This document shows, piece by piece, positions 1 through 64,000 of a DNA stretch of 64,000 nt. Below the pieces are notes generated by a model. It did no database searches. It had not been told where the DNA came from and saw nothing but the letters and a program-made list of their open reading frames with translations. Both the position numbers and the translations under genes were made by a program. Where the stretch lies: NCBI RefSeq assembly GCF_016342405.1, contig NZ_JAEINN010000003.1, positions 124,001-188,000 of the forward strand, in the 5' to 3' direction. Source of the stretch: Maridesulfovibrio ferrireducens (GTDB lineage Bacteria; Desulfobacterota; Desulfovibrionia; Desulfovibrionales; Desulfovibrionaceae). Each line of letters opens with the position of its first letter. The first letter of the stretch is position 1.

Positions 1-1183
1 TGTTGAAAACACAAAAAAATCCATCTGCAACACTTACGGCAGATATCCTGTTGATATAACCAAAGCCAAAGGAAGCAGGCTCTGGGATCTCGAAGGACGT
101 GAATACATCGATCTGCTTTCCGGCATATCAGTTGTAAACTTGGGACATTGCCGTGAAGATCTTGCTGACGTAATGGCCGAGCAGGCTCGCAAGCTGGTAC
201 ATGTCAGCAACCTTTTCTATCAGGAAGAACAAGTCGAATGCGCTGAAAAACTTCTTGCAACATGCGATGCGGACAAAGTGTTCTTCTCCAACTCAGGAGC
301 TGAAGCCAACGAAGCCGCAATCAAACTTGCCAGAAAATATATGCGCACGGTTAAAAACAGAGATGCTTATGAGATTATTACTCTCGAAGGTTCTTTTCAC
401 GGCAGAACTCTGGCAACATTGACGGCCACCGGTCAGACCGGTCCGATCAAAAACGGCTTCTCGCCTCTTCCGGAAGGATTTTCCTCTGTACCTGTGGGCA
501 ATATTGAAGCCATGTCCGCGGCAGTATCAGGCAAAACAGCAGCTATCATGGTCGAAATGGTTCAGGGAGAAGGCGGTATTAAGCCTCTCGCTCACGACTA
601 TGTACAAGAAATTGTAGCTTTGGTTAAAGAAAAAGATATTCTACTTATAGTTGATGAAGTTCAATCCGGACTATGCCGGACCGGTAAATGGTGGGCTCAT
701 CAGCATTATGGAATTACACCCGATATCTTCACCTCCGCGAAAGCTCTTGCCAATGGACTCCCTATGGGAGCAATGCTTGCCACTGATGAAGTTGCAAAAG
801 GATTTACTCCCGGAAGCCACGCAACAACATTCGGCGGCAGCGCACTTGTTTCCAAAGTTTCTTCCAAGGTTCTCGACATAATGACCGAAGAAAAACTGGC
901 TGACAGGGCCGCAGAAATGGGTGATTTTTTTATCAGTGAGGCTCTTAAACTCAAAGACAAATATCCAGGAAAGATTGTATCTGTCAGAGGTCTTGGTTTA
1001 ATGCTTGGAATTGAACTCGGATTTGACGGCAATGAAGTGTTTTCAAAACTTCGTGATAAAGGATTTATACTTAACCTCACGAAGGGAATCATCTTAAGAC
1101 TTCTGCCCGCACTTACCATTGAGCGTGCAGATCTCGTATCTTTCCTTAATACTCTTGATGAAATATTAGCTGAAATGGATTAA
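1..1183 (+). CDS. argD: acetylornithine aminotransferase (5' end outside window)
   Basis: Class III pyridoxal-phosphate aminotransferase that moves the amino group between N-acetylornithine and 2-oxoglutarate in cytoplasmic arginine synthesis; in many bacteria it also serves succinyl-diaminopimelate in lysine synthesis. The frame is already open at base 2, so the start lies upstream; 393 residues are visible, nearly the whole fold. Seen: the cofactor-phosphate segment SGAEANEAA, the Asp-Glu pair in IVDEVQSG that contacts the pyridine ring, and the Schiff-base lysine at visible residue 247 in TSAKALANG. The TTG near base 140 is internal, because upstream codons continue the fold (CNTYGRYPVD). 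Other class III enzymes (ornithine or GABA transaminase) are less likely given the N-terminal motif and the RTGKWWAHQ segment. Confidence 0.9.
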   Translation, partial: VENTKKSICNTYGRYPVDITKAKGSRLWDLEGREYIDLLSGISVVNLGHCREDLADVMAEQARKLVHVSNLFYQEEQVECAEKLLATCDADKVFFSNSGAEANEAAIKLARKYMRTVKNRDAYEIITLEGSFHGRTLATLTATGQTGPIKNGFSPLPEGFSSVPVGNIEAMSAAVSGKTAAIMVEMVQGEGGIKPLAHDYVQEIVALVKEKDILLIVDEVQSGLCRTGKWWAHQHYGITPDIFTSAKALANGLPMGAMLATDEVAKGFTPGSHATTFGGSALVSKVSSKVLDIMTEEKLADRAAEMGDFFISEALKLKDKYPGKIVSVRGLGLMLGIELGFDGNEVFSKLRDKGFILNLTKGIILRLLPALTIERADLVSFLNTLDEILAEMD

Positions 1184-1253
1184 TGCGACTTGACCATCAT
1201 TCTACCCAAACTTATCTTTATAGTATAAGATAAGAAAAACTGGAGAGACAGAA

Positions 1254-1460
1254 ATGGATACAATCGCCCTTTCCATCCCTGTAGAGGGAGGCGTTCAAGA
1301 CACCTCCTTTATACCTGCGACCAATACAGAGCGGACTGACGTTGCTAATGATATGCACGGCCCTGCACTAAGGGCTCATGAAGCAGATCTTGCAAAAGAG
1401 GCTACCTCACTTATGAACAGAGTGACCGGAAAAGGAACTATAATAGACCAGATGATATAG
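1254..1460 (+). CDS. small hypothetical protein, 68 aa
   Basis: Function not recognised. A 68-residue soluble, acidic protein with no signal peptide, membrane segment or cysteine. The middle (HGPALRAHEADLAKEATSL) looks helical, followed by a hydrophobic tail ending IIDQMI. Support for a real gene: a GGAGAGACAGAA ribosome site just before the ATG, ordinary codon use, and a strong factor-independent terminator 20 bases after the stop that makes it the last gene of the argD unit. It lies 70 bases after argD. It could be a lineage-specific regulator or structural peptide; nothing in the sequence decides this. Confidence 0.6.
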   Translation: MDTIALSIPVEGGVQDTSFIPATNTERTDVANDMHGPALRAHEADLAKEATSLMNRVTGKGTIIDQMI

Positions 1461-1479
1461 ATCTAAATCCTGAAAAACA

Positions 1480-1531
1480 AAAAGCCCAAGGACAAAACGT
1501 ATGTTTCATACGTGAGTATTTGGGCTTTTTT
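1480..1531 (+). terminator. rho-independent terminator after the 68-aa gene
   Basis: Outer stem AAAAGCCCAA pairs with TTGGGCTTTT, with an inner hairpin (ACGTATG/CATACGT), followed by a run of T. It closes the argD unit and separates it from prmA. Confidence 0.85.
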
Positions 1532-1572
1532 GCAGCACAAAATATATCTTAACAACAAAATAAGGCGACTAA

Positions 1573-2445
1573 ATGTCTACACTTCTTAAAATTCAATTCA
1601 CACTGCCTGATACAGAAATTGCCGAGTGTCAGGTCTATCTTTCCGGAAGAGTTGCTCATGGATGGGAAGAAGAACCGCTTGATGATGACAGTATTTTTTA
1701 CACCATACATCTTGAAGATCATCCTCTGGGAACAGAGATAGTTGAGGAGATAAAAAAACGGTGGCCCGAAGCGGGATGTATCCACGAAGAAATTGAAGCC
1801 GAAAACTGGGGACTTGCCTGGAAAGAGTTTTTCGTACCAATCGTATGTGGAGACATGTTTGAAATTTTGCCGCCGTGGTTGATGGACACCAAAACCGAAG
1901 GGCTGATGCATATCGTTATTGAGCCTAAAATGGCCTTCGGTACAGGTAGTCACCCGACGACCGCTCTTTGCCTTGAATTAATCAGTAAACTATTTCGTGA
2001 AGGCAAACTTGATCCGAAGATGTCTTTTTTTGATCTCGGAACGGGTTCCGCCATCCTCTCAATTGCCCTTGCAAAGCTGGGACTTAAAGGAACAGGCGTC
2101 GATATTGATCCGCAATCTATTATCTGTGCTCTTGAAAATATGGAAAACAACGGAGTTGAATCCGACATAACCCTTGCCGTCGGAAGCGCTGATTGCATTG
2201 ATCAGAATCTAAAATATGACCTTGTCGTTGCTAACATATTATCCGGACCGCTCATTGAACTGTCTCCTGCTGTTATTGCAAGATTGAAAGAGAACTCAAT
2301 CCTGATTCTTTCAGGAATATTAAACGAACAAGCCGAAAGTGTCGCCAAGGCATATATCACAAAAGGACTGCCTGCTCCTGAAATATTCATAGACGGTGAA
2401 TGGGCTGCCCTGCTCTGGGAAAATACCGGCGCAACTGACAATTAA
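1573..2445 (+). CDS. prmA: ribosomal protein L11 methyltransferase
   Basis: S-adenosylmethionine-dependent enzyme that trimethylates lysines and the N-terminus of ribosomal protein L11 in the cytosol. The 290 residues match the usual PrmA length: an N-terminal L11-recognition domain (about 1-110) followed by a Rossmann methyltransferase domain. Seen: MAFGTGSHPTT linking the domains, SAM motif I FDLGTGSAILSIAL, the acidic residue in GVDIDP, and motif IV VVANILSGPL, where PrmA has the NIL segment. The ATG at 1573 has a weak AAGGCG ribosome site. It is followed after 12 bases by the endonuclease III relative, so the two are probably co-transcribed. Confidence 0.93.
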   Translation: MSTLLKIQFTLPDTEIAECQVYLSGRVAHGWEEEPLDDDSIFYTIHLEDHPLGTEIVEEIKKRWPEAGCIHEEIEAENWGLAWKEFFVPIVCGDMFEILPPWLMDTKTEGLMHIVIEPKMAFGTGSHPTTALCLELISKLFREGKLDPKMSFFDLGTGSAILSIALAKLGLKGTGVDIDPQSIICALENMENNGVESDITLAVGSADCIDQNLKYDLVVANILSGPLIELSPAVIARLKENSILILSGILNEQAESVAKAYITKGLPAPEIFIDGEWAALLWENTGATDN

Positions 2446-2457
2446 GAAAGAAAAACA

Positions 2458-3111
2458 ATGGACAGAGAATCTTTACTCATGGGCTACTACGAGGCCTTAT
2501 CAAAGGCCTTAGGCCCATGCCATTGGTGGCCCGGTGAAACTCCGTTTGAAATAGCGGTCGGAGCTATACTCGTACAGAATACAAACTGGAAGAATGTCGA
2601 AAAAGCAATTCATAACCTTAAAGAAAATGATGCGCTGACCCTTCAGGGAATCCGTAAACTCTCTTTAGAAGAATTACAGGAACTGATCCGCCCTTCCGGT
2701 TTTTTCAGAATAAAATCTGTAAGACTGATCAATTTTCTGAATTTTCTAAATGACAATTCTGCTGAGTGCATTACAGATTTAGCCTCTTTCGACACCTTTA
2801 CGCTGAGAGAAAAGCTTCTTTCGGTAAAAGGTATCGGACCGGAAACAGCTGATTCAATCCTGCTCTATGCGATGAAAAAGCCTATATTTGTTGTTGATGC
2901 CTACACTCGCAGAATTTTCAATAGACATATGTTAATCCACGAGGATATTGAGTACCATGAACTTCAAGATTTTTTTATGGATGTTTTGAAAGAAGATGTA
3001 CAACTATTCAACGAATATCATGCTCTTCTGGTTAAGACCGCGAAAGAATGGTGTAAGAAGACTGACCCCGATTGTGACAACTGCCCACTGGGAAAATTTC
3101 TCAACAACTGA
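2458..3111 (+). CDS. endonuclease III-like HhH-GPD DNA glycosylase (COG2231 type)
   Basis: Base-excision repair glycosylase of the HhH-GPD superfamily, closest to the COG2231/MagIII-like branch rather than classical Nth. Seen in 217 residues: the helix-hairpin-helix LLSVKGIGPETADSILLYA (about 120-140), the catalytic aspartate in VVDAYTRRIF, and FEIAVGAILVQNTNW near the N-terminus. The position of the Nth Schiff-base lysine in the hairpin is glutamate (GPETAD), so a monofunctional glycosylase without lyase activity is inferred. The C-terminal iron-sulfur motif has C-x6-C-x2-C, but the expected fourth cysteine five residues later is missing (CPLGKFLNN, then stop). The substrate is unknown; alkylated purines are plausible by family. 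Confidence 0.82.
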   Translation: MDRESLLMGYYEALSKALGPCHWWPGETPFEIAVGAILVQNTNWKNVEKAIHNLKENDALTLQGIRKLSLEELQELIRPSGFFRIKSVRLINFLNFLNDNSAECITDLASFDTFTLREKLLSVKGIGPETADSILLYAMKKPIFVVDAYTRRIFNRHMLIHEDIEYHELQDFFMDVLKEDVQLFNEYHALLVKTAKEWCKKTDPDCDNCPLGKFLNN

Positions 3112-3124
3112 ACCATTATGAAAT

Positions 3125-4252
3125 ATGCTTAAAGTGTCCTTTAGACATATACTGATCGTTACAGCAGCTTTGTTTGCTTTTTCCCTGCTATCGACTTCTT
3201 ATGCGATGGCGGAGGGTTCTGCTGCGAACAGAATCCGTGAAAAAATCAAAGATCAAAAACAGCACATTCAACAACAAAAACAAGTTTTATTAAAACTAAC
3301 CCGCGAAGAAAGGGATATGTTTGGTGAACTTGCATCAATTGAAGACAGAATAACGGACATTGAGCGGAAACTTTTCAGAAGCGAAGACGAGCTGACCAAA
3401 ATTGTTGCAGATGAAAACGCAGCTAAACAGGAACATGCAGCCCTACAGGATGACCTGGAAAAGATAGTAAGCAACTTAAAGCTGATGCTGGCAAAGCTAT
3501 GGCCTATTCATTCCCGAAAACTCGAAAATAAATTCGGTTCTCTTGAAGACTGGGAAAGTTCTGATCGTAATTTTGTATGGCTTGCTTCAATCTATAAAGA
3601 TGCAAAAACTGAACTTACCAAAGCTGAAAATAAAGCTAAAATGATTTCAGAAAACCTTGAAGTTCAAAAGCATCTTCGTTTAAAAGCCGAAAAAAAACTG
3701 ACGTCGATCAATAAGACAAAAGACCTTTTACTGAAAGACAAACTAAGCCTTCTTTCCGGAATCCGACAGATCAGGTCCATGAAAATGAGTAGGGAGCAAG
3801 AATTAAAAGCTCTTCTTGATACAATTAACAAACTGAATTACAAACTTAAAAGTCTGACCAGCAAAAAGATTCTTACTTTTCAGGGATCACTGCCGGCCCC
3901 TTGTGACGGTAAGGTTAAAATTAACTTTAAACCTTCGGCAAAACCTCCTGTGAGGGGACAAGGTTACGCAACCAATGGCAATATAGATGTCAAATCCATT
4001 TTCTGGGGAAAAGTCGTTCATAATGACACCCTTAGAGGATTCGGACGCGTTGTTATCATTTACCACGGATATAATTACTACTCCCTGTATGCTTACCTTT
4101 CGGAAAGCTTCGTAAAAACAGGGCAGGAAGTTGAAAAGGATGAAGTTATTGGAAAAACAGGATATTATCCTGCTCTTAAAGGTACCGGACTCTATTTTGA
4201 ATTGCGTTTTCACCAGAAACCCGTTAACCCGCAAAAATGGCTTTCCCGATAA
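3125..4252 (+). CDS. EnvC-like murein hydrolase activator (degenerate LytM domain)
   Basis: Periplasmic coiled-coil protein ending in a LytM/M23 fold; by analogy with E. coli EnvC it would activate amidases that split septal peptidoglycan. Layout of 375 residues: signal peptide to about residue 30 (ending SYAMAEG), a long coiled coil rich in Lys, Glu and Gln (about 35-250), and a LytM domain (about 255-375). The zinc ligands of active M23 enzymes are not kept: SLYAYL stands where SLYGH is common, and LYFELR replaces the HLHFE type, so it is probably a non-enzymatic activator, as in EnvC. The ATG at 3118 gives only a four-codon frame, so 3125 is the start. It heads a cluster with ctp and a YibQ-like gene, an arrangement often seen for envC. 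Confidence 0.85.
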   Translation: MLKVSFRHILIVTAALFAFSLLSTSYAMAEGSAANRIREKIKDQKQHIQQQKQVLLKLTREERDMFGELASIEDRITDIERKLFRSEDELTKIVADENAAKQEHAALQDDLEKIVSNLKLMLAKLWPIHSRKLENKFGSLEDWESSDRNFVWLASIYKDAKTELTKAENKAKMISENLEVQKHLRLKAEKKLTSINKTKDLLLKDKLSLLSGIRQIRSMKMSREQELKALLDTINKLNYKLKSLTSKKILTFQGSLPAPCDGKVKINFKPSAKPPVRGQGYATNGNIDVKSIFWGKVVHNDTLRGFGRVVIIYHGYNYYSLYAYLSESFVKTGQEVEKDEVIGKTGYYPALKGTGLYFELRFHQKPVNPQKWLSR

Positions 4253-4322
4253 TAATGAGTAATAACTTTCAAATGAATAATAACTTTCGCAAGATACAGC
4301 ACCCACCCCGCTGGAGGAACAA

Positions 4323-5603
4323 ATGAGAAAAACTTTGTGGATGATAGCTATCGTCTGTCTTTTCGTAATTTCTGCTGCCCCGCAGAATTCTGAAGCCGTT
4401 GATGAAGACCGCTTTCAGCCTTTACGCAGATTCAGTCAGGTACTGGATTTAGTTGAGCATAACTACGTAGAAGACATTTCCCGCAAAGAACTGGTCAACG
4501 ATGCTGTCAAAGGCATGCTTGAGCAGCTTGATCCTCATTCTACTTTTCTTTCTAAAGATGATTTCAAAGAAATGCAGGAAGCTACCAGTGGAGCATTCAG
4601 CGGCATCGGTATTGAAATCAGTCTTGATAAGGGTCGTTTGACTGTAATTTCCCCCATTGAAGATACTCCTGCTTACAAGGCCGGACTTCAATCCGGTGAT
4701 ATAATCCTTGAAATTGACGGAACTTCAACACAGTCAATTTCTCTTATGGAAGCAGTAGGCAAAATCAGAGGTAAGCGTGGAACAGATGTAGTGCTTACGA
4801 TTCTCCATAAAAACGAAAATAAGCCTGTCAAAGTAACTATCACCCGTGGATCAATCCAGATTCAAAGCGTAAAGAGTCAGGAACTTGAAAAAGGCTATTT
4901 ATATCTAAGACTTACCCGCTTCAGTGAAAACACTACAAGCGACATGCACAAGGCTCTTAAAAAATACAAGAAATCAAATGAACTTAAAGGAATCGTTCTG
5001 GATTTACGCAACAATCCCGGCGGACTCCTCACTCAGGCTGCATCAGTCGCAGACACTTTCATAGCTGAAGGACTCCTCGTCTATATTGAAGGCCGCGACA
5101 AAAACAGCAGAAAAGATTTTATGGCTGAAGGAAATGCAAGCTATGCGGATGTGCCTATAGTCACACTTATTAATTCAGGTTCTGCATCGGCTTCCGAGAT
5201 CGTTGCCGGAGCATTGAAAGATCACGACAGAGCTTTGCTTGTCGGTGAACGCACATTCGGTAAAGGCTCTGTACAAACCATCATCCCCATGGCTGACGGA
5301 TCAGGAATCAAACTGACTACAGCGCTTTACTACACACCTAGCGGACGCTCTATTCAGGCTGAAGGAATTGATCCTGACATCGTATATCCTTTCATCCCGC
5401 CGTCCAAAGATGACGATAAAGATGACCGCTTCATAGTAAGAGAAAAAGATCTGAGCAGACATCTGGAAAATAACGGCGGATCTAAATCCGGCAAAGAAAA
5501 AAATCAGAATGATAAGGCTCTAAAAATGCTTGAAAAAGATAACCAGCTCAGACTTAGTCTACAACTGGTGAAACAGCTTCCCCGCTTAAAGGAAATTAAG
5601 TAG
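4323..5603 (+). CDS. carboxyl-terminal processing protease, S41 family
   Basis: Periplasmic serine protease with PDZ domain (Ctp/Prc family) that trims or degrades exported proteins, often peptidoglycan hydrolases or their partners. Seen in 426 residues: a signal peptide to about residue 25 (ending NSEAVDE), a PDZ domain around 85-170 (GIGIEIS to GDIILEIDG), and the S41 core with the substrate loop LDLRNNPGG. The catalytic dyad is Ser289 in GSASASEI and Lys314 in TFGKGSVQ, with the 25-residue spacing found in Prc. The C-terminal tail (about 365-426) is Lys/Glu rich and probably unstructured. A GGAGG site precedes the ATG. Its place between the EnvC-like and YibQ-like genes suggests a role in cell-wall remodelling at division. 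Confidence 0.93.
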   Translation: MRKTLWMIAIVCLFVISAAPQNSEAVDEDRFQPLRRFSQVLDLVEHNYVEDISRKELVNDAVKGMLEQLDPHSTFLSKDDFKEMQEATSGAFSGIGIEISLDKGRLTVISPIEDTPAYKAGLQSGDIILEIDGTSTQSISLMEAVGKIRGKRGTDVVLTILHKNENKPVKVTITRGSIQIQSVKSQELEKGYLYLRLTRFSENTTSDMHKALKKYKKSNELKGIVLDLRNNPGGLLTQAASVADTFIAEGLLVYIEGRDKNSRKDFMAEGNASYADVPIVTLINSGSASASEIVAGALKDHDRALLVGERTFGKGSVQTIIPMADGSGIKLTTALYYTPSGRSIQAEGIDPDIVYPFIPPSKDDDKDDRFIVREKDLSRHLENNGGSKSGKEKNQNDKALKMLEKDNQLRLSLQLVKQLPRLKEIK

Positions 5604-5620
5604 CGTAGGAGTTAATTGAA

Positions 5621-6886
5621 GTGGTAAATAATACTACGGACCAAAATAATAAGCCCGAAACCCCGGTAGAAAATCCGGGGATTCGGGCTTACCTTTCAAA
5701 ACCATTTGGAATCGCTGTTGCAACAATTGCAACAGCCACTTTCATATGCCTGATCATTGCTTTAATGGTCTACAGCGGTTCTGATACCGTTGCAGATCAT
5801 AAGCAATCTATCCCTCACGAACAGCAAGGATTCATATCGGCAAACGCTACAAATCCCTACGAGGAAATTGAAAAAGATGACCTCGAAGATTTAGTCAAGA
5901 TTGCCGATTTATCCCTTATTAATACTCTTAAATCAGCTGACGTCTCAATGTCTGACCTGAAATTGGAAGATGTAACCCTGAAAAAACATCAGGGCCGCTA
6001 TTTTCATTTTCAGCAACTTAGATTTCCTCTTAACGGAGACAAGCTGAATTTCGTTGAAAACATAAAAAAAAGACTTAGTGCGGCAGGACTGTCGGCCAAT
6101 ATTCACAAAGTATCCGAAGGATGCTGGCTGCTCAGTATTAACGAAGTTCCGACCCATAAGTTCTTTATAGACACAGCGGTTCAACAAGAAAAGCCTGTTG
6201 CGGTCATAATTGATCCCAACGCTCCTAAAATGGCCATTGTTATTGACGACATGGGAGAAGACATAAACTTCGCGCGTGGACTGGCTGCTCTTGATATTAA
6301 AGTAACTTTTTCCATTTGGCCCAACAGTTCTCACGTAAATAAAGTGTCCAAAATCGCGAAGAATAGCGGGAATGAGATAATGATCCATCTCCCGATGCAA
6401 CCCAAAGGATACCCGAAAGTAAACCCGGGAGCAGACTCACTGCTCGTTGGTATGGATTCAAAAACAATTCAGCAGCGCGTCGTTACGGCAATGAATAAAG
6501 TACCTTATGCGACAGGATTGAATAATCATATGGGGTCAAGATTCACTGAGAATCTTGCAGGAATGTCGGAAGTAATGATTCCTCTACACCCAAAAAAGAT
6601 ATTCTTTCTAGACAGCCGCACAACAGCAAAGAGCACGGCACGCAAAGCAGCTAAAAAAGCTAAGGTAACTCTGTACGAAAGGAATATCTTTCTTGATAAT
6701 GTAAAAGATGTAGCCGCAATTAAATTCCAATTAACCAAAGCGGCTAAAATTGCACGTAAGACGGGTCAATCCATTGCGATTGGTCACCCGAACCGCGAAA
6801 CACTTGAAGCAATTAGGCAATGGTCAGTAGAAATAAACGGAAAAATAAAAGTAGTCCCAGTTAAGGATCTGGTTCCAAAGAGCTAA
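5621..6886 (+). CDS. divergent polysaccharide deacetylase family protein (YibQ type)
   Basis: Member of the DUF610/YibQ branch of the NodB deacetylase superfamily, commonly found next to envC and ctp; biochemical role unproven, presumed cell-envelope. Starts at GTG with AGGAGTTAATTGAA before it. Layout of 421 residues: a short Pro-rich cytosolic segment, one membrane anchor (about 30-55), a linker, then the deacetylase-like barrel (about 205-421). Metal-site candidates are the double Asp in IVIDDMGED, His in MIHLPMQP and His in NNHMGSRFT. A terminator follows the stop directly, making this the last gene of the trio. Confidence 0.88.
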   Translation: MVNNTTDQNNKPETPVENPGIRAYLSKPFGIAVATIATATFICLIIALMVYSGSDTVADHKQSIPHEQQGFISANATNPYEEIEKDDLEDLVKIADLSLINTLKSADVSMSDLKLEDVTLKKHQGRYFHFQQLRFPLNGDKLNFVENIKKRLSAAGLSANIHKVSEGCWLLSINEVPTHKFFIDTAVQQEKPVAVIIDPNAPKMAIVIDDMGEDINFARGLAALDIKVTFSIWPNSSHVNKVSKIAKNSGNEIMIHLPMQPKGYPKVNPGADSLLVGMDSKTIQQRVVTAMNKVPYATGLNNHMGSRFTENLAGMSEVMIPLHPKKIFFLDSRTTAKSTARKAAKKAKVTLYERNIFLDNVKDVAAIKFQLTKAAKIARKTGQSIAIGHPNRETLEAIRQWSVEINGKIKVVPVKDLVPKS

Positions 6887-6909
6887 AAAAGCTGATTGTC
6901 AGGCTTTTT
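6885..6909 (+). terminator. terminator after the YibQ-like gene
   Basis: AAAAAGCTGA pairs with TCAGGCTTTTT (one bulged G), overlapping the TAA stop, with the T run at the 3' side. Ends the envC-ctp-yibQ unit. Confidence 0.6.
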
Positions 6910-6957
6910 CATAAACATAAACAACAAATAAGTAGATTTGTCCTTTAATTTATGTTT

Positions 6958-6990
6958 TTTTAGTCCATTAAATTCATGCAGGGACTAAAA
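6958..6990 (+). repeat. perfect 9-bp inverted repeat, candidate operator
   Basis: TTTTAGTCC at 6958-6966 and GGACTAAAA at 6982-6990 are exact inverted copies around a 15-base AT-rich centre. The right arm ends at the base before a candidate -35 element (6991), so it may be an upstream regulator-binding site for the importer operon. It could instead form a weak RNA hairpin for transcription ending here. Confidence 0.45.
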
Positions 6991-7019
6991 TTGAATAGTT
7001 TTTTTTAAAGTCCGATAGT
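6991..7019 (+). promoter_or_regulatory. candidate sigma-70 promoter of the ABC importer
   Basis: TTGAAT at 6991-6996 and GATAGT at 7014-7019 are 17 bases apart, 36 bases before the ATG of the binding-protein gene. Matches are 5/6 and 4/6 to consensus. The position after a terminator supports it. Confidence 0.4.
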
Positions 7020-7054
7020 TATATTAATATTTTCAACACAAAGGTATATGACGG

Positions 7055-8005
7055 ATGAAAAAAATCCTACTTTTTATGGTTTTAATTTTCATGATTGCGG
7101 TACCAGTCATCCATTTAGCCCAGAGCTACACAGTATCCATAACCCAGATAGTTGAGCACCCTTCCCTTGACTCCATGCGTGAAGGATTCAAAGACCGCAT
7201 GAAAGAAGCTGGAATTAATGTTCAGTATAATGTTCATATAGCGCAAGGAAATCAGGCTAACAATGTTCAAATCGCTAACCAGATTAAAGGTGAAAACCCT
7301 GATCTGATCTTAGCCATCACAACTCCTTCCGCGCAAGCAGTTGCTCAGAAAATCAAAGAAACCCCTATCCTTTTCACCGGCGTTACCGACCCTGTTGCGG
7401 CAGGACTTGTTAAAAGCCTGATGATCCCCGGTAAGAATATTACCGGCATGACGGATATGAGCCCCATACTGCGCCAAGTTGAGCTTATTAAAGAATTTCT
7501 GCCAAAGATCAAAACCATTGGAACGATCTATAATGCAGGAGAATCCAACTCAGTCGTACTGATTAAAGTTCTTAAAGAAGTATGCAAAAGCTTTGACATC
7601 AAAGTTGAAGAAGCTTCAATAGCCAACTCCAGCGGAGTATATCAGGCCGCAAAATCTCTTGTCGGTAAATGTGACGCCATATATATTCCCCTCGACAACA
7701 CCGTTGTTTCAGGACTCGAAGCCGCTATAAAAGTATGCAGACAAAACAAACTGCCTATATTCTCAGCTGACACTGATTCTGTAAAACGCGGCACAGTAGC
7801 TGCTTTAGCTTTAGATTATTATCGCATGGGGCTTCAAACAGCAGACATGGCGGTTCGCATACTGTCTAAAAACGCTAAGCCGGGAAGCACACCTGTCGAA
7901 TCATTGCAGAACCTTCAATTGTTTATTAATCCTAACGCGGCAAAAAAAATGGGAATCGCAATTCCAAAACAAGTTTTGGACAGAGCTGACGAAATCGTCA
8001 AATAA
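7055..8005 (+). CDS. ABC transporter substrate-binding protein (TrpX/COG2984 family)
   Basis: Periplasmic binding protein of the ABC_sub_bind (DUF534) family that delivers a small solute to the permease encoded next. Signal peptide about residues 1-25 (hydrophobic core ending VIHLAQS), then two periplasmic-binding lobes; family signatures are IVEHPSLDSMREGFKD, ITTPSAQAVAQ and FTGVTDPVAAGLV. Homologues have been linked to tryptophan or tyrosine uptake, but the ligand cannot be read from sequence. A strong hairpin with T run follows the stop, so this gene is probably transcribed in excess of its permease, as is usual for binding proteins. Confidence 0.88.
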   Translation: MKKILLFMVLIFMIAVPVIHLAQSYTVSITQIVEHPSLDSMREGFKDRMKEAGINVQYNVHIAQGNQANNVQIANQIKGENPDLILAITTPSAQAVAQKIKETPILFTGVTDPVAAGLVKSLMIPGKNITGMTDMSPILRQVELIKEFLPKIKTIGTIYNAGESNSVVLIKVLKEVCKSFDIKVEEASIANSSGVYQAAKSLVGKCDAIYIPLDNTVVSGLEAAIKVCRQNKLPIFSADTDSVKRGTVAALALDYYRMGLQTADMAVRILSKNAKPGSTPVESLQNLQLFINPNAAKKMGIAIPKQVLDRADEIVK

Positions 8006-8036
8006 TTGCTATTTGCCAAATTCACGCAATCGAGTT

Positions 8037-8069
8037 AAAGGCGCGGTAGAAACCGCGCCTTTATTTTTT
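8037..8069 (+). terminator. terminator or attenuator between binding protein and permease
   Basis: AAAGGCGCGGT pairs perfectly with ACCGCGCCTTT around a short loop, followed by ATTTTTT. It lies within a three-gene importer operon, so partial read-through is expected. Confidence 0.85.
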
Positions 8070-8103
8070 ATAAAAACAAAACGTTATTACCCCTATTTAA
8101 AAA

Positions 8104-9009
8104 ATGATCAGCTTATATGCTTTCATGGGTGCTCTTGAACAAGGATTTGCCTTCGGGCTGATGGTTCTTGGAGTATACCTTACATTCAGAGTTTTAGACT
8201 TTCCCGACCTGACTGTTGACGGCAGTCTGCCACTTGGTGCTGCTGTTTCAGCTGTAGCAATCACGAACGGATATCATCCGTTCTTAGCCATGAGTATGGC
8301 TGTCTGTGCCGGCTTTATCGCCGGAGCTGTCACGGGAATACTTAACACCAAGTTCAAGATATTGCATTTGCTCGCGTCTATTCTGACCATGATCTCGTTA
8401 TATTCTATAAATATCCGTATCATGGGCAGACCGAACATAACACTGCTCGGACAAGACACTTTAATTGACAAATTTATGGAAATGACCGGACTTGCACCAT
8501 ATATTTCCACCCCGATACTTTTCGCGATTATATCCATTACCGGACTTATCGCTTTTATCTGGTTCCTCAAGACCTCTTTCGGGCTTGCGATGCTGGCAAC
8601 CGGAGACAACCCCAAAATGATCACCAGTCTAGGTGTAAACCGTGACATGATGATTATATTCGGAGTTGGTTTATCAAACGGGATGGTTGCCCTGTCCGGC
8701 GCACTGGTGGCACAGAATCAGGGATCTGCCGACGTTAATATGGGAATCGGTACAATTATCGCCGGATTGGCTTCTGTTATCATCGGCGAAACAATTTTCG
8801 GTACAAAAACAATCACCTGCGCCATGATTTCCGCAGTGCTCGGCTCTGTACTTTACCGAATAGCAATTGCTCTGGCTCTAGGCATGAGATTCGGTGATTT
8901 TGCATTCACTCCCAGCGACCTCAACCTAGTCACAGCGGTTCTGGTTATCGCAGCACTAGTCTCTCCGCAGATCAAAGCTAATGTTCTCGGAAGGAGGCTT
9001 CGCGCATAA
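8104..9009 (+). CDS. ABC transporter permease (COG4120)
   Basis: Inner-membrane channel subunit of the TrpX-type importer. The 301 residues are strongly hydrophobic with roughly eight to nine membrane segments. Family-type stretches include FRVLDFPDLTVDGSLPLGAA near the N-terminus and GLSNGMVALSGALVAQNQGSADVNMG before the conserved GLASVIIGETIFG. The TAA stop shares its last A with the ATG of the ATPase gene (TAATG), so translation is coupled. The upstream ribosome site is poor. Confidence 0.88.
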   Translation: MISLYAFMGALEQGFAFGLMVLGVYLTFRVLDFPDLTVDGSLPLGAAVSAVAITNGYHPFLAMSMAVCAGFIAGAVTGILNTKFKILHLLASILTMISLYSINIRIMGRPNITLLGQDTLIDKFMEMTGLAPYISTPILFAIISITGLIAFIWFLKTSFGLAMLATGDNPKMITSLGVNRDMMIIFGVGLSNGMVALSGALVAQNQGSADVNMGIGTIIAGLASVIIGETIFGTKTITCAMISAVLGSVLYRIAIALALGMRFGDFAFTPSDLNLVTAVLVIAALVSPQIKANVLGRRLRA

Positions 9010-9803
9010 TGCTTACCATTCAAAAAGCCGTCAAAACTTTCAATCCTAACAGTGTAAATGAAGTTCAGGCATTACGTGAAATTGACCTTGAAGTTGATAA
9101 AGGCGATTTCATAACCATTATCGGCTCAAACGGTGCGGGCAAGTCTACTTTCCTAAACTCTATTGCCGGATCATTTATCCTTTCCAGCGGAAAAATTATT
9201 ATTAATAATCAAGACGTAACCTCGTGGCCTGAACATAAACGCGCGGCAAATCTGGGAAGAGTTTTTCAAGATCCACTACTCGGAACATGCACCTCTCTGA
9301 CCATTGAGCAGAACATGGCTCTTGCGCTCAAAAGAGGCAAAAGACGCGGACTTGGATTCGGAGTACGTGCGAAAGATAAAATTATTTTTAGAGAACAACT
9401 TTCTACACTGGGGCTAGGCCTAGAAAACCGCCTCACCGATCAAGTCGGACTGCTTTCCGGCGGGCAAAGACAAGCCCTGACTATGATCATGGCAACAATG
9501 ACAAGACCCGACATACTGCTGTTAGATGAACACACGGCAGCTCTTGACCCCAAAACCGGTAAAAAAATTCTTGAAATAACCGAAACCGTTGTCAGCAGAG
9601 ACAACCTGACAACATTGATGGTGACTCATAATATGAATCAGGCCATTAACATGGGTAACAGATTAATAATGTTCCATCAGGGAGCGATTATTTTAGATAT
9701 TTCCGGAAAGGAAAAGACGGGATTAAAAGTTGAGGACCTTCTTGAAAGGTTTTACTCCCTTCGTGGCGAGAGTATGGCAACTGACAGGATGCTTTTTTCT
9801 TAA
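9009..9803 (+). CDS. ABC transporter ATP-binding protein (COG1101)
   Basis: Cytosolic ATPase subunit that powers the importer with the two preceding genes. Seen in 264 residues: Walker [10 protein letters not shown] (about 38-46), the Q-loop in [11 protein letters not shown], signature LSGGQRQAL, Walker B ILLLDEH with the following D-loop TAALDP, and the H-loop MVTHN. The Walker B ends in Glu-His rather than the usual Glu-Pro, seen in this subfamily. Overlaps the permease gene by one base. Confidence 0.9.
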
Positions 9804-9830
9804 AGCAGTCAATCATGCTTCCTTCCCGGG

Positions 9831-9846
9831 CAGGGCTACAGCCCTG
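9831..9846 (+). other. short hairpin upstream of ndk
   Basis: CAGGGC and GCCCTG form a perfect 6-bp stem with a TACA loop. No T run follows, so it is not a standard terminator; it may sit in the ndk leader or slow transcription leaving the importer operon. Confidence 0.3.
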
Positions 9847-9894
9847 AAATATGCGAAAAACCGCAGAAAACAATACACTTTGGAGGATTTTAAA

Positions 9895-10314
9895 ATGGGC
9901 GAACTTACTTTTTCTATCATCAAACCAGATGCCGTTGCGAACAACAAAATTGGTGACATCTTGAAAATGATCTCTGATAGCGGTCTTACCATCAAAGCTA
10001 CCAAAATGATCCAGATGACTAAAGTTCAGGCTGAAGGTTTCTACGCTGTTCACAAAGAGCGTCCTTTCTTCGGTGAACTCGTAGAATACATGATTTCCGG
10101 TCCTTGTGTTGTTTCCGTTCTTGAAGGTGACAACGCTATCAAACGTTACCGTGACCTCATGGGCGCAACCAATCCTGCTGAAGCAGCAGAAGGAACAATC
10201 CGTAAAGCTTTCGGCGCAAGTATTGAAGCTAACGCATCACACGGATCTGACGGACCTGACACTGCTAAAGTTGAAGTTTCCTACTTCTTCAGCAGCCTCG
10301 AGTTGGTGAACTAG
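9895..10314 (+). CDS. ndk: nucleoside diphosphate kinase
   Basis: Transfers the gamma phosphate of ATP to nucleoside diphosphates through a phosphohistidine intermediate, balancing NTP and dNTP pools. The start is set at ATG 9895 by the TGGAGG site 8 bases before it and by homology ([14 protein letters not shown]); a longer frame from 9730 adds 55 residues that overlap the ABC ATPase gene and look non-coding. At 139 residues it has normal length. The active-site histidine is His116 in NASHGSD, and the KPDAV and RPFFGELV motifs are intact. proC follows one base after the stop. Confidence 0.95.
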
Positions 10315-10315
10315 C

Positions 10316-11119
10316 ATGACTAAAAAAGTCGGATTCATAGGCACTGGCAATATGGGGGCCGCCATCATCAAAGGCATGGCGGGAGATGAAAACATCAATC
10401 TACTTGGCTTTGATTTGAATAAAACGGCGCTTGGCCTTCTTGCGGAAGAAACCGGTCTGATTCAGACCGACACTGCCCGCGACCTTGCCAAAGAATCTGA
10501 CTTTATTGTGCTGTGCGTCAAACCGCAGCACGCTGTCGCAGTTCTTGAAGAAATTGCGCCCGAACTTGATGAGTCCAAATGCATTGTTTCAATAGCAGCA
10601 GGACTAACAGTGACCACACTTAAAGATTCCAGCGAAAACAGATGCCCTGTTGTAAGGGTTATGCCTAACACCCCTGCTCTGGTTAATGCCGGAGTATTCG
10701 CTGTATGTCTTGATGATTCACACATCAACAAGGACCAGGCTTCTTTTGCGCGTGAAATGTTCAAACCGCTCGGCGATGTATACGTACTTACCGAAAATCA
10801 GTTTGATTCTTTCACAGGCGTCATAGGTTCCGGCCCCGCTTATATCTTCTATTTTATGGAAGCGATGATCGAATCCGCCGTAGAACTCGGACTTCCCAGA
10901 GAACAGGCTACCGCAATGGTGGGAAAACTCTTTGAAGGCTCTACGAAACTTGCGCAGGAAAGCAAGCAACACGTCAGCCAGTTGCGCGAAATGGTAACCT
11001 CCCCCGGAGGAACTACCGTTCAAGCATTGGTTCACTTGGATCGCACTGCCACCCGCGCTAATATTATAGACGCAGTCCGCAAAAGCTATGAACGCAGCAT
11101 CGAACTCGGCAAAAAATAG
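10316..11119 (+). CDS. proC: pyrroline-5-carboxylate reductase
   Basis: NAD(P)H-dependent last step of proline synthesis, reducing 1-pyrroline-5-carboxylate. Seen in 267 residues: an N-terminal Rossmann dinucleotide site GFIGTGNMGAAI, the middle segment VVRVMPNTPALV, and the C-terminal helical dimerisation domain with SGPAYIFYFMEAMIE and the substrate-loop motif LREMVTSPGGTT. It starts one base after the ndk stop, so the two are co-transcribed. Two hairpins follow the gene. Confidence 0.95.
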   Translation: MTKKVGFIGTGNMGAAIIKGMAGDENINLLGFDLNKTALGLLAEETGLIQTDTARDLAKESDFIVLCVKPQHAVAVLEEIAPELDESKCIVSIAAGLTVTTLKDSSENRCPVVRVMPNTPALVNAGVFAVCLDDSHINKDQASFAREMFKPLGDVYVLTENQFDSFTGVIGSGPAYIFYFMEAMIESAVELGLPREQATAMVGKLFEGSTKLAQESKQHVSQLREMVTSPGGTTVQALVHLDRTATRANIIDAVRKSYERSIELGKK

Positions 11120-11130
11120 TTTAAGACCAA

Positions 11131-11168
11131 AGGGGGAAAACCCTTTTTGAAAAAAGTGTTTTCCCCCT
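11131..11168 (+). terminator. long hairpin after proC
   Basis: AGGGGGAAAAC pairs with GTTTTCCCCCT, and the centre can extend the stem (CCTTTTTGAAAAAAG). It is the first of two adjacent hairpins; lacking a clean T run after the stem, it may act together with the next one. Confidence 0.6.
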
Positions 11169-11171
11169 CTG

Positions 11172-11221
11172 GACTCCCCCTTTCCCCAAAACTTTTAATT
11201 GGGTAAGCGGGGAGTTTTTTT
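11172..11221 (+). terminator. second hairpin after proC, with T run
   Basis: ACTCCCC at 11173-11179 pairs with GGGGAGT at 11209-11215, followed by six T. The inner CCCCAAAA/ATTGGG part can pair too. Convergent with the glycosyltransferase gene on the other strand. Confidence 0.65.
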
Positions 11222-11245
11222 GTATGTAAAAAATAACGCACTTCG

Positions 11246-13213
11246 TTAAACAAAATACGTTATATAGACAGTACTTGCCCACACTGCCAAAAATCCGCAC
11301 GTTACCGCTTTCATAATTTTATTTTTCAAGAACGGCTCTACGCCCACTGTTGCAAGAATTCCGAAGCATGACAAAAGTCCAAGTGTATAACTGGCCTTGG
11401 CGGTGCTGTAGATTGGAAGATTCAAGTAAAGATAAGTCACTGCGGTAAAATATACAACAAGACATCCCACAAGAAACATTCTGCCATTCAAAACCGATTT
11501 TACGGGTGTAAAGAATGTTCTGGAGATTCCGATTAGAATCCATATCGATGGAATTAATGCCAATAATGCGGATGCGACCATCAAATCATCATTCCACGGC
11601 GGTCTGCTGGCAAACTTACTAACCCCGCTTAAATTTCCATCAAGCCATAACGTTGCATAAAGACCGTCCCATATACCGTTGGTAGTAGAATAAACGGGAC
11701 GTAAGAGCGAACTCCCGAAAGTCACAAAATGCTCCCAAATACGATAGCCGTGATCCTGCCACCATACAATCTCCCGCATAGCGTCCCAGCCGCCTATAAA
11801 AGGCTTGCCATACGCATACCAGTTGTAAAAGTAATACCAGCCTCCGACAACAGCGGTAATAGCCGCAGACAGCCCTATCCCGACAAACGAGGATAACGGG
11901 CTGGCACTTGAATTTTTTCTGGATGACAATATCGCAAATAATATAAAGAAGACACTAAGCGGTATGAGCAGACAGGCTGTAGCTTTACTGAGAATAGCCA
12001 ATCCCATGAAAAGCCCTAGATATGCGTAGGATTTTAGGTTTCGACTTTCCTGCTTAATAATTAAGGTCAAAACCATCAGGATTATAAGCCCCGAAAAAAC
12101 TGCGGCCAGAGGCTCGTTTGACCAGAATTGCGACATCACAAAATTCATAGGCATAAAACCACCAAGCAGCGTCGCAATGATCTGCAAAGTTTTATTTTTG
12201 CCAAAAACCAGCTTTGCACTTCTATAGCAGATTTCGATCATTGCCGCGCCGCATGCCAGCGGAATAAGCCGGAGCCAGTACAATGCGGATTCAATCCCCA
12301 TAAGCGCGGATAAAACCTTATATGCAGCGGCTGAAATTATATAATAAAGCGGAGGCTGGAACATCTGCCAACCTTCTACCGGGCTGGGTAATCTTAGATT
12401 ATCTGCAATGTATTGAATGTAGGTATAATGACCCGTTGAATCCATGCCTAGCTTAAGTGGCAATTTATGAAAATTATTTAATGCCATCACTACCCAAAAA
12501 AAGATCAGAACAAATCTGAACAATTCAGGACTTATGCTCGCTTGATTTAGTTGAGGTAAAAGTTTTTTATGATCGCGCATCCACACCAAAACGGCTGTGA
12601 ATAGAAACAGGACGAGCATGTAAGGAAATGATTGCAGAAGAGCTTTATCACCCCTTTTAAATTTATTACTGATAAAAACAGACCCTGATTTACCGGCATC
12701 TAAAGCAAGATTCCAGACATAATTATCTTTACTAGCCTCCCACCCTTCTCCGGTTGAAAGACCTAATTCGTCAGACCATGCCAGAAGCACCGGATGGGCA
12801 TTCTCATTAACAACCGCAATTTTTAATTGATGAGCTCCTGAACTAAGTTGCGGCAGATCTAAAGAAACTTCTTCACGCCAGTTACTTAAATCACCATCAG
12901 ATTTAAGCAGCGGATTACCATCGAGCCAAACGCCGGCACTACGAAAAGCTTTAAAATGAAGCGTTGCACTTTTACTTTCTGATAAATCAAATGAAGTTCG
13001 AAACAGCGTCATTTCCGAACCGTTATTTCGAGCATTCAATCGAAACGGAACATCAAGTCTGATCCACTTGCCCTTTGAATGAGCTGTCAGATAGGAATTC
13101 TCCGTCTTTGCCAGAGAACTATCCACAGCAAACCAGACAACAGACACAAACAATAGAATCGACAATGAAAGCAGAATAACGATAACTCTGTTCCGGCTTG
13201 AATTATCAGACAT
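11246..13213 (-). CDS. GT-C family membrane glycosyltransferase (PMT/ArnT-like)
   Basis: Integral-membrane enzyme likely to transfer a sugar from a polyprenyl-phosphate donor on the outer face of the inner membrane. The start is set at 13213 (MSDNSSRNRV) because a CGGAG site lies 10 bases before it; the longer frame to 13312 runs into a terminator stem. Layout of 655 residues: membrane segment about 8-28, a roughly 170-residue extracytoplasmic segment that looks like a beta-sandwich, then about a dozen membrane helices. The acidic donor/metal motif is GMDSTGHYTYIQYI, followed by MFQPPLYYIISA, which matches the PMT_2 (GT39/GT83) region. Acceptor and sugar are unknown, and it stands alone without other polysaccharide genes. 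Confidence 0.75.
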   Translation of the reverse strand: MSDNSSRNRVIVILLSLSILLFVSVVWFAVDSSLAKTENSYLTAHSKGKWIRLDVPFRLNARNNGSEMTLFRTSFDLSESKSATLHFKAFRSAGVWLDGNPLLKSDGDLSNWREEVSLDLPQLSSGAHQLKIAVVNENAHPVLLAWSDELGLSTGEGWEASKDNYVWNLALDAGKSGSVFISNKFKRGDKALLQSFPYMLVLFLFTAVLVWMRDHKKLLPQLNQASISPELFRFVLIFFWVVMALNNFHKLPLKLGMDSTGHYTYIQYIADNLRLPSPVEGWQMFQPPLYYIISAAAYKVLSALMGIESALYWLRLIPLACGAAMIEICYRSAKLVFGKNKTLQIIATLLGGFMPMNFVMSQFWSNEPLAAVFSGLIILMVLTLIIKQESRNLKSYAYLGLFMGLAILSKATACLLIPLSVFFILFAILSSRKNSSASPLSSFVGIGLSAAITAVVGGWYYFYNWYAYGKPFIGGWDAMREIVWWQDHGYRIWEHFVTFGSSLLRPVYSTTNGIWDGLYATLWLDGNLSGVSKFASRPPWNDDLMVASALLALIPSIWILIGISRTFFTPVKSVLNGRMFLVGCLVVYFTAVTYLYLNLPIYSTAKASYTLGLLSCFGILATVGVEPFLKNKIMKAVTCGFLAVWASTVYITYFV

Positions 13214-13310
13214 AAAAAACGCTCCGTAAATATTTTTTTCTACTGAGGAAGTACCGTTATTACCCGTTTTTGAACAGTTTTTTTTAAGGTAACGTTTAAA
13301 GCTGTTTACC

Positions 13311-13340
13311 AAAAAAAAGAGGCCGTAAACGACCTCTTTT
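13311..13340 (-). terminator. terminator of cbiB
   Basis: Read on the minus strand, AAAAGAGG-CGT pairs with ACG-CCTCTTTT and runs into eight T. It starts 24 bases after the cbiB stop, so the glycosyltransferase gene needs its own promoter between 13214 and 13310. Confidence 0.75.
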
Positions 13341-13363
13341 ACAAAACGGGTTGAATTAAATTC

Positions 13364-14314
13364 CTACATTTCTGAAAGCCAGACCAACAGGAAATAAGTA
13401 TCTAAAAGAATAGCACTCAGGATTCCGCTAAAGAGCATGAGTGTTCCAAGTTTTTTCAGTTTAAGAGAAGTCCATTCACCGACAGGCCCCATAACAGGCT
13501 TTTCTTTTTCTTCACCGAAATAAACGGCCTTGCCACCCATCTGAGCACCGAGAAGCCATGCGGCAGCGGCCATAGGCCAACCAGCATTAGGACTTTCGCT
13601 TTTGCCTGCATCTTCAATCAGATTTTCATAAGTGCGTTCCCAGTCAAGCTTAAGGAATCGCCCTGCGGCAAGCATCATGAATGCGGTAATACGAGCAGGG
13701 ATAAAAGCCAGAATATCATCAGCTTTTGCTGCGTAATATCCGAATTCTTTATACTGCTCATTTTTATAGCCCCACATTGAATCCATAGTGCTCACAGTCT
13801 TATACACCCACATTCCGGCAGGACCGGTCACTACCAGATAGAAAAACGGAGCAACAAAACCGTCATTCAGGTTTTCACTGGTTGTTTCAGCGAGAGCCTT
13901 GCGAAGGCCAGCCTCATCAAGATTAGAAACATCACGGCTAACAAGCTGGGAAATAGCTTTCCGCGCTGCTTCAATATTTCCCTGATCAAGAAGAGTTGCC
14001 CCTTTGCGGCATTCAGAAAGAAGTCCACCAAGAGCAAGTCCTGCATACGCAAGATAAAGGGCAATAATCACACCTACAAACGGAATTGCGAGAAAGATTT
14101 TTAACACGCTGAATATTACTAAACTGAATCCGACAACTCCGACTCCGCCCATAATTTTAGGAGAGAGTGTAAGCGATCTGACCCATTTGTCATACCGGTC
14201 AAGAGCCATGCCCAAATAACGTACGGGATGTGGAAACCAGCTTGGATCTCCGAAATAGTAATCTAGAATCATGGCGAAAACAGGTATCAGAAATACTACA
14301 GTAGAATTATCCAT
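13364..14314 (-). CDS. cbiB: adenosylcobinamide-phosphate synthase
   Basis: Membrane enzyme of cobalamin synthesis (CbiB/CobD family) that attaches aminopropanol or its phosphate to adenosylcobyric acid. The 316 residues show the family opening with LDYYFGDPSWFPHPVRYLG, several hydrophobic segments (about 55-95, 155-170, 285-310), DGFVAPFFYLVVTGPAG, KTVSTMDSMWGYKN and ARITAFMMLAA, all characteristic. The ATG has GAGG nine bases upstream. It is isolated here from other cobalamin genes, which must lie elsewhere if the pathway is complete. Confidence 0.92.
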   Translation of the reverse strand: MDNSTVVFLIPVFAMILDYYFGDPSWFPHPVRYLGMALDRYDKWVRSLTLSPKIMGGVGVVGFSLVIFSVLKIFLAIPFVGVIIALYLAYAGLALGGLLSECRKGATLLDQGNIEAARKAISQLVSRDVSNLDEAGLRKALAETTSENLNDGFVAPFFYLVVTGPAGMWVYKTVSTMDSMWGYKNEQYKEFGYYAAKADDILAFIPARITAFMMLAAGRFLKLDWERTYENLIEDAGKSESPNAGWPMAAAAWLLGAQMGGKAVYFGEEKEKPVMGPVGEWTSLKLKKLGTLMLFSGILSAILLDTYFLLVWLSEM

Positions 14315-14423
14315 TAAATTTCATCCTCACATTTGTGTTAGTTAAGGGTGATCAATTTTTAAATATAGAAAAACACCGCGCCTATCACGTTTAAGGAGAA
14401 GCGTTGCTATTTCTATATCATAC

Positions 14424-14459
14424 AAAAAAGGCGGCACGGAAGTGATTCCGTGCCGCCTA
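14424..14459 (-). terminator. terminator of rpoD
   Basis: On the minus strand AGGCGGCACGGAA pairs with TTCCGTGCCGCCT around TCAC, then a run of six T. It lies just past the rpoD stop. Confidence 0.9.
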
Positions 14460-14464
14460 AAAGA

Positions 14465-16222
14465 CTAATTTTCGTAATATGAACGAAGAAGAGCACTGCG
14501 GACAGGATGCCGAAGCTTTCTGAGAGCCTTGGCTTCAATCTGACGAATACGCTCACGAGTAACGTTGAAAAGCTTACCGACCTCTTCGAGAGTGTGGTCA
14601 GATTTTTCTCCGATACCGAATCTTTTGCGAAGAACTTGCTCTTCGCGGGGAGTAAGATCAGAAAGAACCGTTGCGATCTGCTCACCGAGTTTAGTACTGA
14701 CGACTTCTTCAGCGGGAGCAGTTGCTTTTTTATCTTCAATAAAATCACCGAGACTGGAATCTTCTTCATCACCGATAGGTGTTTCAAGAGATATCGGCTC
14801 TTTGGCGATCTTAAGAACTTTTTTAACTTTTTCGAGCGGATAATCCATACGTTCAGCAATTTCTTCAGGCGCAGGGTCACGTCCGAGTTCCTGAACGAGG
14901 TAACGGGAAGTTCTGATCAGCTTATTAATAGTCTCAATCATGTGAACAGGAATACGGATAGTACGGGCCTGATCCGCAATAGCGCGGGTAATAGCCTGTC
15001 TAATCCACCATGTTGCATATGTTGAGAACTTGTATCCGCGCTGATATTCAAACTTATCAACGGCCTTCATAAGACCGATGTTACCTTCCTGAATAAGATC
15101 AAGGAACTGCAAACCGCGGTTGGTGTATTTCTTAGCAATAGAAACAACCAGTCTAAGGTTAGCTCTGATGAGCTCCTGCTTAGCCTGCATTGCCGATCTG
15201 TTACCGTGCTTGATACGCCATAAAACTTCTTCAAGATCATAAACATTATGACAACATTTATCTTGCAGACGAACCAGAATTTCCATCTTACCTAAAATCA
15301 TTTCCTTGAAGGAGAACAATTCATCCACGGTCAGATTCAATTCATCGGCAGCAGCAACAGGATTAATTTCTCTGTCATCAATCTTTTTGAAAAGATCTTT
15401 GACTTCCTGCTGAGTTTTACCAGTAGAAAGGATATATGCTGAGAGGTCGCGCTGACAGTTATGCATCTGTCTGACATAATCACCGACAGTCTCAATGATC
15501 TGGTCGATCAAAGTCTTTTCGATTTTAATGTCACGCAGGCGGTCAACAACTTCCTGCTTGTAAATCATGATTTCATTTTGCACGCCGAAAACCCTGCGGT
15601 CGAGTTGTGCGCAATAATCAAGCTTTTCGTATATTTTTTTCTTTTTCTTATAAATCTTTTTAACTTCATCAAGAAGGAAAATAACGCGCTGACGCTGATT
15701 CATCTCGTCTTCGCTAGGATCATCTTCTTCGATGGTTTTTACAACATCTTTCAGCTTGATACGGGATTCATCGAGATGTTCACCGACACTGATAAGTTCT
15801 TCAATTGCAACCGGAATTTCAACCAGAGCATAAAGAACTTCCATCTCTCCGTTTTCAATCTTTTTGGCGATAACAACTTCGCCTTCACGATCAAGTAAAC
15901 CAACAGCGCCCATCTCACGTAAATACATACGGACAGGGTCAGTACTGCGGGAAACGTAATCAATTGCATCTTCAGCACTTTCAGTAAGATTGATTTCACT
16001 CTCAGTCTCGACATCGTCATCCATTAATTTTTTACCGTCTTCTTCGGTATTAACAATGGCAATATTGAGTTGATCAAAAATCTTAATTACATCTTCAAGC
16101 TGCTTGGTTTGGTTGAACTCGGCAGGCAGAGCCTTGCTAAGCTGTTCAAAAGTAAGAAAACCTTGTTTCTTACCTTCTGAAATTAGAACCTTAATCGCCT
16201 GAATATCTTTAATGTTGCTCAT
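14465..16222 (-). CDS. rpoD: RNA polymerase primary sigma factor
   Basis: Housekeeping sigma-70 that directs RNA polymerase to -10/-35 promoters. Two ATG codons sit in tandem; the second (16222, MSNIKDIQ) is preferred because the GGAGG site is only one base from the first. Layout of 585 residues: region 1.1 (about 1-75), region 1.2 with [11 protein letters not shown], an acidic non-conserved insert (about 130-330), region 2 with [29 protein letters not shown] and [15 protein letters not shown], region 3 with [11 protein letters not shown], and region 4 ending [19 protein letters not shown]. The start overlaps the 3' end of dnaG, giving translational coupling. Confidence 0.97.
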
Positions 16223-17939
16223 CATCCCTCCATACAGAGTCGTTCAGAACTTTGAGGTATGCATTAACACGGTCTGAGTCGCCTTCCGCCTGAGCGCGGC
16301 GCAAAGCGTCTGTGAGCTGTTTTCTGCCCAATTCATACCGCCGCCTGGCAATAACCTTACAAACATGTCGCCATTCTTCTTCTAGATCTTCGCCGACGAA
16401 TGGTTCTTCCATTCTGCAGCATGCCCAGAATTTTTTTTCTGAGTCATCTAGAAGCGGAATTATGTCCTGCCCGCTGTGAGCCGTCAGTATTGACCACAGT
16501 TTTTTGCCCCAGTGCGAGGTCAGGACTTGCGCAACCCCCCTTTCAGAGAGTTCCACGACATGTTCAGGATGCTGTACGGCATACCTCAAGAAATATTTAT
16601 CATCTTTTTCCTGTCCTCCGACCGAAACAGCAGCACGTGGCTCTCTTTTTCGGACGACAGGAGTCGAAGATTTACCCAAAACACCGGAAAAAGCTGATCT
16701 TAATTCTGCTTCAGCTACCCCGAGGCCGGTTGCGACCTTAGGAATATAAAAAGCTTTAAGTGAAGCACTGGACATGTTCTTAAGAAAACCCTGTGCCCAG
16801 TCCATAATTTCACGGGGAGAATACCCCGCTTTGAGAGTAGCAAGACAAAAGTCCAACCCTTCTCTAGCTTCATCCAGAAAAACCTGAAAACCTTCAGCCC
16901 CGCGAGTCTGAAGGAGACTATCAACGTCCTCCCCGTCGGGAAGTACTATAACTCCACAGGAAACACCCTGTGTTAAAATCATTTCTGCACTGCGAAGGGC
17001 TGCTTTAAACCCGGCGCTGTCTCCATCAAAAACTAAATTCACTTTTGAACAAAACCCTGAAAGTCTTTTGACTTGTTCAGGAGTTAAAGCTGTTCCCAGT
17101 ACTCCGCACGAATTTGCATAACCAAATTGATGCAGGGAAATAACATCCATATACCCTTCAGTCAGAAGAGCCTGCTTAGTCCGGGCTATTGATGTCCTTG
17201 CCTGAGAAAGTCCATACAGGTGCTCTCCCTTTTTATAAATGGGAGTATCACTGCTGTTTAAATACTTTGGTTCTCCATCAATAATTATTCTTCCGCCAAA
17301 AGCAATAACCCGGCCCGATAAATTTTTAATAGGAAATATTAATCTCCCGCGAAATCTATCATAGGTACGGCCCTTAGCATTTTGGGAAAGCAAGCCTGCC
17401 CGCACTCCCTGCTCCGCGGAATAACCACTTGTAACCAAGAATTTCTCAAGCCCCTGCCAATCTTCGGAACTGCAACCAAGACCGAAACTTTCGATAGTAG
17501 CGGACTCAACTCCTCTTTTTTTGAGGTAATCTCTTGCAGTACGTCCTTCGGGAAGTTTAAGAAGCCGGGAATAATATTCTGCGGCTTTCTCATGCATCTC
17601 GAGAAATGTTTTCTTTTCAGAGCTCCTTTGAGCTGCTCCGGGGTCAACTTTTCCAGGGGTAAGTTCCACTCCGGCTTCAGCAGCTAACTGCTCCAGAGCA
17701 TCCTTAAATTCAAGCCCGTTAATATTAGCATAAAAATCAAAAATATCGCCCGAAGCCTGACATCCGAAACAATAAAAAAAACCTTCTTCACTATTAACAC
17801 TCATAGAAGGAGATTTTTCTTGATGGAACGGGCATAATCCCATCCATCTACCGGAAACAGGTTTCAGCTCTACATACCTTCTAATAATATCAACTATGTC
17901 TAGGCGTTCCTTGATAGCTTCAATTGCTCTTCTGTCCAA
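16209..17939 (-). CDS. dnaG: DNA primase
   Basis: Makes RNA primers for chromosomal replication and works with the replicative helicase. Starts on TTG with a GGAGG site six bases upstream. Seen in 576 residues: the zinc-binding module Cys36, His39, Cys57, Cys60 (CPFH to CFGC), the RNA-polymerase/TOPRIM core with [14 protein letters not shown] and [14 protein letters not shown], and the acidic VFDGDSAG motif. The C-terminal helicase-interacting part (about 430-576) is poorly conserved, as is normal for DnaG. It overlaps rpoD by several codons; a terminator-like hairpin lies 21 bases upstream. Confidence 0.96.
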
Positions 17940-17960
17940 AAAAAGCCTCCGCTTGCCAAT

Positions 17961-18006
17961 AAAAAAAACTTTTCCAAAATTTGCATAGCATGGCAGGAAA
18001 GGTTTT
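17961..18006 (-). terminator. terminator or attenuator between mutS2 and dnaG
   Basis: On the minus strand AAAACCTTTCC pairs with GGAAAAGTTTT (one G-T pair) across a 20-base loop, then continues in T. It begins only a few bases after the mutS2 stop and ends 21 bases before the dnaG TTG, so there is no room for a promoter between them; partial read-through is likely. Confidence 0.6.
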
Positions 18007-18009
18007 GCA

Positions 18010-20310
18010 CTAAACCAATTCGACCAAAGTCATACCGTCCCCGCCCTGATCCTCAGGAGCGAGAGCATAACTTGCAACCGTCGGATTATTATCCAGAAAA
18101 ATATGAACTTCGCGTCTTAAAGCCCCTGTTCCACGCCCATGAACAACTTCAATAGTTGTTGCTCCGCGCAGTAACGCCTGATCGAAAAATTTACCAAGTT
18201 CGCTTATTGCTATATCAGCACGTTTTCCACGCAGGTCAACCTTAAGAGCCATATCTCCATGAGAAGAAGCTTCCACCGGAGATATCTGAGGACGGTTAAT
18301 CTGTCCGTCTTTTTTTACCGGTCCGAGTTGATCAGCAGGCATCCACATTGCGACACCGTCCATATCAACCTTCACCCTTTTCTTTCGGTCATCTTTTTCA
18401 AGAACAATACCCTTGCGGTCCCAATTGATATTTAAAATATCTGTACCAACCTCGATATCATCATATGAAAAAGCCTTAGCTTCGATTTTAGGCTTACTGT
18501 CGCCACCGATTTTTCCGCGGGCATCAGCAAGTTTTTTCAGAGCTACTTTGCGTCCAATTTTCCCGTCCTGCCACTCTTTTAAAACAGCCTGAGCCTGAGC
18601 TTTAACATCATTTAAAACAGCAATACGTTCTTTTTCGAACCTTTCTTCAAACTTTGCACGCTTAATACGAAGTTTTTCACGTTCCCTGTCCAGCTCCTCA
18701 AGTTCCAACTCACGGCTGACAGCAAGGTCATTTAAGCGAGACATAACCGAACCGGTCTCCGAACCTTCCATAAGCAGATATTGTTCCGCCTTAGTAATTA
18801 AACACTCAGGGAAACCATGCTCACGCGCAACATCAAGAGCAATGGATGCACCGACCTGATCGTACGCAATTCTGAACAAAGGTTTTTTAGTACCCGGATC
18901 AAAAAGAACACTCGCAGCTCTTACTCCCTCGGTTACAAGGGCATAAGTTTTAAGCGCAGGAAAATGAGTTGCAGCGAAACAAGTAACTTTATTCTCGAGC
19001 AAACCGTCAATAACAGCCTGAGCAAGAGCAGCTCCCTGTGCAGGGTCTGTACCGGACCCGAACTCATCAAGAATAAAAAGTGTCGATGAATCCATTGAGT
19101 CCCAAATTCTACTGATAGCCTGAATTTGCGCAGAAAATGTACTTACATTTTCCTCAAGAGACTGTTCATCGCCAATACTGACAAAAATATTTTTAAATAG
19201 CGGAAGTATTGAACCCTTATCAACAGTGACAGGAATTCCGCTGAAAGCCATAACAGCAAGAAGCCCCACGGTTTTAAGACAGACTGTTTTACCACCTGCA
19301 TTACCGCCGCTTATAATAAGAACACGCTGCTCAGACGGAAGTTCAATATTTAAAGGATGCACACCCATATCTGCTGCAACCAGCAAAGGATGACGAGCTC
19401 CCTGAAAATTAAATCCGGCACCGGCTTCAACATCAACAGCAACAGCACCTAGAGACTCAGCAAAACTGATTTTTGCTTGAAGCACATCGTAATCAACAAG
19501 AAAACCATATGCCGCTTCACATTCTACATGTTCAGCGCGGACAAGCCCTGTAAGATAAGTCAAAACCTTAAGCTCTTCCAGTCTTTCCTTCTGCTTAAGC
19601 TCCTGCATGGTGTTGTTAAGTTCCACCAGAAACAGCGGCTCGAAATAACAGGTTTCACCAGTATTTGAATAACTGTGAATAATTCCCTGCAACCGGCCTT
19701 TGAAATTTGATTTGAGCGGCAGAACATAACGATCAGATGAGATAGTCATAAAATCGTCCTGCATGAAACGACTGATGTCCTCACCGTGAATGTAATCTCG
19801 AACTTTCTTTGAACAGCGCTGGTGAAGACCTCTGAGTGACTGCCTGACATCATAAAGTTCAGGAGAACTTTCATCACGGATATGTCCATCAGGATCAATA
19901 CAGCGTTTCAAACCGGAAAAAGTTTTTTCAGGCCAGACTATACCCTCTAAAAATTCAACAATACAATCCCATTCTCTTTTTTCAGCAATAGAAAGAGCTT
20001 CTTTAAGCAAACGAGCCTGCCCGAGAGTCTGTACAAGAGCAAAAAGAGCATCAGTATCGAGAATATTCGAAGGCTTAATCAGAAACTCAAAAAGTCCCTC
20101 AAGCGGAGGAAAGATGCTGAGTCGGAAACCGGTTTCCTTTGAAAAATTATGTCCTTGTCTAAAAAAACGGGACACGGAATTGATAGTATCTGCTTCCCGC
20201 ATTGGAGAAAGGTCAAGACATGCCTGTGCTCCGGAAGAAGACACAGCAAAATTTGAGAGTACTTTGAGAACCTTTGGAAACTCAAGTAATTGAAGAGATC
20301 TCGACTCCAT
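18010..20310 (-). CDS. mutS2: endonuclease MutS2 with Smr domain
   Basis: MutS-family ATPase without the mismatch-recognition domains; roles described in other bacteria are suppression of homologous recombination and rescue of collided ribosomes. Layout of 766 residues: an N-terminal core/lever part (about 1-310), an ATPase domain with Walker A SGGNAGGKT (most homologues have GPNTGGKT), the Walker B region TLFILDEFGSGTDP and the ATHFPALK motif, a coiled-coil clamp rich in Glu/Arg (about 520-620), and a C-terminal Smr nuclease domain with VDLRGKRAD and VVHGRGTGALR. It lies inside the rpsU-dnaG-rpoD cluster, with terminator-like hairpins on both sides. Confidence 0.94.
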   Translation of the reverse strand: MESRSLQLLEFPKVLKVLSNFAVSSSGAQACLDLSPMREADTINSVSRFFRQGHNFSKETGFRLSIFPPLEGLFEFLIKPSNILDTDALFALVQTLGQARLLKEALSIAEKREWDCIVEFLEGIVWPEKTFSGLKRCIDPDGHIRDESSPELYDVRQSLRGLHQRCSKKVRDYIHGEDISRFMQDDFMTISSDRYVLPLKSNFKGRLQGIIHSYSNTGETCYFEPLFLVELNNTMQELKQKERLEELKVLTYLTGLVRAEHVECEAAYGFLVDYDVLQAKISFAESLGAVAVDVEAGAGFNFQGARHPLLVAADMGVHPLNIELPSEQRVLIISGGNAGGKTVCLKTVGLLAVMAFSGIPVTVDKGSILPLFKNIFVSIGDEQSLEENVSTFSAQIQAISRIWDSMDSSTLFILDEFGSGTDPAQGAALAQAVIDGLLENKVTCFAATHFPALKTYALVTEGVRAASVLFDPGTKKPLFRIAYDQVGASIALDVAREHGFPECLITKAEQYLLMEGSETGSVMSRLNDLAVSRELELEELDREREKLRIKRAKFEERFEKERIAVLNDVKAQAQAVLKEWQDGKIGRKVALKKLADARGKIGGDSKPKIEAKAFSYDDIEVGTDILNINWDRKGIVLEKDDRKKRVKVDMDGVAMWMPADQLGPVKKDGQINRPQISPVEASSHGDMALKVDLRGKRADIAISELGKFFDQALLRGATTIEVVHGRGTGALRREVHIFLDNNPTVASYALAPEDQGGDGMTLVELV

Positions 20311-20372
20311 TAGGATTCCAGTAGGGTTGAAAGGTGATCAACATAATCCTGAAATCTCAGGGGCCAATACAG

Positions 20373-20418
20373 AAAAAACGGCAGAACAGCCCCGGAATGA
20401 ATCCGGGGCCTGCCGTTA
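20373..20418 (-). terminator. terminator after yqeY
   Basis: On the minus strand AACGGCAG-GCCCCGGA pairs with TCCGGGGC-CTGCCGTT, an extended stem, followed by six T. Separates rpsU-yqeY from mutS2-dnaG-rpoD. Confidence 0.85.
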
Positions 20419-20442
20419 AATACTAGCTAACGCTGATCTGGA

Positions 20443-20886
20443 TCAGGAAAGACGTGAACGTACAAGTCCGCTAAGAACTTTTCCGTCAAACTGTCCCTTA
20501 TGAGCAGCCGTGATGGCCTGCATCACTTTACCCATATCCTTGATAGAAGATGCACCGAGTTCGGCAATTGCCTTTTCTACAGCTGCCTCGAGTTCCTCTG
20601 AAGAAAGCTCGGGTGGCATGTAACCTGAAAGGGCAACAATTTCTACAGCCTCTTTCTCGGCCAGTTCAGGGCGTCCAGCACTTTCGTACTGTTCAATGGC
20701 GTCCTTTCGCTGCTTAATCTGCTTTGCAACAAGATCAAGCACATCTTCGTCGGTGACTTCGCCACCGCCGTCGACCATGCGATTTTTTATAGCTGTCTTG
20801 AGATGCCTCAAAACAGCCTTTTTTACATCGTCTTTGGCTTTATAAGCCGCGATATAGTCTTTATCAATCTGCTCAATAAGACTCAT
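20443..20886 (-). CDS. yqeY: GatB/YqeY domain protein
   Basis: A 147-residue helical protein matching the YqeY family, which resembles the tail domain of the tRNA amidotransferase subunit GatB; a tRNA-related role is suspected but not established. Typical stretches are YKAKDDVKKAVLRHLKTAIKN at the N-terminus, KQRKDAIEQYESAGRPELAEKEAVE in the middle, and IKDMGKVMQAI with FDGKVLSGLVR at the end. It starts three bases after the rpsU stop and is followed by a strong terminator. The rpsU-yqeY pairing is common in bacteria. Confidence 0.92.
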   Translation of the reverse strand: MSLIEQIDKDYIAAYKAKDDVKKAVLRHLKTAIKNRMVDGGGEVTDEDVLDLVAKQIKQRKDAIEQYESAGRPELAEKEAVEIVALSGYMPPELSSEELEAAVEKAIAELGASSIKDMGKVMQAITAAHKGQFDGKVLSGLVRSRLS

Positions 20887-20889
20887 ATA

Positions 20890-21090
20890 TTAACCCATTG
20901 ACATTTTGCGCATTTTTTTAATCAACCTTTTGCGTGCGGCAGCTTTTTTCTTCTTACGCTGTACGCTAGGTTTCTCATAGTGCTGACGTTTTTTGAGTTC
21001 AGAAAGAACTCCAGCTTTTTCAACCTGTTTTTTAAAACGGCGAAGAGCTATTTCGAAATTATCAGAATCTTCAAGGTATACACCGGGCAA
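20890..21090 (-). CDS. rpsU: 30S ribosomal protein S21
   Basis: Small basic protein of the 30S subunit that helps mRNA binding at initiation. The 66 residues carry the S21 pattern: [31 protein letters not shown] followed by a Lys/Arg-rich tail. The start is a TTG codon (MPGVYLED), with the run GGGGGG about 10 bases upstream; no in-frame ATG could replace it without losing the first beta strand. It leads the rpsU-yqeY pair of the expanded macromolecular-synthesis cluster. Confidence 0.95.
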
Positions 21091-21191
21091 TCAAATCACC
21101 CCCCGTAAATAAATCTCGCACCTAAAAAAATAGATGCGGAAGAGGAATCTTGTACATCCATTAGAGCAGTAAAGTCAAGCAATACTGCAAT

Positions 21192-21226
21192 AAAAAAAGT
21201 TCAGCACCTAAAAGAAGATGCTGAAC
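21192..21226 (-). terminator. terminator after the 58-aa membrane protein gene
   Basis: On the minus strand GTTCAGCA pairs with TGCTGAAC around a 12-base loop, then seven T. Lies just past the stop of the small gene. Confidence 0.8.
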
Positions 21227-21249
21227 ATAAAACATAAAATCTGAAAGGA

Positions 21250-21426
21250 CTAGTGATTAGCTGCTTGATCTTTTGAATCCATCCAAGCTTTCAATGCACA
21301 GTACGCAAGGCCTGCACCGAGAACAGCGAGAACAGCGTAAAGAACACCGAAGAAAATAAAGTGATCAGGCTGCCACCAAGGAAGATCCATAGGAAGAGGA
21401 CTTTGTACGGTTTCACCATGCAACAT
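21250..21426 (-). CDS. small single-pass membrane protein, 58 aa
   Basis: Function not recognised. Translation of 21426 to 21250 gives MLHGETVQSPLPMDLPWW, QPDHFIFFGVLYAVLAVL, GAGLAYCALKAWMDSKD and QAANH. There is one clear membrane helix (about residues 23-45), a short N-terminal segment with a double Trp, and a charged C-terminus, so the tail probably faces the cytoplasm. Evidence that it is real: an AAGGAG site seven bases before the ATG, hydrophobic-helix coding, and its own terminator after the stop. It lies 15 bases after the HU gene on the same strand and is probably expressed with it. Confidence 0.72.
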   Translation of the reverse strand: MLHGETVQSPLPMDLPWWQPDHFIFFGVLYAVLAVLGAGLAYCALKAWMDSKDQAANH

Positions 21427-21441
21427 TATTAATCTCCTTTA

Positions 21442-21714
21442 TTATTTTACAGCGTCTTTGAGCAGCTTGCCGGGACGGAATTTAACAACTTTACAAGCGG
21501 GAATTTTAATTTCATCGCCAGTACGAGGATTACGACCAACGCGCTCTTTTCTTTCATCTACCTGAAAAGTTCCGAAACCTGTAAGGGTCAACTTGCCTTC
21601 GTTTACAAGAGTTTCTTCAACTGTGTCGAGAAAATAGTTGAGGCAACGCTCTGCGTCAGCTTTAGTCATACCTGCTTTCTCAGCAATCTTTACTACTAGT
21701 TCAGCCTTAGTCAT
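21442..21714 (-). CDS. hup: HU family DNA-binding protein
   Basis: Nucleoid-associated histone-like protein that bends and compacts DNA as a dimer. The 90 residues match HU closely: TKAELVVKIAEKAGMTKADAE helices, LTLTGFGTF, the DNA-gripping arm with GRNPRTGDEIKIPA, and KVVKFRPGKLLKDAV. The arm tip carries the conserved RNP where the intercalating proline sits. A good AAGGAGG site precedes the ATG. A second, different HU-family gene is at 37909. Confidence 0.96.
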   Translation of the reverse strand: MTKAELVVKIAEKAGMTKADAERCLNYFLDTVEETLVNEGKLTLTGFGTFQVDERKERVGRNPRTGDEIKIPACKVVKFRPGKLLKDAVK

Positions 21715-21779
21715 CTGTCCTTCCTCCTTAAAACTGGAAATTAATTATTGCGACGCACTCATCGACGTCTGCCATTGAC

Positions 21780-21795
21780 CTCGCGTAAGTGCGAG
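21780..21795 (-). other. small hairpin in the leader region of hup
   Basis: CTCGC and GCGAG form a 5-bp stem with a six-base loop, 66 bases upstream of the HU start codon. The 252 bases between hup and rsmA hold no convincing gene; a 66-codon plus-strand frame there lacks a ribosome site. Confidence 0.25.
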
Positions 21796-21966
21796 AGTTT
21801 GGTTCTAATCTAAGCCGAACGATACACAGAGACCTTAAGCCTCAAATCAATCTTTCAAGTTCGGACACTACAAATAACCTACCCCCCCAAAATACAGAAT
21901 CACTCCGAGGAATTTTTATCCTGTCGAACCTTGATGAAAATCTAAAACAAAATTTTTGCCAACAAG

Positions 21967-22758
21967 TCAAGAGGGAAAATCTTTTTTAATGCAATTATAC
22001 AACCCTTGAAACTGCAGAGGAGACAAGGCTTCGGGCCGATCTTTGAGTGTAATACCCTCTTCCTCCATCCACTGTAACAAAGAATCAGAAACGAATGATT
22101 TCAGTGTGTTACCTAACTGTTTCCTCCTATACTGGAAACAGAATTTTATGAGGCTTGCAAGCCCCTCGGGATCACTGGGTTTTTCACTATTTGGCAATGA
22201 ATAAAATTTTATGACTGCGGAGTCCACTTTCGGTTTTGGCTTAAAAACGGTGGGGGGAACTTGAAAAAGATACTGAGTTTGACAAAAACTTTGTATCCAT
22301 GCGCTGATCCCGCCATATTTTCGAGAACCCTGTTTAGCAGTGATTCTGAGACCCACTTCATGCTGCACCATAAAAACACAATTTACAGCTGGACTCTTGG
22401 AAGCAATATCCCACATAATTTTTGACGCCACATTATATGGCAAGTTACCGATAATTTTCCAATTTTCACCAGAATCAAGCTCTTCCCATAAAAATTTTAG
22501 AGCATCTTCCTGAACAACTTCTGCAGTCGGATACTCTTCTGCAAGCGCAGGCGCAAGATACCTGTCCATCTCAATAAGCATCAGCTTTTTAGGAGATGCT
22601 TCCAGTATATGCTTGGTCAAAGCACCACGCCCGGGACCAATCTCAATAACAGAATCACCTTCTGAAATCTTAAGACTGTCCACAATTTTACGAGCTATAT
22701 TATCATCTTGTAAAAAATTCTGACCTAAACTCTTCTTCGCCTTATGTCTGACTTCCAC
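21967..22758 (-). CDS. rsmA: 16S rRNA (adenine1518/1519-N6)-dimethyltransferase
   Basis: KsgA family enzyme that dimethylates two adenines in helix 45 of 16S rRNA late in 30S assembly. In 263 residues: AKKSLGQNFLQDDNIARKIV at the N-terminus, SAM motif I VIEIGPGRGALTKHIL, the catalytic motif IV IIGNLPYNVASKI, and the C-terminal helical domain with QYRRKQLGNTLKS. Length and motifs are normal. Transcribed away from the purine permease gene. Confidence 0.95.
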   Translation of the reverse strand: MEVRHKAKKSLGQNFLQDDNIARKIVDSLKISEGDSVIEIGPGRGALTKHILEASPKKLMLIEMDRYLAPALAEEYPTAEVVQEDALKFLWEELDSGENWKIIGNLPYNVASKIMWDIASKSPAVNCVFMVQHEVGLRITAKQGSRKYGGISAWIQSFCQTQYLFQVPPTVFKPKPKVDSAVIKFYSLPNSEKPSDPEGLASLIKFCFQYRRKQLGNTLKSFVSDSLLQWMEEEGITLKDRPEALSPLQFQGLYNCIKKDFPS

Positions 22759-22863
22759 AAAAACTCCATTTAAAAATAATTACTTCTGATCACTTAAAAA
22801 AAACACCTTACCTTCATGCGTCTACATTTCGCAAGCTTAAGGTTGCCCTCCTTTTAGCCAATC

Positions 22864-22893
22864 TTGTCCTGTCACCCTTTATGTTGTTATATA
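22864..22893 (+). promoter_or_regulatory. candidate promoter of the purine permease
   Basis: TTGTCC at 22864-22869 and TATATA at 22888-22893 with an 18-base spacer, about 30 bases before the start codon. The intergenic space shows no purine-riboswitch core. Confidence 0.35.
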
Positions 22894-22924
22894 AAATATA
22901 AATATCTTTATCAGGAGATCATGC

Positions 22925-24235
22925 ATGATAAATTATCTCAATAAATATTTTAAAATAGACGAATACGGTTCAACAATCAGCCGTGAAATAATTGCCGGAA
23001 TGACCACATTTGCCACGATGGCTTACATAATTGTCGTCAATCCAAAGATTCTGGAGGCGGCCGGTATTCCCTTCGGCCCGAGCATGGTTGCAACGATTAT
23101 CAGTGCTTTTTTCGGAACAATGGCCATGGGTTTATATGCAAAACGGCCCTTTGCTGTCGCCCCGTATATGGGAGAAAACGCTTTCATTGCCTTCACTGTT
23201 GTAAAAGTTATGGGTTACAGTTGGCAAACAGCAATCGGTGCCATTTTTATCGGCGGTGTCCTTTTTGTCATTTTCACAACTACAGGCATCAGATCCTGGA
23301 TGATTTCAGCGATTCCTAAAAATTTAAAAAATGCTTTTGTCGTCGGCATAGGACTTTTTCTAACTTTTATCGGCCTCAATACCACCGGAATTGTAACTAT
23401 AGGCGTGCCTGGAGCCCCGATACATCTGGGAAACCTCTCAAATCCATCAACACTTCTTGCCATAGGATGCTTTTTCCTCATGGCTATGCTCATGGCTAAA
23501 AAAATCAGTGGGGCCATAATTATCGGCATTATCGCAACAACTATCGCAGCCTTCTTTTTAAAAATAGCCCAGCCGCCAACCGAATATTTCAGCATGCCTC
23601 CTTCACTCGAACCGACATTTTTACAACTTGATATTACAGGTTCTTTCACATGGGGATTTATTTCAGTAATTCTGACCGTTTTTATTCTCGATTTTCTGGA
23701 CACGATGGGAACCCTCTATGCGGTCTCATATCGCGCTGGACTTCTTGATAAAAACGGTGATTTACCTCAAATCGAAAAACCACTTTTAGTTGATGCGCTT
23801 ACTACGGTTTTAGCCTCACTTTTAGGCACAACAACGACTGGAGTTTTCGTTGAATCCGCAACAGGGATAGAAGCTGGTGGAAGGACTGGTTTAACTGCTG
23901 TTACAACTGCCATGCTGTTTCTAGCCGCACTTTTCTTAGAGCCTGTTCTAACAACCATCCCCCCCTGCGCATACGGGCCAAGCCTAATTATCGTAGGCAT
24001 GCTCATGATCGCCCCGTGCAAAAATCTCGAAGTAGACGACATTTCGGAACTTGTTCCCGCATTTTTAGTTATCGCCTTGATGAGTTTCACCTATAATCTC
24101 GGAACCGGAATGACCGCCGGATTCATCGCTTACCCGTTTATGAAAACTGTAACCGGGAAAATACGCGAGATATCCGCAGGCCTGTGGATGCTATGCTTTT
24201 TATCAGTACTATTCTTCCTAACTTGCCCGCATTAA
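22925..24235 (+). CDS. NCS2-type purine permease (AzgA/COG2252 family)
   Basis: Inner-membrane importer for adenine, guanine or hypoxanthine by proton symport. The 436 residues begin with the family signature FKIDEYGSTISREIIAGMTTFATMAYIIVVNP, then about 12-14 membrane segments, the half-helix GPSMVATIISAFFGTMAMGL, the substrate-site region MGENAFIAFT, and the second inverted-repeat motif TGVFVESATGIEAGGRTGLTA. CAGGAG lies upstream of the ATG. Nearby apt and mtnP suggest that imported or recycled adenine is used in salvage. Confidence 0.9.
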   Translation: MINYLNKYFKIDEYGSTISREIIAGMTTFATMAYIIVVNPKILEAAGIPFGPSMVATIISAFFGTMAMGLYAKRPFAVAPYMGENAFIAFTVVKVMGYSWQTAIGAIFIGGVLFVIFTTTGIRSWMISAIPKNLKNAFVVGIGLFLTFIGLNTTGIVTIGVPGAPIHLGNLSNPSTLLAIGCFFLMAMLMAKKISGAIIIGIIATTIAAFFLKIAQPPTEYFSMPPSLEPTFLQLDITGSFTWGFISVILTVFILDFLDTMGTLYAVSYRAGLLDKNGDLPQIEKPLLVDALTTVLASLLGTTTTGVFVESATGIEAGGRTGLTAVTTAMLFLAALFLEPVLTTIPPCAYGPSLIIVGMLMIAPCKNLEVDDISELVPAFLVIALMSFTYNLGTGMTAGFIAYPFMKTVTGKIREISAGLWMLCFLSVLFFLTCPH

Positions 24236-24332
24236 TTTTTTTATTATTTTAAACTAAAATTATCTAAAGAAATCCTAATCTCCACCGATTATACGAGCAT
24301 AATACTCCATATAATCAGAAGGAAGGCGTATA

Positions 24333-24767
24333 ATGGGATTCAATGTTAATATTACTGATAATTATCAACCGCAGATGGCTACCTCTATTTCAACCGTAGA
24401 GAAAAAACAGGAGGATAAAACATCAGACATTGTCACTGAAGAAAAGGACGGAGATTCCGTGAGCATATCAGAAGAGGGAAAATCCAAACTTAATCAGATG
24501 AATGCTCAAAAATCAGAAGAAAAAGACGATTCATCGCCAATTGAAAAAATGATTAAGGAGCTTCAAAAAAAGATTCAACAACTCAAAAAAGAAATTGATG
24601 ATTTGAAGCAAAGCGATACCCCTGATGATCAAAAAAAAGAGCAGGTAGCCGCTAAGGAAAATCAACTGGCGATGCTCCAATCTCAACTTTCCGAAGCCAT
24701 AACTCAAAAACAAAAAGGTGAAGAAACAGCCTTACGCGCAAAAGGTTTCAAAAATTCACTGACGTAA
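24333..24767 (+). CDS. FlxA-like coiled-coil protein
   Basis: A 144-residue hydrophilic protein with no signal peptide or membrane segment. The C-terminal half (about 68-125) is a Lys/Glu/Gln-rich coiled coil (MIKELQKKIQQLKKEIDDLKQ) resembling the FlxA-like domain (PF14282). The N-terminal part is low-complexity with DSVSISEEGKSKL, a phrase also seen near flagellar anti-sigma FlgM-type proteins. FlxA-like proteins are often under flagellar control, but the function is unknown. An AGAAGGAAGG site precedes the ATG. Confidence 0.65.
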   Translation: MGFNVNITDNYQPQMATSISTVEKKQEDKTSDIVTEEKDGDSVSISEEGKSKLNQMNAQKSEEKDDSSPIEKMIKELQKKIQQLKKEIDDLKQSDTPDDQKKEQVAAKENQLAMLQSQLSEAITQKQKGEETALRAKGFKNSLT

Positions 24768-24851
24768 GAAAGAAATCTAGCTTTGACAACTCCTATGAAA
24801 GCATTTAATTCCATTCTATAAATATCAATTTGCATAGGATGGAGGAACTTC

Positions 24852-25364
24852 ATGAATTTGAGGAAATATATCCGCGATGTACCTAATTTCCCTAAAGAAG
24901 GTATCGTATACTTTGACATTACCCCCCTGTTGGCAGACCCAACAGCTTTTCAGTACACCATAGACATGATGGCTGAAAAATTCAGCGACTACAAAGCTGA
25001 TAAAATTGCAGCAGCTGAAGCACGGGGATTTATATTCGGCGCACCTTTGGCATATAAACTCGGAATCGGGTTTGTACCCATCCGCAAGCCCGGAAAACTG
25101 CCTTACGATACTGTTTCCGTAAGCTATGATCTGGAATATGGATCAGACAGCCTGAGCATGCACATTGACGCTGTCAGCGCCGGCGAAGATGTTCTGCTTA
25201 TTGATGATGTTCTAGCTACAGGCGGAACAGCAGAAGGCATGATCAAACTCATTGAAAAAGCTGGCGGTATCGTATCTGGGATAGGTTTCCTTACTGAACT
25301 TGGATTTCTGGACGGACAAAGCAAACTAAACGGTGTTCCTAACGGCCACCTTGTTAAGCTTTAA
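24852..25364 (+). CDS. apt: adenine phosphoribosyltransferase
   Basis: Cytosolic purine salvage enzyme that makes AMP from adenine and phosphoribosyl pyrophosphate. The 170 residues match the family throughout: IRDVPNFPKEGIVYFDITPLL at the N-terminus, AAEARGFIFGAPLAY, and the phosphoribosyl-binding loop VLLIDDVLATGGTA (about 114-127). GGAGG precedes the ATG. Downstream mtnP releases adenine from methylthioadenosine, so the two enzymes form a short salvage route. A strong terminator follows. Confidence 0.96.
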   Translation: MNLRKYIRDVPNFPKEGIVYFDITPLLADPTAFQYTIDMMAEKFSDYKADKIAAAEARGFIFGAPLAYKLGIGFVPIRKPGKLPYDTVSVSYDLEYGSDSLSMHIDAVSAGEDVLLIDDVLATGGTAEGMIKLIEKAGGIVSGIGFLTELGFLDGQSKLNGVPNGHLVKL

Positions 25365-25377
25365 ATTCAGTTTTTTT

Positions 25378-25420
25378 AAATCTCCTTTTTGCAGTTAAAG
25401 CGGCAAAAAGGAGATTTTTT
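25378..25420 (+). terminator. terminator after apt
   Basis: AAATCTCCTTTTTGC pairs with GCAAAAAGGAGATTT across a 10-base loop, ending in T; a 15-bp perfect stem. Confidence 0.9.
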
Positions 25421-25468
25421 GTTTTAACTATTTCAAACTTTATATTTGCTAAACAGGACAGAAATAAA

Positions 25469-26218
25469 ATGGCAGTAATCGGAATAATCGGCGGCAGTGG
25501 ACTGGACAATCCCGATATTATTAAAAATGCAAAAGACTCCGTTATCACCAACAAATGGGGTAAGCCAAGTTCTCCAATAAAATCCGGAATAATTTCTGGA
25601 ACCGAGGTTCACATTATTGGACGCCACGGAAGAGAACACATTATTCCGCCTACTTATGTAAATAACAGAGCAAATATTCAGGCTCTTAAAGACCTTGGCT
25701 GTGACTACATCCTTGCCACCACAGCAGTAGGTTCATTGAAAGAAGAAATCGACCGTGGACATCTGGTCATTATAGATCAATTCATAGATTTTACCCGCAG
25801 ACGAGATCTAACTTTTCATGAAACATTTGAGCCGCATGCGCCAGCACACACACCAATGGCTGAACCTTTCGACAATTTTCTGCGTGATAAAATGAGTGAA
25901 TCGTGCCGGGATCTCGGAATTACGACTCACGACAAAGGAACAGTTGTCACTATTGAAGGCCCGCGTTTTTCAACTCGGGCAGAATCCCACATGTTTCGTG
26001 CATGGGGAGCTGATATCATCAACATGAGCACAGCACCGGAAGCGATTTTGGCAAATGAAGCCGGAATTCCATACGCAGCAGTCGCCATGTCTACGGATTA
26101 TGACTGCTGGAAAACCGATGAAGAGCCTGTCACATGGGATGATATCCTCAAAATTTTTCAGGAAAATGCCCAGAAAGTTACTTCAATGCTGATTAAAACC
26201 ATTGAAAAAATAGGCTGA
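25469..26218 (+). CDS. mtnP: S-methyl-5'-thioadenosine phosphorylase
   Basis: Splits methylthioadenosine with phosphate into adenine and methylthioribose 1-phosphate. The 249 residues show the PNP/MTAP fold: phosphate-loop GIIGGSGL at the N-terminus, GRHGREHIIPP, TAVGSL, EGPRFSTRAESHM, INMSTAPEA and MSTDYDCWK. The last segment keeps both aspartates (TDYD) that in human MTAP bind the adenine base, favouring adenine nucleosides over inosine-type ones. It stands between apt and a methylthioadenosine/SAH deaminase gene, so the base can be salvaged or the nucleoside deaminated. Confidence 0.92.
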   Translation: MAVIGIIGGSGLDNPDIIKNAKDSVITNKWGKPSSPIKSGIISGTEVHIIGRHGREHIIPPTYVNNRANIQALKDLGCDYILATTAVGSLKEEIDRGHLVIIDQFIDFTRRRDLTFHETFEPHAPAHTPMAEPFDNFLRDKMSESCRDLGITTHDKGTVVTIEGPRFSTRAESHMFRAWGADIINMSTAPEAILANEAGIPYAAVAMSTDYDCWKTDEEPVTWDDILKIFQENAQKVTSMLIKTIEKIG

Positions 26219-26282
26219 AACCTAATTTAATGCAGTAGATACCAGCATGTCGAATCTGCAATAATCTAAGGAAATACATTGT

Positions 26283-27611
26283 ATGTCTCTTCTTGAATGT
26301 GACCTGATCATTTACGGCTCCAGTGTTATTACACAGGATGAAAACCGATCCATTATCAACGACGGTGCAATAACAGTTACTGGGAAAACGATTTCCGATG
26401 TAGGGCCGAAGTCTGAAATAGACCGAAAATGGACCGCCTCAAAGACTCTGGATGCTGGAAAATCGATTCTAATGCCCGGAATGATCAATTCACACACTCA
26501 CGTACCCATGACACTAATGCGAGGCGTAGCAGACGACCTCCCACTGCTTACATGGCTGCATGACTACATCTTTCCTATTGAAGCCGGGCTGAATAAAGAA
26601 CTGGTCGAACTGGGAGCGCATCTTGGTTGCGCAGAAATGATAGCAGGAGGGACTACAGCTTTTCTTGACGGCTACATGCACGAAGATGCTGTAGGCAAAG
26701 CGGTTGACGAATCAGGTATGAAAGCTGTTTTAGGTGAAGGTTTTTTCGAATTCCCATCCCCTTTTTTTAAAACAGCAGAACAGGCATGGGAAGTCATGGA
26801 AGTTTTGCACGAACGTTTTTCAAAACATGACAGAATCAGTATTTCCATAACCCCGCATGCAGTTTTTACAACCAACCCTGATCAACTGGTTGAAAGCATG
26901 GAACTGGCTGAAAAACTGGATGTGCCTTGGCAGATACATTGTGCGGAGTCTATTCCCGAAACAGAACTTACTTTAAAAAAATTCGGCAAAAGACCTCTTG
27001 AAATTCTGCGCGATAACGGTCTATTAACAGCCCGAACCAGAATTCATCACTGCGTTGACGTGACTGAACAAGAAATAGCGCTGCTAAGTTCATCAGGAAC
27101 AATGGTTTCGCACAACCCACAGAGCAATCTTAAGCTTGGGTCAGGCATTTGTCCTCTGACGAAGTTGCTTGACGCAGGAATTACAGTAGGCCTCGGGACT
27201 GACGGAGCCGCCAGTAATAACGACCTGAATATGTTTGAAGAAATGCGGACAGCGGCACTGTTGCAAAAAGGAATCCTTCAAGATCCTACAGCAATCCCCG
27301 CTCAGACTGCACTTGATCTGGCAACTGTCAACAGCGCTGATTTTCTAGGCTTAACCGACACTGGAAGCATAAAGCCGGGAATGAAAGCTGATATTATTGC
27401 TATAAATATGAACAAAATGCACCTGAAACCAGTATACAATCCCCTATCTCACGTTGTATACTGCGTCGGCGCTCAGGATGTAAGCCTCACAATTTGTGAT
27501 GGAAAGGTTCTTTATCACGACGGTAAACATTTTACTGTTGATATCGAAACGGTCTCGCATGAAGCTGAAAAGGCCGTAAAATGGGCGCTCAGTAGACTTA
27601 AAAATCATTAA
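26283..27611 (+). CDS. mtaD: 5-methylthioadenosine/S-adenosylhomocysteine deaminase
   Basis: Amidohydrolase of the TrzN/AtzA-SAH deaminase branch, expected to deaminate methylthioadenosine, S-adenosylhomocysteine or related adenosines to inosines with a single metal. Of 442 residues, the barrel starts at LMPGMINSHTHVPMTLMRG (metal-binding HTH, about 70), then LLTWLHDYIFPIE, the second-sphere IHCAESIPE, RIHHCVDV and the catalytic GLGTDGAASNN. The C-terminal beta domain ends the protein. Length is normal. It lies 64 bases after mtnP; both may act on the by-products of SAM use. 8-oxoguanine or other adenosine analogues remain possible substrates. Confidence 0.88.
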   Translation: MSLLECDLIIYGSSVITQDENRSIINDGAITVTGKTISDVGPKSEIDRKWTASKTLDAGKSILMPGMINSHTHVPMTLMRGVADDLPLLTWLHDYIFPIEAGLNKELVELGAHLGCAEMIAGGTTAFLDGYMHEDAVGKAVDESGMKAVLGEGFFEFPSPFFKTAEQAWEVMEVLHERFSKHDRISISITPHAVFTTNPDQLVESMELAEKLDVPWQIHCAESIPETELTLKKFGKRPLEILRDNGLLTARTRIHHCVDVTEQEIALLSSSGTMVSHNPQSNLKLGSGICPLTKLLDAGITVGLGTDGAASNNDLNMFEEMRTAALLQKGILQDPTAIPAQTALDLATVNSADFLGLTDTGSIKPGMKADIIAINMNKMHLKPVYNPLSHVVYCVGAQDVSLTICDGKVLYHDGKHFTVDIETVSHEAEKAVKWALSRLKNH

Positions 27612-27648
27612 CCCAAAAAAATGCAACTATTTTCAAGCAGTTTTTTTC

Positions 27649-27678
27649 TTGACAATATAGGTCAACACTGCATAGGGA
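27649..27678 (+). promoter_or_regulatory. candidate promoter of the PxxKW protein gene
   Basis: A consensus TTGACA at 27649-27654 is followed, 18 bases later, by TAGGGA (27673-27678), a poor -10. It would give a leader of about 65 bases containing a small hairpin. Confidence 0.35.
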
Positions 27679-27710
27679 ATTGTGCTTTTCGATATAAATA
27701 TTACATAAAA

Positions 27711-27726
27711 CGCTTGCTCGCAAGCG
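27711..27726 (+). other. leader hairpin before the PxxKW gene
   Basis: CGCTTG and CAAGCG pair perfectly around a CTCG loop, 24 bases before the start codon and just ahead of the ribosome site. It could stabilise the 5' end of the mRNA or tune translation. Confidence 0.4.
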
Positions 27727-27749
27727 ACTTGCCAAACAGGAGGCGCTAC

Positions 27750-28040
27750 ATGTCTAAAAAGAATGCTAAATTACATGCACTTGACGGTGCTGAAATGACT
27801 GCAGAAGGTCTGTCTTTCAAAGGAACCATCTTGGAACCTGTTGTTGAACAGTGTGAAGGATGCGAACGTGCTATTGAATTCGATAGCAAAAACTACTGCC
27901 CAAGCTACGCTCAGCCTGCCAAAAAATGGAGTCACGGCGTATGTAACTTCGCAACTCACGCACGTGCAGGAGTTGACAAAGAAGGTAAAGTCAAGGTTAA
28001 CCCATTGAAAGCTTCCAAGCGTGCAGCACGCGGCCGGTAG
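27750..28040 (+). CDS. PxxKW family cysteine-rich protein
   Basis: A 96-residue basic protein with four cysteines (CEGC, then NYCPSYAQPAKKWSHGVC) and the PAKKW sequence that names the PxxKW family, found mainly in sulfate-reducing relatives; the role is unknown, and metal binding by the four cysteines is inferred. The start is set at ATG 27750 by AGGAGG seven bases before it; the longer frame to 27621 has no such site. The leading and trailing segments are Lys-rich. Two terminators follow, so it is a single-gene unit. Confidence 0.8.
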   Translation: MSKKNAKLHALDGAEMTAEGLSFKGTILEPVVEQCEGCERAIEFDSKNYCPSYAQPAKKWSHGVCNFATHARAGVDKEGKVKVNPLKASKRAARGR

Positions 28041-28090
28041 TAATCAGCCTGCTCTGCCTTTCTAGGCAAGTCGTTAATCTTACTTACCTG

Positions 28091-28112
28091 AAAAACAGCC
28101 AAAACTGTTTTT
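28091..28112 (+). terminator. first terminator after the PxxKW gene
   Basis: AAAAACAG pairs perfectly with CTGTTTTT around CCAAAA; the T run forms the 3' arm. Confidence 0.6.
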
Positions 28113-28134
28113 CGACAAAGGTATATTCGTGTAT

Positions 28135-28164
28135 TAAAGGAGCCGGACTAGTTCCGGCTCTTTT
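28135..28164 (+). terminator. second terminator after the PxxKW gene
   Basis: AAAGGAGCCGGA pairs with TTCCGGCTCTTTT around a short loop, GC-rich stem then T. Backs up the preceding hairpin. Confidence 0.8.
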
Positions 28165-28247
28165 CGTTAGTATGTCCGTATATAATTATCCGGACTTTTT
28201 CACTTTTTAAAACAACAATAAATTCAGATTAAAAACTGGAGAGATTA

Positions 28248-29468
28248 ATGCCCGGTCAGCTTCTGTCTAAAATCGATGCACTGAAAGATACCGCCCTTGA
28301 ACTCCATTCTAAACTGGTTTCAATACCTGCAATCGGCCCGACTAATAACGGCGGAGGAGAAAAGGATAAGGCTGATTATCTTACTTCCTATCTCAAAGAG
28401 CACGGTTTCGGAGAAGTTAAATCTTACAATGCCCCGGACGACAGGGTTGAATGCGGCTACAGACCGAATCTTGTAACGATTCTACCCGGACAGGACAGAT
28501 CTAAGACTCTCTGGATTATTTCACACATGGATGTTGTACCGGTCGGCGACTTAAGTCTTTGGAACAATGATCCCTTTACTCTTGTTCAGGACGGCGATGA
28601 CATTTACGGACGCGGAACAGAAGATAATCACCAAGGCATCGTCAGCTCTATTTTAGCCGCACGCGCTTTAAAAGAATGCGGCATGACTCCGGGTTGCAAC
28701 GTCGGTCTGATCTTTGTTTCCGACGAAGAAACAGGCAGCGAATACGGTCTCGAATACATGCTTAAAGAGCATGAAAATTTATTTAAAAAGAATGATCTTT
28801 TTCTTGTTCCTGATTCCGGCTCTGCGGATTCAAGCATGGTGGAAGTTGCGGAAAAAAGTACAGTATGGCTGAAAGTTACAGTTGAAGGTAAGCAGTGTCA
28901 TGCCTCAACACCTGAACACGGTGTAAACTCACTTGTTGCAGCAGCTGCCCTGATTGTTGAAATTCCTGAACTTCATTTCCACTTTGACGAACAGGATGAA
29001 CTTTTCTCTCCTCCCTACTCTACTTTTATCCCGACTAAAAAAGAAGCAAACGTTGAAAATATTAATACCATGCCGGGCAAAGATGTTTTCTACATTGATT
29101 GTAGAGTGCTCCCTAATTACGACCTTAAAGAAGTTATTGAACAGGTCGAAGGGATGGGAAATTATGTAGCTGAAGAATTCGGGGTAAAGGTTACAGTTGA
29201 AATAGACACCAAAAATCAGGCCGCACCTCAAACCTCAATCGATGCTGAAATTGTTGAAAAAACAATATTCGCGATCAAAGAAATTTACGGTGTTGACGCC
29301 AAAGCCTGCGGAATCGGCGGTGGCACTGTTGCCGCTCATCTGCGTGAACGCGGTTATCAGGCCGTTGTATGGTCAACTCTCCTTAATCAGGCTCATCAGC
29401 CTAATGAAAAAGGATCTCTGGCTAACACTCTCGGCGACGCAAAAGTTATGGTTCTTCTCCCCTTTTAA
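28248..29468 (+). CDS. M20 family metallo-hydrolase
   Basis: Di-zinc exopeptidase/deacylase of the M20 family (ArgE, DapE and CPG2 relatives). In 406 residues: first metal motif IISHMDVVPVG, the bridging Asp in YGRGTEDNHQG, the catalytic Glu pair in VSDEETGSEYG, PDSGS, the lid-domain dimerisation segment starting at VEVAEKSTVWLKVTVEGKQCHAS, and a closing His in NQAHQPNE. It is annotated generically because the substrate (an acyl-amino acid or dipeptide) cannot be read. A GGAGAG site precedes the ATG. It lies 24 bases upstream of mnmG. Confidence 0.88.
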   Translation: MPGQLLSKIDALKDTALELHSKLVSIPAIGPTNNGGGEKDKADYLTSYLKEHGFGEVKSYNAPDDRVECGYRPNLVTILPGQDRSKTLWIISHMDVVPVGDLSLWNNDPFTLVQDGDDIYGRGTEDNHQGIVSSILAARALKECGMTPGCNVGLIFVSDEETGSEYGLEYMLKEHENLFKKNDLFLVPDSGSADSSMVEVAEKSTVWLKVTVEGKQCHASTPEHGVNSLVAAAALIVEIPELHFHFDEQDELFSPPYSTFIPTKKEANVENINTMPGKDVFYIDCRVLPNYDLKEVIEQVEGMGNYVAEEFGVKVTVEIDTKNQAAPQTSIDAEIVEKTIFAIKEIYGVDAKACGIGGGTVAAHLRERGYQAVVWSTLLNQAHQPNEKGSLANTLGDAKVMVLLPF

Positions 29469-29492
29469 TAGCATTAAGCAGTAGACACTAGA

Positions 29493-31376
29493 ATGATTAG
29501 AAAACAGCCTCCACCGGAAGTATTTGACCTTATAGTCGCAGGAGCCGGACACGCCGGTTGTGAAGCAGCCATGGCAGCTTCCACTCTCGGCCTGAAAACC
29601 CTTTTGCTCACTATCAACGTTGATAGAATCGGGCATCTATCCTGTAATCCGGCTATCGGCGGACTTGCTAAAGGGCATATGGTCAAAGAGATTGATGCCC
29701 TCGGTGGATATATGGGACTGTGGTCAGATAAAGCCGGAATCCAGTTTCGCACCCTGAATACCCGGAAAGGACCAGCCGTACGGGCCAGCCGTGCCCAGAT
29801 GGACCGCAATGAATACATGTGTGTTGTTCAAAAAGATATTTTTGAACAGGAAAACCTGTGGGTAAAACAGGACACCGCTGAAACCTTGATCGTTGAAGAC
29901 GGCAAAGCCGGCGGAATCGTGACTAAAATTGGTGAAAGATTCAGATCCAAAACAGTCATGCTTACCACCGGAACCTTTTTGCAGGGACTTATCCATATTG
30001 GTCTTGAAAATTTCAGCGGCGGCAGAATGGGCGACCCGGCTTCCGTCGGCATGTCGGCATCACTTAAGAAAATCGGCCTGACACTCGGCAGACTCAAAAC
30101 GGGAACAACTCCCCGACTGCTCAAAGACTCAATCGATTTTGACATGCTGGAAGCGCAACATGGAGATAATCCCCCTGTTCCGTTCAGCTTTAGAACCGAC
30201 AAGATCCGTCTTCCGCAGGTTCCCTGCCACATAACTTACACCAACGAACAGACTCACGAGGCAATTCGCAGCGGCTTTGAAAGATCCCCTATGTTCACGG
30301 GAGTTATCAAAGGAACCGGAGCGCGCTATTGTCCTTCAATCGAAGATAAAGTTGCCAGATTTCCTGAAAAAGGAAGACATCAGATATTTCTTGAACCGGA
30401 AGGACTCGAAAGCCCCGAAGTATATCCAAGTGGCATTCCTACCAGCTTGCCTCTGGATGTGCAGAAGAGGATGATCAACTCCATTGTCGGCCTTGAACAG
30501 GCTCAGATAGTCAGACCGGGCTATGCAATCGAATACGATTTTGTTCCTCCGACACAATTATTGCCAACCCTTGAAACAAAGGCTCTGCCCGGGTTGTTTC
30601 TGGCAGGTCAGATCAACGGAACATCCGGTTACGAAGAAGCTGCAGCGCAGGGAATATGGGCTGCCATCAACGCATTCTGCTCTCTGACAGACCGTCCTCC
30701 TTTCGTGCTTTCACGGGATCAGGCTTACATTGCGGTGCTGGTTGACGATTTGGTCACTAAGGGAACTCAAGAGCCCTATCGCATGTTCACCTCCCGCGCA
30801 GAATACAGACTTCTCCTGCGGGAAGGAAATGCGGATCAAAGACTCACTGGAATAGGCAGAGAACTAGGCCTTGTGGGTGACGCACAATGGGAAAAGTACA
30901 GCGCTAAAAAGAAAGGTCTTGATGAAGTAATCAAGGGATTAAACTCAATCCGCATAAAACCTGACACGGCAACATGCGAGATCATCAAAAAGATAGGCGG
31001 AACGGCTCCCGGTAAATCTGTGCCCCTTGCGGCTTTGCTTCGTCAGCCCGAGCTGAACATTAACGACATGAAAGGTCTTTGGTCCGACATAGACACTTTC
31101 CCGGAAGACATTCTTCTTGAAGCTGAAACTCAGGTTAAATATGAAGGCTACCTTGTCAGACAGCAAGAACTGGTGAATAAATTCCGCCAAAAAGAGTCTG
31201 TAACAATTCCAAGGGATATAAACTATTCAGAAGTTTCCGGCCTGACAAGAGAAGGTGTTGAAAAACTGACCGAAGTACGCCCCTTAACATTAGGGCAAGC
31301 AAGCAGAATTTCAGGAATAACACCTGCAGCAATCTCGTCCATTGAAATCCATCTAAAAAAAATTGGAGCCATCTGA
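29493..31376 (+). CDS. mnmG: tRNA uridine-5-carboxymethylaminomethyl modification enzyme
   Basis: FAD protein (GidA) that, with MnmE, installs the carboxymethylaminomethyl group on wobble uridine 34 of several tRNAs. The 627 residues are normal length: FAD-binding VAGAGHAGCEAAMAAS, NPAIGGLAKGHMVKEIDALGG, KKGP-type loop NTRKGPAVRASRAQMDR, LKTGTTPRL, CPSIEDKVARFPEK, the second FAD motif GLFLAGQINGTSGYEEAAAQG, SRAEYRLLLREGNAD, and the C-terminal MnmE-binding helices with REGVEKLTEVRPLTLGQASRI. Its relative trmFO, a different tRNA methylase with similar folds, is at 40075. Confidence 0.97.
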   Translation: MIRKQPPPEVFDLIVAGAGHAGCEAAMAASTLGLKTLLLTINVDRIGHLSCNPAIGGLAKGHMVKEIDALGGYMGLWSDKAGIQFRTLNTRKGPAVRASRAQMDRNEYMCVVQKDIFEQENLWVKQDTAETLIVEDGKAGGIVTKIGERFRSKTVMLTTGTFLQGLIHIGLENFSGGRMGDPASVGMSASLKKIGLTLGRLKTGTTPRLLKDSIDFDMLEAQHGDNPPVPFSFRTDKIRLPQVPCHITYTNEQTHEAIRSGFERSPMFTGVIKGTGARYCPSIEDKVARFPEKGRHQIFLEPEGLESPEVYPSGIPTSLPLDVQKRMINSIVGLEQAQIVRPGYAIEYDFVPPTQLLPTLETKALPGLFLAGQINGTSGYEEAAAQGIWAAINAFCSLTDRPPFVLSRDQAYIAVLVDDLVTKGTQEPYRMFTSRAEYRLLLREGNADQRLTGIGRELGLVGDAQWEKYSAKKKGLDEVIKGLNSIRIKPDTATCEIIKKIGGTAPGKSVPLAALLRQPELNINDMKGLWSDIDTFPEDILLEAETQVKYEGYLVRQQELVNKFRQKESVTIPRDINYSEVSGLTREGVEKLTEVRPLTLGQASRISGITPAAISSIEIHLKKIGAI

Positions 31377-31488
31377 AAAGTTCCATTTTATACTTTGAGA
31401 TAATCAAAACCTGCGACTTTCCAAAAGATTAAAAAAAAAGTATAAGAGAATGCATAGTTCTAATCTTCTAAAAATCTGAAGGCCAAGA

Positions 31489-32529
31489 ATGCAAGCCGCA
31501 GTTGATCAGGCATATTTATACAAGGTTCTTCGAGGGTTCGGAGAAACCGGCCTTCCGCAGCAAACAATTAACATGCTCATTGTTATGGGTTTTTGTGTGG
31601 CTGTGCTTGCCGGAGCAGTACTTTGGTATAATAATCAGGAACTAAAAAAAAGACTGAACCCCATCCCTCCAAGTTGGCTGATTGGAAAATCCAAGATATC
31701 TAAAGTATTTGAAACGGCACTGGTATATCGCTCTAAAGTAGAAATCAGCTTCCATTCAACATCTGAAAAAAGAAAAACTATACCATGCTCAATTTCTGAT
31801 CTTACTCATGAAATACTGCTGGAAATGCCAACGAGAGAAGGGATTGGAAAATCTTGGATAGGACGTCAAATAGACGGTTTTTTCCACGTTCCCACCAAGC
31901 AGGCCGGTTTGGTGATTTTTTACCACTTTACCTCAGTGATCACCGACATCAGTTCAAAAGGTTCTTCGTACACTTATATTCATACTGAATACCCTAAATA
32001 CCTTGAGCAGACTCAAAAAAGAGAATTTTTACGAGTCTCTCCTCCATCCAGATATTATGACTATGTAAACATTATCCCCGATTCAACTCAGGGCATGAAG
32101 GCCGGACTTAAATTTATTACCACAAGTGGTGAATATTCTCCTGGATTCATGGGTGGAAAAGACTCTAGAACGAACCTTATTGATATTTCCGGAGGTGGAG
32201 TCTCTTTAGAGATTACTCACATGAGCACCAAACGTGCCGCCAACCTTAAATTGAGCAAAGGACAAAGTTTCCTTCTTCTTTTGGGATTGGTAGATACCGG
32301 AAACAAAGGAATAGTTCGTTACTTGTTCACAACCCGCATCAGACGTATTTTTATTGACCCGACTCAAGGAAAAGCCCAACTTGGACTTTCATTTGAAAAT
32401 CAATTTCTTGGATTTGATGACATAACTCAAAAACCCAAATGGGCCGCGCTTAAAAATAAAGGCAGTGCCGAAATGGATGACTGGTCTTACAACCTGCATT
32501 TAGAGTTATATAGAGAAGGAACAGAATAA
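31489..32529 (+). CDS. membrane-anchored PilZ domain protein (YcgR-like)
   Basis: A 346-residue protein with one N-terminal membrane helix (about 27-47), a YcgR-N-like middle part (about 75-165), and a C-terminal PilZ domain. The PilZ c-di-GMP motifs are RxxxR in QKREFLRVSPP (about 178-184) and DxSxxG in LIDISGGGVSLEI. By family it binds cyclic di-GMP and likely damps or redirects motility. The membrane anchor is not present in E. coli YcgR. The diguanylate cyclase at 36122 may supply the ligand. Its gene is flanked by wider gaps and is probably transcribed alone. Confidence 0.78.
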   Translation: MQAAVDQAYLYKVLRGFGETGLPQQTINMLIVMGFCVAVLAGAVLWYNNQELKKRLNPIPPSWLIGKSKISKVFETALVYRSKVEISFHSTSEKRKTIPCSISDLTHEILLEMPTREGIGKSWIGRQIDGFFHVPTKQAGLVIFYHFTSVITDISSKGSSYTYIHTEYPKYLEQTQKREFLRVSPPSRYYDYVNIIPDSTQGMKAGLKFITTSGEYSPGFMGGKDSRTNLIDISGGGVSLEITHMSTKRAANLKLSKGQSFLLLLGLVDTGNKGIVRYLFTTRIRRIFIDPTQGKAQLGLSFENQFLGFDDITQKPKWAALKNKGSAEMDDWSYNLHLELYREGTE

Positions 32530-32643
32530 TTGTAACAATTGCATATGATTGTTGACACAAGCCCTACATAATAATTACTTACTATACGAAATAGTTCTAA
32601 TAAATTTCTAAAATGTTTTTAAACTGCAAACAGGAGAATTCAC

Positions 32644-33462
32644 TTGGACGATGGCTCTGAGGGCCGATTATGGGCCAAATTAATTAATCTCTTTAGAAAA
32701 ACAGACTCACCTCTCGAAGAACATATTCTCGAAGCTCGGGAAGAAGGCGAAATAAAGAGCGAAGTTGTTTCGATGCTACTTAATGTTCTTGAACTCAAAG
32801 ACACAACTGCAAATGAAATAATGATTCCCCGTACCGATATAATCGGTGCTGAAATAAGCGGGGGACTTGCTGAAGTTGCCGAACAGATAATAGAGCACGG
32901 GCATTCCAGAATTCCCGTTTATATGGACACCAAAGATCATATTGTTGGAATTGTTCATGCCAAAGACATTATAGCTCCTCTTTTGGCAGGCCAAACATAT
33001 GAATCACTGGAAAAAATATTGCGTGATCCTTTTATTGTTTCCGAGAATATACAAATCAAAACCTTGCTGAAAGAGTTTCAATCAGGCAGAAACCACATGG
33101 CAATTCTGCAAGATGAATATGGCGGAACATCCGGTCTGATAACTATGGAAGATGTTCTGGAGGAAATCGTCGGCGACATTTCCGACGAACATGATGTTGT
33201 GCGCCCCTCGGATTTCTATGAAAGAGAGGATGGCAACTTCATGGTTTCCGGCAGAGTTTCTTTATGTGAAGTCTCTGAAAAATTCGACCTTGATCTGGAA
33301 TCTGAACACGTGGATTCAATCGGTGGATATCTATCCGAACTAATGGGAAGAATACCTCATATCGGTGAATTTATCGATGTGTCTGGATACAGATTCACTG
33401 TACACGAAAGTGATGCTAAGCAAATTACTTCCATTCTTGTAGAACCTCCCAAAGGCAGCTAG
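32644..33462 (+). CDS. corC: CorC/HlyC family CBS-domain protein
   Basis: Cytosolic protein with a CBS pair (about 70-190) and a C-terminal CorC_HlyC transporter-associated domain (about 195-270), the YbeX/CorC type associated with magnesium/cobalt efflux or ribosome maturation in E. coli. Family marks are TANEIMIPRTDIIG, HSRIPVYMDTKDHIVGIVHAKD, MAILQDEYGGTSGLITMEDVLEEIVGDI. There is no DUF21 membrane part. The start is TTG with AGGAG nine bases before it. lnt begins at the next base after the stop, the ybeX-lnt order known from many bacteria. Confidence 0.9.
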   Translation: MDDGSEGRLWAKLINLFRKTDSPLEEHILEAREEGEIKSEVVSMLLNVLELKDTTANEIMIPRTDIIGAEISGGLAEVAEQIIEHGHSRIPVYMDTKDHIVGIVHAKDIIAPLLAGQTYESLEKILRDPFIVSENIQIKTLLKEFQSGRNHMAILQDEYGGTSGLITMEDVLEEIVGDISDEHDVVRPSDFYEREDGNFMVSGRVSLCEVSEKFDLDLESEHVDSIGGYLSELMGRIPHIGEFIDVSGYRFTVHESDAKQITSILVEPPKGS

Positions 33463-34992
33463 ATGAACTTAGTCCTCCCGATTTTAATTGCTACGATTTG
33501 TGCCGGAATCGGCTATGCAAACCCTGCTGTACACTTTCCAGCGGCCGCCTTGGGATTCCCCTTGGCTCTGGGTTTAGTTGCTTTTTCAGCACGCTCGCCG
33601 CGCGAAGCTCTTAAAAGAGGATGGATCGTCGGTTCTTTTGCTTGTCTTGCATGCCTGTACTGGCTTGCCTACCCAGTCGGAGTTTACGGCGGAATATCAT
33701 GGTTTCTTGCTATCCCCTGCCCGATTCTTATGGCTATGGCGGTAGGAGGTTACTATGGACTTTATACGTTCATATTAAACATTGCCGCCCGCAAGCTACA
33801 TCCTTTCATGCTTTGCATTTTCAGCGGACTTCTTTGGACAACCATGGAGTTTGCACAGGGATATTTTTTTACAGGCTTTCCGTGGATGACTCTTTCATCC
33901 GCATTCTCCTTCTGGCCTGAATCAATTCAAGGTGCAGCTTTTGTAGGAGCATATGGACTTTCCGGACTTTTAGCCTCCATCACAACAGGCCTATTGACGT
34001 GGAAATCCTCAAACCTTGCAAAAATCTGGAGTGTTGGCATTTTGACGGCTATTGTCCTACTCGGAGTTCTGAGAACTCAGCCGGAAACTTTCTCAACACT
34101 CCGCAGCATTGGAAATGCTACAATCGGAGTTGTGCAAGGCAACATTGATCAAGGATCAAAATGGGATTCTAAATACCAGATTGCCACGCTTGATAAATAT
34201 ATAAAACTGAGCAAAAATTTCGCAGTCAAACCTGATTTGATAGTCTGGCCGGAAACAGCAATGCCCTTCCAGATACAAGATCCGAGCGACATGCGTGCAA
34301 CTCTGTTAAACTTCAGCAAAGATTCCGGCACCCCCCTCTTAACAGGTGCACCGGGTTATGTTCTGCACCCGCAGTCCAAATCTTACTCATTATACAACAG
34401 AGCTCTCCTCCTTGATCCACACAAAACAACCCTTGACTGGTATGAAAAATCACATCTGGTACCCTTCGGAGAGTATGTACCTCTTAAAGAATATTTACCT
34501 ATTGATAAGTTAGTTCAGGGCATTGGAGATTTTATTCCGGGCAAAGATGCCAGCCCTCTTCAAAGCGGCAACCTTGCTATGGGGATACTCATCTGCTATG
34601 AAGGAATCTTCCCGGAACTTGCTCAGGAACGAGTCGAAAAAGGTGCAAACCTGCTGATTAACATCAGTAATGACGCATGGTACGGAAAAACATCCGCACC
34701 GTTTCAACACCTCGGGCTGGTCTCACTCAGAGCTGTGGAACAGGGACGTTATCTGATTAGAGGCACTAATACCGGAATTTCCGCGTGCATTGATCCACTC
34801 GGCAAAGTATCTGATTCAACCGGCTTATTTGTTGATGCAGCTATTTTGACAACCCCCGAACTGATGACAGGAATGACCTTTTTCAGTTCCAACTATGAAT
34901 TAATGACATACGGCCCGTTATTTCTGACATTATTGTTCGTCATATGGATAGCAATTGCCCACCTCGTATCAGGCAATAAAAGAAAATACTAA
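33463..34992 (+). CDS. lnt: apolipoprotein N-acyltransferase
   Basis: Inner-membrane enzyme that adds the third acyl chain to lipoproteins after signal peptide removal. The 509 residues have about six N-terminal membrane helices (1-200), a nitrilase-like periplasmic domain (about 220-470) and a last membrane helix (about 480-505). The nitrilase triad is visible: Glu in VWPETAMPF, Lys in WYEKSHLVPFGEY and Cys in GILICYEGIFPEL. The start codon directly follows the corC stop, and prfB begins 20 bases after. Confidence 0.95.
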   Translation: MNLVLPILIATICAGIGYANPAVHFPAAALGFPLALGLVAFSARSPREALKRGWIVGSFACLACLYWLAYPVGVYGGISWFLAIPCPILMAMAVGGYYGLYTFILNIAARKLHPFMLCIFSGLLWTTMEFAQGYFFTGFPWMTLSSAFSFWPESIQGAAFVGAYGLSGLLASITTGLLTWKSSNLAKIWSVGILTAIVLLGVLRTQPETFSTLRSIGNATIGVVQGNIDQGSKWDSKYQIATLDKYIKLSKNFAVKPDLIVWPETAMPFQIQDPSDMRATLLNFSKDSGTPLLTGAPGYVLHPQSKSYSLYNRALLLDPHKTTLDWYEKSHLVPFGEYVPLKEYLPIDKLVQGIGDFIPGKDASPLQSGNLAMGILICYEGIFPELAQERVEKGANLLINISNDAWYGKTSAPFQHLGLVSLRAVEQGRYLIRGTNTGISACIDPLGKVSDSTGLFVDAAILTTPELMTGMTFFSSNYELMTYGPLFLTLLFVIWIAIAHLVSGNKRKY

Positions 34993-35012
34993 AAGGATTA
35001 TACAGAAAAACA

Positions 35013-36120
35013 ATGCTTCAATTTTCGGACTTAAAATCCAAAGCAGCAAACTGCAACAAAAAATTTATCAGCCTCTGGGGGCGACTTTGACCACTCTCAA
35101 TGTAAAGAGCGCCTCGAAGAAATAGAACACGACCTGAGCAAGCCCGGAGCTTGGGATAAGCCGGATGAGCTTACCCCTGTTCTCAGAGAAAAAAGCATAC
35201 TTGAAGAAAAAGTAGCCTCATACGAAGCACTTTCTTCGACCAAAAGTGATGTGGAAGAATGGCTGATTCTTGCCGCAGAAGATCAGGATCAGGAAATTCT
35301 GGAAACCCTTTCAGAGATCCTCACAAAGCTTTCTAATCTAATTGAGCAAACTGAACTTGCGACTCTTCTCTCCAACCCTGAAGATAAAAGCACCGCCATC
35401 TTGGAAATTCATCCGGGTGCAGGCGGAGTTGAAGCTCAGGACTGGGCAGAAATGCTTCTTAGAATGTACATGCGCTGGTGCGAAAAAAGAAATTGGCAAG
35501 CCAGTTATCTTGATCTTCAACCAGGTGATGAAGCCGGTATTAAGAGTGTAACTATTCAAGTCAAAGGACTTTACGCTTACGGTTTTATGAAAGGAGAAGC
35601 CGGAATTCACAGACTTATCCGCATATCTCCGTATGATGCATCAGGCAGAAGACATACCTCATTTGCCTCAGTCGATGTTTATCCTGAAATATCTCACGAT
35701 ATTGAAATAGAAGTTAAAGATGATGATATCCGTCTGGACGTATTCCGCGCAAGCGGTCCCGGCGGGCAACACGTCAACAAAACAAATTCAGCGGTGCGTA
35801 TTACACATCTGCCGACAAATATTGTTGTGCAATGCCAGAATGAAAAATCTCAGCTCAAAAATAAAGAAACGGCTATGAAAGTTTTGAAATCCCGTCTTTA
35901 CGAGCAAGAGCTGAAAAGACAGGAAGAAAGTAAAAAAGCCGACTACTCCTCCAAAGATTCAATTGCGTGGGGAAGTCAGATTAAAACATACACCCTACAG
36001 CCTTACAGACTGGTTAAGGACCATCGTTGCGGCGCAGAAGACGGAAATGTTGACGCGGTTCTTGACGGTGAACTTGATGATTTAGTCAGAAACTACCTGC
36101 TTCATGCATATGGCGGATAA
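35013..36120 (+). CDS. prfB: peptide chain release factor 2 (programmed +1 frameshift)
   Basis: Recognises UGA and UAA and releases the finished peptide. The first 25 codons (from ATG 35013) end in CTT-TGA at 35085-35090; a +1 shift at CTT continues from GAC at 35089 to 36120. The joined product is 368 residues. The GGQ catalytic motif falls at 250-252 and residue 246 is Ala, matching E. coli numbering exactly. The stop-codon-reading tripeptide at 205-207 is SPY, where SPF is usual. GGGGG lies three bases before the shift codon. The shift lets low RF2 levels raise RF2 synthesis. The stop is one base before the cyclase gene start. Confidence 0.97.
35077..35091 (+). other. prfB frameshift site
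   Basis: GGGGG (internal ribosome-binding-like run, 35077-35081), three bases, then CTT-TGA-C. This is the layout known from E. coli prfB (AGGGGG-TAT-CTT-TGA-C), where slow reading of the in-frame UGA lets the peptidyl-tRNA slip by one base. Confidence 0.95.
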
Positions 36121-36121
36121 A

Positions 36122-36973
36122 ATGAACGCTGAATATATTGCTGAGAATGAAGCCTATCTGCTGGATGAACTCCTTTCAGTACGAGAACGCTTCTGCGATG
36201 AAAAAAACGTTTGCTTTGGTAAAAACTGTCTGGATGGCCTTGCCGTTCTCAGACTCTGCCCCGGCATGACTCTCAGTGCGTGGAAAATTCTTGCAGAACG
36301 TCACGGTCTCAATGACTGGATGACAATCCCACTTGAAGAGAACATTACACCGCACCTTAAACACGTCCAAAGTGTATTGCAGACTCTTTCTTACAAAACC
36401 GAACATGACCCCCTGACAGGACTGTCAAACCGAAGGGCGTTTGAAAAAACTCTCGATCAGGAAATTGAACGCTCAAGAAGAAACAAAACCCCTGTCAGCC
36501 TCGCCATACTGGATCTTGATAACTTCAAAACTGTCAACGATACATATGGACATCTTAAAGGGGATGAAGTTCTGATAGACCTTGCAGACATGATATCCAA
36601 CAGTTCTCGCAGGTATGACCTTGTTGCCAGAATCGGCGGAGAAGAATTTGCAATTATTCTTTCCGGGGCCGGACAATTTAAAGCTGAACAATTACTTGAA
36701 CGCCTTCTTGAAAAAACAAGAACACTGACGTTTAAAAAGCCGCATGGCAAAGAGACTTTTTCTATAACCTGTTCTGTCGGATTAGCCACTTACAAGGGGT
36801 TAATAGATATACAAATGCAAGACTTCATTGAAAAGGCAGATAAATCTCTATATGAGGCTAAAAATACTGGTAAAAACCGTATTTGCACCGCAGACATATT
36901 AGATTTTGAATCAGTGACAAGAAAAACTCTTGTTCATGCCAACGAAAAGAAATTTTTATTCACGGGAAAATAA
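36122..36973 (+). CDS. diguanylate cyclase (GGDEF domain)
   Basis: Makes cyclic di-GMP from two GTP. The N-terminal 95 residues are not a recognised sensor domain (two Cys, helical). The GGDEF domain follows: DPLTGLSNRRAFE at its start, the metal site ILDLDNFKTVNDTYGH, active loop RIGGEEFAIIL, and FSITCSVGLATY. An inhibitory I-site RxxD (RRYD) lies exactly five residues before GGEEF, so product feedback is expected. ATG 36122 is chosen for the GGCGGA just before it; in-frame ATGs at 36104 and 36110 overlap prfB and are alternatives. Cytosolic, no membrane segment. Confidence 0.9.
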   Translation: MNAEYIAENEAYLLDELLSVRERFCDEKNVCFGKNCLDGLAVLRLCPGMTLSAWKILAERHGLNDWMTIPLEENITPHLKHVQSVLQTLSYKTEHDPLTGLSNRRAFEKTLDQEIERSRRNKTPVSLAILDLDNFKTVNDTYGHLKGDEVLIDLADMISNSSRRYDLVARIGGEEFAIILSGAGQFKAEQLLERLLEKTRTLTFKKPHGKETFSITCSVGLATYKGLIDIQMQDFIEKADKSLYEAKNTGKNRICTADILDFESVTRKTLVHANEKKFLFTGK

Positions 36974-36989
36974 AGGGGCGGAATTAATA

Positions 36990-37814
36990 ATGATCAACGC
37001 GAATAAAACACTTAGCCTGGCAGTAATGAGCGGAAAAGGCGGAGTCGGAAAAACGAACCTTTCCCTGAATTTATCATATGCTCTTAATGCCGGTGGAAAC
37101 AGTCTGCTCCTTATGGATTGCGACCTAGGTCTGGCCAACCTTGATGTTCTCTTAGGAATTTCTCCCGAAAGCAACATGCAGGACCTTCTTATCAGCGGAG
37201 CCAAACCATCAGACGTAGTCATTCCTATTGAAGAAGGTAAAAAATTTGACATTCTGCCAGCGGCATCCGGAGTTCCTGAGCTTGTTGAAATGGATGAGGA
37301 CATGCAGGAAATGCTTTTCAGTAAAATTTCCAAACTGGTAGGACGTTACCAGTATTTAGTTATGGATCTTGGAGCTGGAATTAACAGCACAGTTCTTTCT
37401 TTTGCAACAATTGCTCAAATGAGATTTGTTGTGATAACACCCGAACCAACTTCTCTGACTGACAGCTACGCTCTGATAAAAGTTCTCCACACTCAGCACA
37501 AAGTAAGTGATTTCAATATAATAGTAAATCAGGCAACAACATCTAAGGAAGCTAAAGATACTTTTGACAGACTAAATATGGCCTGTGAAAAATTTCTTAA
37601 TATTAAGTTGAAAAATATAGGCTTTGTGCGCTATGATCCTGCGGTAACTGAAGCAGTTAGACGACAAATACCCTTTCTTAAATATGCTCCGAAATCCGAG
37701 GCAAGCCGCGATATTCTAAATATCGCTGTCAAGATTCAAAAGATCCGGATGGAGAATATGGGTAAATTAGGTGATAGACCTGTTATTAAAAAATTTCCGG
37801 ATCTATCCACCTAA
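36990..37814 (+). CDS. MinD/ParA family ATPase, FlhG-like
   Basis: Deviant Walker ATPase of the MinD group; within the group it resembles FlhG/YlxH, which sets flagellar number and placement. In 274 residues: SGKGGVGKTNLSLNLSYAL (the deviant P-loop), LLMDCDLGLANLDVLLG, and VMDLGAGI with the switch Asp. The last 20 residues (RMENMGKLGDRPVIKKFPD) lack an obvious MinD amphipathic anchor. The start is set at ATG 36990 by an AGGGGCGG site; a longer frame overlaps the cyclase gene. No flhF or flagellar genes lie next to it, so assignment to FlhG rather than another MinD paralogue is tentative. Confidence 0.8.
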   Translation: MINANKTLSLAVMSGKGGVGKTNLSLNLSYALNAGGNSLLLMDCDLGLANLDVLLGISPESNMQDLLISGAKPSDVVIPIEEGKKFDILPAASGVPELVEMDEDMQEMLFSKISKLVGRYQYLVMDLGAGINSTVLSFATIAQMRFVVITPEPTSLTDSYALIKVLHTQHKVSDFNIIVNQATTSKEAKDTFDRLNMACEKFLNIKLKNIGFVRYDPAVTEAVRRQIPFLKYAPKSEASRDILNIAVKIQKIRMENMGKLGDRPVIKKFPDLST

Positions 37815-37822
37815 TAAAACAC

Positions 37823-37852
37823 TTGACGAAAAGGACAACTTTTCGGCATAGT
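37823..37852 (+). promoter_or_regulatory. candidate promoter of the second HU gene
   Basis: TTGACG at 37823-37828 and CATAGT at 37847-37852 with an 18-base spacer. An inverted repeat GAAAAG/CTTTTC lies within the spacer (37828-37844). Confidence 0.5.
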
Positions 37853-37908
37853 TGTGTTAATAATATTTAAAACTGCTTGTCACACTCAACACGACTTGGG
37901 AGAGGACA

Positions 37909-38184
37909 ATGAACAAAAGTGAACTGATCAAGAATCTTGCTGAAGAAAAAGGACTCCATGTAGACGAGTCTTCCGAAATTGTTGATGCATTTGTCGATGC
38001 CATAAAAGAAGCTCTTGTCCGTGGTGACAGAGTTGAAATTAGAGGTTTCGGCAGTTTCAAAATGAAAGAATACCAAGGCTATACCGGCAGAAATCCGAAA
38101 ACGGGTTCTGTTGTTAGTGTAACCCCTAAAAAATTACCGTTCTTCCGCCCAGGTAAAGAGCTTAAAGAATTTTTGAACGGTTAA
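37909..38184 (+). CDS. HU/IHF family DNA-binding protein (second copy)
   Basis: Histone-like DNA-bending protein of 91 residues. NKSELIKNLAEEKGLHVDESSEIVDAF forms the helices; VEIRGFGSFKMKEY, GRNPKTGSVVSVTPKKLPFFRPGKELKEFL form the beta sheet, arms and C-terminus. The arm sequence and LPFFRPGKEL differ from the hup gene at 21442, so it is a diverged paralogue, possibly IHF-like. GGAGAGG precedes the ATG. Its stop shares a base with the ATG of the selenoprotein gene (TAATG). Confidence 0.92.
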   Translation: MNKSELIKNLAEEKGLHVDESSEIVDAFVDAIKEALVRGDRVEIRGFGSFKMKEYQGYTGRNPKTGSVVSVTPKKLPFFRPGKELKEFLNG

Positions 38185-39074
38185 TGCGACTATACATATT
38201 TATTCTTTTCATCCTTGCCAGCATTGGACTTCCTTTTCAAGCTCATGCTGGCAAGGATGTGGCATTATCTATTGTATACACTGCCAACACCTTCGGGACA
38301 GTTAACCCCTGTCCTACATGAGGCGGAAAAACACTTGGAGGACTGGCCCGGCGGGCTGGTTATTTTATAGATCTTCGAGACTCTAAAAGTCCCGAGAGTT
38401 TTTTTGTTGGCGGAGCATTCGAATTTTTACCTACATCCGGCGAATCAGTCCCTGCTCTTAAAAGAGATGCTCTCTCTAAATCATTCCAGTTTATGAATTA
38501 TGATTTAGGGATTCTCAGTCCTGCTGAGGCAATTTTTTTAAAAGACTCGCCAAACGGAATTCCTGAAAACTGGATCAACTGCAACAAAACTTCAGTCAAA
38601 ATTATCCCTTTAGCTCACGGCAAAAAAGCCGGGTTCATAATATTGCCTTACCTTGAAAAAGAATCTAAGGGTTTATCTCAAGAGTTAATTGTTGAATTAA
38701 CAGAACTTTTTAAGAAGTTTAAAAACAAAACAGATATCCTGATCGGAATTAGTTCCTGGGGATATTTTAAAGAAAAAAAACTTCTTGCTTCACCAGTTTT
38801 TGCAGAAGCTCCCCTCGATATTCTTCTTGGAAGTGGGGACGGACCGGGAATGACCGGAGCTGTTGATGACAACGGCAAAACTTTATGGGTCCGCAGCTAC
38901 CCTACCGGAAAAGCCGTCAATAGGATTGATATTTTTCAGTGGCCGTCCCGGGATGCTGATTTCAAATGGACTTCAGGGCAGAATATTCGATGGTTTCTAC
39001 AAAGCCTACGTAAAAATAATCGTCAAGAACCAACTGTGTTGAAGCTCATTGAAGGCATTTCAGACGATAAATAG
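38184..39074 (+). CDS. UshA-like exported selenoprotein with in-frame TGA (Sec46)
   Basis: Reading from ATG 38184, one TGA at 38319-38321 interrupts an otherwise open 296-codon frame that ends at TAA 39074. The TGA follows VNPCPT and precedes GGKTLGGLARRAGYF, so decoding as selenocysteine gives a C43-P-T-U46 redox-type motif. A signal peptide (about 1-22, ending QAHA) predicts a periplasmic site. The start of the mature part (SIVYTANTFG) resembles the first metal motif of UshA-like phosphatases (TNDxHG), but the Asp and His are replaced, so a metal-phosphatase role is doubtful. I recall a family named UshA-like (seleno)protein. A nonsense pseudogene is less likely, because coding pattern holds on both sides and a hairpin follows the TGA. 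The start overlaps the HU stop. Confidence 0.82.
38341..38361 (+). promoter_or_regulatory. candidate bacterial SECIS hairpin
   Basis: Starting 20 bases after the TGA, GACTGGCCC pairs with GGGCTGGTT (nine pairs, three of them G-U) around a loop GGC. Loop G residues about 29 bases after the TGA agree with the spacing and G-rich apex of bacterial selenocysteine insertion elements. Fold inferred by eye. Confidence 0.55.
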
Positions 39075-39095
39075 GTTGACCTTCAGGAGGCAAAA

Positions 39096-39974
39096 ATGAC
39101 TTTCCAAGGAGCATTCACTGCTCTGGTTACTCCGTTCAAGGACGGAGCAATTGATCAGAATGCGTATCGTGAACTGATCGAATGGCAGATTGAACAAGGC
39201 ATCGACGGTTTAGTTCCATGCGGAACAACCGGCGAAGCGGCAACTATGACTCACGAAGAACAGGGTGAGGCTATAAAAATCTGTGTCGAGCAGGCCAAGG
39301 GACGTGTCCCGGTCATCGCTGGCGCAGGTTCTAACAATACTAAAGAAGCCGTATACCTTACAGTTCTTGCTAAAAAAGCAGGTGCTGATGCCACCCTCCA
39401 GATCACTCCTTATTACAATAAACCGACCCCGCAGGGACTCCTTGAACACTTCAAGGCTCTTTCTAAAGAAGCGTCAATGCCCTTCTTTCTTTACAATGTG
39501 CCGGGAAGAACTGGTCTTAATGCCCAGCCCGAAACAATTGCAAGAATAGCAAGAGAAGTTCCCGATGTTATCGGTGTAAAAGAAGCGACAGGAAACCTTG
39601 AACAATGTTCAAACCTTATTGAACAATGCCCCGAAGGTTTCATAGTTTTCTCAGGTGATGATTTTACAGTGCTTCCGTTACTTTCCATCGGCGGCCATGG
39701 TGCGATTTCAGTAGTATCAAACATCGCTCCAAAGCTGATGAGTGAAATGTGTGCGGCATATCGCGCAGGGAATACCGCAAAAGCAAAGGAAATCCATTAT
39801 AAACTACAGCCTCTTAACAGAGCGATGTTTATTGAAACGAATCCTATTCCCGTTAAAACATCCCTTGGAATGATGGGTAAGCTCGAAACTTCATTCAGAC
39901 TTCCCATTGTTCCCCTGCTTCCTGAAAACGAATTGGAGCTAAAAAATATTCTGAAAGACAACGGAATAATCTAA
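39096..39974 (+). CDS. dapA: 4-hydroxy-tetrahydrodipicolinate synthase
   Basis: Condenses pyruvate with aspartate semialdehyde in the lysine/diaminopimelate pathway through a lysine Schiff base. The 292 residues form the DapA TIM barrel: ALVTPFKDGAID, the hydroxyl pair site CGTTGEAATM, PVIAGAGSNNTKEA, PYYNKPTPQGL, the Tyr of FLYNVPGRTG, the Schiff-base Lys of VIGVKEATGN, and VFSGDDFTVLP. CAGGAGG precedes the ATG. A bidirectional terminator follows. Confidence 0.96.
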   Translation: MTFQGAFTALVTPFKDGAIDQNAYRELIEWQIEQGIDGLVPCGTTGEAATMTHEEQGEAIKICVEQAKGRVPVIAGAGSNNTKEAVYLTVLAKKAGADATLQITPYYNKPTPQGLLEHFKALSKEASMPFFLYNVPGRTGLNAQPETIARIAREVPDVIGVKEATGNLEQCSNLIEQCPEGFIVFSGDDFTVLPLLSIGGHGAISVVSNIAPKLMSEMCAAYRAGNTAKAKEIHYKLQPLNRAMFIETNPIPVKTSLGMMGKLETSFRLPIVPLLPENELELKNILKDNGII

Positions 39975-40001
39975 AAGCTACAAATAAGTTTTACCACACA
40001 T

Positions 40002-40045
40002 AAAAGCCCCCGAATCGAGATATTCTCAATTCGGGGGCTTTTTTT
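40002..40045. terminator. bidirectional terminator between dapA and trmFO
   Basis: AAAAGCCCCCGAAT-GAG pairs with CTC-ATTCGGGGGCTTTT, with T on the plus side and A (T on the minus strand) on the other. Serves two convergent genes. Confidence 0.9.
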
Positions 40046-40074
40046 GATAAACTTTTTTGTCTTCGGCTAATTAT

Positions 40075-41397
40075 CTATTCACCCAAATTTTCATTAAACC
40101 AGTTTTCAAACATTTCCATAGCCCGTTTAGCGTAAAGCTCTTTACGTACTCTTTTAGGTGCGCGCTTATTAAGTGCCGGCATTAAACCGAACTGAACGTT
40201 TGAAGGCTGAAAATTCTTCTTATGTTCACGCAGATGACCGAGCAACGCTCCCATTGATGTTTCAGCAGGAGGGGCAGAAAGAGTACGCCCTTTTGCCTGT
40301 TGAGCTAAGAAAAGACCTACCCACAGCCCGCAAGCGGCGGATTCCAGATACCCTTCTACTCCAGTGATCTGCCCGGCAAGATGAATGCGCGGATCAGCTT
40401 TCAAAGCTAGATTTTCGTCAAGGACATCCGGCGCATTTACATATGTATTGCGGTGAATACTTCCAAGTCTTAAAAACTCCACATTCTCAAGCCCGGGAAT
40501 CATTCTGAAAATTCTTTTCTGTTCAGGATATTTAAGTTTGGTCTGAAAACCGACAAGATTAAATGACGTTTTTTCTTTATTTTCAGCCCGCAGCTGCACA
40601 ACAGCATAAGCCATTTCTTCGGTACGGGGATCAATCAGCCCGACAGGCTTGAGCGGACCAAAAGTTAACGTCTGATCTCCGCGATCTGCCATTTCTTCTA
40701 TAGGCAGACAACCTTCAAAATGAATTTCTTTTTCAAACTCACGCGGAACAACCCTTTCCCCCTTCTTGAGTTCGGCAAGAAAAGCAGCGTACTGCTCTTC
40801 AGTCATGGGGCAATTCAAATAGTCGTCATCTTCAGGCTTATATCGTGAACCAAAAAACGCAATATCCATGTTAACTGAATCTTTGCTCACTATCGGTGCA
40901 ATCGCATCATAAAAATAAAGACGTCCGCCACCAATCTTTGCAATTAAACTTTCAGTTAATGCTTCGGAAGCCAAAGGGCCCGCTGAAACTACAATTTTAG
41001 AAAATTCTGCAAGCTCAGGATCATCAAGTGAAGTGATTTCTTTGCGAACAATCGTAATAAGCTCTTCTGCTTCCAGAGCTTCCGTCACGAGATTTGAAAA
41101 AATATCACGGTCTACTGCAACAGCAGAACCCGCAGGAACTCTGGACTGCATAGCAGCCTTCATGACCACTGAATCTAAAGATTCCATCTCTTTTTTAAGT
41201 ACGCCGACAGCAGTGCTTAGATCTCCCGAGCGAAGCGAATTGGAACAAACCAGTTCTGCCAGTCCCGGAATATGATGGGCTTCGGAATAACGATCCGGCT
41301 TCATTTCAAAAAGAACAACGGGAATTTCCGCCTTTGCAAGTTGCATTGCACACTCACACCCGGCCAAACCGCCACCGATAACTGCTATTTTTTCCAC
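40075..41397 (-). CDS. trmFO: methylenetetrahydrofolate-tRNA uracil-5-methyltransferase
   Basis: Folate- and FAD-dependent enzyme that forms ribothymidine 54 in the T-loop of tRNA, used in place of SAM-dependent TrmA. The 440 residues open with the FAD motif IAVIGGGLAGCECAMQLA, then FEMKPDRYSEAHHIPGLAELVCSNSLRS (the family's key stretch), FYDAIAPIV, EGCLPIEEMADRG, LKPVGLIDPR and AGQITGVEGYLESAA. It starts on GTG with GGAG eight bases upstream. It stands alone on the minus strand between plus-strand units. Confidence 0.95.
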   Translation of the reverse strand: MEKIAVIGGGLAGCECAMQLAKAEIPVVLFEMKPDRYSEAHHIPGLAELVCSNSLRSGDLSTAVGVLKKEMESLDSVVMKAAMQSRVPAGSAVAVDRDIFSNLVTEALEAEELITIVRKEITSLDDPELAEFSKIVVSAGPLASEALTESLIAKIGGGRLYFYDAIAPIVSKDSVNMDIAFFGSRYKPEDDDYLNCPMTEEQYAAFLAELKKGERVVPREFEKEIHFEGCLPIEEMADRGDQTLTFGPLKPVGLIDPRTEEMAYAVVQLRAENKEKTSFNLVGFQTKLKYPEQKRIFRMIPGLENVEFLRLGSIHRNTYVNAPDVLDENLALKADPRIHLAGQITGVEGYLESAACGLWVGLFLAQQAKGRTLSAPPAETSMGALLGHLREHKKNFQPSNVQFGLMPALNKRAPKRVRKELYAKRAMEMFENWFNENLGE

Positions 41398-41492
41398 GTA
41401 GCCTACTCCAAAGTCGATTGAATTTTTTAGATATCTCTATTAGTACTATGCTAGTAAATAAATTTCACAAGCATACGGACTAGATCTGACTT

Positions 41493-42455
41493 ATGACTGC
41501 ACCAATTTTAAAAATCAAGAATTTAACAACATCTTTTGCAACTCCTAACGGAATCATCAGGGCTGTGGATAATGCCAGTCTTGAGTTAGGGCAAGGAGAA
41601 ACTTTAGCAGTCGTAGGTGAGTCCGGCTGCGGAAAAACGGTTCTATCCCTTTCCATCATGGGTCTTATACCAGATCCTCCTGGAAGAATCACTGAAGGAC
41701 AGGTCATTTATCAAAATCAGGACTTAGTCCGAATGACTGATAAACAGATGCAAAAAATTCGCGGAAATCATCTTTCCATGATTTTTCAAGAACCCATGAC
41801 TTCGCTCAACCCGGTTTTTAAAATCGGCGATCAAATCGGCGAAACTCTCAGGCTCCACAAAGGACTTGATCTACACGAAGCAGAACAAGCCGCCATAGAA
41901 GCCCTTATCCTTGTGGGCATTCCCAATCCTCAAAAACGAGTTAACAGCTTTCCACATGAACTGAGCGGAGGAATGAGGCAGCGTGTCATGATTGCTATGG
42001 CTCTTGCCTGTAATCCTGAAATACTCATTGCAGATGAACCTACCACTGCTTTAGACGTGACAATTCAAGCACAGATACTGCGGCTGCTTGATGACATGAA
42101 AAAGAAAATGAACGGCTCGATAATGCTAATCACCCATGATCTGGGAGTTGTTGCCAGAGTAGCCTCACGCGTTGCGGTCATGTACGCAGGGCAACTTGTT
42201 GAGTGCTCAAATATTTATGATTTATTCAAAGAACCGCTACATCCTTATACTCAAGGTTTACTTGCATCAGTACCTAAACTCGGCAGCCGTACGGAACTCA
42301 CGCCGATTCCGGGTAATGTTCCAGCCCTGAATAATCTGCCCGAAGGATGCAGATTTCATCCCAGATGTAAATTTGCCTTTGATAAATGTAAACAACAAGA
42401 ACCACAGTTAATGAGTAAAGAAGGAAGAGAAATTCGCTGCTGGCTGCATGCGTAA
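41493..42455 (+). CDS. oligopeptide/dipeptide ABC transporter ATPase (DppD/OppD type)
   Basis: Cytosolic ATPase subunit of a peptide- or nickel-type importer. In 320 residues: Walker [15 protein letters not shown]-loop [11 protein letters not shown] (the ABC peptide-transporter form), signature LSGGMRQRV, Walker [14 protein letters not shown]-loop LITHDLG. The C-terminal oligopeptide-family extension (about 265-320) has [14 protein letters not shown], the cysteine cluster common in these proteins. Its partner starts 18 bases later. No permease or binding-protein gene is adjacent. Confidence 0.88.
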
Positions 42456-42473
42456 TTTTTTTATGGTAAAAAA

Positions 42474-43430
42474 ATGACAACTAATATTCTTGAAATAAAA
42501 AATATCAAACGACACTACCCGGTCAGCAGTGGAATTCTTTCGTTATCAAAAGCGACCATCAAAGCCGTTAATGATATTTCTCTGGAAGTAAGAAACGGCG
42601 AAACACTCGGCCTTGTAGGAGAATCAGGGTGCGGCAAGTCGACACTTGCCCGGTTGCTCACAGGATTGGAGTCTCCAGATTCAGGCACAATATTTTTCAA
42701 AGGAAAAACTTTTAAAGATTGGGATTCTTCGAAAATCGGCACCATGATGCAGATGGTTTTTCAAGACCCGTACTCTTCGCTTAATCCGCGACAGAAAGTC
42801 GGGAATATTATTTCGGAAGGAATGAGAATCAACAAAACCGGCACACGTCTGGAGATTTCTAAACGAGTTGAAGAGTTACTTGTTCAGGTTGGAATGCGCC
42901 CGGAACATGCCAAAAGATATCCTCATGAATTTTCAGGAGGACAAAGACAGCGTATTGCGATAGCACGAGCGATTGCAATGAATCCAGACCTCATAATCTG
43001 TGATGAACCAGTCTCTGCGCTTGATGTTTCCGTTCAGGCACAGGTGCTTAATTTACTCAAAAAAATTCAAACAGAATTTGCTCTAAGCTACGTGTTTATT
43101 TCACATGACTTATCGGTAGTAAGTCATATAAGCGACCGCGTAGCAGTAATGTATCTGGGCAAACTCATGGAGATTTCCCCTACCGAAGAACTTTACCATA
43201 ATCCACTTCATCCATATACTCAGATACTACTTGAAGCGGTTCCAATTCCGGACCCGACCATTCAAATGGCTGATGTTTCAATTCCGGGCGATATGCCAAG
43301 CCCTATATCTCCGCCTCCGGGTTGTCCTTTTCACCCGCGCTGCCCGAAGGTTATGGATATATGCAAAGAAACTCCGCCCATGCGTAAAGAAATAAAAAAA
43401 GACCATACGGTCTTCTGCCACCTATACTAA
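42474..43430 (+). CDS. oligopeptide/dipeptide ABC transporter ATPase (DppF/OppF type)
   Basis: Second ATPase of the same importer, forming a heterodimer with the preceding one. In 318 residues: RHYPVSSGILS opening typical of DppF, Walker A GESGCGKSTLARLL, Q-loop VFQDPYSSLNPRQ, signature FSGGQRQRIAIA, Walker B LIICDEPVSALD, H-loop FISHDLSVV, and a C-terminal extension with CPFHPRCPKVMDIC. Membrane and binding subunits must be elsewhere. Confidence 0.88.
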   Translation: MTTNILEIKNIKRHYPVSSGILSLSKATIKAVNDISLEVRNGETLGLVGESGCGKSTLARLLTGLESPDSGTIFFKGKTFKDWDSSKIGTMMQMVFQDPYSSLNPRQKVGNIISEGMRINKTGTRLEISKRVEELLVQVGMRPEHAKRYPHEFSGGQRQRIAIARAIAMNPDLIICDEPVSALDVSVQAQVLNLLKKIQTEFALSYVFISHDLSVVSHISDRVAVMYLGKLMEISPTEELYHNPLHPYTQILLEAVPIPDPTIQMADVSIPGDMPSPISPPPGCPFHPRCPKVMDICKETPPMRKEIKKDHTVFCHLY

Positions 43431-43447
43431 GAGGAAAGGAGTCCAAC

Positions 43448-44002
43448 ATGATATCCAGAGATGATGCTTTTGAACTGCTGAAAAACAATACCCCTGAAGA
43501 GAATCTCATTCATCACGCACTTGAATCTGAAGCTGTGCTTAGAGCTCTTGCGGAGAGACTTGGTAAAAATCAGGAGAAATGGGCTCTTACAGGTCTTCTG
43601 CATGACCTTGATTACAGCAAAACATGCAAATTACCTGAGAATCACGGACTGGTTTCAGCAAAAATACTTGAAGAACACCTGCCCTCGGATTCAACCAAAG
43701 CGATTAGAGCACACAATTCAGAATTAAACGGGGTAAAGCCTGATACAGATCTTGATTTTGCACTGCGCTGCGGAGAAACCGTCACAGGTCTCATACACGC
43801 CAACGCTCTTATACGCCCTGAAGGCATGAAAGGCATGACACCGAAAAGCCTCAAAAAGAAAATGAAAGCAAAGGCTTTTGCTGCAAGTGTAAATCGGGAT
43901 ATTATAAACGAATGCGAACATATCGGTCTTGATTTGGGAGAATTTTTTACAATTTCAATTGCTGCAATTGAAAAAATTGCTCCAGAAGTAGGGCTTGAAT
44001 AA
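43448..44002 (+). CDS. HDIG domain phosphohydrolase-like protein
   Basis: A 184-residue member of the HD superfamily of metal-dependent phosphohydrolases. Metal ligands visible are His in LIHHALESEAVLRAL, His-Asp in LTGLLHDLDYSKT, and His in NHGLVSAKIL and RAHNSEL, spanning about residues 22-100. Such small HDIG proteins are common and mostly of unknown substrate (nucleotides are likely by family). The C-terminal half is Lys-rich and helical. A GGAAAGGAG site precedes the ATG. It lies 18 bases after the ABC gene, then a terminator. Confidence 0.8.
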   Translation: MISRDDAFELLKNNTPEENLIHHALESEAVLRALAERLGKNQEKWALTGLLHDLDYSKTCKLPENHGLVSAKILEEHLPSDSTKAIRAHNSELNGVKPDTDLDFALRCGETVTGLIHANALIRPEGMKGMTPKSLKKKMKAKAFAASVNRDIINECEHIGLDLGEFFTISIAAIEKIAPEVGLE

Positions 44003-44025
44003 ATCACATCAAAAATAGATTCACG

Positions 44026-44060
44026 GAAAAAGGGGAAGCTTTTAAGCTTTCCCCTTTTTA
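44026..44060. terminator. bidirectional terminator after the HDIG gene
   Basis: AAAAAGGGGAAGCTT pairs with AAGCTTTCCCCTTTTT (one bulged T). Lies between convergent genes on the two strands. Confidence 0.85.
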
Positions 44061-44083
44061 TATGTTATCGAAATAGTAAAAAA

Positions 44084-44485
44084 CTATTCACTTGATTCTT
44101 CCTTTTTTCTTTCAACATCTTCATCAAAAGAAGAAATTTTCCATGGAAATGATTTTCTAGCAGTCATAACGGCAAAATTTTCAACTTCTTTTGCCCATTG
44201 ACGATATTCTTCAAGCACACGCTCTCCAAGCGGCGTTAGACTGCACCCGCCACGACCTCTGGTTTTAAGTACAAGCGAGTCCCCAAGAACTTCTTCCGTA
44301 TTTTTAATCCTTCCCCACGCGGCTCTATACGACATACCAAGTGCTTTTGACGCCTTATTAAGTGATCCCAACTCTTCAATTTTTTCAAGGAGCTGAGCTC
44401 GTCCTAGGCCGAAAAGCATACCTTCGTCCGTTTCCAGCCAAAGGTTAAGCCTGACTCTAGGACAAAATTCATCATCACCGGACAT
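44084..44485 (-). CDS. ModE-like winged-helix regulator without ligand domain
   Basis: A 133-residue DNA-binding protein matching the N-terminal domain of ModE (LysR-type winged helix). Key stretch: RAQLLEKIEELGSLNKASKALGMSYRAAWGRIKNTEEVLG, then the wing RGRGGCSLTPLGERVL. The molybdate-binding Mop repeats of full ModE are absent; only a charged C-terminal tail follows. The start is set at 44485 (MSGDDEF) by AGGAGG seven bases before it; a 12-residue longer frame lacks a site. It is transcribed away from the MATE exporter gene; the 208-base gap would hold its operator. The signal is unknown. Confidence 0.85.
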   Translation of the reverse strand: MSGDDEFCPRVRLNLWLETDEGMLFGLGRAQLLEKIEELGSLNKASKALGMSYRAAWGRIKNTEEVLGDSLVLKTRGRGGCSLTPLGERVLEEYRQWAKEVENFAVMTARKSFPWKISSFDEDVERKKEESSE

Positions 44486-44693
44486 GTCTTTTCCTCCTAA
44501 AAAATTACAATTCATAGCCATCTATTTTTTTTTAACATAAAGTGTGACGACTGAAAACAACCCCTTGCTTTTCCTAAAACTATAACTAAGTTTAATCTCT
44601 TGGCAAAATTAAAACACCGCCTACAGAATTAAGATATATAATTATAATGGATACTTATCTTAACCTTGTACGACTACGGAGCTTCTCTACTTG

Positions 44694-46082
44694 ATGGAAA
44701 TGAACACCACCAACATGACCCACTCTCCATATAAAACTATATGGAGCCTATCATGGCCTCAAATCCTGATGATGATTTTTCATCTTATGATCGGACTTGT
44801 TGATGTGTGGGTTGCCGGTAAACTTGGCCGCGAAATTCAAGCTTCAATGGGCATGGTCAGCCAATCTCTATTCTTTTTTCTCGTCATCGGCATGGCTGTC
44901 GCGAACGGTTCTGTTGCAGCAATCAGTCAGTCCATCGGCGCAGGTCTTCTGCTCAGAGCCAAACGGTATGTCGGACTTTGCTTTCAACTCGGCGCAGTGC
45001 TCGGGTCAATAATTTTTCTTATCGGTTTTCCATTTAGAAATGGAATGTTGAGCATTCTACGAGTCCCTGAAGAAATGCGCTATGTTATGGAATATTTTAT
45101 AGAAATATTTCTATACCTGCTTCCTCTTTACTACCTTCTCATCATCACAAACGCAATTTTCAGAGCGCAAAAGCAGGTTTTTCTACCACTCTACAGCATG
45201 ATCATTGTAACGGTCCTTAATACTATTCTAGATCTTGGACTCGGCCTTGGAATGTGGGGCTTTCCTGATCTGGGATATAAAGGTATTGCTCTGGCAACCT
45301 TCTACTCAGTTTCAGCCGGAGCAGTCTTTAATCTCTTTCTGCTTTATAAATCAGGCTCGCTTCGTAGAAAATCATTTGCCCCGTATAGATGGGTTCGCAA
45401 CGCCTTCCCTTATTTGCTGAAAGTTGCATGGCCCAGCGGACTTATGCAACTTGTCTGGCATTCCGGATATCTGATTCTTTATTCAATTACAGCCAGTCTG
45501 CCCCTTGAAAATGTTGTAGCCCTTGCGGGAATGACTGCCGGAATTAAAATTGAGTCCATTCTTTTCCTTCCTGCGTTTGCTTTTAACATGACCGCCTCAA
45601 TTATCATCGGTCATTACCTCGGCGACGGCAAACCCGAAGAAGCTAAAAAATTCGGTTTTCGCATACTCTTTCTGGCAATAGCCTTTTTGAGCCTTACTGC
45701 TCTGGGATTATGGCAGTTCATCAGACCCATAACGGCAATCATTGCGCCTGAGCTGGTTGTTCTTGATGAAGCTGTAAACTATCTGTTCTTTAATATGCTG
45801 GCCATCCCGTTCACTCTCACCTCCATGATTATGGCGGGAGCGCTAAACGGAGCAGGTGCGACTCTCTACAACCTCTTTATTTTTACTTTTACAATATGGG
45901 GATTCAGACTGCCGCTTGCATATTATCTCGGACATGAAATCTTTCATTCAGCAACCGGAATATGGATAGCGATGCTGCTTTCACAAATAGTTCAAGCCTC
46001 AATAATGTTATATGTTTTTTCATGCCGTAACTGGCAAAAATTCAGTATGACTAGTAATAAGAAAAGGAATAATCATGGATAA
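44694..46082 (+). CDS. MATE family efflux transporter
   Basis: Inner-membrane exporter of cationic drugs or metabolites driven by sodium or proton gradient. The 462 residues form about 12 membrane segments in two repeats; MATE-type stretches include SWPQILMMIFHLMIGLVDVWVAGKLG near the N-terminus, a GVAAISQ-like NGSVAAISQSIGAG, NAIFRAQKQVFLPLY and GALNGAGATLYN in the second half. The ATG at 44694 follows a GGAG site by 12 bases; TTG at 44691 (9 bases) is an alternative. It overlaps the next gene by eight bases. Confidence 0.88.
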   Translation: MEMNTTNMTHSPYKTIWSLSWPQILMMIFHLMIGLVDVWVAGKLGREIQASMGMVSQSLFFFLVIGMAVANGSVAAISQSIGAGLLLRAKRYVGLCFQLGAVLGSIIFLIGFPFRNGMLSILRVPEEMRYVMEYFIEIFLYLLPLYYLLIITNAIFRAQKQVFLPLYSMIIVTVLNTILDLGLGLGMWGFPDLGYKGIALATFYSVSAGAVFNLFLLYKSGSLRRKSFAPYRWVRNAFPYLLKVAWPSGLMQLVWHSGYLILYSITASLPLENVVALAGMTAGIKIESILFLPAFAFNMTASIIIGHYLGDGKPEEAKKFGFRILFLAIAFLSLTALGLWQFIRPITAIIAPELVVLDEAVNYLFFNMLAIPFTLTSMIMAGALNGAGATLYNLFIFTFTIWGFRLPLAYYLGHEIFHSATGIWIAMLLSQIVQASIMLYVFSCRNWQKFSMTSNKKRNNHG

Positions 46083-46956
46083 ACAATTCAGCCCGATAAC
46101 TCTCTGTTGCCAAGATAAATTTGATAAAGTTTTAAAGACATGCGGTCAGCTCACATCAGATTATACTTTCGCAAATATCTGGGGATGGACAGATTACTAC
46201 GGCCTTGAGCTTAACTGCTCAGACAATCTTGTGTGGGTAAGACAGACCAAGCCGGATCTTATACATTGGGCTCCTATCGGCGATTGGGAAAGTATCAATT
46301 GGGAAAAGTGTGAGATGATGAACACACCCGGAACCAGATTCACCCGCATCCCTGAAAAACTGGCTCTGCAACTGCAAGGCATCTTCGGAGACAAACTTAT
46401 ACTGGAAGAAAATCGTGATCACTTTGACTATGTTTATTCAGTCGAAGAATTAATAGAACTTCGTGGCAAAAAATTTCACAAAAAAAAGAATCTGCTGCAT
46501 CAGTTTATCAAAAAATATGACTTCGAATATAGAGAAATTACCCCTGACTGCGTAGAAGAAGTGCTTGAAATGCAATTTGACTGGTACCGCTGGCAGGAAG
46601 AAAACAATAATTCAGCAGCACTTGTTGCGGAAAACGAAGCCATTTCAAAAGTACTTAAAGAAATGGACACCATTACACATCTCACAGGCGGAACACTTCG
46701 CATTGACGGACGTATAATAGCCTACACAATAGCTGAGCCACTGGGTAATGATACAATTGTAATTCACTTTGAAAAAGGAAACACCTATTTTAAAGGTGTA
46801 TATCAGGCAATCAACCAGATGTTCCTTGAAAACTCTGCAAGTGATAAAAAATTTGTAAATCGTGAACAGGATCTTGGTGAACCGGGTCTGCGAAAAGCTA
46901 AACTTTCATACAATCCTGTTGATTTTATGAAAAAATACGAAATCACAGTTCGCTAA
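46075..46956 (+). CDS. DUF2156 domain protein (GNAT-like acyl/aminoacyl transferase fold)
   Basis: A 293-residue soluble protein matching DUF2156, the C-terminal domain family of phosphatidylglycerol lysyltransferases (tandem GNAT folds). Features: YTFANIWGWTDYYG near the N-terminus, the RGKKFHKKKNLLHQFIKKYDF segment (about 130-152), and NREQDLGEPGLRKAKLSYNPVDFMKKY near the end, all typical. No membrane helix, so it lacks the flippase half of MprF. Substrate unknown: an aminoacyl or acyl transfer to lipid or small molecules is inferred. It overlaps the MATE gene by eight bases and is 18 bases before the phosphodiesterase gene, so the three are coupled. Confidence 0.82.
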   Translation: MDKQFSPITLCCQDKFDKVLKTCGQLTSDYTFANIWGWTDYYGLELNCSDNLVWVRQTKPDLIHWAPIGDWESINWEKCEMMNTPGTRFTRIPEKLALQLQGIFGDKLILEENRDHFDYVYSVEELIELRGKKFHKKKNLLHQFIKKYDFEYREITPDCVEEVLEMQFDWYRWQEENNNSAALVAENEAISKVLKEMDTITHLTGGTLRIDGRIIAYTIAEPLGNDTIVIHFEKGNTYFKGVYQAINQMFLENSASDKKFVNREQDLGEPGLRKAKLSYNPVDFMKKYEITVR

Positions 46957-46974
46957 TTTTTTCAGGTAAATTAA

Positions 46975-48324
46975 ATGATTCTGACATCGACAAAACGTAA
47001 AAGGTTCGTAGTTCTCGGACTTGACGGACTTCCTGCGTCTCTTGCTGTTAAAATGGCGGCAAGATTGCCTAACCTTAATAGAATTGCGGGTAAAAACAAG
47101 CCGCTAACCGCTGAAACTCCGGAACTGTCACCTGTAAACTGGACGTCTTTTTTCACAGCAGCCGGACCTGAAACACACGGTGTTTACGGTTTTACGAAAT
47201 TAGATAGAAGCTCTTACACGCTATCCATAAACAATTTCGACAATGTTTATGGATCTACTATTTTCGACCGCATAGGAGAAAAAGGTTTAGTCAGCAAAGT
47301 GATTAACCTTCCGAATACCTACCCTGCGCGTCCGTTAAGAGGAATGCTCATTTCCGGCTTTGTAGCGGATTCACTTGAAAAAGCTGTTTACCCGCAGTTT
47401 CTACTCGCACCGCTTAAAAAGTCAGGGTTTATCTTAGAGGCAGACACAACCAAGGGGTTGATGGACCCGCAATATCTGATAGACCAAGTAAGCAAGACAC
47501 TCGAATGCAGACTTAACGCATTCGAAATGCTCTGGAACGACCTTGCGTGGGATCTGTTTGTAATAGTCTTTACAGAAACGGACAGACTCTTTCATTTCCT
47601 CTATCCGGCGTTTGAAGACACTAATCACCCTTTGCACAATGTTTGTATGAATTTCATGATTAAATGGGACGCAGCAATCGGACGGGTTCTTGATAAATTT
47701 GATACTCTCCCCGGCGATAAAAAGCTGATATCTTTTGCCGACCACGGATTCACATCTCTTAAAACCGAGGTTGACCTCAATGCGTTCCTCATTCAAAAGG
47801 GACTTCTAAGCCTTAAGCACATTCCCTCTGACCAATGGGATTCAACCGCCATCAGTGATGAAAGCAAAGCTTTTGCACTTGATCCCGGCAGAATATATAT
47901 CCATACAGCAGAGAAATTCGACAGAGGGCAAGTGAGCAGGCACGAAGTTAAATCCATAGCTGAAAATATAGCTTTTGATCTTATGAAATTGGAATTTAAC
48001 GGTCAGCAGGTTATGGAATCAGTTCAAACAACCACTGAACTTTACGGCGAAACCGCCATCGGCAATCCACCGGATTTAATTTGCACAGCAAAACCCGGAT
48101 TTGACCTTAAAGCTAAATTCGACCGTAAAGATATTTTTGGATTCTTCGGAAGAACCGGTACTCATACCCGCGGGGATGCTTTTTTTTACAGCTCAGACGG
48201 AGAACAAGCCGACTTAATGCGCGACACAGGTAAAATGATCCTGAACTGGTTCAATATTTCCCCTTCCCCAGCACCCCATGCCCGTCGGAGACAAAAAAAT
48301 GATCGATTTCAAAAAAGAACTTAA
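46975..48324 (+). CDS. alkaline phosphatase superfamily protein (type I phosphodiesterase)
   Basis: A 449-residue member of the nucleotide pyrophosphatase/phosphodiesterase branch of the alkaline phosphatase superfamily. The two-metal site is visible: Asp in VVLGLDGLP (about 15), the Thr nucleophile in NWTSFFTAAGP with ETHGVYGF, Asp/His in VFTETDRLFHFL, Asp-His in SFADHGFTS, and His in GTHTRGD. No signal peptide, so likely cytosolic. The last residues (ARRRQKNDRFQKRT) are encoded in the overlap with the helicase gene. Substrate unknown; related proteins in this group include activated-nucleotide and lipid phosphodiesterases. Confidence 0.82.
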   Translation: MILTSTKRKRFVVLGLDGLPASLAVKMAARLPNLNRIAGKNKPLTAETPELSPVNWTSFFTAAGPETHGVYGFTKLDRSSYTLSINNFDNVYGSTIFDRIGEKGLVSKVINLPNTYPARPLRGMLISGFVADSLEKAVYPQFLLAPLKKSGFILEADTTKGLMDPQYLIDQVSKTLECRLNAFEMLWNDLAWDLFVIVFTETDRLFHFLYPAFEDTNHPLHNVCMNFMIKWDAAIGRVLDKFDTLPGDKKLISFADHGFTSLKTEVDLNAFLIQKGLLSLKHIPSDQWDSTAISDESKAFALDPGRIYIHTAEKFDRGQVSRHEVKSIAENIAFDLMKLEFNGQQVMESVQTTTELYGETAIGNPPDLICTAKPGFDLKAKFDRKDIFGFFGRTGTHTRGDAFFYSSDGEQADLMRDTGKMILNWFNISPSPAPHARRRQKNDRFQKRT

Positions 48325-50425
48325 TCCAGCGCAATATGAAGCAGCCACGAACCCTCAAGGTCCGGTACTTGTTATTGCCGGAGCAGGCAGCGGAAAGACC
48401 AGAACTATTGTCTACAGACTTGCATGGCTTGTCGAACAAGGAATCCCGCCTGAATCAATCCTGCTGATGACCTTCACCCGCAAAGCCGCTCAGGAAATGC
48501 TGACCAGAACTGAACAAATTCTGGGCAGACCTCTGCATGGAACCAATGGCGGAACTTTTCATTCATTCGCTTTTTCTATTCTGCGGCAGAACAGCGCCGA
48601 AATAGGCTTTCCAAACGGTTTTACGCTCATGGACCGTGGCGACTGTGAAGATGTCATACGGGAAGTTAAAAGCAACTTCGGATTCGGCCAGAAAGATCGT
48701 TCCTACCCAAAAAAAGCTACCCTGCTGGATATGGTGACCAAATCCAGAAACAAAGAAGTCTCCATAGATTTCCTGCTTAATTCTGAGGCATTCCACCTCG
48801 CTTGCTACGGACAGGAAATGGAACAGATTTCAGATGGTTATGCCATCTACAAAAAACAGCACGGTTTGATGGATTATGACGATCTCCTCTTTTATCTTGA
48901 AGAGTTGCTTTCAAAAGACGAGTTCCTCAGAAATTCATTACGCAGCCGCTTCCAATATATCATGGTGGACGAATATCAGGACACTAACCTTGTGCAGGCC
49001 CGTATTGTACAACATCTGGCCGGTAAAAACGGCAATGTAATGGCTGTCGGCGATGATGCGCAATCCATCTATTCTTTCAGAGGCGCTGATGTCACCAACA
49101 TCCTTAAATTTCCTGAAATTTTTAATGACGTAAAAATAGTTCGCCTTGAACAAAATTACCGATCAACTCAACCGATACTCGATATTACCAACGCAATTCT
49201 GGATGGCGCTGCAAATAAATTTGATAAAAAACTGTTCACTGAAAAAACATGGGGCAAAAAGCCGCAGTTGATGATTCCGCTAAGTGATTTCAGCCAGTCT
49301 ACAAGAATTCTGGACCGTATTATCGAATTACAGAAAAAACACGGTCCCGAAGAAGTCGCTGTTCTTTTCAGAGCGGGATATCAGAGTTACGGGCTGGAAG
49401 TTGCACTCAAAAGGTTAGGTGTAGGCTATAAAAAATATGGCGGTCTTAAATTTAACGAAGCCGCACATATTAAGGATGTTCTTTCCTTTTTGCGTCTTGT
49501 TTCTAATCCTGCTGATATTATTGCTTGGCAACGCTGCCTCGGTCACATCAAAGGGGTCGGTCCTAAAACAGCTCAAAAAATTGCGAATACCGTCATTTCC
49601 GGCGATATAAACGCTATCAACAAATACACTCAAAAATACTCCCTGCTTAAAGATATTCTTGCTGATATCGACGGATTGCGAGAAAAAAGATCATCCCCTG
49701 CAACGTCCCTTGAAGTTGTTATTCCTCTTTATACACCGATACTTGTTGCAACTTATCCTGACGATTATCCAAGACGTGAAGCGGGACTTGATCAGCTTTT
49801 ACAAATTGCAAACAACTATACAGATCTCGATAGTTTTCTTGCTGACATGTGTCTTGATCCTGATCAGCATCGTGAAGAAGCTGCACAGGAAAATGTTCTT
49901 ACGCTTTCAACCATTCACTCGGCAAAAGGACTTGAATGGAACGCCGTAATCATAATAGATCTGGTGGAAGACAGATTCCCTTCCCGCAAATCAATGCACA
50001 AACCTCTTGAATATGAAGAGGAACGCAGACTGCTGTACGTTGCCTGCACCCGCGCAAAAGAAGAACTTATTCTATCGGCCCCGGCATCACTTTACCGTAA
50101 AAATTCTGACTTCAATGAACCAGCGGTCCCGAGTCCTTTTATACGGGAACTTGATAATTACTTGTTTGACGAATTGCATGAATCATATTCCGGCGGAATG
50201 AATAAACAGCGGATTGCGGCTGTCCCGTCTTTTGACACAAAACCCCGTAGTACGGATTCTATCGAAAACAAAAAAAACAGTTCCGCACAAAAACTAGGCC
50301 ATTGCACACATAAGATTTTCGGACGCGGTAAAATTATCGATAAAGTTGATCCTAATAAACTTAAGATTAATTTCCCGGGATTCGGAGTTAAGGTAATCGT
50401 AGAAGACTTCGTTGAGCTTCTGTAG
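48299..50425 (+). CDS. UvrD/PcrA-type ATP-dependent DNA helicase
   Basis: Superfamily 1A 3'-5' helicase for repair or replication restart. The start is set at 48299 (MIDFKKELNPAQYEAA) by CGGAG eight bases upstream. Of 708 residues: motif Q LNPAQYEA, motif I GAGSGKTRTI, Ia LLMTFTRKAAQEM, II VDEYQDTN, III GDDAQSIYSFRGA, IV VRLEQNYRST, V LSTIHSAKGLEWNAV, VI RRLLYVACTRAKEEL. The C-terminus (KLGHCTHKIFGRGKI) matches the conserved end domain of PcrA/UvrD that contacts RNA polymerase. It overlaps the phosphodiesterase gene by 26 bases. Family (UvrD versus PcrA versus Rep) is not resolved. Confidence 0.93.
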   Translation: MIDFKKELNPAQYEAATNPQGPVLVIAGAGSGKTRTIVYRLAWLVEQGIPPESILLMTFTRKAAQEMLTRTEQILGRPLHGTNGGTFHSFAFSILRQNSAEIGFPNGFTLMDRGDCEDVIREVKSNFGFGQKDRSYPKKATLLDMVTKSRNKEVSIDFLLNSEAFHLACYGQEMEQISDGYAIYKKQHGLMDYDDLLFYLEELLSKDEFLRNSLRSRFQYIMVDEYQDTNLVQARIVQHLAGKNGNVMAVGDDAQSIYSFRGADVTNILKFPEIFNDVKIVRLEQNYRSTQPILDITNAILDGAANKFDKKLFTEKTWGKKPQLMIPLSDFSQSTRILDRIIELQKKHGPEEVAVLFRAGYQSYGLEVALKRLGVGYKKYGGLKFNEAAHIKDVLSFLRLVSNPADIIAWQRCLGHIKGVGPKTAQKIANTVISGDINAINKYTQKYSLLKDILADIDGLREKRSSPATSLEVVIPLYTPILVATYPDDYPRREAGLDQLLQIANNYTDLDSFLADMCLDPDQHREEAAQENVLTLSTIHSAKGLEWNAVIIIDLVEDRFPSRKSMHKPLEYEEERRLLYVACTRAKEELILSAPASLYRKNSDFNEPAVPSPFIRELDNYLFDELHESYSGGMNKQRIAAVPSFDTKPRSTDSIENKKNSSAQKLGHCTHKIFGRGKIIDKVDPNKLKINFPGFGVKVIVEDFVELL

Positions 50426-50433
50426 GTAAAAAA

Positions 50434-51432
50434 ATGAAAAATTTAAACTCCGAACAAGATTTCCTAGCACTCATAGACACTTACTTTCCGTCCATAAACG
50501 GACACGTAACTTTAGGCAGAGGTGACGACTGCTCCATTTTACGGACAAACAAAGAACTCTGTATAAGTAAGGATCTTTTCCTTGAAGATGTGCATTTCCG
50601 GCGCTCATACTTCTCGCCTGCAGACATCGGATACAAATCGCTTGCCGTAAACATCAGTGACATTGCAGCAATGGGCGGAGTTCCAAAAGGTTTTGCCCTA
50701 GGCCTTATCGTTCCTCCGGAACTGGATGAAAGTTACTGGGACTCACTCCTGAAAGAAATGGCTAAACTTGCAAACAGACACAGACTTATCCTTGCCGGAG
50801 GAGATTTGTGCAAAGGTACATCGCTTGGCATATCCGTAACGGTCTGGGGTGAGCCATTTCAGAACCCGAAACAAAATTCAGGCTCTAAGGGTAAATTTTT
50901 AACCCGTGGTAATGCAAAGCCGGGAGACATACTTTTCATACACGGCTCATTGGGGCTTGCGCGCACCGGAATGCTCCTGTTGGAAAAAGATGAACCGTGC
51001 AGCCGCGACACCTTCCCAAAGAGCGTACAGGCTCATTTACGGCCTCAAACACGAATAGAAATAGGTAACACTCTTTCAACATTCCCATCCGTAACAGGAC
51101 TGATGGATTTATCTGACGGACTGGCACGGGATCTGCCACGTTTTATTAATTGCTGCGAAACAGCATTCGGAGCTGAAATATCTTTACCTGAAGATCTTCT
51201 TCACAGTGAAGTTATACGATTTGCCAAAACAAACGGAATTCCACCCGAAGAACATGCTTTTCAAGGCGGTGAAGATTACGCCCTTTTCGGAGCCGCATCC
51301 GCTGATGGATTTGATGAGCTGATAAATACAGTAGAAGGAATTGTCCCGATCGGAGTGCTTACTGATAGATCTGAAATTTTACTCAACGGCAAAAAATATT
51401 CAGAAAAAGGATTTGATCATTTTTCAGGTTAG
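50434..51432 (+). CDS. thiL: thiamine-monophosphate kinase
   Basis: Phosphorylates thiamine monophosphate to the active diphosphate with ATP. The 332 residues match the PurM-like ThiL family: GRGDDCSIL with the metal Asp, CISKDLFLEDVHF, GYKSLAVNISDIAAMGG, the ATP-loop RLILAGGDLCKGTS, LMDLSDGLARDLPRF and FQGGEDYALFG. It begins eight bases after the helicase stop with AGGTAAAAAAATG. No thiamine riboswitch is present upstream. It is the second-last gene of the run from the MATE exporter. Confidence 0.93.
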   Translation: MKNLNSEQDFLALIDTYFPSINGHVTLGRGDDCSILRTNKELCISKDLFLEDVHFRRSYFSPADIGYKSLAVNISDIAAMGGVPKGFALGLIVPPELDESYWDSLLKEMAKLANRHRLILAGGDLCKGTSLGISVTVWGEPFQNPKQNSGSKGKFLTRGNAKPGDILFIHGSLGLARTGMLLLEKDEPCSRDTFPKSVQAHLRPQTRIEIGNTLSTFPSVTGLMDLSDGLARDLPRFINCCETAFGAEISLPEDLLHSEVIRFAKTNGIPPEEHAFQGGEDYALFGAASADGFDELINTVEGIVPIGVLTDRSEILLNGKKYSEKGFDHFSG

Positions 51433-51489
51433 TTGCAAGATTTAAAATCTTGATAATTTTGCCGCCTGGAGGGCTCTTAAGGAGAAAAA

Positions 51490-51876
51490 ATGGATACTGA
51501 TCTAAAAATAATAGGTTTTATAAAGTCAGAATTTAAAAAAAGAGAAGATACACCTAAACAAGGTGATGAAGGTGGCGTTGAAGCTGTCCTTCACATCAAA
51601 GAAGAATTTTCCGAAGCTATGGACGGACTGAAACCGGGCATGGAAATTTTATTGCTTTCATGGCTGCATGAAGGCGATCGAAACTATTTGAGAGTTCATC
51701 CACGCGGAAACAAAGCAACCCCTATGAGGGGAGTTTTTTCTACACGCTCACCTGACCGTCCAAATCCGATAGGACTCCATCCTGTCACCATAAAAAGCGT
51801 AAATGGACTTGAAATCAGAGTTTATCCGCTTGAAGCTATAGACGGAACGCCTCTTCTGGATATAAAGAACGCATAA
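51490..51876 (+). CDS. TrmO-like tRNA methyltransferase (UPF0066/TsaA)
   Basis: A 128-residue single-domain beta-barrel protein of the UPF0066 family whose characterised member TrmO N6-methylates t6A37 of tRNA-Thr using SAM. The family signature STRSPDRPNPIGLHPVTI (about 80-97) is intact, as are the N-terminal IIGFIKSEF and DGTPLLDIKN at the end. The normal E. coli protein is longer, with a C-terminal domain missing here, so substrate equivalence is not assured. GGAG and AAGGAGAAAAA sites precede the ATG. 57 bases separate it from thiL. Confidence 0.83.
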   Translation: MDTDLKIIGFIKSEFKKREDTPKQGDEGGVEAVLHIKEEFSEAMDGLKPGMEILLLSWLHEGDRNYLRVHPRGNKATPMRGVFSTRSPDRPNPIGLHPVTIKSVNGLEIRVYPLEAIDGTPLLDIKNA

Positions 51877-51928
51877 GAAGCAATCGAAAAAAGCACGCAA
51901 AAAAACGGAAGAGAAATTTTCACTACTC

Positions 51929-51971
51929 TTCCCACGGGGTCGTCAATAAAGACCGACCCCGCGTGGGGAAT
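51929..51971. other. GC-rich inverted repeat after the trmO-like gene
   Basis: TTCCCAC-GGGGTCG pairs with CGACCCC-GTGGGGAA (small bulge) around a 10-base loop. No clear T run follows on either strand, so it may be a rho-type site, a protective 3' hairpin or a DNA-binding site rather than a standard terminator. Confidence 0.5.
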
Positions 51972-51989
51972 ATTTCAGCGATAAAATAA

Positions 51990-52020
51990 CCGCTAAAACC
52001 AACCTACTATAATTTAGCGG
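51990..52020 (-). terminator. weak terminator overlapping the infA stop
   Basis: On the minus strand CCGCTAAA pairs with TTTAGCGG across a 15-base loop; the stem includes the last infA codons and is followed by TTATTTTA. Confidence 0.4.
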
Positions 52021-52232
52021 GGACGATAAGTAATTCTACCGCGAGTCAAATCGTATGGAGAAAGTTCAACTGTAACTTTATCGCCAGGCATTACTCTAAT
52101 ACGGAATTTGCGCATTTTTCCAGAAATATGAGCCAAGACTACGTGGCCGTTTTCAAGCTCAACTCTGAACATAGCATTAGGGAGAGCTTCCTCAACGGTT
52201 CCATTAACTGCAATTCCTTCTTCTTTTGCCAA
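52014..52232 (-). CDS. infA: translation initiation factor IF-1
   Basis: Single OB-fold protein that binds the ribosomal A site during initiation. The 72 residues match IF-1 end to end: [43 protein letters not shown] and [20 protein letters not shown]. The start is a TTG codon, confirmed by the universally conserved MAKE opening; the ribosome site is weak (GAG about eight bases before). Transcribed separately from the RRM gene, from which it is divided by a hairpin. Confidence 0.97.
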
Positions 52233-52265
52233 AATAATTTCTCGATTTTTTAAATTTAAATTAGA

Positions 52266-52299
52266 AAAGCCTACTAACGCTTAAGCGACAGCAGGCTTT
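52266..52299. terminator. hairpin between the RRM gene and infA
   Basis: AAAGCCT and AGGCTTT are outer arms, with an inner CGCT/AGCG palindrome. On the minus strand it lies 3' of the RRM gene and is followed by CTAATTTAAATTT, so it may end that transcript. Confidence 0.45.
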
Positions 52300-52420
52300 A
52301 TTTTTGATATTCCCGATGATCGGAAATTTTGTAACAAGACTGTCTTCAGGTATAATTTGGAATTGATGAAACTAAAAAATCTCACCAGCCCAAAGGGGCT
52401 TTATACCAAAACGGAACGAA

Positions 52421-52687
52421 TTACCAGCGTTTTGGACGCTCCTCCCGTGGGCGGGCCTCATTTACTTTAAGATTACGTCCACCAAAATCTTTTCCATCAA
52501 GTGATTCTATTGCCTGCAAAGCACCCTGATCATCCATTTCAACAAAACAGAACCCACGCGGACGTCCTGTTTCGCGATCTGTTATCAAGTTGACAGAAAT
52601 AACTTCACCAAACTCTTCAAAAGCTGATTTAATGTCTTCCTCGGAAGCACTCCAAGGAAGATTACCCACGTAAATGTTTTTAGACAT
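52421..52687 (-). CDS. RRM-type RNA-binding protein
   Basis: An 88-residue single RNA-recognition-motif protein of the small bacterial/cyanobacterial Rbp type. RNP2 is IYVGNL (about 4-9) and RNP1 is RGFCFVEM (about 44-51), with the aromatic residues that stack on RNA kept (Tyr in RNP2, two Phe in RNP1). The short basic tail (ARPREERPKRW) is typical. GGAG precedes the ATG by nine bases. Role probably in RNA stability or cold response by family; not established. Confidence 0.9.
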   Translation of the reverse strand: MSKNIYVGNLPWSASEEDIKSAFEEFGEVISVNLITDRETGRPRGFCFVEMDDQGALQAIESLDGKDFGGRNLKVNEARPREERPKRW

Positions 52688-52889
52688 TTCTCAAAACTCC
52701 ATAAAACGTTGCATCTTTTAACACTAGACCAGACAGCCGTTCCCGATTCATTTTGCTCGATCCGACCCTTAGATTTTGGCTTTGGAACCTACCAAGCCAT
52801 GAAATCAATTCAACTAAATACCTATAAAAACGATCTATGATATTACGCTGAAATCTGGCATCCTAATTAGCCCCTTATAATCTTCTACA

Positions 52890-52946
52890 AAAAAAAGCAA
52901 TAGCCTGCACAAAAAAGATGAACACGTCATCCTTTCCATGCAGGCT
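52890..52946 (-). terminator. terminator of ilvC
   Basis: On the minus strand AGCCTGCA pairs with TGCAGGCT across a 29-base loop and continues in eight T. The 286 bases between the RRM gene and ilvC hold no other feature that I can see. Confidence 0.7.
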
Positions 52947-52973
52947 ATATATAAATAAACTTAAAGAACTAGA

Positions 52974-53963
52974 CTATTTCTTGAGCCAGCTCATCATCTT
53001 ACGAAGATCAGTTCCGACTGTTTCAACCTGATGCTCTGCATTCAGACGACGCATTGCATTGAAATGAGCCTTTCCGGACATATTTTCAACGATAAATTCT
53101 TTAGCGAACTCACCCTGCTGAATTTCCTTGAGGATTTTCTTCATTTCTTTACGGCTTTCAGCATTGATAACTCTAGGTCCGCGAGTCAAATCGCCATATT
53201 CAGCAGTATCACTGATTGACGCACGCATGTTAGAAAGACCGCCTTCATAAATGAGGTCGATGGTCAATTTAAGTTCATGCAAACATTCGAAGTATGCAAT
53301 TTCAGGCTGATATCCGGCTTCAACCAAAGTTTCAAAGCCAGCCTTGATAAGTTCGCTTACACCTCCGCAAAGAACAGCCTGCTCACCGAAAAGGTCGGTT
53401 TCAGTTTCTTCACGGAAGTTTGTTTCAATAACACCGGAACGAGTTGCTCCGATACCCTTTGCGTAAGCAAGAGCGATCTCAAAAGCATTACCGCATACAT
53501 TCTGGTAAACTGCAGCAATAGCCGGAACAGCTCCACCTTCAGTGTATGTGCGGCGCACAAGATGACCTGGTCCTTTTGGAGCAATCATGATTACATCATT
53601 GTCTGCATTAGGAACAATCTGGTCAAAATGGATATTGAAACCATGACCAAAAGCAAGAATATCACCGGACTTAAGGTTCGGAAGAATCTCACTTTTATAA
53701 ATAGCTGCCTGAACCTGATCAGGTAGGAGAATCATAATTAGGTCTGCAGCGGCAGTAGCTTCAGCTGCGCTTACAGGCTCAAAGCCATGTTCTTTTGCGA
53801 GGTCGTAGTTAGGACCTCCGGGACGCTGACCGACAACAACCTTAACACCTGAATCACGTAGATTCTGAGCGTGAGCATGGCCCTGGCTACCATAACCGAT
53901 GATGGCTACAGTTTTGTCTTTCAAAAGTCCTAAATCTGCATCATTTTCGTAATAAACTTTCAT
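52974..53963 (-). CDS. ilvC: ketol-acid reductoisomerase (NADP+)
   Basis: Second common step of valine and isoleucine synthesis: isomerises and reduces acetolactate or acetohydroxybutyrate with magnesium. The start is set at 53963 ([10 protein letters not shown]) by CAGGAG seven bases upstream; a 14-residue longer frame is not supported. At 329 residues it is a class I short KARI. Seen: [17 protein letters not shown] nucleotide loop, [21 protein letters not shown], and the C-terminal metal-site helices with [16 protein letters not shown] and [10 protein letters not shown]. Last gene of the ilvBNC order. Confidence 0.96.
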
Positions 53964-54086
53964 TGAATTCTCCTGATTTTCACTTTCAATCGGACACGAA
54001 ACCATAACAGTTTCCCGGCAAATTTAATCACATGATTAGAATCTGTCAGAGATCTTTTCTATGCCGAAATATTGATTGAAATTTAA

Positions 54087-54569
54087 TTATACTTGCAAAG
54101 CACGCTTCATTGCGACCGTACCGGTACGGGCAACTTCCTTAATACCGAATCTGGATAGCAGATTAATCAAGGCATCGATTTTACCGTGATCTCCGGTAAC
54201 CTCAAGAGTCAGCTCGTCCACGCTGACATCAACAACTTTACATCTGAATATATCTACTATTCGAAGAATTTCAGCCCGTTTAGCGTCTTCAGCATTAACC
54301 TTAAGCAGAACCATTTCTCTCTCAACAGATTTAAGCTCTGTGAGATCGACAACTTTAATAACCGTAACAAGCTTTCTCAGCTGTTTAACGATTTGTTCAA
54401 TGATCTGCTCATCACCTACAGTGGTTATGGTCATCAGCGAAACTCCTTCTTCCAGAGTCGGGGCAACGTTAAGGGATTCAATATTAAATCCGCGTCCGCT
54501 GAACAATCCTACAACTCTGGAAAGAACGCCGGGCTCATTTTCAACCATGACGGACAGAGTATGTCTCAT
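54087..54569 (-). CDS. ilvN: acetolactate synthase regulatory (small) subunit
   Basis: Regulatory subunit that raises activity of IlvB and confers valine feedback inhibition. The 160 residues contain an N-terminal ACT domain (about 3-75: LSVMVENEPGVLSRVVGLFSGRGFNIESL) and the conserved C-terminal domain (FRCKVVDVSVDELTLEVTGD). It begins 12 bases after the ilvB stop with a GGAGG site. About 120 bases separate it from ilvC. Confidence 0.95.
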   Translation of the reverse strand: MRHTLSVMVENEPGVLSRVVGLFSGRGFNIESLNVAPTLEEGVSLMTITTVGDEQIIEQIVKQLRKLVTVIKVVDLTELKSVEREMVLLKVNAEDAKRAEILRIVDIFRCKVVDVSVDELTLEVTGDHGKIDALINLLSRFGIKEVARTGTVAMKRALQV

Positions 54570-54581
54570 TATTCTATCCTC

Positions 54582-56273
54582 CTAAACGAGCAACATGTCG
54601 GCTAATGAAGCTCCGGCAGGAACCATAGGATAAACATTCTCCTCTGGATCAACCCGAACATCGATAATACAAACCTTAGGGAGAGCAAACGCCTCCGTAA
54701 GCACAGGCACGACATCTTTCTCTTCGGTTACTCTGAACCCGACAGCTCCGTAGGCTTCAGCTAGTTTTACAAAATCCGGCTGAGCATCCATACAGGTTTC
54801 ACAGTAATTACGATTGTAAAAAAGTTCCTGCCACTGACGAACCATGCCAAGATAACCATTGTTTAAAATAACAATCTTGACCGGAAGGTCATTGCAGACA
54901 GCAGTCATCAATTCCTGAATATTCATCTGAATAGAACCGTCTCCGGCAATATTCACAACAAGCCGGTCAGGAAACGCCATTTGCGCGCCGATGGCAGCAG
55001 GAAGCCCATACCCCATCGTTCCTAAACCCCCCGAAGACAGAAAAGATTTTGACTTTTTAAACTTATAAAATTGTGCGGCCCACATCTGATTCTGACCGAC
55101 CTCAGTAGCGACAATAGCGTCACCGTTGCTGATTTCATAAACCTTTTCAACAACATACTGAGGTTTAATGAACGACCCACCTTTATTATACCGCAAAGGA
55201 TGAGTTTCAGACCATTGCTGAACCTGACGAACCCAGACAGCATGAGAATCTTCGGAATAAGTCTGGTCGAGAATAGGCTCAATTACTGATTTAAGTGAAG
55301 ACAATGCACTTTTGCAGTCAGCAACAAGAGGCACATGAACAGCAACATTTTTTTGAATTGAAGTAGGATCAATATCTATATGAACGAGTGTGGCTTTAGG
55401 GGCAAAAGTATCAACCTTTCCAGTCACACGGTCATCGAACCTCGCTCCGATTGCCAGAACGAGGTCCGAATTATTAATTGCCATGTTTGCGGCATAGGTG
55501 CCATGCATTCCCAGCATCCCAAGCCATAAGGGATCATCTCCGGGAAAGGCGCCAAGCCCCATGAGAGTGGCTGTCACCGGAATATTCAGACTCTTGGCGA
55601 GCCATGTCAATTCATCCTCAGCTCCGGAACTGATAACCCCGCCGCCAGCGTAAATAACCGGTCTTTCGGCCTTTTCAATAAGCTTGGCAACTTTTTTAAT
55701 CTGACCGATATGAGGTGTCAGATTCGGATTATAGCTTCGCAATGACACATCTTCAGGCCAGACAAATTCAGCCTTAGCCTGCATAATATCTTTAGGAAGA
55801 TCGACCAATACAGGCCCGGGTCGTCCTGAGCGTGCGAGATAAAACGCCTGCCTTACAGTGAAGGCTAACTCGTTAATATCTTTGACCAAGTAGTTATGTT
55901 TTGTACAGGGCCGGGTAATTCCGACAATATCAACCTCTTGAAAGGCATCATTTCCGATTAAAGGAGTCGGAACCTGTCCTGTAAAAATTACTACCGGAAT
56001 TGAATCCATGTATGCAGTTGCAATACCGGTAACAGCATTTGTTGCTCCGGGACCGGATGTAACCAAGCATACGCCTGCTTCACCTGTTGCCCGGGCATAA
56101 CCATCAGCCGCATGGACCGCACCCTGCTCGTGTCTGACCAGTATATGCTTAAAAGGATAATTCGGGAGTTGATCATATATATCGATTATCGCGCCGCCGG
56201 GATAGCCGAAAACAACTTCAACTCCCTCTTTTTTCAGACATTCAAGAAATATCTGAGCTCCGGTGAGCTCCAT
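54582..56273 (-). CDS. ilvB: acetolactate synthase catalytic (large) subunit
   Basis: Thiamine-diphosphate enzyme that condenses two pyruvates, or pyruvate and 2-oxobutyrate, at the head of branched-chain amino acid synthesis. In 563 residues: the activating Glu in [53 protein letters not shown]-domain HIDIDP, and the thiamine motif [15 protein letters not shown] to [19 protein letters not shown] site precedes the ATG. DUF465 is 13 bases upstream, leaving no room for a leader-peptide attenuator before ilvB. Confidence 0.96.
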
Positions 56274-56286
56274 GGCTCTCTCCCTA

Positions 56287-56505
56287 TTATTTGTATTTTT
56301 CTATTAACAAATGCAATTTCGTTTTTCCGGCCAATTTCTTTTTCTTCAGTTCTTTCAATTCAAGGACTTCTGTCTCGTTTAGAAGACCTTTCTTTTCAAA
56401 TCTATCAATAATCTTTTTTAGATCTTTATGCTGATCCCATAGCCCTTTAATTTCCGCATCCTGACCAACTAGAGTTTTAATCAGATCGACGTCTTTAGCT
56501 TCCAT
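56287..56505 (-). CDS. DUF465 family protein (YdcH-like)
   Basis: A 72-residue helical protein of the DUF465/YdcH family of unknown function. The start is set at 56505 ([12 protein letters not shown]) by AAAGGAG eight bases before it; an 11-residue longer frame is unsupported. The sequence is charged ([30 protein letters not shown]) with the family LKKxKLxxK-type ending, and lacks cysteines or a membrane segment. Sits between divIVA and ilvB and overlaps neither; possibly a coiled-coil partner protein. Confidence 0.8.
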
Positions 56506-56597
56506 TTGAAACTCCTTTGCAGAGGTTTGCATATTCAAGCGTCAGTGGAAAATATTCCATCCTAACGCAGTACAACTTTTTAATCTTCTCTCTCAAT

Positions 56598-57101
56598 TTA
56601 TTTGGCTTTTTTGAAAAATTTAAGCTTGGCTTCAATGGCTTCAACTTTTTCAAGTTCAGGATTACTGATCTCAAGTGTCTTTAAATGGGACTCAAGAACA
56701 GCTTTGAGCTCAACTTCAAACCTAGTTCTTTGGCGTTTGAGTTCGTTAATATCTTCATGAATTTGAGCCAAACGGTTGTGTGCCTGCTGCAAAATAACTT
56801 CAGCCCTTGAATGGGCCTCATTAATTATGAGCTCAGCTTCCTTTCTGGCAGTTGCTTTGAGGTCATCAATCATTCTTTGAGTTGTCATCAAAGTATCACG
56901 AAGTGTTTCTTCGCGCTGACGAAACTCTCGAATAGAGGAATCGCGGCGTTCAATCTTCTTCATAAGCTGCTTCTTGTCATCGGCGGTTGCACCGAGAACT
57001 TCAGCAAGCTCAATCATAAGCTGATCCACTTCACTTTTAGAATACCCGAAAAGAGATTTTGAAAACTTTTTATTAAGTAAATCAATCTTCGAAAGGGTCA
57101 T
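56598..57101 (-). CDS. DivIVA domain protein
   Basis: A 167-residue coiled-coil protein with the DivIVA N-terminal curved-membrane-binding motif: LSKIDLLNKKFSKSLFGYSKSEVDQLM (about 3-30), followed by a long coiled coil (about 40-150). DivIVA proteins mark cell poles or division sites; in this lineage the job is not known. GGAGG precedes the ATG. The upstream gene yggT is 16 bases away, the same pairing as in Gram-positive division clusters (yggT/ylmG-divIVA). Confidence 0.88.
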   Translation of the reverse strand: MTLSKIDLLNKKFSKSLFGYSKSEVDQLMIELAEVLGATADDKKQLMKKIERRDSSIREFRQREETLRDTLMTTQRMIDDLKATARKEAELIINEAHSRAEVILQQAHNRLAQIHEDINELKRQRTRFEVELKAVLESHLKTLEISNPELEKVEAIEAKLKFFKKAK

Positions 57102-57117
57102 CCACTACCTCCAGAGG

Positions 57118-57408
57118 CTACATTCCATATGCAAGTCTTGTAAGGTTGCCCACCAAGGCAATATCAAGCATCTGAATAATCAGAATAACAACTATCGGAG
57201 ACAGGTCGAAACCACCGATATTAACGAATGGAATATACTGCCTGACCTTTGCAAAAACAGGCTCGGTTGCTTTACGCAGAAAACGAACAACGGGATTGTA
57301 AGGATCAGGGTTTACCCAGGTAATAAGAGCGGAAATAATAACCACCCACATATAAAGATTGAGGACAATCTGAAGAACTTTAGCTACGGCAAGAATCACA
57401 TAATCCAT
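57118..57408 (-). CDS. YggT family membrane protein
   Basis: A 96-residue inner-membrane protein with two predicted helices (about 5-32 and 68-95). The loop carries the family motif ITWVNPDPYNPVVRFLRKATEPVFAKVRQYIPFVNIGGFDLSPIVV. Homologues (YggT/YlmG) are linked to cell division or osmotic response. AGGAG precedes the ATG. It starts the yggT-divIVA-DUF465-ilvBNC run. Confidence 0.92.
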   Translation of the reverse strand: MDYVILAVAKVLQIVLNLYMWVVIISALITWVNPDPYNPVVRFLRKATEPVFAKVRQYIPFVNIGGFDLSPIVVILIIQMLDIALVGNLTRLAYGM

Positions 57409-57561
57409 TTAACATACTCCTGACAGGCATAGAATTGAAAAAGCAGTATACGCTTCCATTCTTGTTTACAAATTGTCACAGCAAGCCCTAAGAATCAACA
57501 CTTTTTAGGGCATATTAACAAAATGAACTTATTATTAAAAATCCAAGACTAAAACCATGAC

Positions 57562-58251
57562 TTATTCAGACTTGCGCCAAACATTATTTTTGGCTTTTTC
57601 AAACAAACTACGAAGAACCCAATAATCTGAAATATGTAACGAAGCACTAAGCAACGGACTGCAATAAGCCCAGAACTCAACACCTGCGCGGGAAGCGCAT
57701 GCTTCATCTATCCATGTATCTCCAATATAGACGACGTCTTCCGGCTTCATAGACCACTTATCCAGAATATAATGAACACCTTCAGGATGGGGCTTTGAAT
57801 TAGGTAAAAGCGTAGACGTAACAGTTGGAGAAAAGAAACCTTCTATATCTAAATTTTCCAAAACAGTAGGCAGAGAATCAGTTCTATTCGTATTAATGGC
57901 CATACGGATATTATTATCTCTAAGCCACACTAGGACTTCGCGGAGTCCCTCTTCTATTTGAATATAGGACAGCGCTTCACTAAGCTCAGGCAACTTTCTG
58001 AGTTCAAGAGCTTCTTCGTAATTTTTTTCAGGAAGAACATGTGCCAGGGACTCAAAAACAGTATGCGCATGCGCAAACTTTTCTTCTTCCTTACTCATAG
58101 GCGGAAGATTAAATCTATTTTTGAACCAATTGTAATACCACCTGTTTGCTTCAAATGAACTGATCAAAACTCCGTCACAATCAAAAATAATTCCCTTAAC
58201 TTCTTTAAGAGCTTCAGGCGGAGTTATATCGCTTAAATGTATTCCTTCCAT
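57562..58251 (-). CDS. HAD family hydrolase
   Basis: Haloacid dehalogenase-type phosphatase of 229 residues, subclass with a helical cap after the first motif. Motif I is KGIIFDCDGVLISS, motif II MAINTNRTDSL, motif III SKPHPEGVHYILD, motif IV VYIGDTWIDEACA. The start at 58251 (MEGIHLSD) follows GAGG; a 22-residue longer frame overlaps the upstream gene. Phosphoglycolate-type substrates are possible but not decided. It follows the 265-residue gene after 14 bases. Confidence 0.85.
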   Translation of the reverse strand: MEGIHLSDITPPEALKEVKGIIFDCDGVLISSFEANRWYYNWFKNRFNLPPMSKEEEKFAHAHTVFESLAHVLPEKNYEEALELRKLPELSEALSYIQIEEGLREVLVWLRDNNIRMAINTNRTDSLPTVLENLDIEGFFSPTVTSTLLPNSKPHPEGVHYILDKWSMKPEDVVYIGDTWIDEACASRAGVEFWAYCSPLLSASLHISDYWVLRSLFEKAKNNVWRKSE

Positions 58252-58265
58252 TAATAAAACCTCAT

Positions 58266-59063
58266 TTATTCTGTTTCGGGGACGGCCAGAGCGATAAGAA
58301 ACTCCCGGTCCAACCACGGCTTTTCTTCAGGTACACTTGAAAGCCCTAAAAGCTTCCATGCCTTATCTCTTACTACAGTTGCCTTCTCAGGCAAAACGCC
58401 TTCTTTTTCATAAAAATCCAGTTCCAGATCACGCCAGAATGAAACTGCATCAATATCACTTGTGACTAATGCAGAATTTTCAGGCAAAAGAACAGCAAAC
58501 CCTTCAAGAACTTTCTGCCATGGCAGAATAACTCTTGAACCAGCTTGAACCGGAGCATTGGAAAACAGTCCCCCAAGGGCTCTAGCCTGCTGATCTGCTG
58601 CATCTTCATCATCAAGCCCGAGACTTGTACCGAAACCGGACCACTTATCATTCAATTTATGCTCAATTTCTGCAAGCTCAAGATGCTTCTCTTCGTAAGC
58701 GTATACCAAAGCCAATACTACCTGATTTTGAACGCGATCAGTCTCAGACTTTTTTTCAGCAGGAGTGTCACGAATAAGAGCATTCAGCTCATTTTCAATT
58801 GCAGAAGTTCTTTCACCGAATTGATCTTTCTGGTTTGAAGTAGGCATGGACAACATTTTAAACATTTTGCCAAGACTTTCACCATAACTAACGAAATCTG
58901 CTATCATACGGCGACACACATCAGGTTCCACAGGCAGGTTTTCAGGCCTGAAAACAAGAACATCTTCTGTCTGTGCTCTGTCAACTCCTGGATCAAAAAG
59001 CAACGCACCTTCAACCTTTTCAGTTATCAACTCTTCGTGCAACTGCGGGAAGTATATCAACAT
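58266..59063 (-). CDS. hypothetical protein, 265 aa
   Basis: Function not recognised. A soluble, acidic protein with no signal peptide or membrane helix. The middle (about 75-145) is helical and may be coiled (MLSMPTSNQKDQFGERTSAIENELNAL, YAYEEKHLELAEIEHKL), ends are mixed. GGAG lies seven bases before the ATG. It precedes the HAD gene by 14 bases in one unit and is downstream of the Cys-rich gene, so a shared task is possible. Confidence 0.7.
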   Translation of the reverse strand: MLIYFPQLHEELITEKVEGALLFDPGVDRAQTEDVLVFRPENLPVEPDVCRRMIADFVSYGESLGKMFKMLSMPTSNQKDQFGERTSAIENELNALIRDTPAEKKSETDRVQNQVVLALVYAYEEKHLELAEIEHKLNDKWSGFGTSLGLDDEDAADQQARALGGLFSNAPVQAGSRVILPWQKVLEGFAVLLPENSALVTSDIDAVSFWRDLELDFYEKEGVLPEKATVVRDKAWKLLGLSSVPEEKPWLDREFLIALAVPETE

Positions 59064-59144
59064 GGCAATTCTCCATCGGTTAAAGATGTCACTTTAAAAT
59101 TTAGAACAACCGCACATAATTTAAAATCATTCTGCGAATAAAAT

Positions 59145-59513
59145 CTAATCCTCAGTAGGCATAAATTTATCGCAAATACCTTCACAGCGAGGAAACTCCA
59201 ATAAACATATATCTTCGTAACCATCGGAACACAAAGGATATGTGTCCTCTCCCTGCAAGGCGTTTTTATGGCATCCGCCCGTAGAAGCCCGATGCTCTGC
59301 AATCCGGAGATCCCATAACTCGGAAACAACCTCTGCGCTAAGCTTGAAAGTTTCAGCCTGCCTGAGTAATTTATCATACTCATCCTCAAGGCCAACTAAA
59401 ATTTTACACCGCAATTCCGCATTGTACCCGGGATTTAATAATTCATCGTAAAGACATCTGCCTTTTTTATAAAAACGACACATATGTCCCGGCATTTTGG
59501 AAATAGTTGCCAA
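59145..59513 (-). CDS. cysteine-rich hypothetical protein, 122 aa
   Basis: Function not recognised. About eight cysteines fall in two groups: three near the N-terminus (CRFYKKGRC, then LRC) and five in the last 45 residues (GCHKN, LCSDGYEDICLLEF, RCEGICDKF), with a helical middle. The pattern suggests metal or iron-sulfur binding, without a named motif. It starts on TTG with AGGAG eight bases upstream; the ATG at 59495 (MPGHMC) is an alternative. Transcribed divergently from tatA. Confidence 0.65.
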   Translation of the reverse strand: MATISKMPGHMCRFYKKGRCLYDELLNPGYNAELRCKILVGLEDEYDKLLRQAETFKLSAEVVSELWDLRIAEHRASTGGCHKNALQGEDTYPLCSDGYEDICLLEFPRCEGICDKFMPTED

Positions 59514-59651
59514 AAAAAATCTCCTGAACAGTGATTAGATTTACAGTTTAAAACAACAAACAAACTTCACTGAAGACCTATTTACGCATTTAAAATTTGT
59601 AAAGACCAAAAAGATAGTTTTTACAAGCGTTTTTAAGAGGAAAAGTCATTC

Positions 59652-59680
59652 TTGACCTTAATGCCCGGCCCGTGTAAAAG
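59652..59680 (+). promoter_or_regulatory. candidate promoter of tatA
   Basis: TTGACC at 59652-59657 and TAAAAG at 59675-59680 with a 17-base spacer, 30 bases before the start codon. Confidence 0.5.
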
Positions 59681-59709
59681 TTCCCTACCGTCTAGCATTG
59701 GAGGAAAAA

Positions 59710-59901
59710 ATGTTTGGATTAGGAATAACAGAAATTCTTTTGATTTTGGGTATTATTATCCTGATATTCGGTGCCAAAAAACTTCCTGAAGTGGGAAGTG
59801 GGCTAGGCCGTGCAATTCAAAATTTCAAAAGGGCCAGTAGTGAGTCTGATGAAATTGACGTAACTCCCTCAAAAGACAAAGACAAGGATAAGGAAGCTTA
59901 A
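59710..59901 (+). CDS. tatA: twin-arginine translocase subunit TatA/TatE
   Basis: Pore-forming subunit of the Tat system that exports folded proteins, such as periplasmic dehydrogenases. The 63 residues have one membrane helix (about 6-23), the [22 protein letters not shown] amphipathic segment, and a charged Asp/Lys tail. The start is set at ATG 59710 by GGAGG six bases before it. No tatB or tatC is adjacent. A terminator follows. Confidence 0.93.
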
Positions 59902-59923
59902 CAGTTTTCTTTGACTTGCCTGT

Positions 59924-59961
59924 AAAAACCCCGGTTTACTTAATGTGAGCCGGGGTTTTTA
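59924..59961. terminator. bidirectional terminator of tatA and pgsA
   Basis: AAAAACCCCGG pairs with CCGGGGTTTTT across a 16-base loop; it includes the stop of pgsA on the minus strand. Confidence 0.85.
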
Positions 59962-60527
59962 CATTCTTGCTTTTTAGCAAAAAACATAGCGAATCCCTGT
60001 TTTATGTAAACAACTCCAGAAACAAACGTAAACAAAGCAGTTGCCCATTCAAGGACGAACTCTACCTCAAAGAAATCAAGAGCAAAAGAAAGTCTGCTTA
60101 AAACAGAGAATATAAGTAGCAATTGCAAAGCAGTGGTTAACTTGCTGATTATCAAAGGATTAATTTTCTTCTGAACATCTACTCCGTAGGATTTCAAAAA
60201 GAATAAGCCTCCGACAATTATTGTATCCCTTAAAATCACAAGTAATGCCAGCCAGCTTGGAATTAGCCCTTGAATGGCGAGACACAGGAAAGATGTAATA
60301 ATAAGGAATTTATCAGCAAGCGGGTCGAGCATCGCCCCTAGCGACGTGCGCTGATTGAGAATTCGCGCTAGAAAACCATCAAGAGCATCTGAAAATCCTG
60401 CCACCAGAAAAAGAATCCATGCCCAAAAGAAGTTGTGATCAAGATATACGAACACAAATCCCAGAGTTAACAGAATCCTGAAAATGGTTATCAGGTTAGG
60501 AATATTCCAGTTTTTTTGCCTCGTCAC
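59940..60527 (-). CDS. pgsA: CDP-alcohol phosphatidyltransferase (phosphatidylglycerophosphate synthase type)
   Basis: Inner-membrane enzyme that transfers a phosphatidyl group from CDP-diacylglycerol to glycerol 3-phosphate, the first step toward phosphatidylglycerol. The 195 residues hold about five or six membrane helices and the CDP-alcohol motif DALDGFLARILNQRTSLGAMLDPLADK (Asp, AspGly, AlaArg, Gly, Asp, Asp). NIPNLITIFRILLT opens the family. Substrate assignment rests on similarity to PgsA; another polar head group is possible. It is 13 bases after the exported-protein gene. Confidence 0.85.
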   Translation of the reverse strand: MTRQKNWNIPNLITIFRILLTLGFVFVYLDHNFFWAWILFLVAGFSDALDGFLARILNQRTSLGAMLDPLADKFLIITSFLCLAIQGLIPSWLALLVILRDTIIVGGLFFLKSYGVDVQKKINPLIISKLTTALQLLLIFSVLSRLSFALDFFEVEFVLEWATALFTFVSGVVYIKQGFAMFFAKKQECKNPGSH

Positions 60528-60540
60528 TCTTTATCCTATT

Positions 60541-61494
60541 TTATTTATCTCCGCTAAGCCCGTCAATATTGAATGATAAACCTCGTGAAGGCAAATAATC
60601 ATTAAGATAGCTTTTTAAAACCCACTGATCAGAGACTTCTAGAGACCAGCTTGCGGAAACAGCAGTCGGTTTCATTTCTACATCAAGCAGTTGAACTTCC
60701 TGTACAGCTGAATCCCAAGATTTCAACAACCTATCGAACTCTCTGACTCCATCAGGATTGAACCAGCCATTCACAACTAGAACGGCCTTCGGATTCATCA
60801 TGCTTTCAACATTTTCAGAATCAAAAAATTTAGCCCACAAATTCTGCCAAACTCTTTCGACTGTATGGCCGGAGGCTTTCCAGTTGCCGTGAGCAGAAGT
60901 GAGTTCACCCGCCCACCTATTCTTTCCGACTTTAGTAATACTTAATTCAGGAGCAGATAAGTCAGTTGAAGCAGTTTTTTGCACTCCATAAAGAACCATC
61001 AGATTCTGCACTTCCGTATCAAGGTCCAACTGCTGTGTTTCATTCAGTTTGGTTTTACCGCTTGAAACTGAAATATCTGCTTTAACGCTTATCTCTGCAT
61101 TTGAAAAAAGCCCCATCTTCTTCAGAACAGCACGTAATGCGCTTCGATTGACATTAACATCAATACGGACAGCAACGCCATCCTCTTGAAATTTAACATC
61201 CATATCGCGGTAACCAGTTATAAATTCCTCATAATGATTACCAAACATATCTTTTAAAGCATTACTGCGCTCAGCAGACAACGTTGAAGGCATCATACGC
61301 ACGGATTCAGCAAAAAGAGCCTGTGCGAAAGCCTGCGAAACAGCTTCACTTCGTAAATCTTTACTTGAAACGTTCTCTTCGGTTGGCTTAAAAATCTGAA
61401 CTTTGACAGCAAAAGCAGGCACAGAGGCGGCTGTTGCGATCATCAACACACAAAAGACAAAAAAACTTTTTTTAATATATTCTGTAAAGATCAA
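60541..61494 (-). CDS. hypothetical exported protein, 317 aa
   Basis: Function not recognised. It starts on TTG with CGGAG upstream; the signal peptide spans about 1-30 (VLMIATAASVPAFA). The first part after the signal (SKDLRSEAVSQAFAQALF, GYRDMDVKF) recalls DUF2066 proteins, which share a repeated helix-strand layout, but the match is weak. The C-terminal half is beta-rich with several Trp. Located between pgsA and another exported-protein gene, all on one strand, so probably a periplasmic or outer-membrane pair. Confidence 0.72.
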   Translation of the reverse strand: MIFTEYIKKSFFVFCVLMIATAASVPAFAVKVQIFKPTEENVSSKDLRSEAVSQAFAQALFAESVRMMPSTLSAERSNALKDMFGNHYEEFITGYRDMDVKFQEDGVAVRIDVNVNRSALRAVLKKMGLFSNAEISVKADISVSSGKTKLNETQQLDLDTEVQNLMVLYGVQKTASTDLSAPELSITKVGKNRWAGELTSAHGNWKASGHTVERVWQNLWAKFFDSENVESMMNPKAVLVVNGWFNPDGVREFDRLLKSWDSAVQEVQLLDVEMKPTAVSASWSLEVSDQWVLKSYLNDYLPSRGLSFNIDGLSGDK

Positions 61495-61515
61495 GTGATT
61501 ACTCCGATCTATAAA

Positions 61516-62550
61516 TTACTGCTGCAAGGCAGGAGATGCGCCTTCATCAACTATTGTTTCTTCCTGCAATCTAGAATCCTTTACAGGAGAATCATTTTTT
61601 ACAGGAACCAAACCAATACCAACGGTTCCGTTATCATTCGAAATCTGTACAGATTCTTCGCCTGCCGGAGCATCCATCATTATAACTACTGCGCAATTAT
61701 CAATAACAGATTTTCTTTTGAGTGCCGCCCTGAATTTAGCAGATTCTTCAAGTGTCAAAATCAGATTCCCACGCACGGTTCCATGAGAACTTACAGGTTT
61801 AACAACAAGAGGATAATTACCAACCCGCTCTCTGAAATTTCCTATAGAAGAACCCACTACATAGGAAACCAAACCGTTTTTAATAACAGACTCTCTGCTT
61901 ACGATGAAAGGTCCGTACACGCCCACGCCTTTACCGTCATAAATAACAGGCAGCAATATTGGAGTCAAAGTAAGTCCCCGGGCATCTATGACAACTCCAC
62001 TGTATGAAGCTTCAACGCCGTTTTCATCTGTAAATAATGGAGCCTGAACAACAGCCTCGCCCCTGCCCTCAGACAGCATCGGCGCAATTCCTGAAAGAAA
62101 CGGTAATGTTGGCGGGATAATGATCGAAGCAAGTTCTCCCATAATATTCATAGAAGCCGTAACTTTAACTTTTCCGTCAAGTGTATCTTCGGTGCGTAAA
62201 AGTGAATTCTGAACAAGCCCCCGAAGCATCGTCGCGGTTTTTATATCATCACTAAATACTTGTTCTACAGTCTCCCGGCTGCTTAAAGACAACCCGAGAA
62301 TTGAGTCCAGTAAATTTTTACGGGCCTTAATCCCGCTTTGCCTAACGGCAAGAGCTTTTGTCCGCATAGGATCAATAGTGTCCTGCATTGGAAGAATTTC
62401 AGCAGAAGCAGAAATTAACCCGCTGCCCCAATTGATCTTGCTATCTGGAGTATCAACAACATACCCAAGGTCGTTACCGAATCCTCCGGCATAAATCGCT
62501 GACGGAGCGGCAAGCAAAAAAACAAAAGCTAAAAATGAATATAATCTCAT
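61516..62550 (-). CDS. hypothetical exported protein, 344 aa
   Basis: Function not recognised. Signal peptide about 1-21 (ending SAIYA), no lipobox cysteine. The first half has helical stretches (ALAVRQSGIKARKNLLDSILGL) that recall LPP20-type lipoproteins; the second half is beta-rich (GVVIDARGLTLTPILLPVIYD, SSHGTVRGNLILTLEES). Asp-rich tail. It precedes the 317-residue gene by 21 bases and follows miaA on the same strand; likely a secreted partner of that protein. Confidence 0.72.
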   Translation of the reverse strand: MRLYSFLAFVFLLAAPSAIYAGGFGNDLGYVVDTPDSKINWGSGLISASAEILPMQDTIDPMRTKALAVRQSGIKARKNLLDSILGLSLSSRETVEQVFSDDIKTATMLRGLVQNSLLRTEDTLDGKVKVTASMNIMGELASIIIPPTLPFLSGIAPMLSEGRGEAVVQAPLFTDENGVEASYSGVVIDARGLTLTPILLPVIYDGKGVGVYGPFIVSRESVIKNGLVSYVVGSSIGNFRERVGNYPLVVKPVSSHGTVRGNLILTLEESAKFRAALKRKSVIDNCAVVIMMDAPAGEESVQISNDNGTVGIGLVPVKNDSPVKDSRLQEETIVDEGASPALQQ

Positions 62551-62603
62551 ATTTTTTCCAATTTTTATATTAAGGATTACCGTTTAATCTGTATCAAAAG
62601 GGC

Positions 62604-63533
62604 TTATCCTTCCACATCACTTTTCGCAAGCCACGCTGCGGCAAACTCCACGATTTTACTTGGCTCATCAGGTGAAAACCAATGGATATCTTTTTCCCGG
62701 TTAAACCAGGTCAACTGTCGTTTTGCGTAAGCTCTTGTATTTTTTGCCCAAAGAAGCTTGGCTTCATCTATATCAATATCACCCTTGATAAACGCCAGCA
62801 GCTCACTGCACCCTATTCCGGTCCACCCCGGAGCACTCTCATCAGGACAAATATCCCATGCCCGGCGAGCTTCATCAATTGCCCCGGCTGCAATCATCTG
62901 ATCAATCCGGCGATTAAGTAAAGGAGTTAAATCATCAAGATTTACCTTTATACCAATCTTAAGAAAGCGATAAGATGACGGTGGAACTTCTCTATTATGC
63001 CACCACGTAAAATTTTTACCGGTTCCTTCATAGACTTCTATGGCGCGGGAATTACGCTGTTTATTATTAGGATGCGTACGTTTGGCATATTCAGGGTCAA
63101 CTTTCTGAAGTTCCTCAAATAGAGCGGCCGAACCTTCTTCTTCGGCTCTTTTTCGAACTCTGGCACGAATTTCGTCCGGAATATCCGGAATAGGAGCAAG
63201 CCCCGAAGTAAGAGCTTTTAAATAAAGACCTGTACCACCCACAAGTATCGGCAGTTCATCAACTGAATGCTCTATTTTTTCATGAGCAAGTTCTATAAAA
63301 TCCGCGACAGTAATAATTCCGGTAGTCGGCATAAATCCATAAAGTTCATGTGGACAAACCGCCCTTTCTTCCGGACTGGGCTGAGCTGTAATAATTGGAA
63401 AATCTTTATAAACCTGACGAGAATCAAAGTTAAGGATACGAGCAGGAAAACGTTTCGCCATTCCCAACGAAGTTGCAGTCTTTCCTGCGCCTGTAGGGCC
63501 TAATATGCAAACAACCGGTTTACGCTTATCCAT
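62604..63533 (-). CDS. miaA: tRNA dimethylallyltransferase
   Basis: Adds a dimethylallyl group to adenosine 37 of tRNAs that read UNN codons. The 309 residues match MiaA: P-loop CILGPTGAGKTATSLGMA, FDSRQVYKDFPIITAQPS, the base-contact segment VGGTGLYLKALTSGL, RTHPNNKQRNSRAIEVYEGTG, and TRAYAKRQLTWFNRE near the end. The ATG is three bases after the coaD stop, so the genes are joined. Confidence 0.96.
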   Translation of the reverse strand: MDKRKPVVCILGPTGAGKTATSLGMAKRFPARILNFDSRQVYKDFPIITAQPSPEERAVCPHELYGFMPTTGIITVADFIELAHEKIEHSVDELPILVGGTGLYLKALTSGLAPIPDIPDEIRARVRKRAEEEGSAALFEELQKVDPEYAKRTHPNNKQRNSRAIEVYEGTGKNFTWWHNREVPPSSYRFLKIGIKVNLDDLTPLLNRRIDQMIAAGAIDEARRAWDICPDESAPGWTGIGCSELLAFIKGDIDIDEAKLLWAKNTRAYAKRQLTWFNREKDIHWFSPDEPSKIVEFAAAWLAKSDVEG

Positions 63534-63536
63534 AAC

Positions 63537-64000
63537 TTATTTACCGGCCGGAGCAAGCCTTTCCAAAACTTCTTCATAAATCTGTTTTGGAATCAATCCT
63601 TTAATATCTCCGCCATTTACAGCTACATCTTTTATAATAGTAGAGCTGAGATACATCCACTTATAGTCAGTCATAAGAAAGACAGTCTGGATATCATTAT
63701 CAAGACGGCGATTCATCAGAGCCATCTGGAATTCGTACTCAAAATCAGAAACAGCCCGCAGTCCACGCATAATAACATTTGCCGGACTTCTCTGCACATA
63801 ATGCACCAGCAAACCGTCAAATGGTTCTACGTGAACCCGTGGCTCTCCTCCAAAAATTCTGGTTGCCATATCGACCCGCTCATCCAATGAAAAGCGGCAA
63901 TTTTTTGAGGTACTCCCTGCAACAGCCACAATAACTTTATGAAAGGTTTTAAGTCCCCGAGTCACAAGACTGAAATGTCCGCGAGTAAACGGATCAAATG
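63537..64000 (-). CDS. coaD: phosphopantetheine adenylyltransferase (5' end outside window)
   Basis: Fourth step of coenzyme A synthesis: transfers AMP from ATP to 4'-phosphopantetheine. The frame stays open to the window edge; visible N-terminal codons read FDPFTRGHFSLVTRGLK, including the TxGH nucleotidyltransferase motif, so only the first few residues are missing. Also present: VIVAVAGSTSKN, FDGLLVHYVQ, RGLRAVSDFEYEFQMALMNR, and YLSSTIIKDVA (SST near the end). The GTG at 63965 is internal. Directly upstream of miaA. Confidence 0.95.
   Translation of the reverse strand, partial: FDPFTRGHFSLVTRGLKTFHKVIVAVAGSTSKNCRFSLDERVDMATRIFGGEPRVHVEPFDGLLVHYVQRSPANVIMRGLRAVSDFEYEFQMALMNRRLDNDIQTVFLMTDYKWMYLSSTIIKDVAVNGGDIKGLIPKQIYEEVLERLAPAGK

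What the first reader, a model, noticed from the sequence alone, without database searches (positions are those of the whole stretch)
38184..39074. In-frame TGA in a CPT-U-GG context: an exported selenoprotein
Seen: one TGA (38319) splits a 296-codon frame that is otherwise open from a signal-peptide start to TAA. Flanking residues fit one protein (VNPCPT | GGKTLGGLARRAG). Sec at this place makes a CxxU motif, the pattern of redox-active selenoproteins. Known: sulfate reducers commonly use selenocysteine. Inferred: a periplasmic redox protein with a UshA-like fold whose metal ligands are lost. Standard gene callers would report only the downstream piece from about 38493.
Basis: partly seen in the sequence, partly recalled or inferred. 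Interest (0 to 1): 0.85.

Follow-up and report, generated by a model that had tools for sequence, protein, structure and literature searches.

The report
Known UshA-like exported selenoprotein
An apparent stop codon in this gene is almost certainly read as selenocysteine in an exported protein of a Desulfovibrio relative; the reading is correct, but the protein belongs to a selenoprotein family that databases already list.

Summary
Observation and reading both hold. One in-frame TGA (38319-38321) interrupts a 296-codon gene with a signal peptide, giving CPTU. All 80 homologues in my alignment have TGA or Cys there. A hairpin (8 bp, loop GGC, 28 nt after the TGA) fits published bacterial SECIS rules, covaries in Sec genes and is mostly broken in Cys genes. 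The genome has selA, selB, tRNA-Sec and a SelD with its own TGA. Of 12 probed genomes without SelB over cut-off, 10 carry only Cys copies. Selection is purifying on both sides of the TGA. The AlphaFold model (pLDDT 95) is the N-terminal domain of the UshA/SoxB/5'-nucleotidase fold; six of six tested metal-ligand positions are replaced.

It is not new: NCBIfam holds the family (NF049981, 'UshA-like (seleno)protein family 2'; 303 bits, cut-off 140) and a May 2026 review lists it with motif CxxU; 150 of 288 genomes searched from this taxonomic family carry it. Function is untested; a periplasmic selenol/thiol redox protein is most likely. The UshA passages of the three papers found do not mention the conserved HU gene upstream, tandem Cys+Sec copies, repeated Sec/Cys switching, or Cys paralogues beside prepilin genes; I ran no search aimed at these.

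The parts
38184..39074 (+). UshA-like (seleno)protein family 2 gene, 296 codons, Sec at codon 46
   Evidence: open under TGA=Sec; NF049981 302.7 bits, cut-off 140
38184..38249 (+). signal peptide, about codons 1-22 (basic start, hydrophobic core, AHA before the likely cleavage site)
   Evidence: read from the sequence; no signal-peptide program was available
38310..38321 (+). CPTU motif; Sec codon TGA at 38319-38321
   Evidence: the column is Sec or Cys in 80 of 80 rows of A1
38342..38360 (+). SECIS-like hairpin: 5' arm 38342-38349, loop GGC 38350-38352, 3' arm 38353-38360; 28 nt between TGA and loop
   Evidence: 8 of 8 pairs in this gene; covariation in Sec genes, mostly broken in Cys genes; also the minimum-energy fold
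37909..38184 (+). HU-family DNA-binding protein gene; its TAA overlaps the ATG of the selenoprotein gene by one base (TAATG)
   Evidence: Pfam Bac_DNA_binding 108.7 bits; HU within 900 nt upstream of the Sec/Cys codon in 71 of 81 distinct close homologues
39096..39974 (+). dapA-type gene starting 21 bases after the selenoprotein stop
   Evidence: Pfam DHDPS 327.1 bits; dapA downstream in 47 of 81 distinct close homologues

Best explanation
The gene encodes an exported selenoprotein of NCBIfam family NF049981. The TGA is decoded as selenocysteine by the genome's own SelA/SelB/tRNA-Sec/SelD system, directed by the hairpin 38342-38360 (supported by comparative evidence, not by experiment). The protein is a single metallophosphoesterase-type domain of the UshA/SoxB/5'-nucleotidase fold that has lost the metal-binding residues and carries Cys43-Pro-Thr-Sec46 in the loop between the first strand and the first helix (from alignment and model). 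Most likely it works in the periplasm as a selenol/thiol redox protein: Sec46 is the nucleophile and Cys43 the partner with which it forms a reversible Se-S bond (inferred from the CxxU pattern and from loss of the hydrolase site). The substrate is unknown. I put Sec insertion and family membership at about 0.97 and the redox role at about 0.7; the single figure below is for Sec insertion, membership and fold taken together.
Against: No experiment shows Se in the protein. The hairpin is not outstanding by energy alone: z -1.61, 14 of 200 shuffles fold as well, and 1113 of 5000 synonymous recodings fold as well; only the specific stem is unusual (91 of 5000 reach 8 pairs). The two outer pairs are unpaired in 19 and 20 of 52 Sec genes, and one covariation measure (pairs with a change on both sides) is reached by 48 of 500 shuffles. 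In the Cys genes too the true register pairs more (57.0%) than any slid one (30-45%), as the shared protein sequence would give. In three of 63 Sec rows the partner Cys is replaced (L117 E, L026 S, L028 V), so a Cys-Sec bond is not universal. Distant Sec relatives do not keep this exact stem (mean 5 of 8 pairs in 18 of 25 with the motif). The redox role has no direct support in the immediate neighbourhood (HU, dapA).
Confidence: 0.9

Rival explanations
1. Nonsense mutation or sequencing error in a dying or ordinary Cys gene (TGC or TGT turned into TGA).
For: A single base separates TGA from TGC/TGT, and Cys homologues with CPTC exist.
Against: All six over-cut-off genes in a phylum-wide draw have one TGA, as do the relatives compared, with synonymous change between them. 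dN/dS stays low after the TGA. The hairpin is kept mainly where TGA is.
Confidence: 0.01
2. Only the downstream piece (38493-39074) is made, the TGA being a true stop with internal re-initiation.
For: A plain ORF list gives this piece.
Against: The piece lacks the signal peptide, strand 1, the CxxU motif and helix 1 of the fold. Sequence and selection are conserved through the part that would be lost.
Confidence: 0.01
3. The Sec protein is still a hydrolase (nucleotidase, or SoxB-like thiosulfohydrolase), with Sec taking part in catalysis or in metal binding, not a redox protein.
For: The fold is that of SoxB and 5'-nucleotidases. 23 of the 80 members of A1 also match the SoxB model at E up to 0.001. 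Some distant relatives keep up to three of six tested ligands.
Against: 49 of 56 close rows keep none of six tested ligand positions, five keep one and two keep two; this protein keeps none. The protein is about the length of the N-terminal domain alone. The seventh ligand position was not tested.
Confidence: 0.12
4. The CxxU is mainly a metal- or heavy-metal-binding site (sensor or chaperone), without a redox cycle.
For: CxxU pairs could bind soft metals (general chemistry, recalled); the neighbourhood shows no redox partner next to the close members looked at.
Against: Some relatives are fused to a cytochrome c554-type haem domain or lie beside rhodanese plus MauE/DoxX genes, which points to redox and sulfur chemistry.
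Confidence: 0.12

Closest known systems
NCBIfam NF049981.1 UshA_like_Sel_2, 'UshA-like (seleno)protein family 2' (in Table 1 of PMC13188914 with motif CxxU; passage seen)
   Same: Nearly whole profile (1-261 of 262), 302.7 bits against a cut-off of 140; CxxU motif
   Different: Nothing found; this gene looks like an ordinary member
NCBIfam NF041198.1 UshA_like_PCGU (UshA-like selenoprotein, CxU; UshA-like CxU selenoproteins are in the 2008 survey PMC2398784, passages seen)
   Same: Homologous N-terminal part (45.3 bits here, cut-off 275); Sec in the same loop of the alignment
   Different: CxU instead of CxxU; profile of 519 positions; some CGU or CGC relatives carry a haem domain (L016, L022, L030)
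SoxB thiosulfohydrolase
UshA / 5'-nucleotidase (CD73 and kin)
   Different: Six of six tested metal ligands replaced; no C-terminal domain; CxxU present

Membership tests
NCBIfam NF049981 (UshA-like (seleno)protein family 2) | score over the curated cut-off of 140 bits | tested here: met
   302.7 bits, positions 1-261 of 262
NCBIfam NF049981 (UshA-like (seleno)protein family 2) | CxxU or CxxC motif | tested here: met
   CPTU; Sec or Cys at the last position in 80 of 80 rows of A1
Bacterial selenoproteins (UGA read as Sec) | bSECIS: loop of 3-9 nt, stem of 4-16 bp, G in the first two loop positions, 16-37 nt from UGA to loop (rules as quoted in PMC13188914) | tested here: met
   loop GGC, 8-9 bp, 28 nt; the energy rule was cut off in the passage I saw and was not tested
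Bacterial selenoproteins (UGA read as Sec) | SelA, SelB, tRNA-Sec and SelD in the genome | tested here: met
Bacterial selenoproteins (UGA read as Sec) | Cys homologues aligning to the TGA | tested here: met
   17 Cys rows of 80
Bacterial selenoproteins (UGA read as Sec) | selenium in the protein | not testable with these tools
   needs labelling or mass spectrometry
NCBIfam NF041198 (UshA_like_PCGU) | score over the curated cut-off of 275 bits | tested here: not met
   45.3 bits
UshA / 5'-nucleotidase enzymes | metal-site ligands D, H, D, N, H, H (list from recall; positions mapped by eye from motifs; a seventh ligand was not tested) | tested here: not met
   0 of 6 kept in this protein
SoxB thiosulfohydrolase | metal site and two-domain protein (recalled) | tested here: not met
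   ligands replaced and length of one domain; the fold is shared

The most novel reading that the evidence does not exclude
A SoxB-like scaffold was turned step by step from a metal-dependent hydrolase into a selenol redox or sulfur-transfer protein: the first-strand loop that held metal ligands gained PCxxU while the ligands were lost one after another (distant relatives keep up to three of six), and the Sec protein now handles persulfide or S-S bonds on a periplasmic partner. Its gene sits in a conserved pair behind HU, here with overlapping stop and start codons.
Probability: 0.15. Interest if true: 0.55.

Novelty: already known. Interest (0 to 1): 0.25.

Why it matters
It confirms a recoding event that a plain ORF list cuts in two, and it places the signal peptide, CxxU motif and SECIS-like hairpin of a widespread selenoprotein for which I found no functional study. 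The natural experiment found here (most probed genomes without SelB have Cys, Cys genes have mostly lost the hairpin, and one genus carries Cys and Sec copies in tandem) gives ready-made pairs for asking what selenium buys over sulfur in an exported redox protein. The loss of a metal site beside a Sec site may be a good case of an enzyme scaffold changing its chemistry.

Tried and rejected
Pfam gives no family for the protein at E up to 1, nor for the nearest named relative L002. Rfam gives no family over its gathering score; three sub-threshold microRNA or snoRNA matches look like chance. The genome-contig scan found one relative only, in a Desulfovibrio sp. metagenome-assembled genome (the tool warns that very near records may be left out). 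Fold energy alone does not single out the hairpin. Gene neighbourhoods of close members looked like housekeeping and say little about function. Neighbours of distant relatives (rhodanese, MauE/DoxX, CCG iron-sulfur protein) come from few lineages, the rhodanese/MauE pair from two genomes of one genus, and are only hints. Literature: searches for 'UshA-like' with selenoprotein or selenocysteine gave the same three papers; 'NF049981' gave one of these; a Desulfovibrio selenoprotein search held 18 papers, of which I saw a listing of 12 and no title or abstract start that names this family; a SECIS search was used as a listing to pick sources. I saw passages only of PMC13188914, PMC2398784, PMC9312934 and PMC1088965. 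Rejected: pseudogene, true stop, ordinary 5'-nucleotidase.

Rows dropped: alignment A1 holds 80 of 87 possible rows: from 119 matches of at least 90 bits with a readable site, 86 remained after removing near-copies; with the window that makes 87, of which I left out seven near relatives, all Sec (L051, L053, L056, L057, L059, L071, L072). A2 holds 52 distinct Sec sequences with the 28-nt spacing, out of 57 close Sec genes; A3 holds 16 of 23 close Cys genes, the other seven having another spacing.

Full report
What is there. The frame 38184-39074 is open from ATG to TAA except for one TGA at 38319-38321, codon 46 of 296, in the context VNPCPT-U-GGKTLGGLARRAG. The N-terminus reads as a signal peptide. 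Without recoding, the first start codon after the TGA is at 38493. The ATG overlaps the stop of an upstream HU gene by one base (Pfam Bac_DNA_binding), and a dapA-type gene (Pfam DHDPS) starts 21 bases after the stop.

It is a known family. NCBIfam NF049981.1, 'UshA-like (seleno)protein family 2', matches at 302.7 bits with a cut-off of 140; the sister family NF041198 (PCGU type) matches at 45.3 bits, below its cut-off of 275. Table 1 of a review of May 2026 (PMC13188914, passages seen) lists 'UshA-like selenoprotein family 2, NF049981, CxxU', with 'GenBank annotated' in place of a reference. UshA-like CxU selenoproteins were listed in the 2008 GOS survey (PMC2398784, passages). I found no functional study in the searches I ran.

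Distribution. In a draw of 395 genomes from the phylum, 6 had a match over the cut-off, all six with exactly one TGA inside; 153 had a match at E up to 0.001, and most of the matches in the truncated listing have one TGA. Of 288 genomes of the same taxonomic family, 150 had a match over the cut-off (listing truncated).

Sec or Cys at the site. My own profile search of the fetched loci gave 122 rows (overlapping loci included): Sec 93, Cys 26, Ser 2, Lys 1; as 110 distinct genes: Sec 82, Cys 25, Ser 2, Lys 1. The Ser rows are the distant L130 and L131, where a CGC motif seems shifted in the alignment; the Lys row is L033, the genome's more ordinary UshA-like protein outside the window. In alignment A1 of 80 proteins (selection told under Tried and rejected) the column is invariant as C, the letter by which the tools write both Sec and Cys; by codon it is 63 Sec and 17 Cys. 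On a quick tree built without that column and its neighbours, the Sec/Cys label changes at least 7 times, 6 of them forced by starred branches. In 3 of the 63 Sec rows the partner Cys is replaced (L117, L026, L028), so Sec/Cys at the second place is more constant than the Cys at the first.

Sec machinery. The own genome has SelA (607.6 bits), SelB (374.2 bits) about 1.5 kb further on in the same stretch, tRNA-Sec (80.1 bits; anticodon TCA) and SelD with its own in-frame TGA in the context SAGUAAK.

Natural experiment. Of 28 genomes probed for SelB, 16 have a TGA-bearing copy: 14 of them have SelB over the cut-off, and the other two, G547 (67% complete) and G647 (96% complete, 220 contigs), have only matches below it. 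11 have only TGA-free copies, with Cys at the site in each: 1 of them (G503) has SelB over the cut-off. One (G499) has SelB but no copy of the gene. TGA states come (25 places, 13 with TGA, 12 without). I chose the 28, 19 of them because they had the gene but no SelA match; several are incomplete drafts, so this is not a random sample.

The hairpin. In codons G-L-A-R-R-A-x, an 8-pair stem closes a 3-base loop that starts 28 nt after the TGA. Among close members, Sec genes have a mean of 7.11 of 8 pairs (54 of 57 with at least 6); Cys genes have a mean of 4.65 (3 of 23 with at least 6). On 52 gap-free Sec sequences, 88.9% of cells are paired and the covariation score is 0.253; 0 of 500 shuffles reach either and all slid versions are far lower (28-49% paired), though the number of pairs with a change on both sides (3) is reached by 48 of 500 shuffles. 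On 16 Cys sequences the values are at shuffle level (57.0% paired; 413 of 500 shuffles as high), though still above the slid versions (30-45%). The tool warns that relatedness inflates shuffle tests; the Cys control and the slides guard against this in part. Loop, stem length, spacing and G position agree with the bacterial SECIS rules quoted in PMC13188914. Against it: overall folding energy is not remarkable (z -1.61; 1113 of 5000 synonymous recodings fold as well), though only 91 of 5000 reach 8 pairs in the stem. In distant Sec relatives this exact stem is not kept (mean 5 of 8 in the 18 of 25 with the motif); I did not look for other hairpins there.

Selection. Against four relatives, dN/dS is 0.10-0.20 before the TGA and 0.13-0.23 after it, which speaks strongly against a pseudogene.

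Neighbourhood. HU lies within 900 nt upstream of the Sec/Cys codon in 71 of 81 distinct close homologues and dapA downstream in 47 of 81 (flanks are short in some loci). The ten without HU are four second copies of tandem pairs (L077, L085, L086, L087), two genes at contig edges (L101, L120) and four Cys paralogues (L081-L084), each with a prepilin-type protein nearby (Pfam N_methyl).

Verdict. Observation and interpretation are confirmed; the find is an already catalogued selenoprotein family. Interest 0.25.

Noticed in passing
L077, L085, L086, L087, L096/L119, and G639 (L076) (genus g281): Tandem pairs of a Cys copy (CPTC) and a Sec copy of this gene side by side: a natural within-genome comparison of sulfur and selenium forms (for L076 only the Cys copy's letters were looked at).
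   Followed up: partly
L081, L082, L083, L084: Cys-only paralogues lie near prepilin-type proteins (Pfam N_methyl in each), not next to HU; an AAA ATPase with a peptidoglycan-binding domain is nearby in L081.
   Followed up: partly
L016, L022, L030: Relatives with CGC or CGU are fused to a Cytochrome_C554 domain.
   Followed up: partly
L127:10327-11319 and L132:2035-3113: A rhodanese-domain protein and a MauE/DoxX membrane protein follow the Sec gene in two genomes of one genus.
   Followed up: no
L124:9397-10542 and L125:8703-9953: A CCG-domain 4Fe-4S protein directly follows the Sec gene in two different taxonomic families.
   Followed up: no
window 50503-50958 (+): Weak match to the SelD model (21.7 bits, below cut-off), perhaps another member of the same enzyme superfamily.
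   Followed up: no
L117, L026, L028: Sec is kept while the partner Cys of the motif is replaced (E, S, V), suggesting that Sec can act without it.
   Followed up: no
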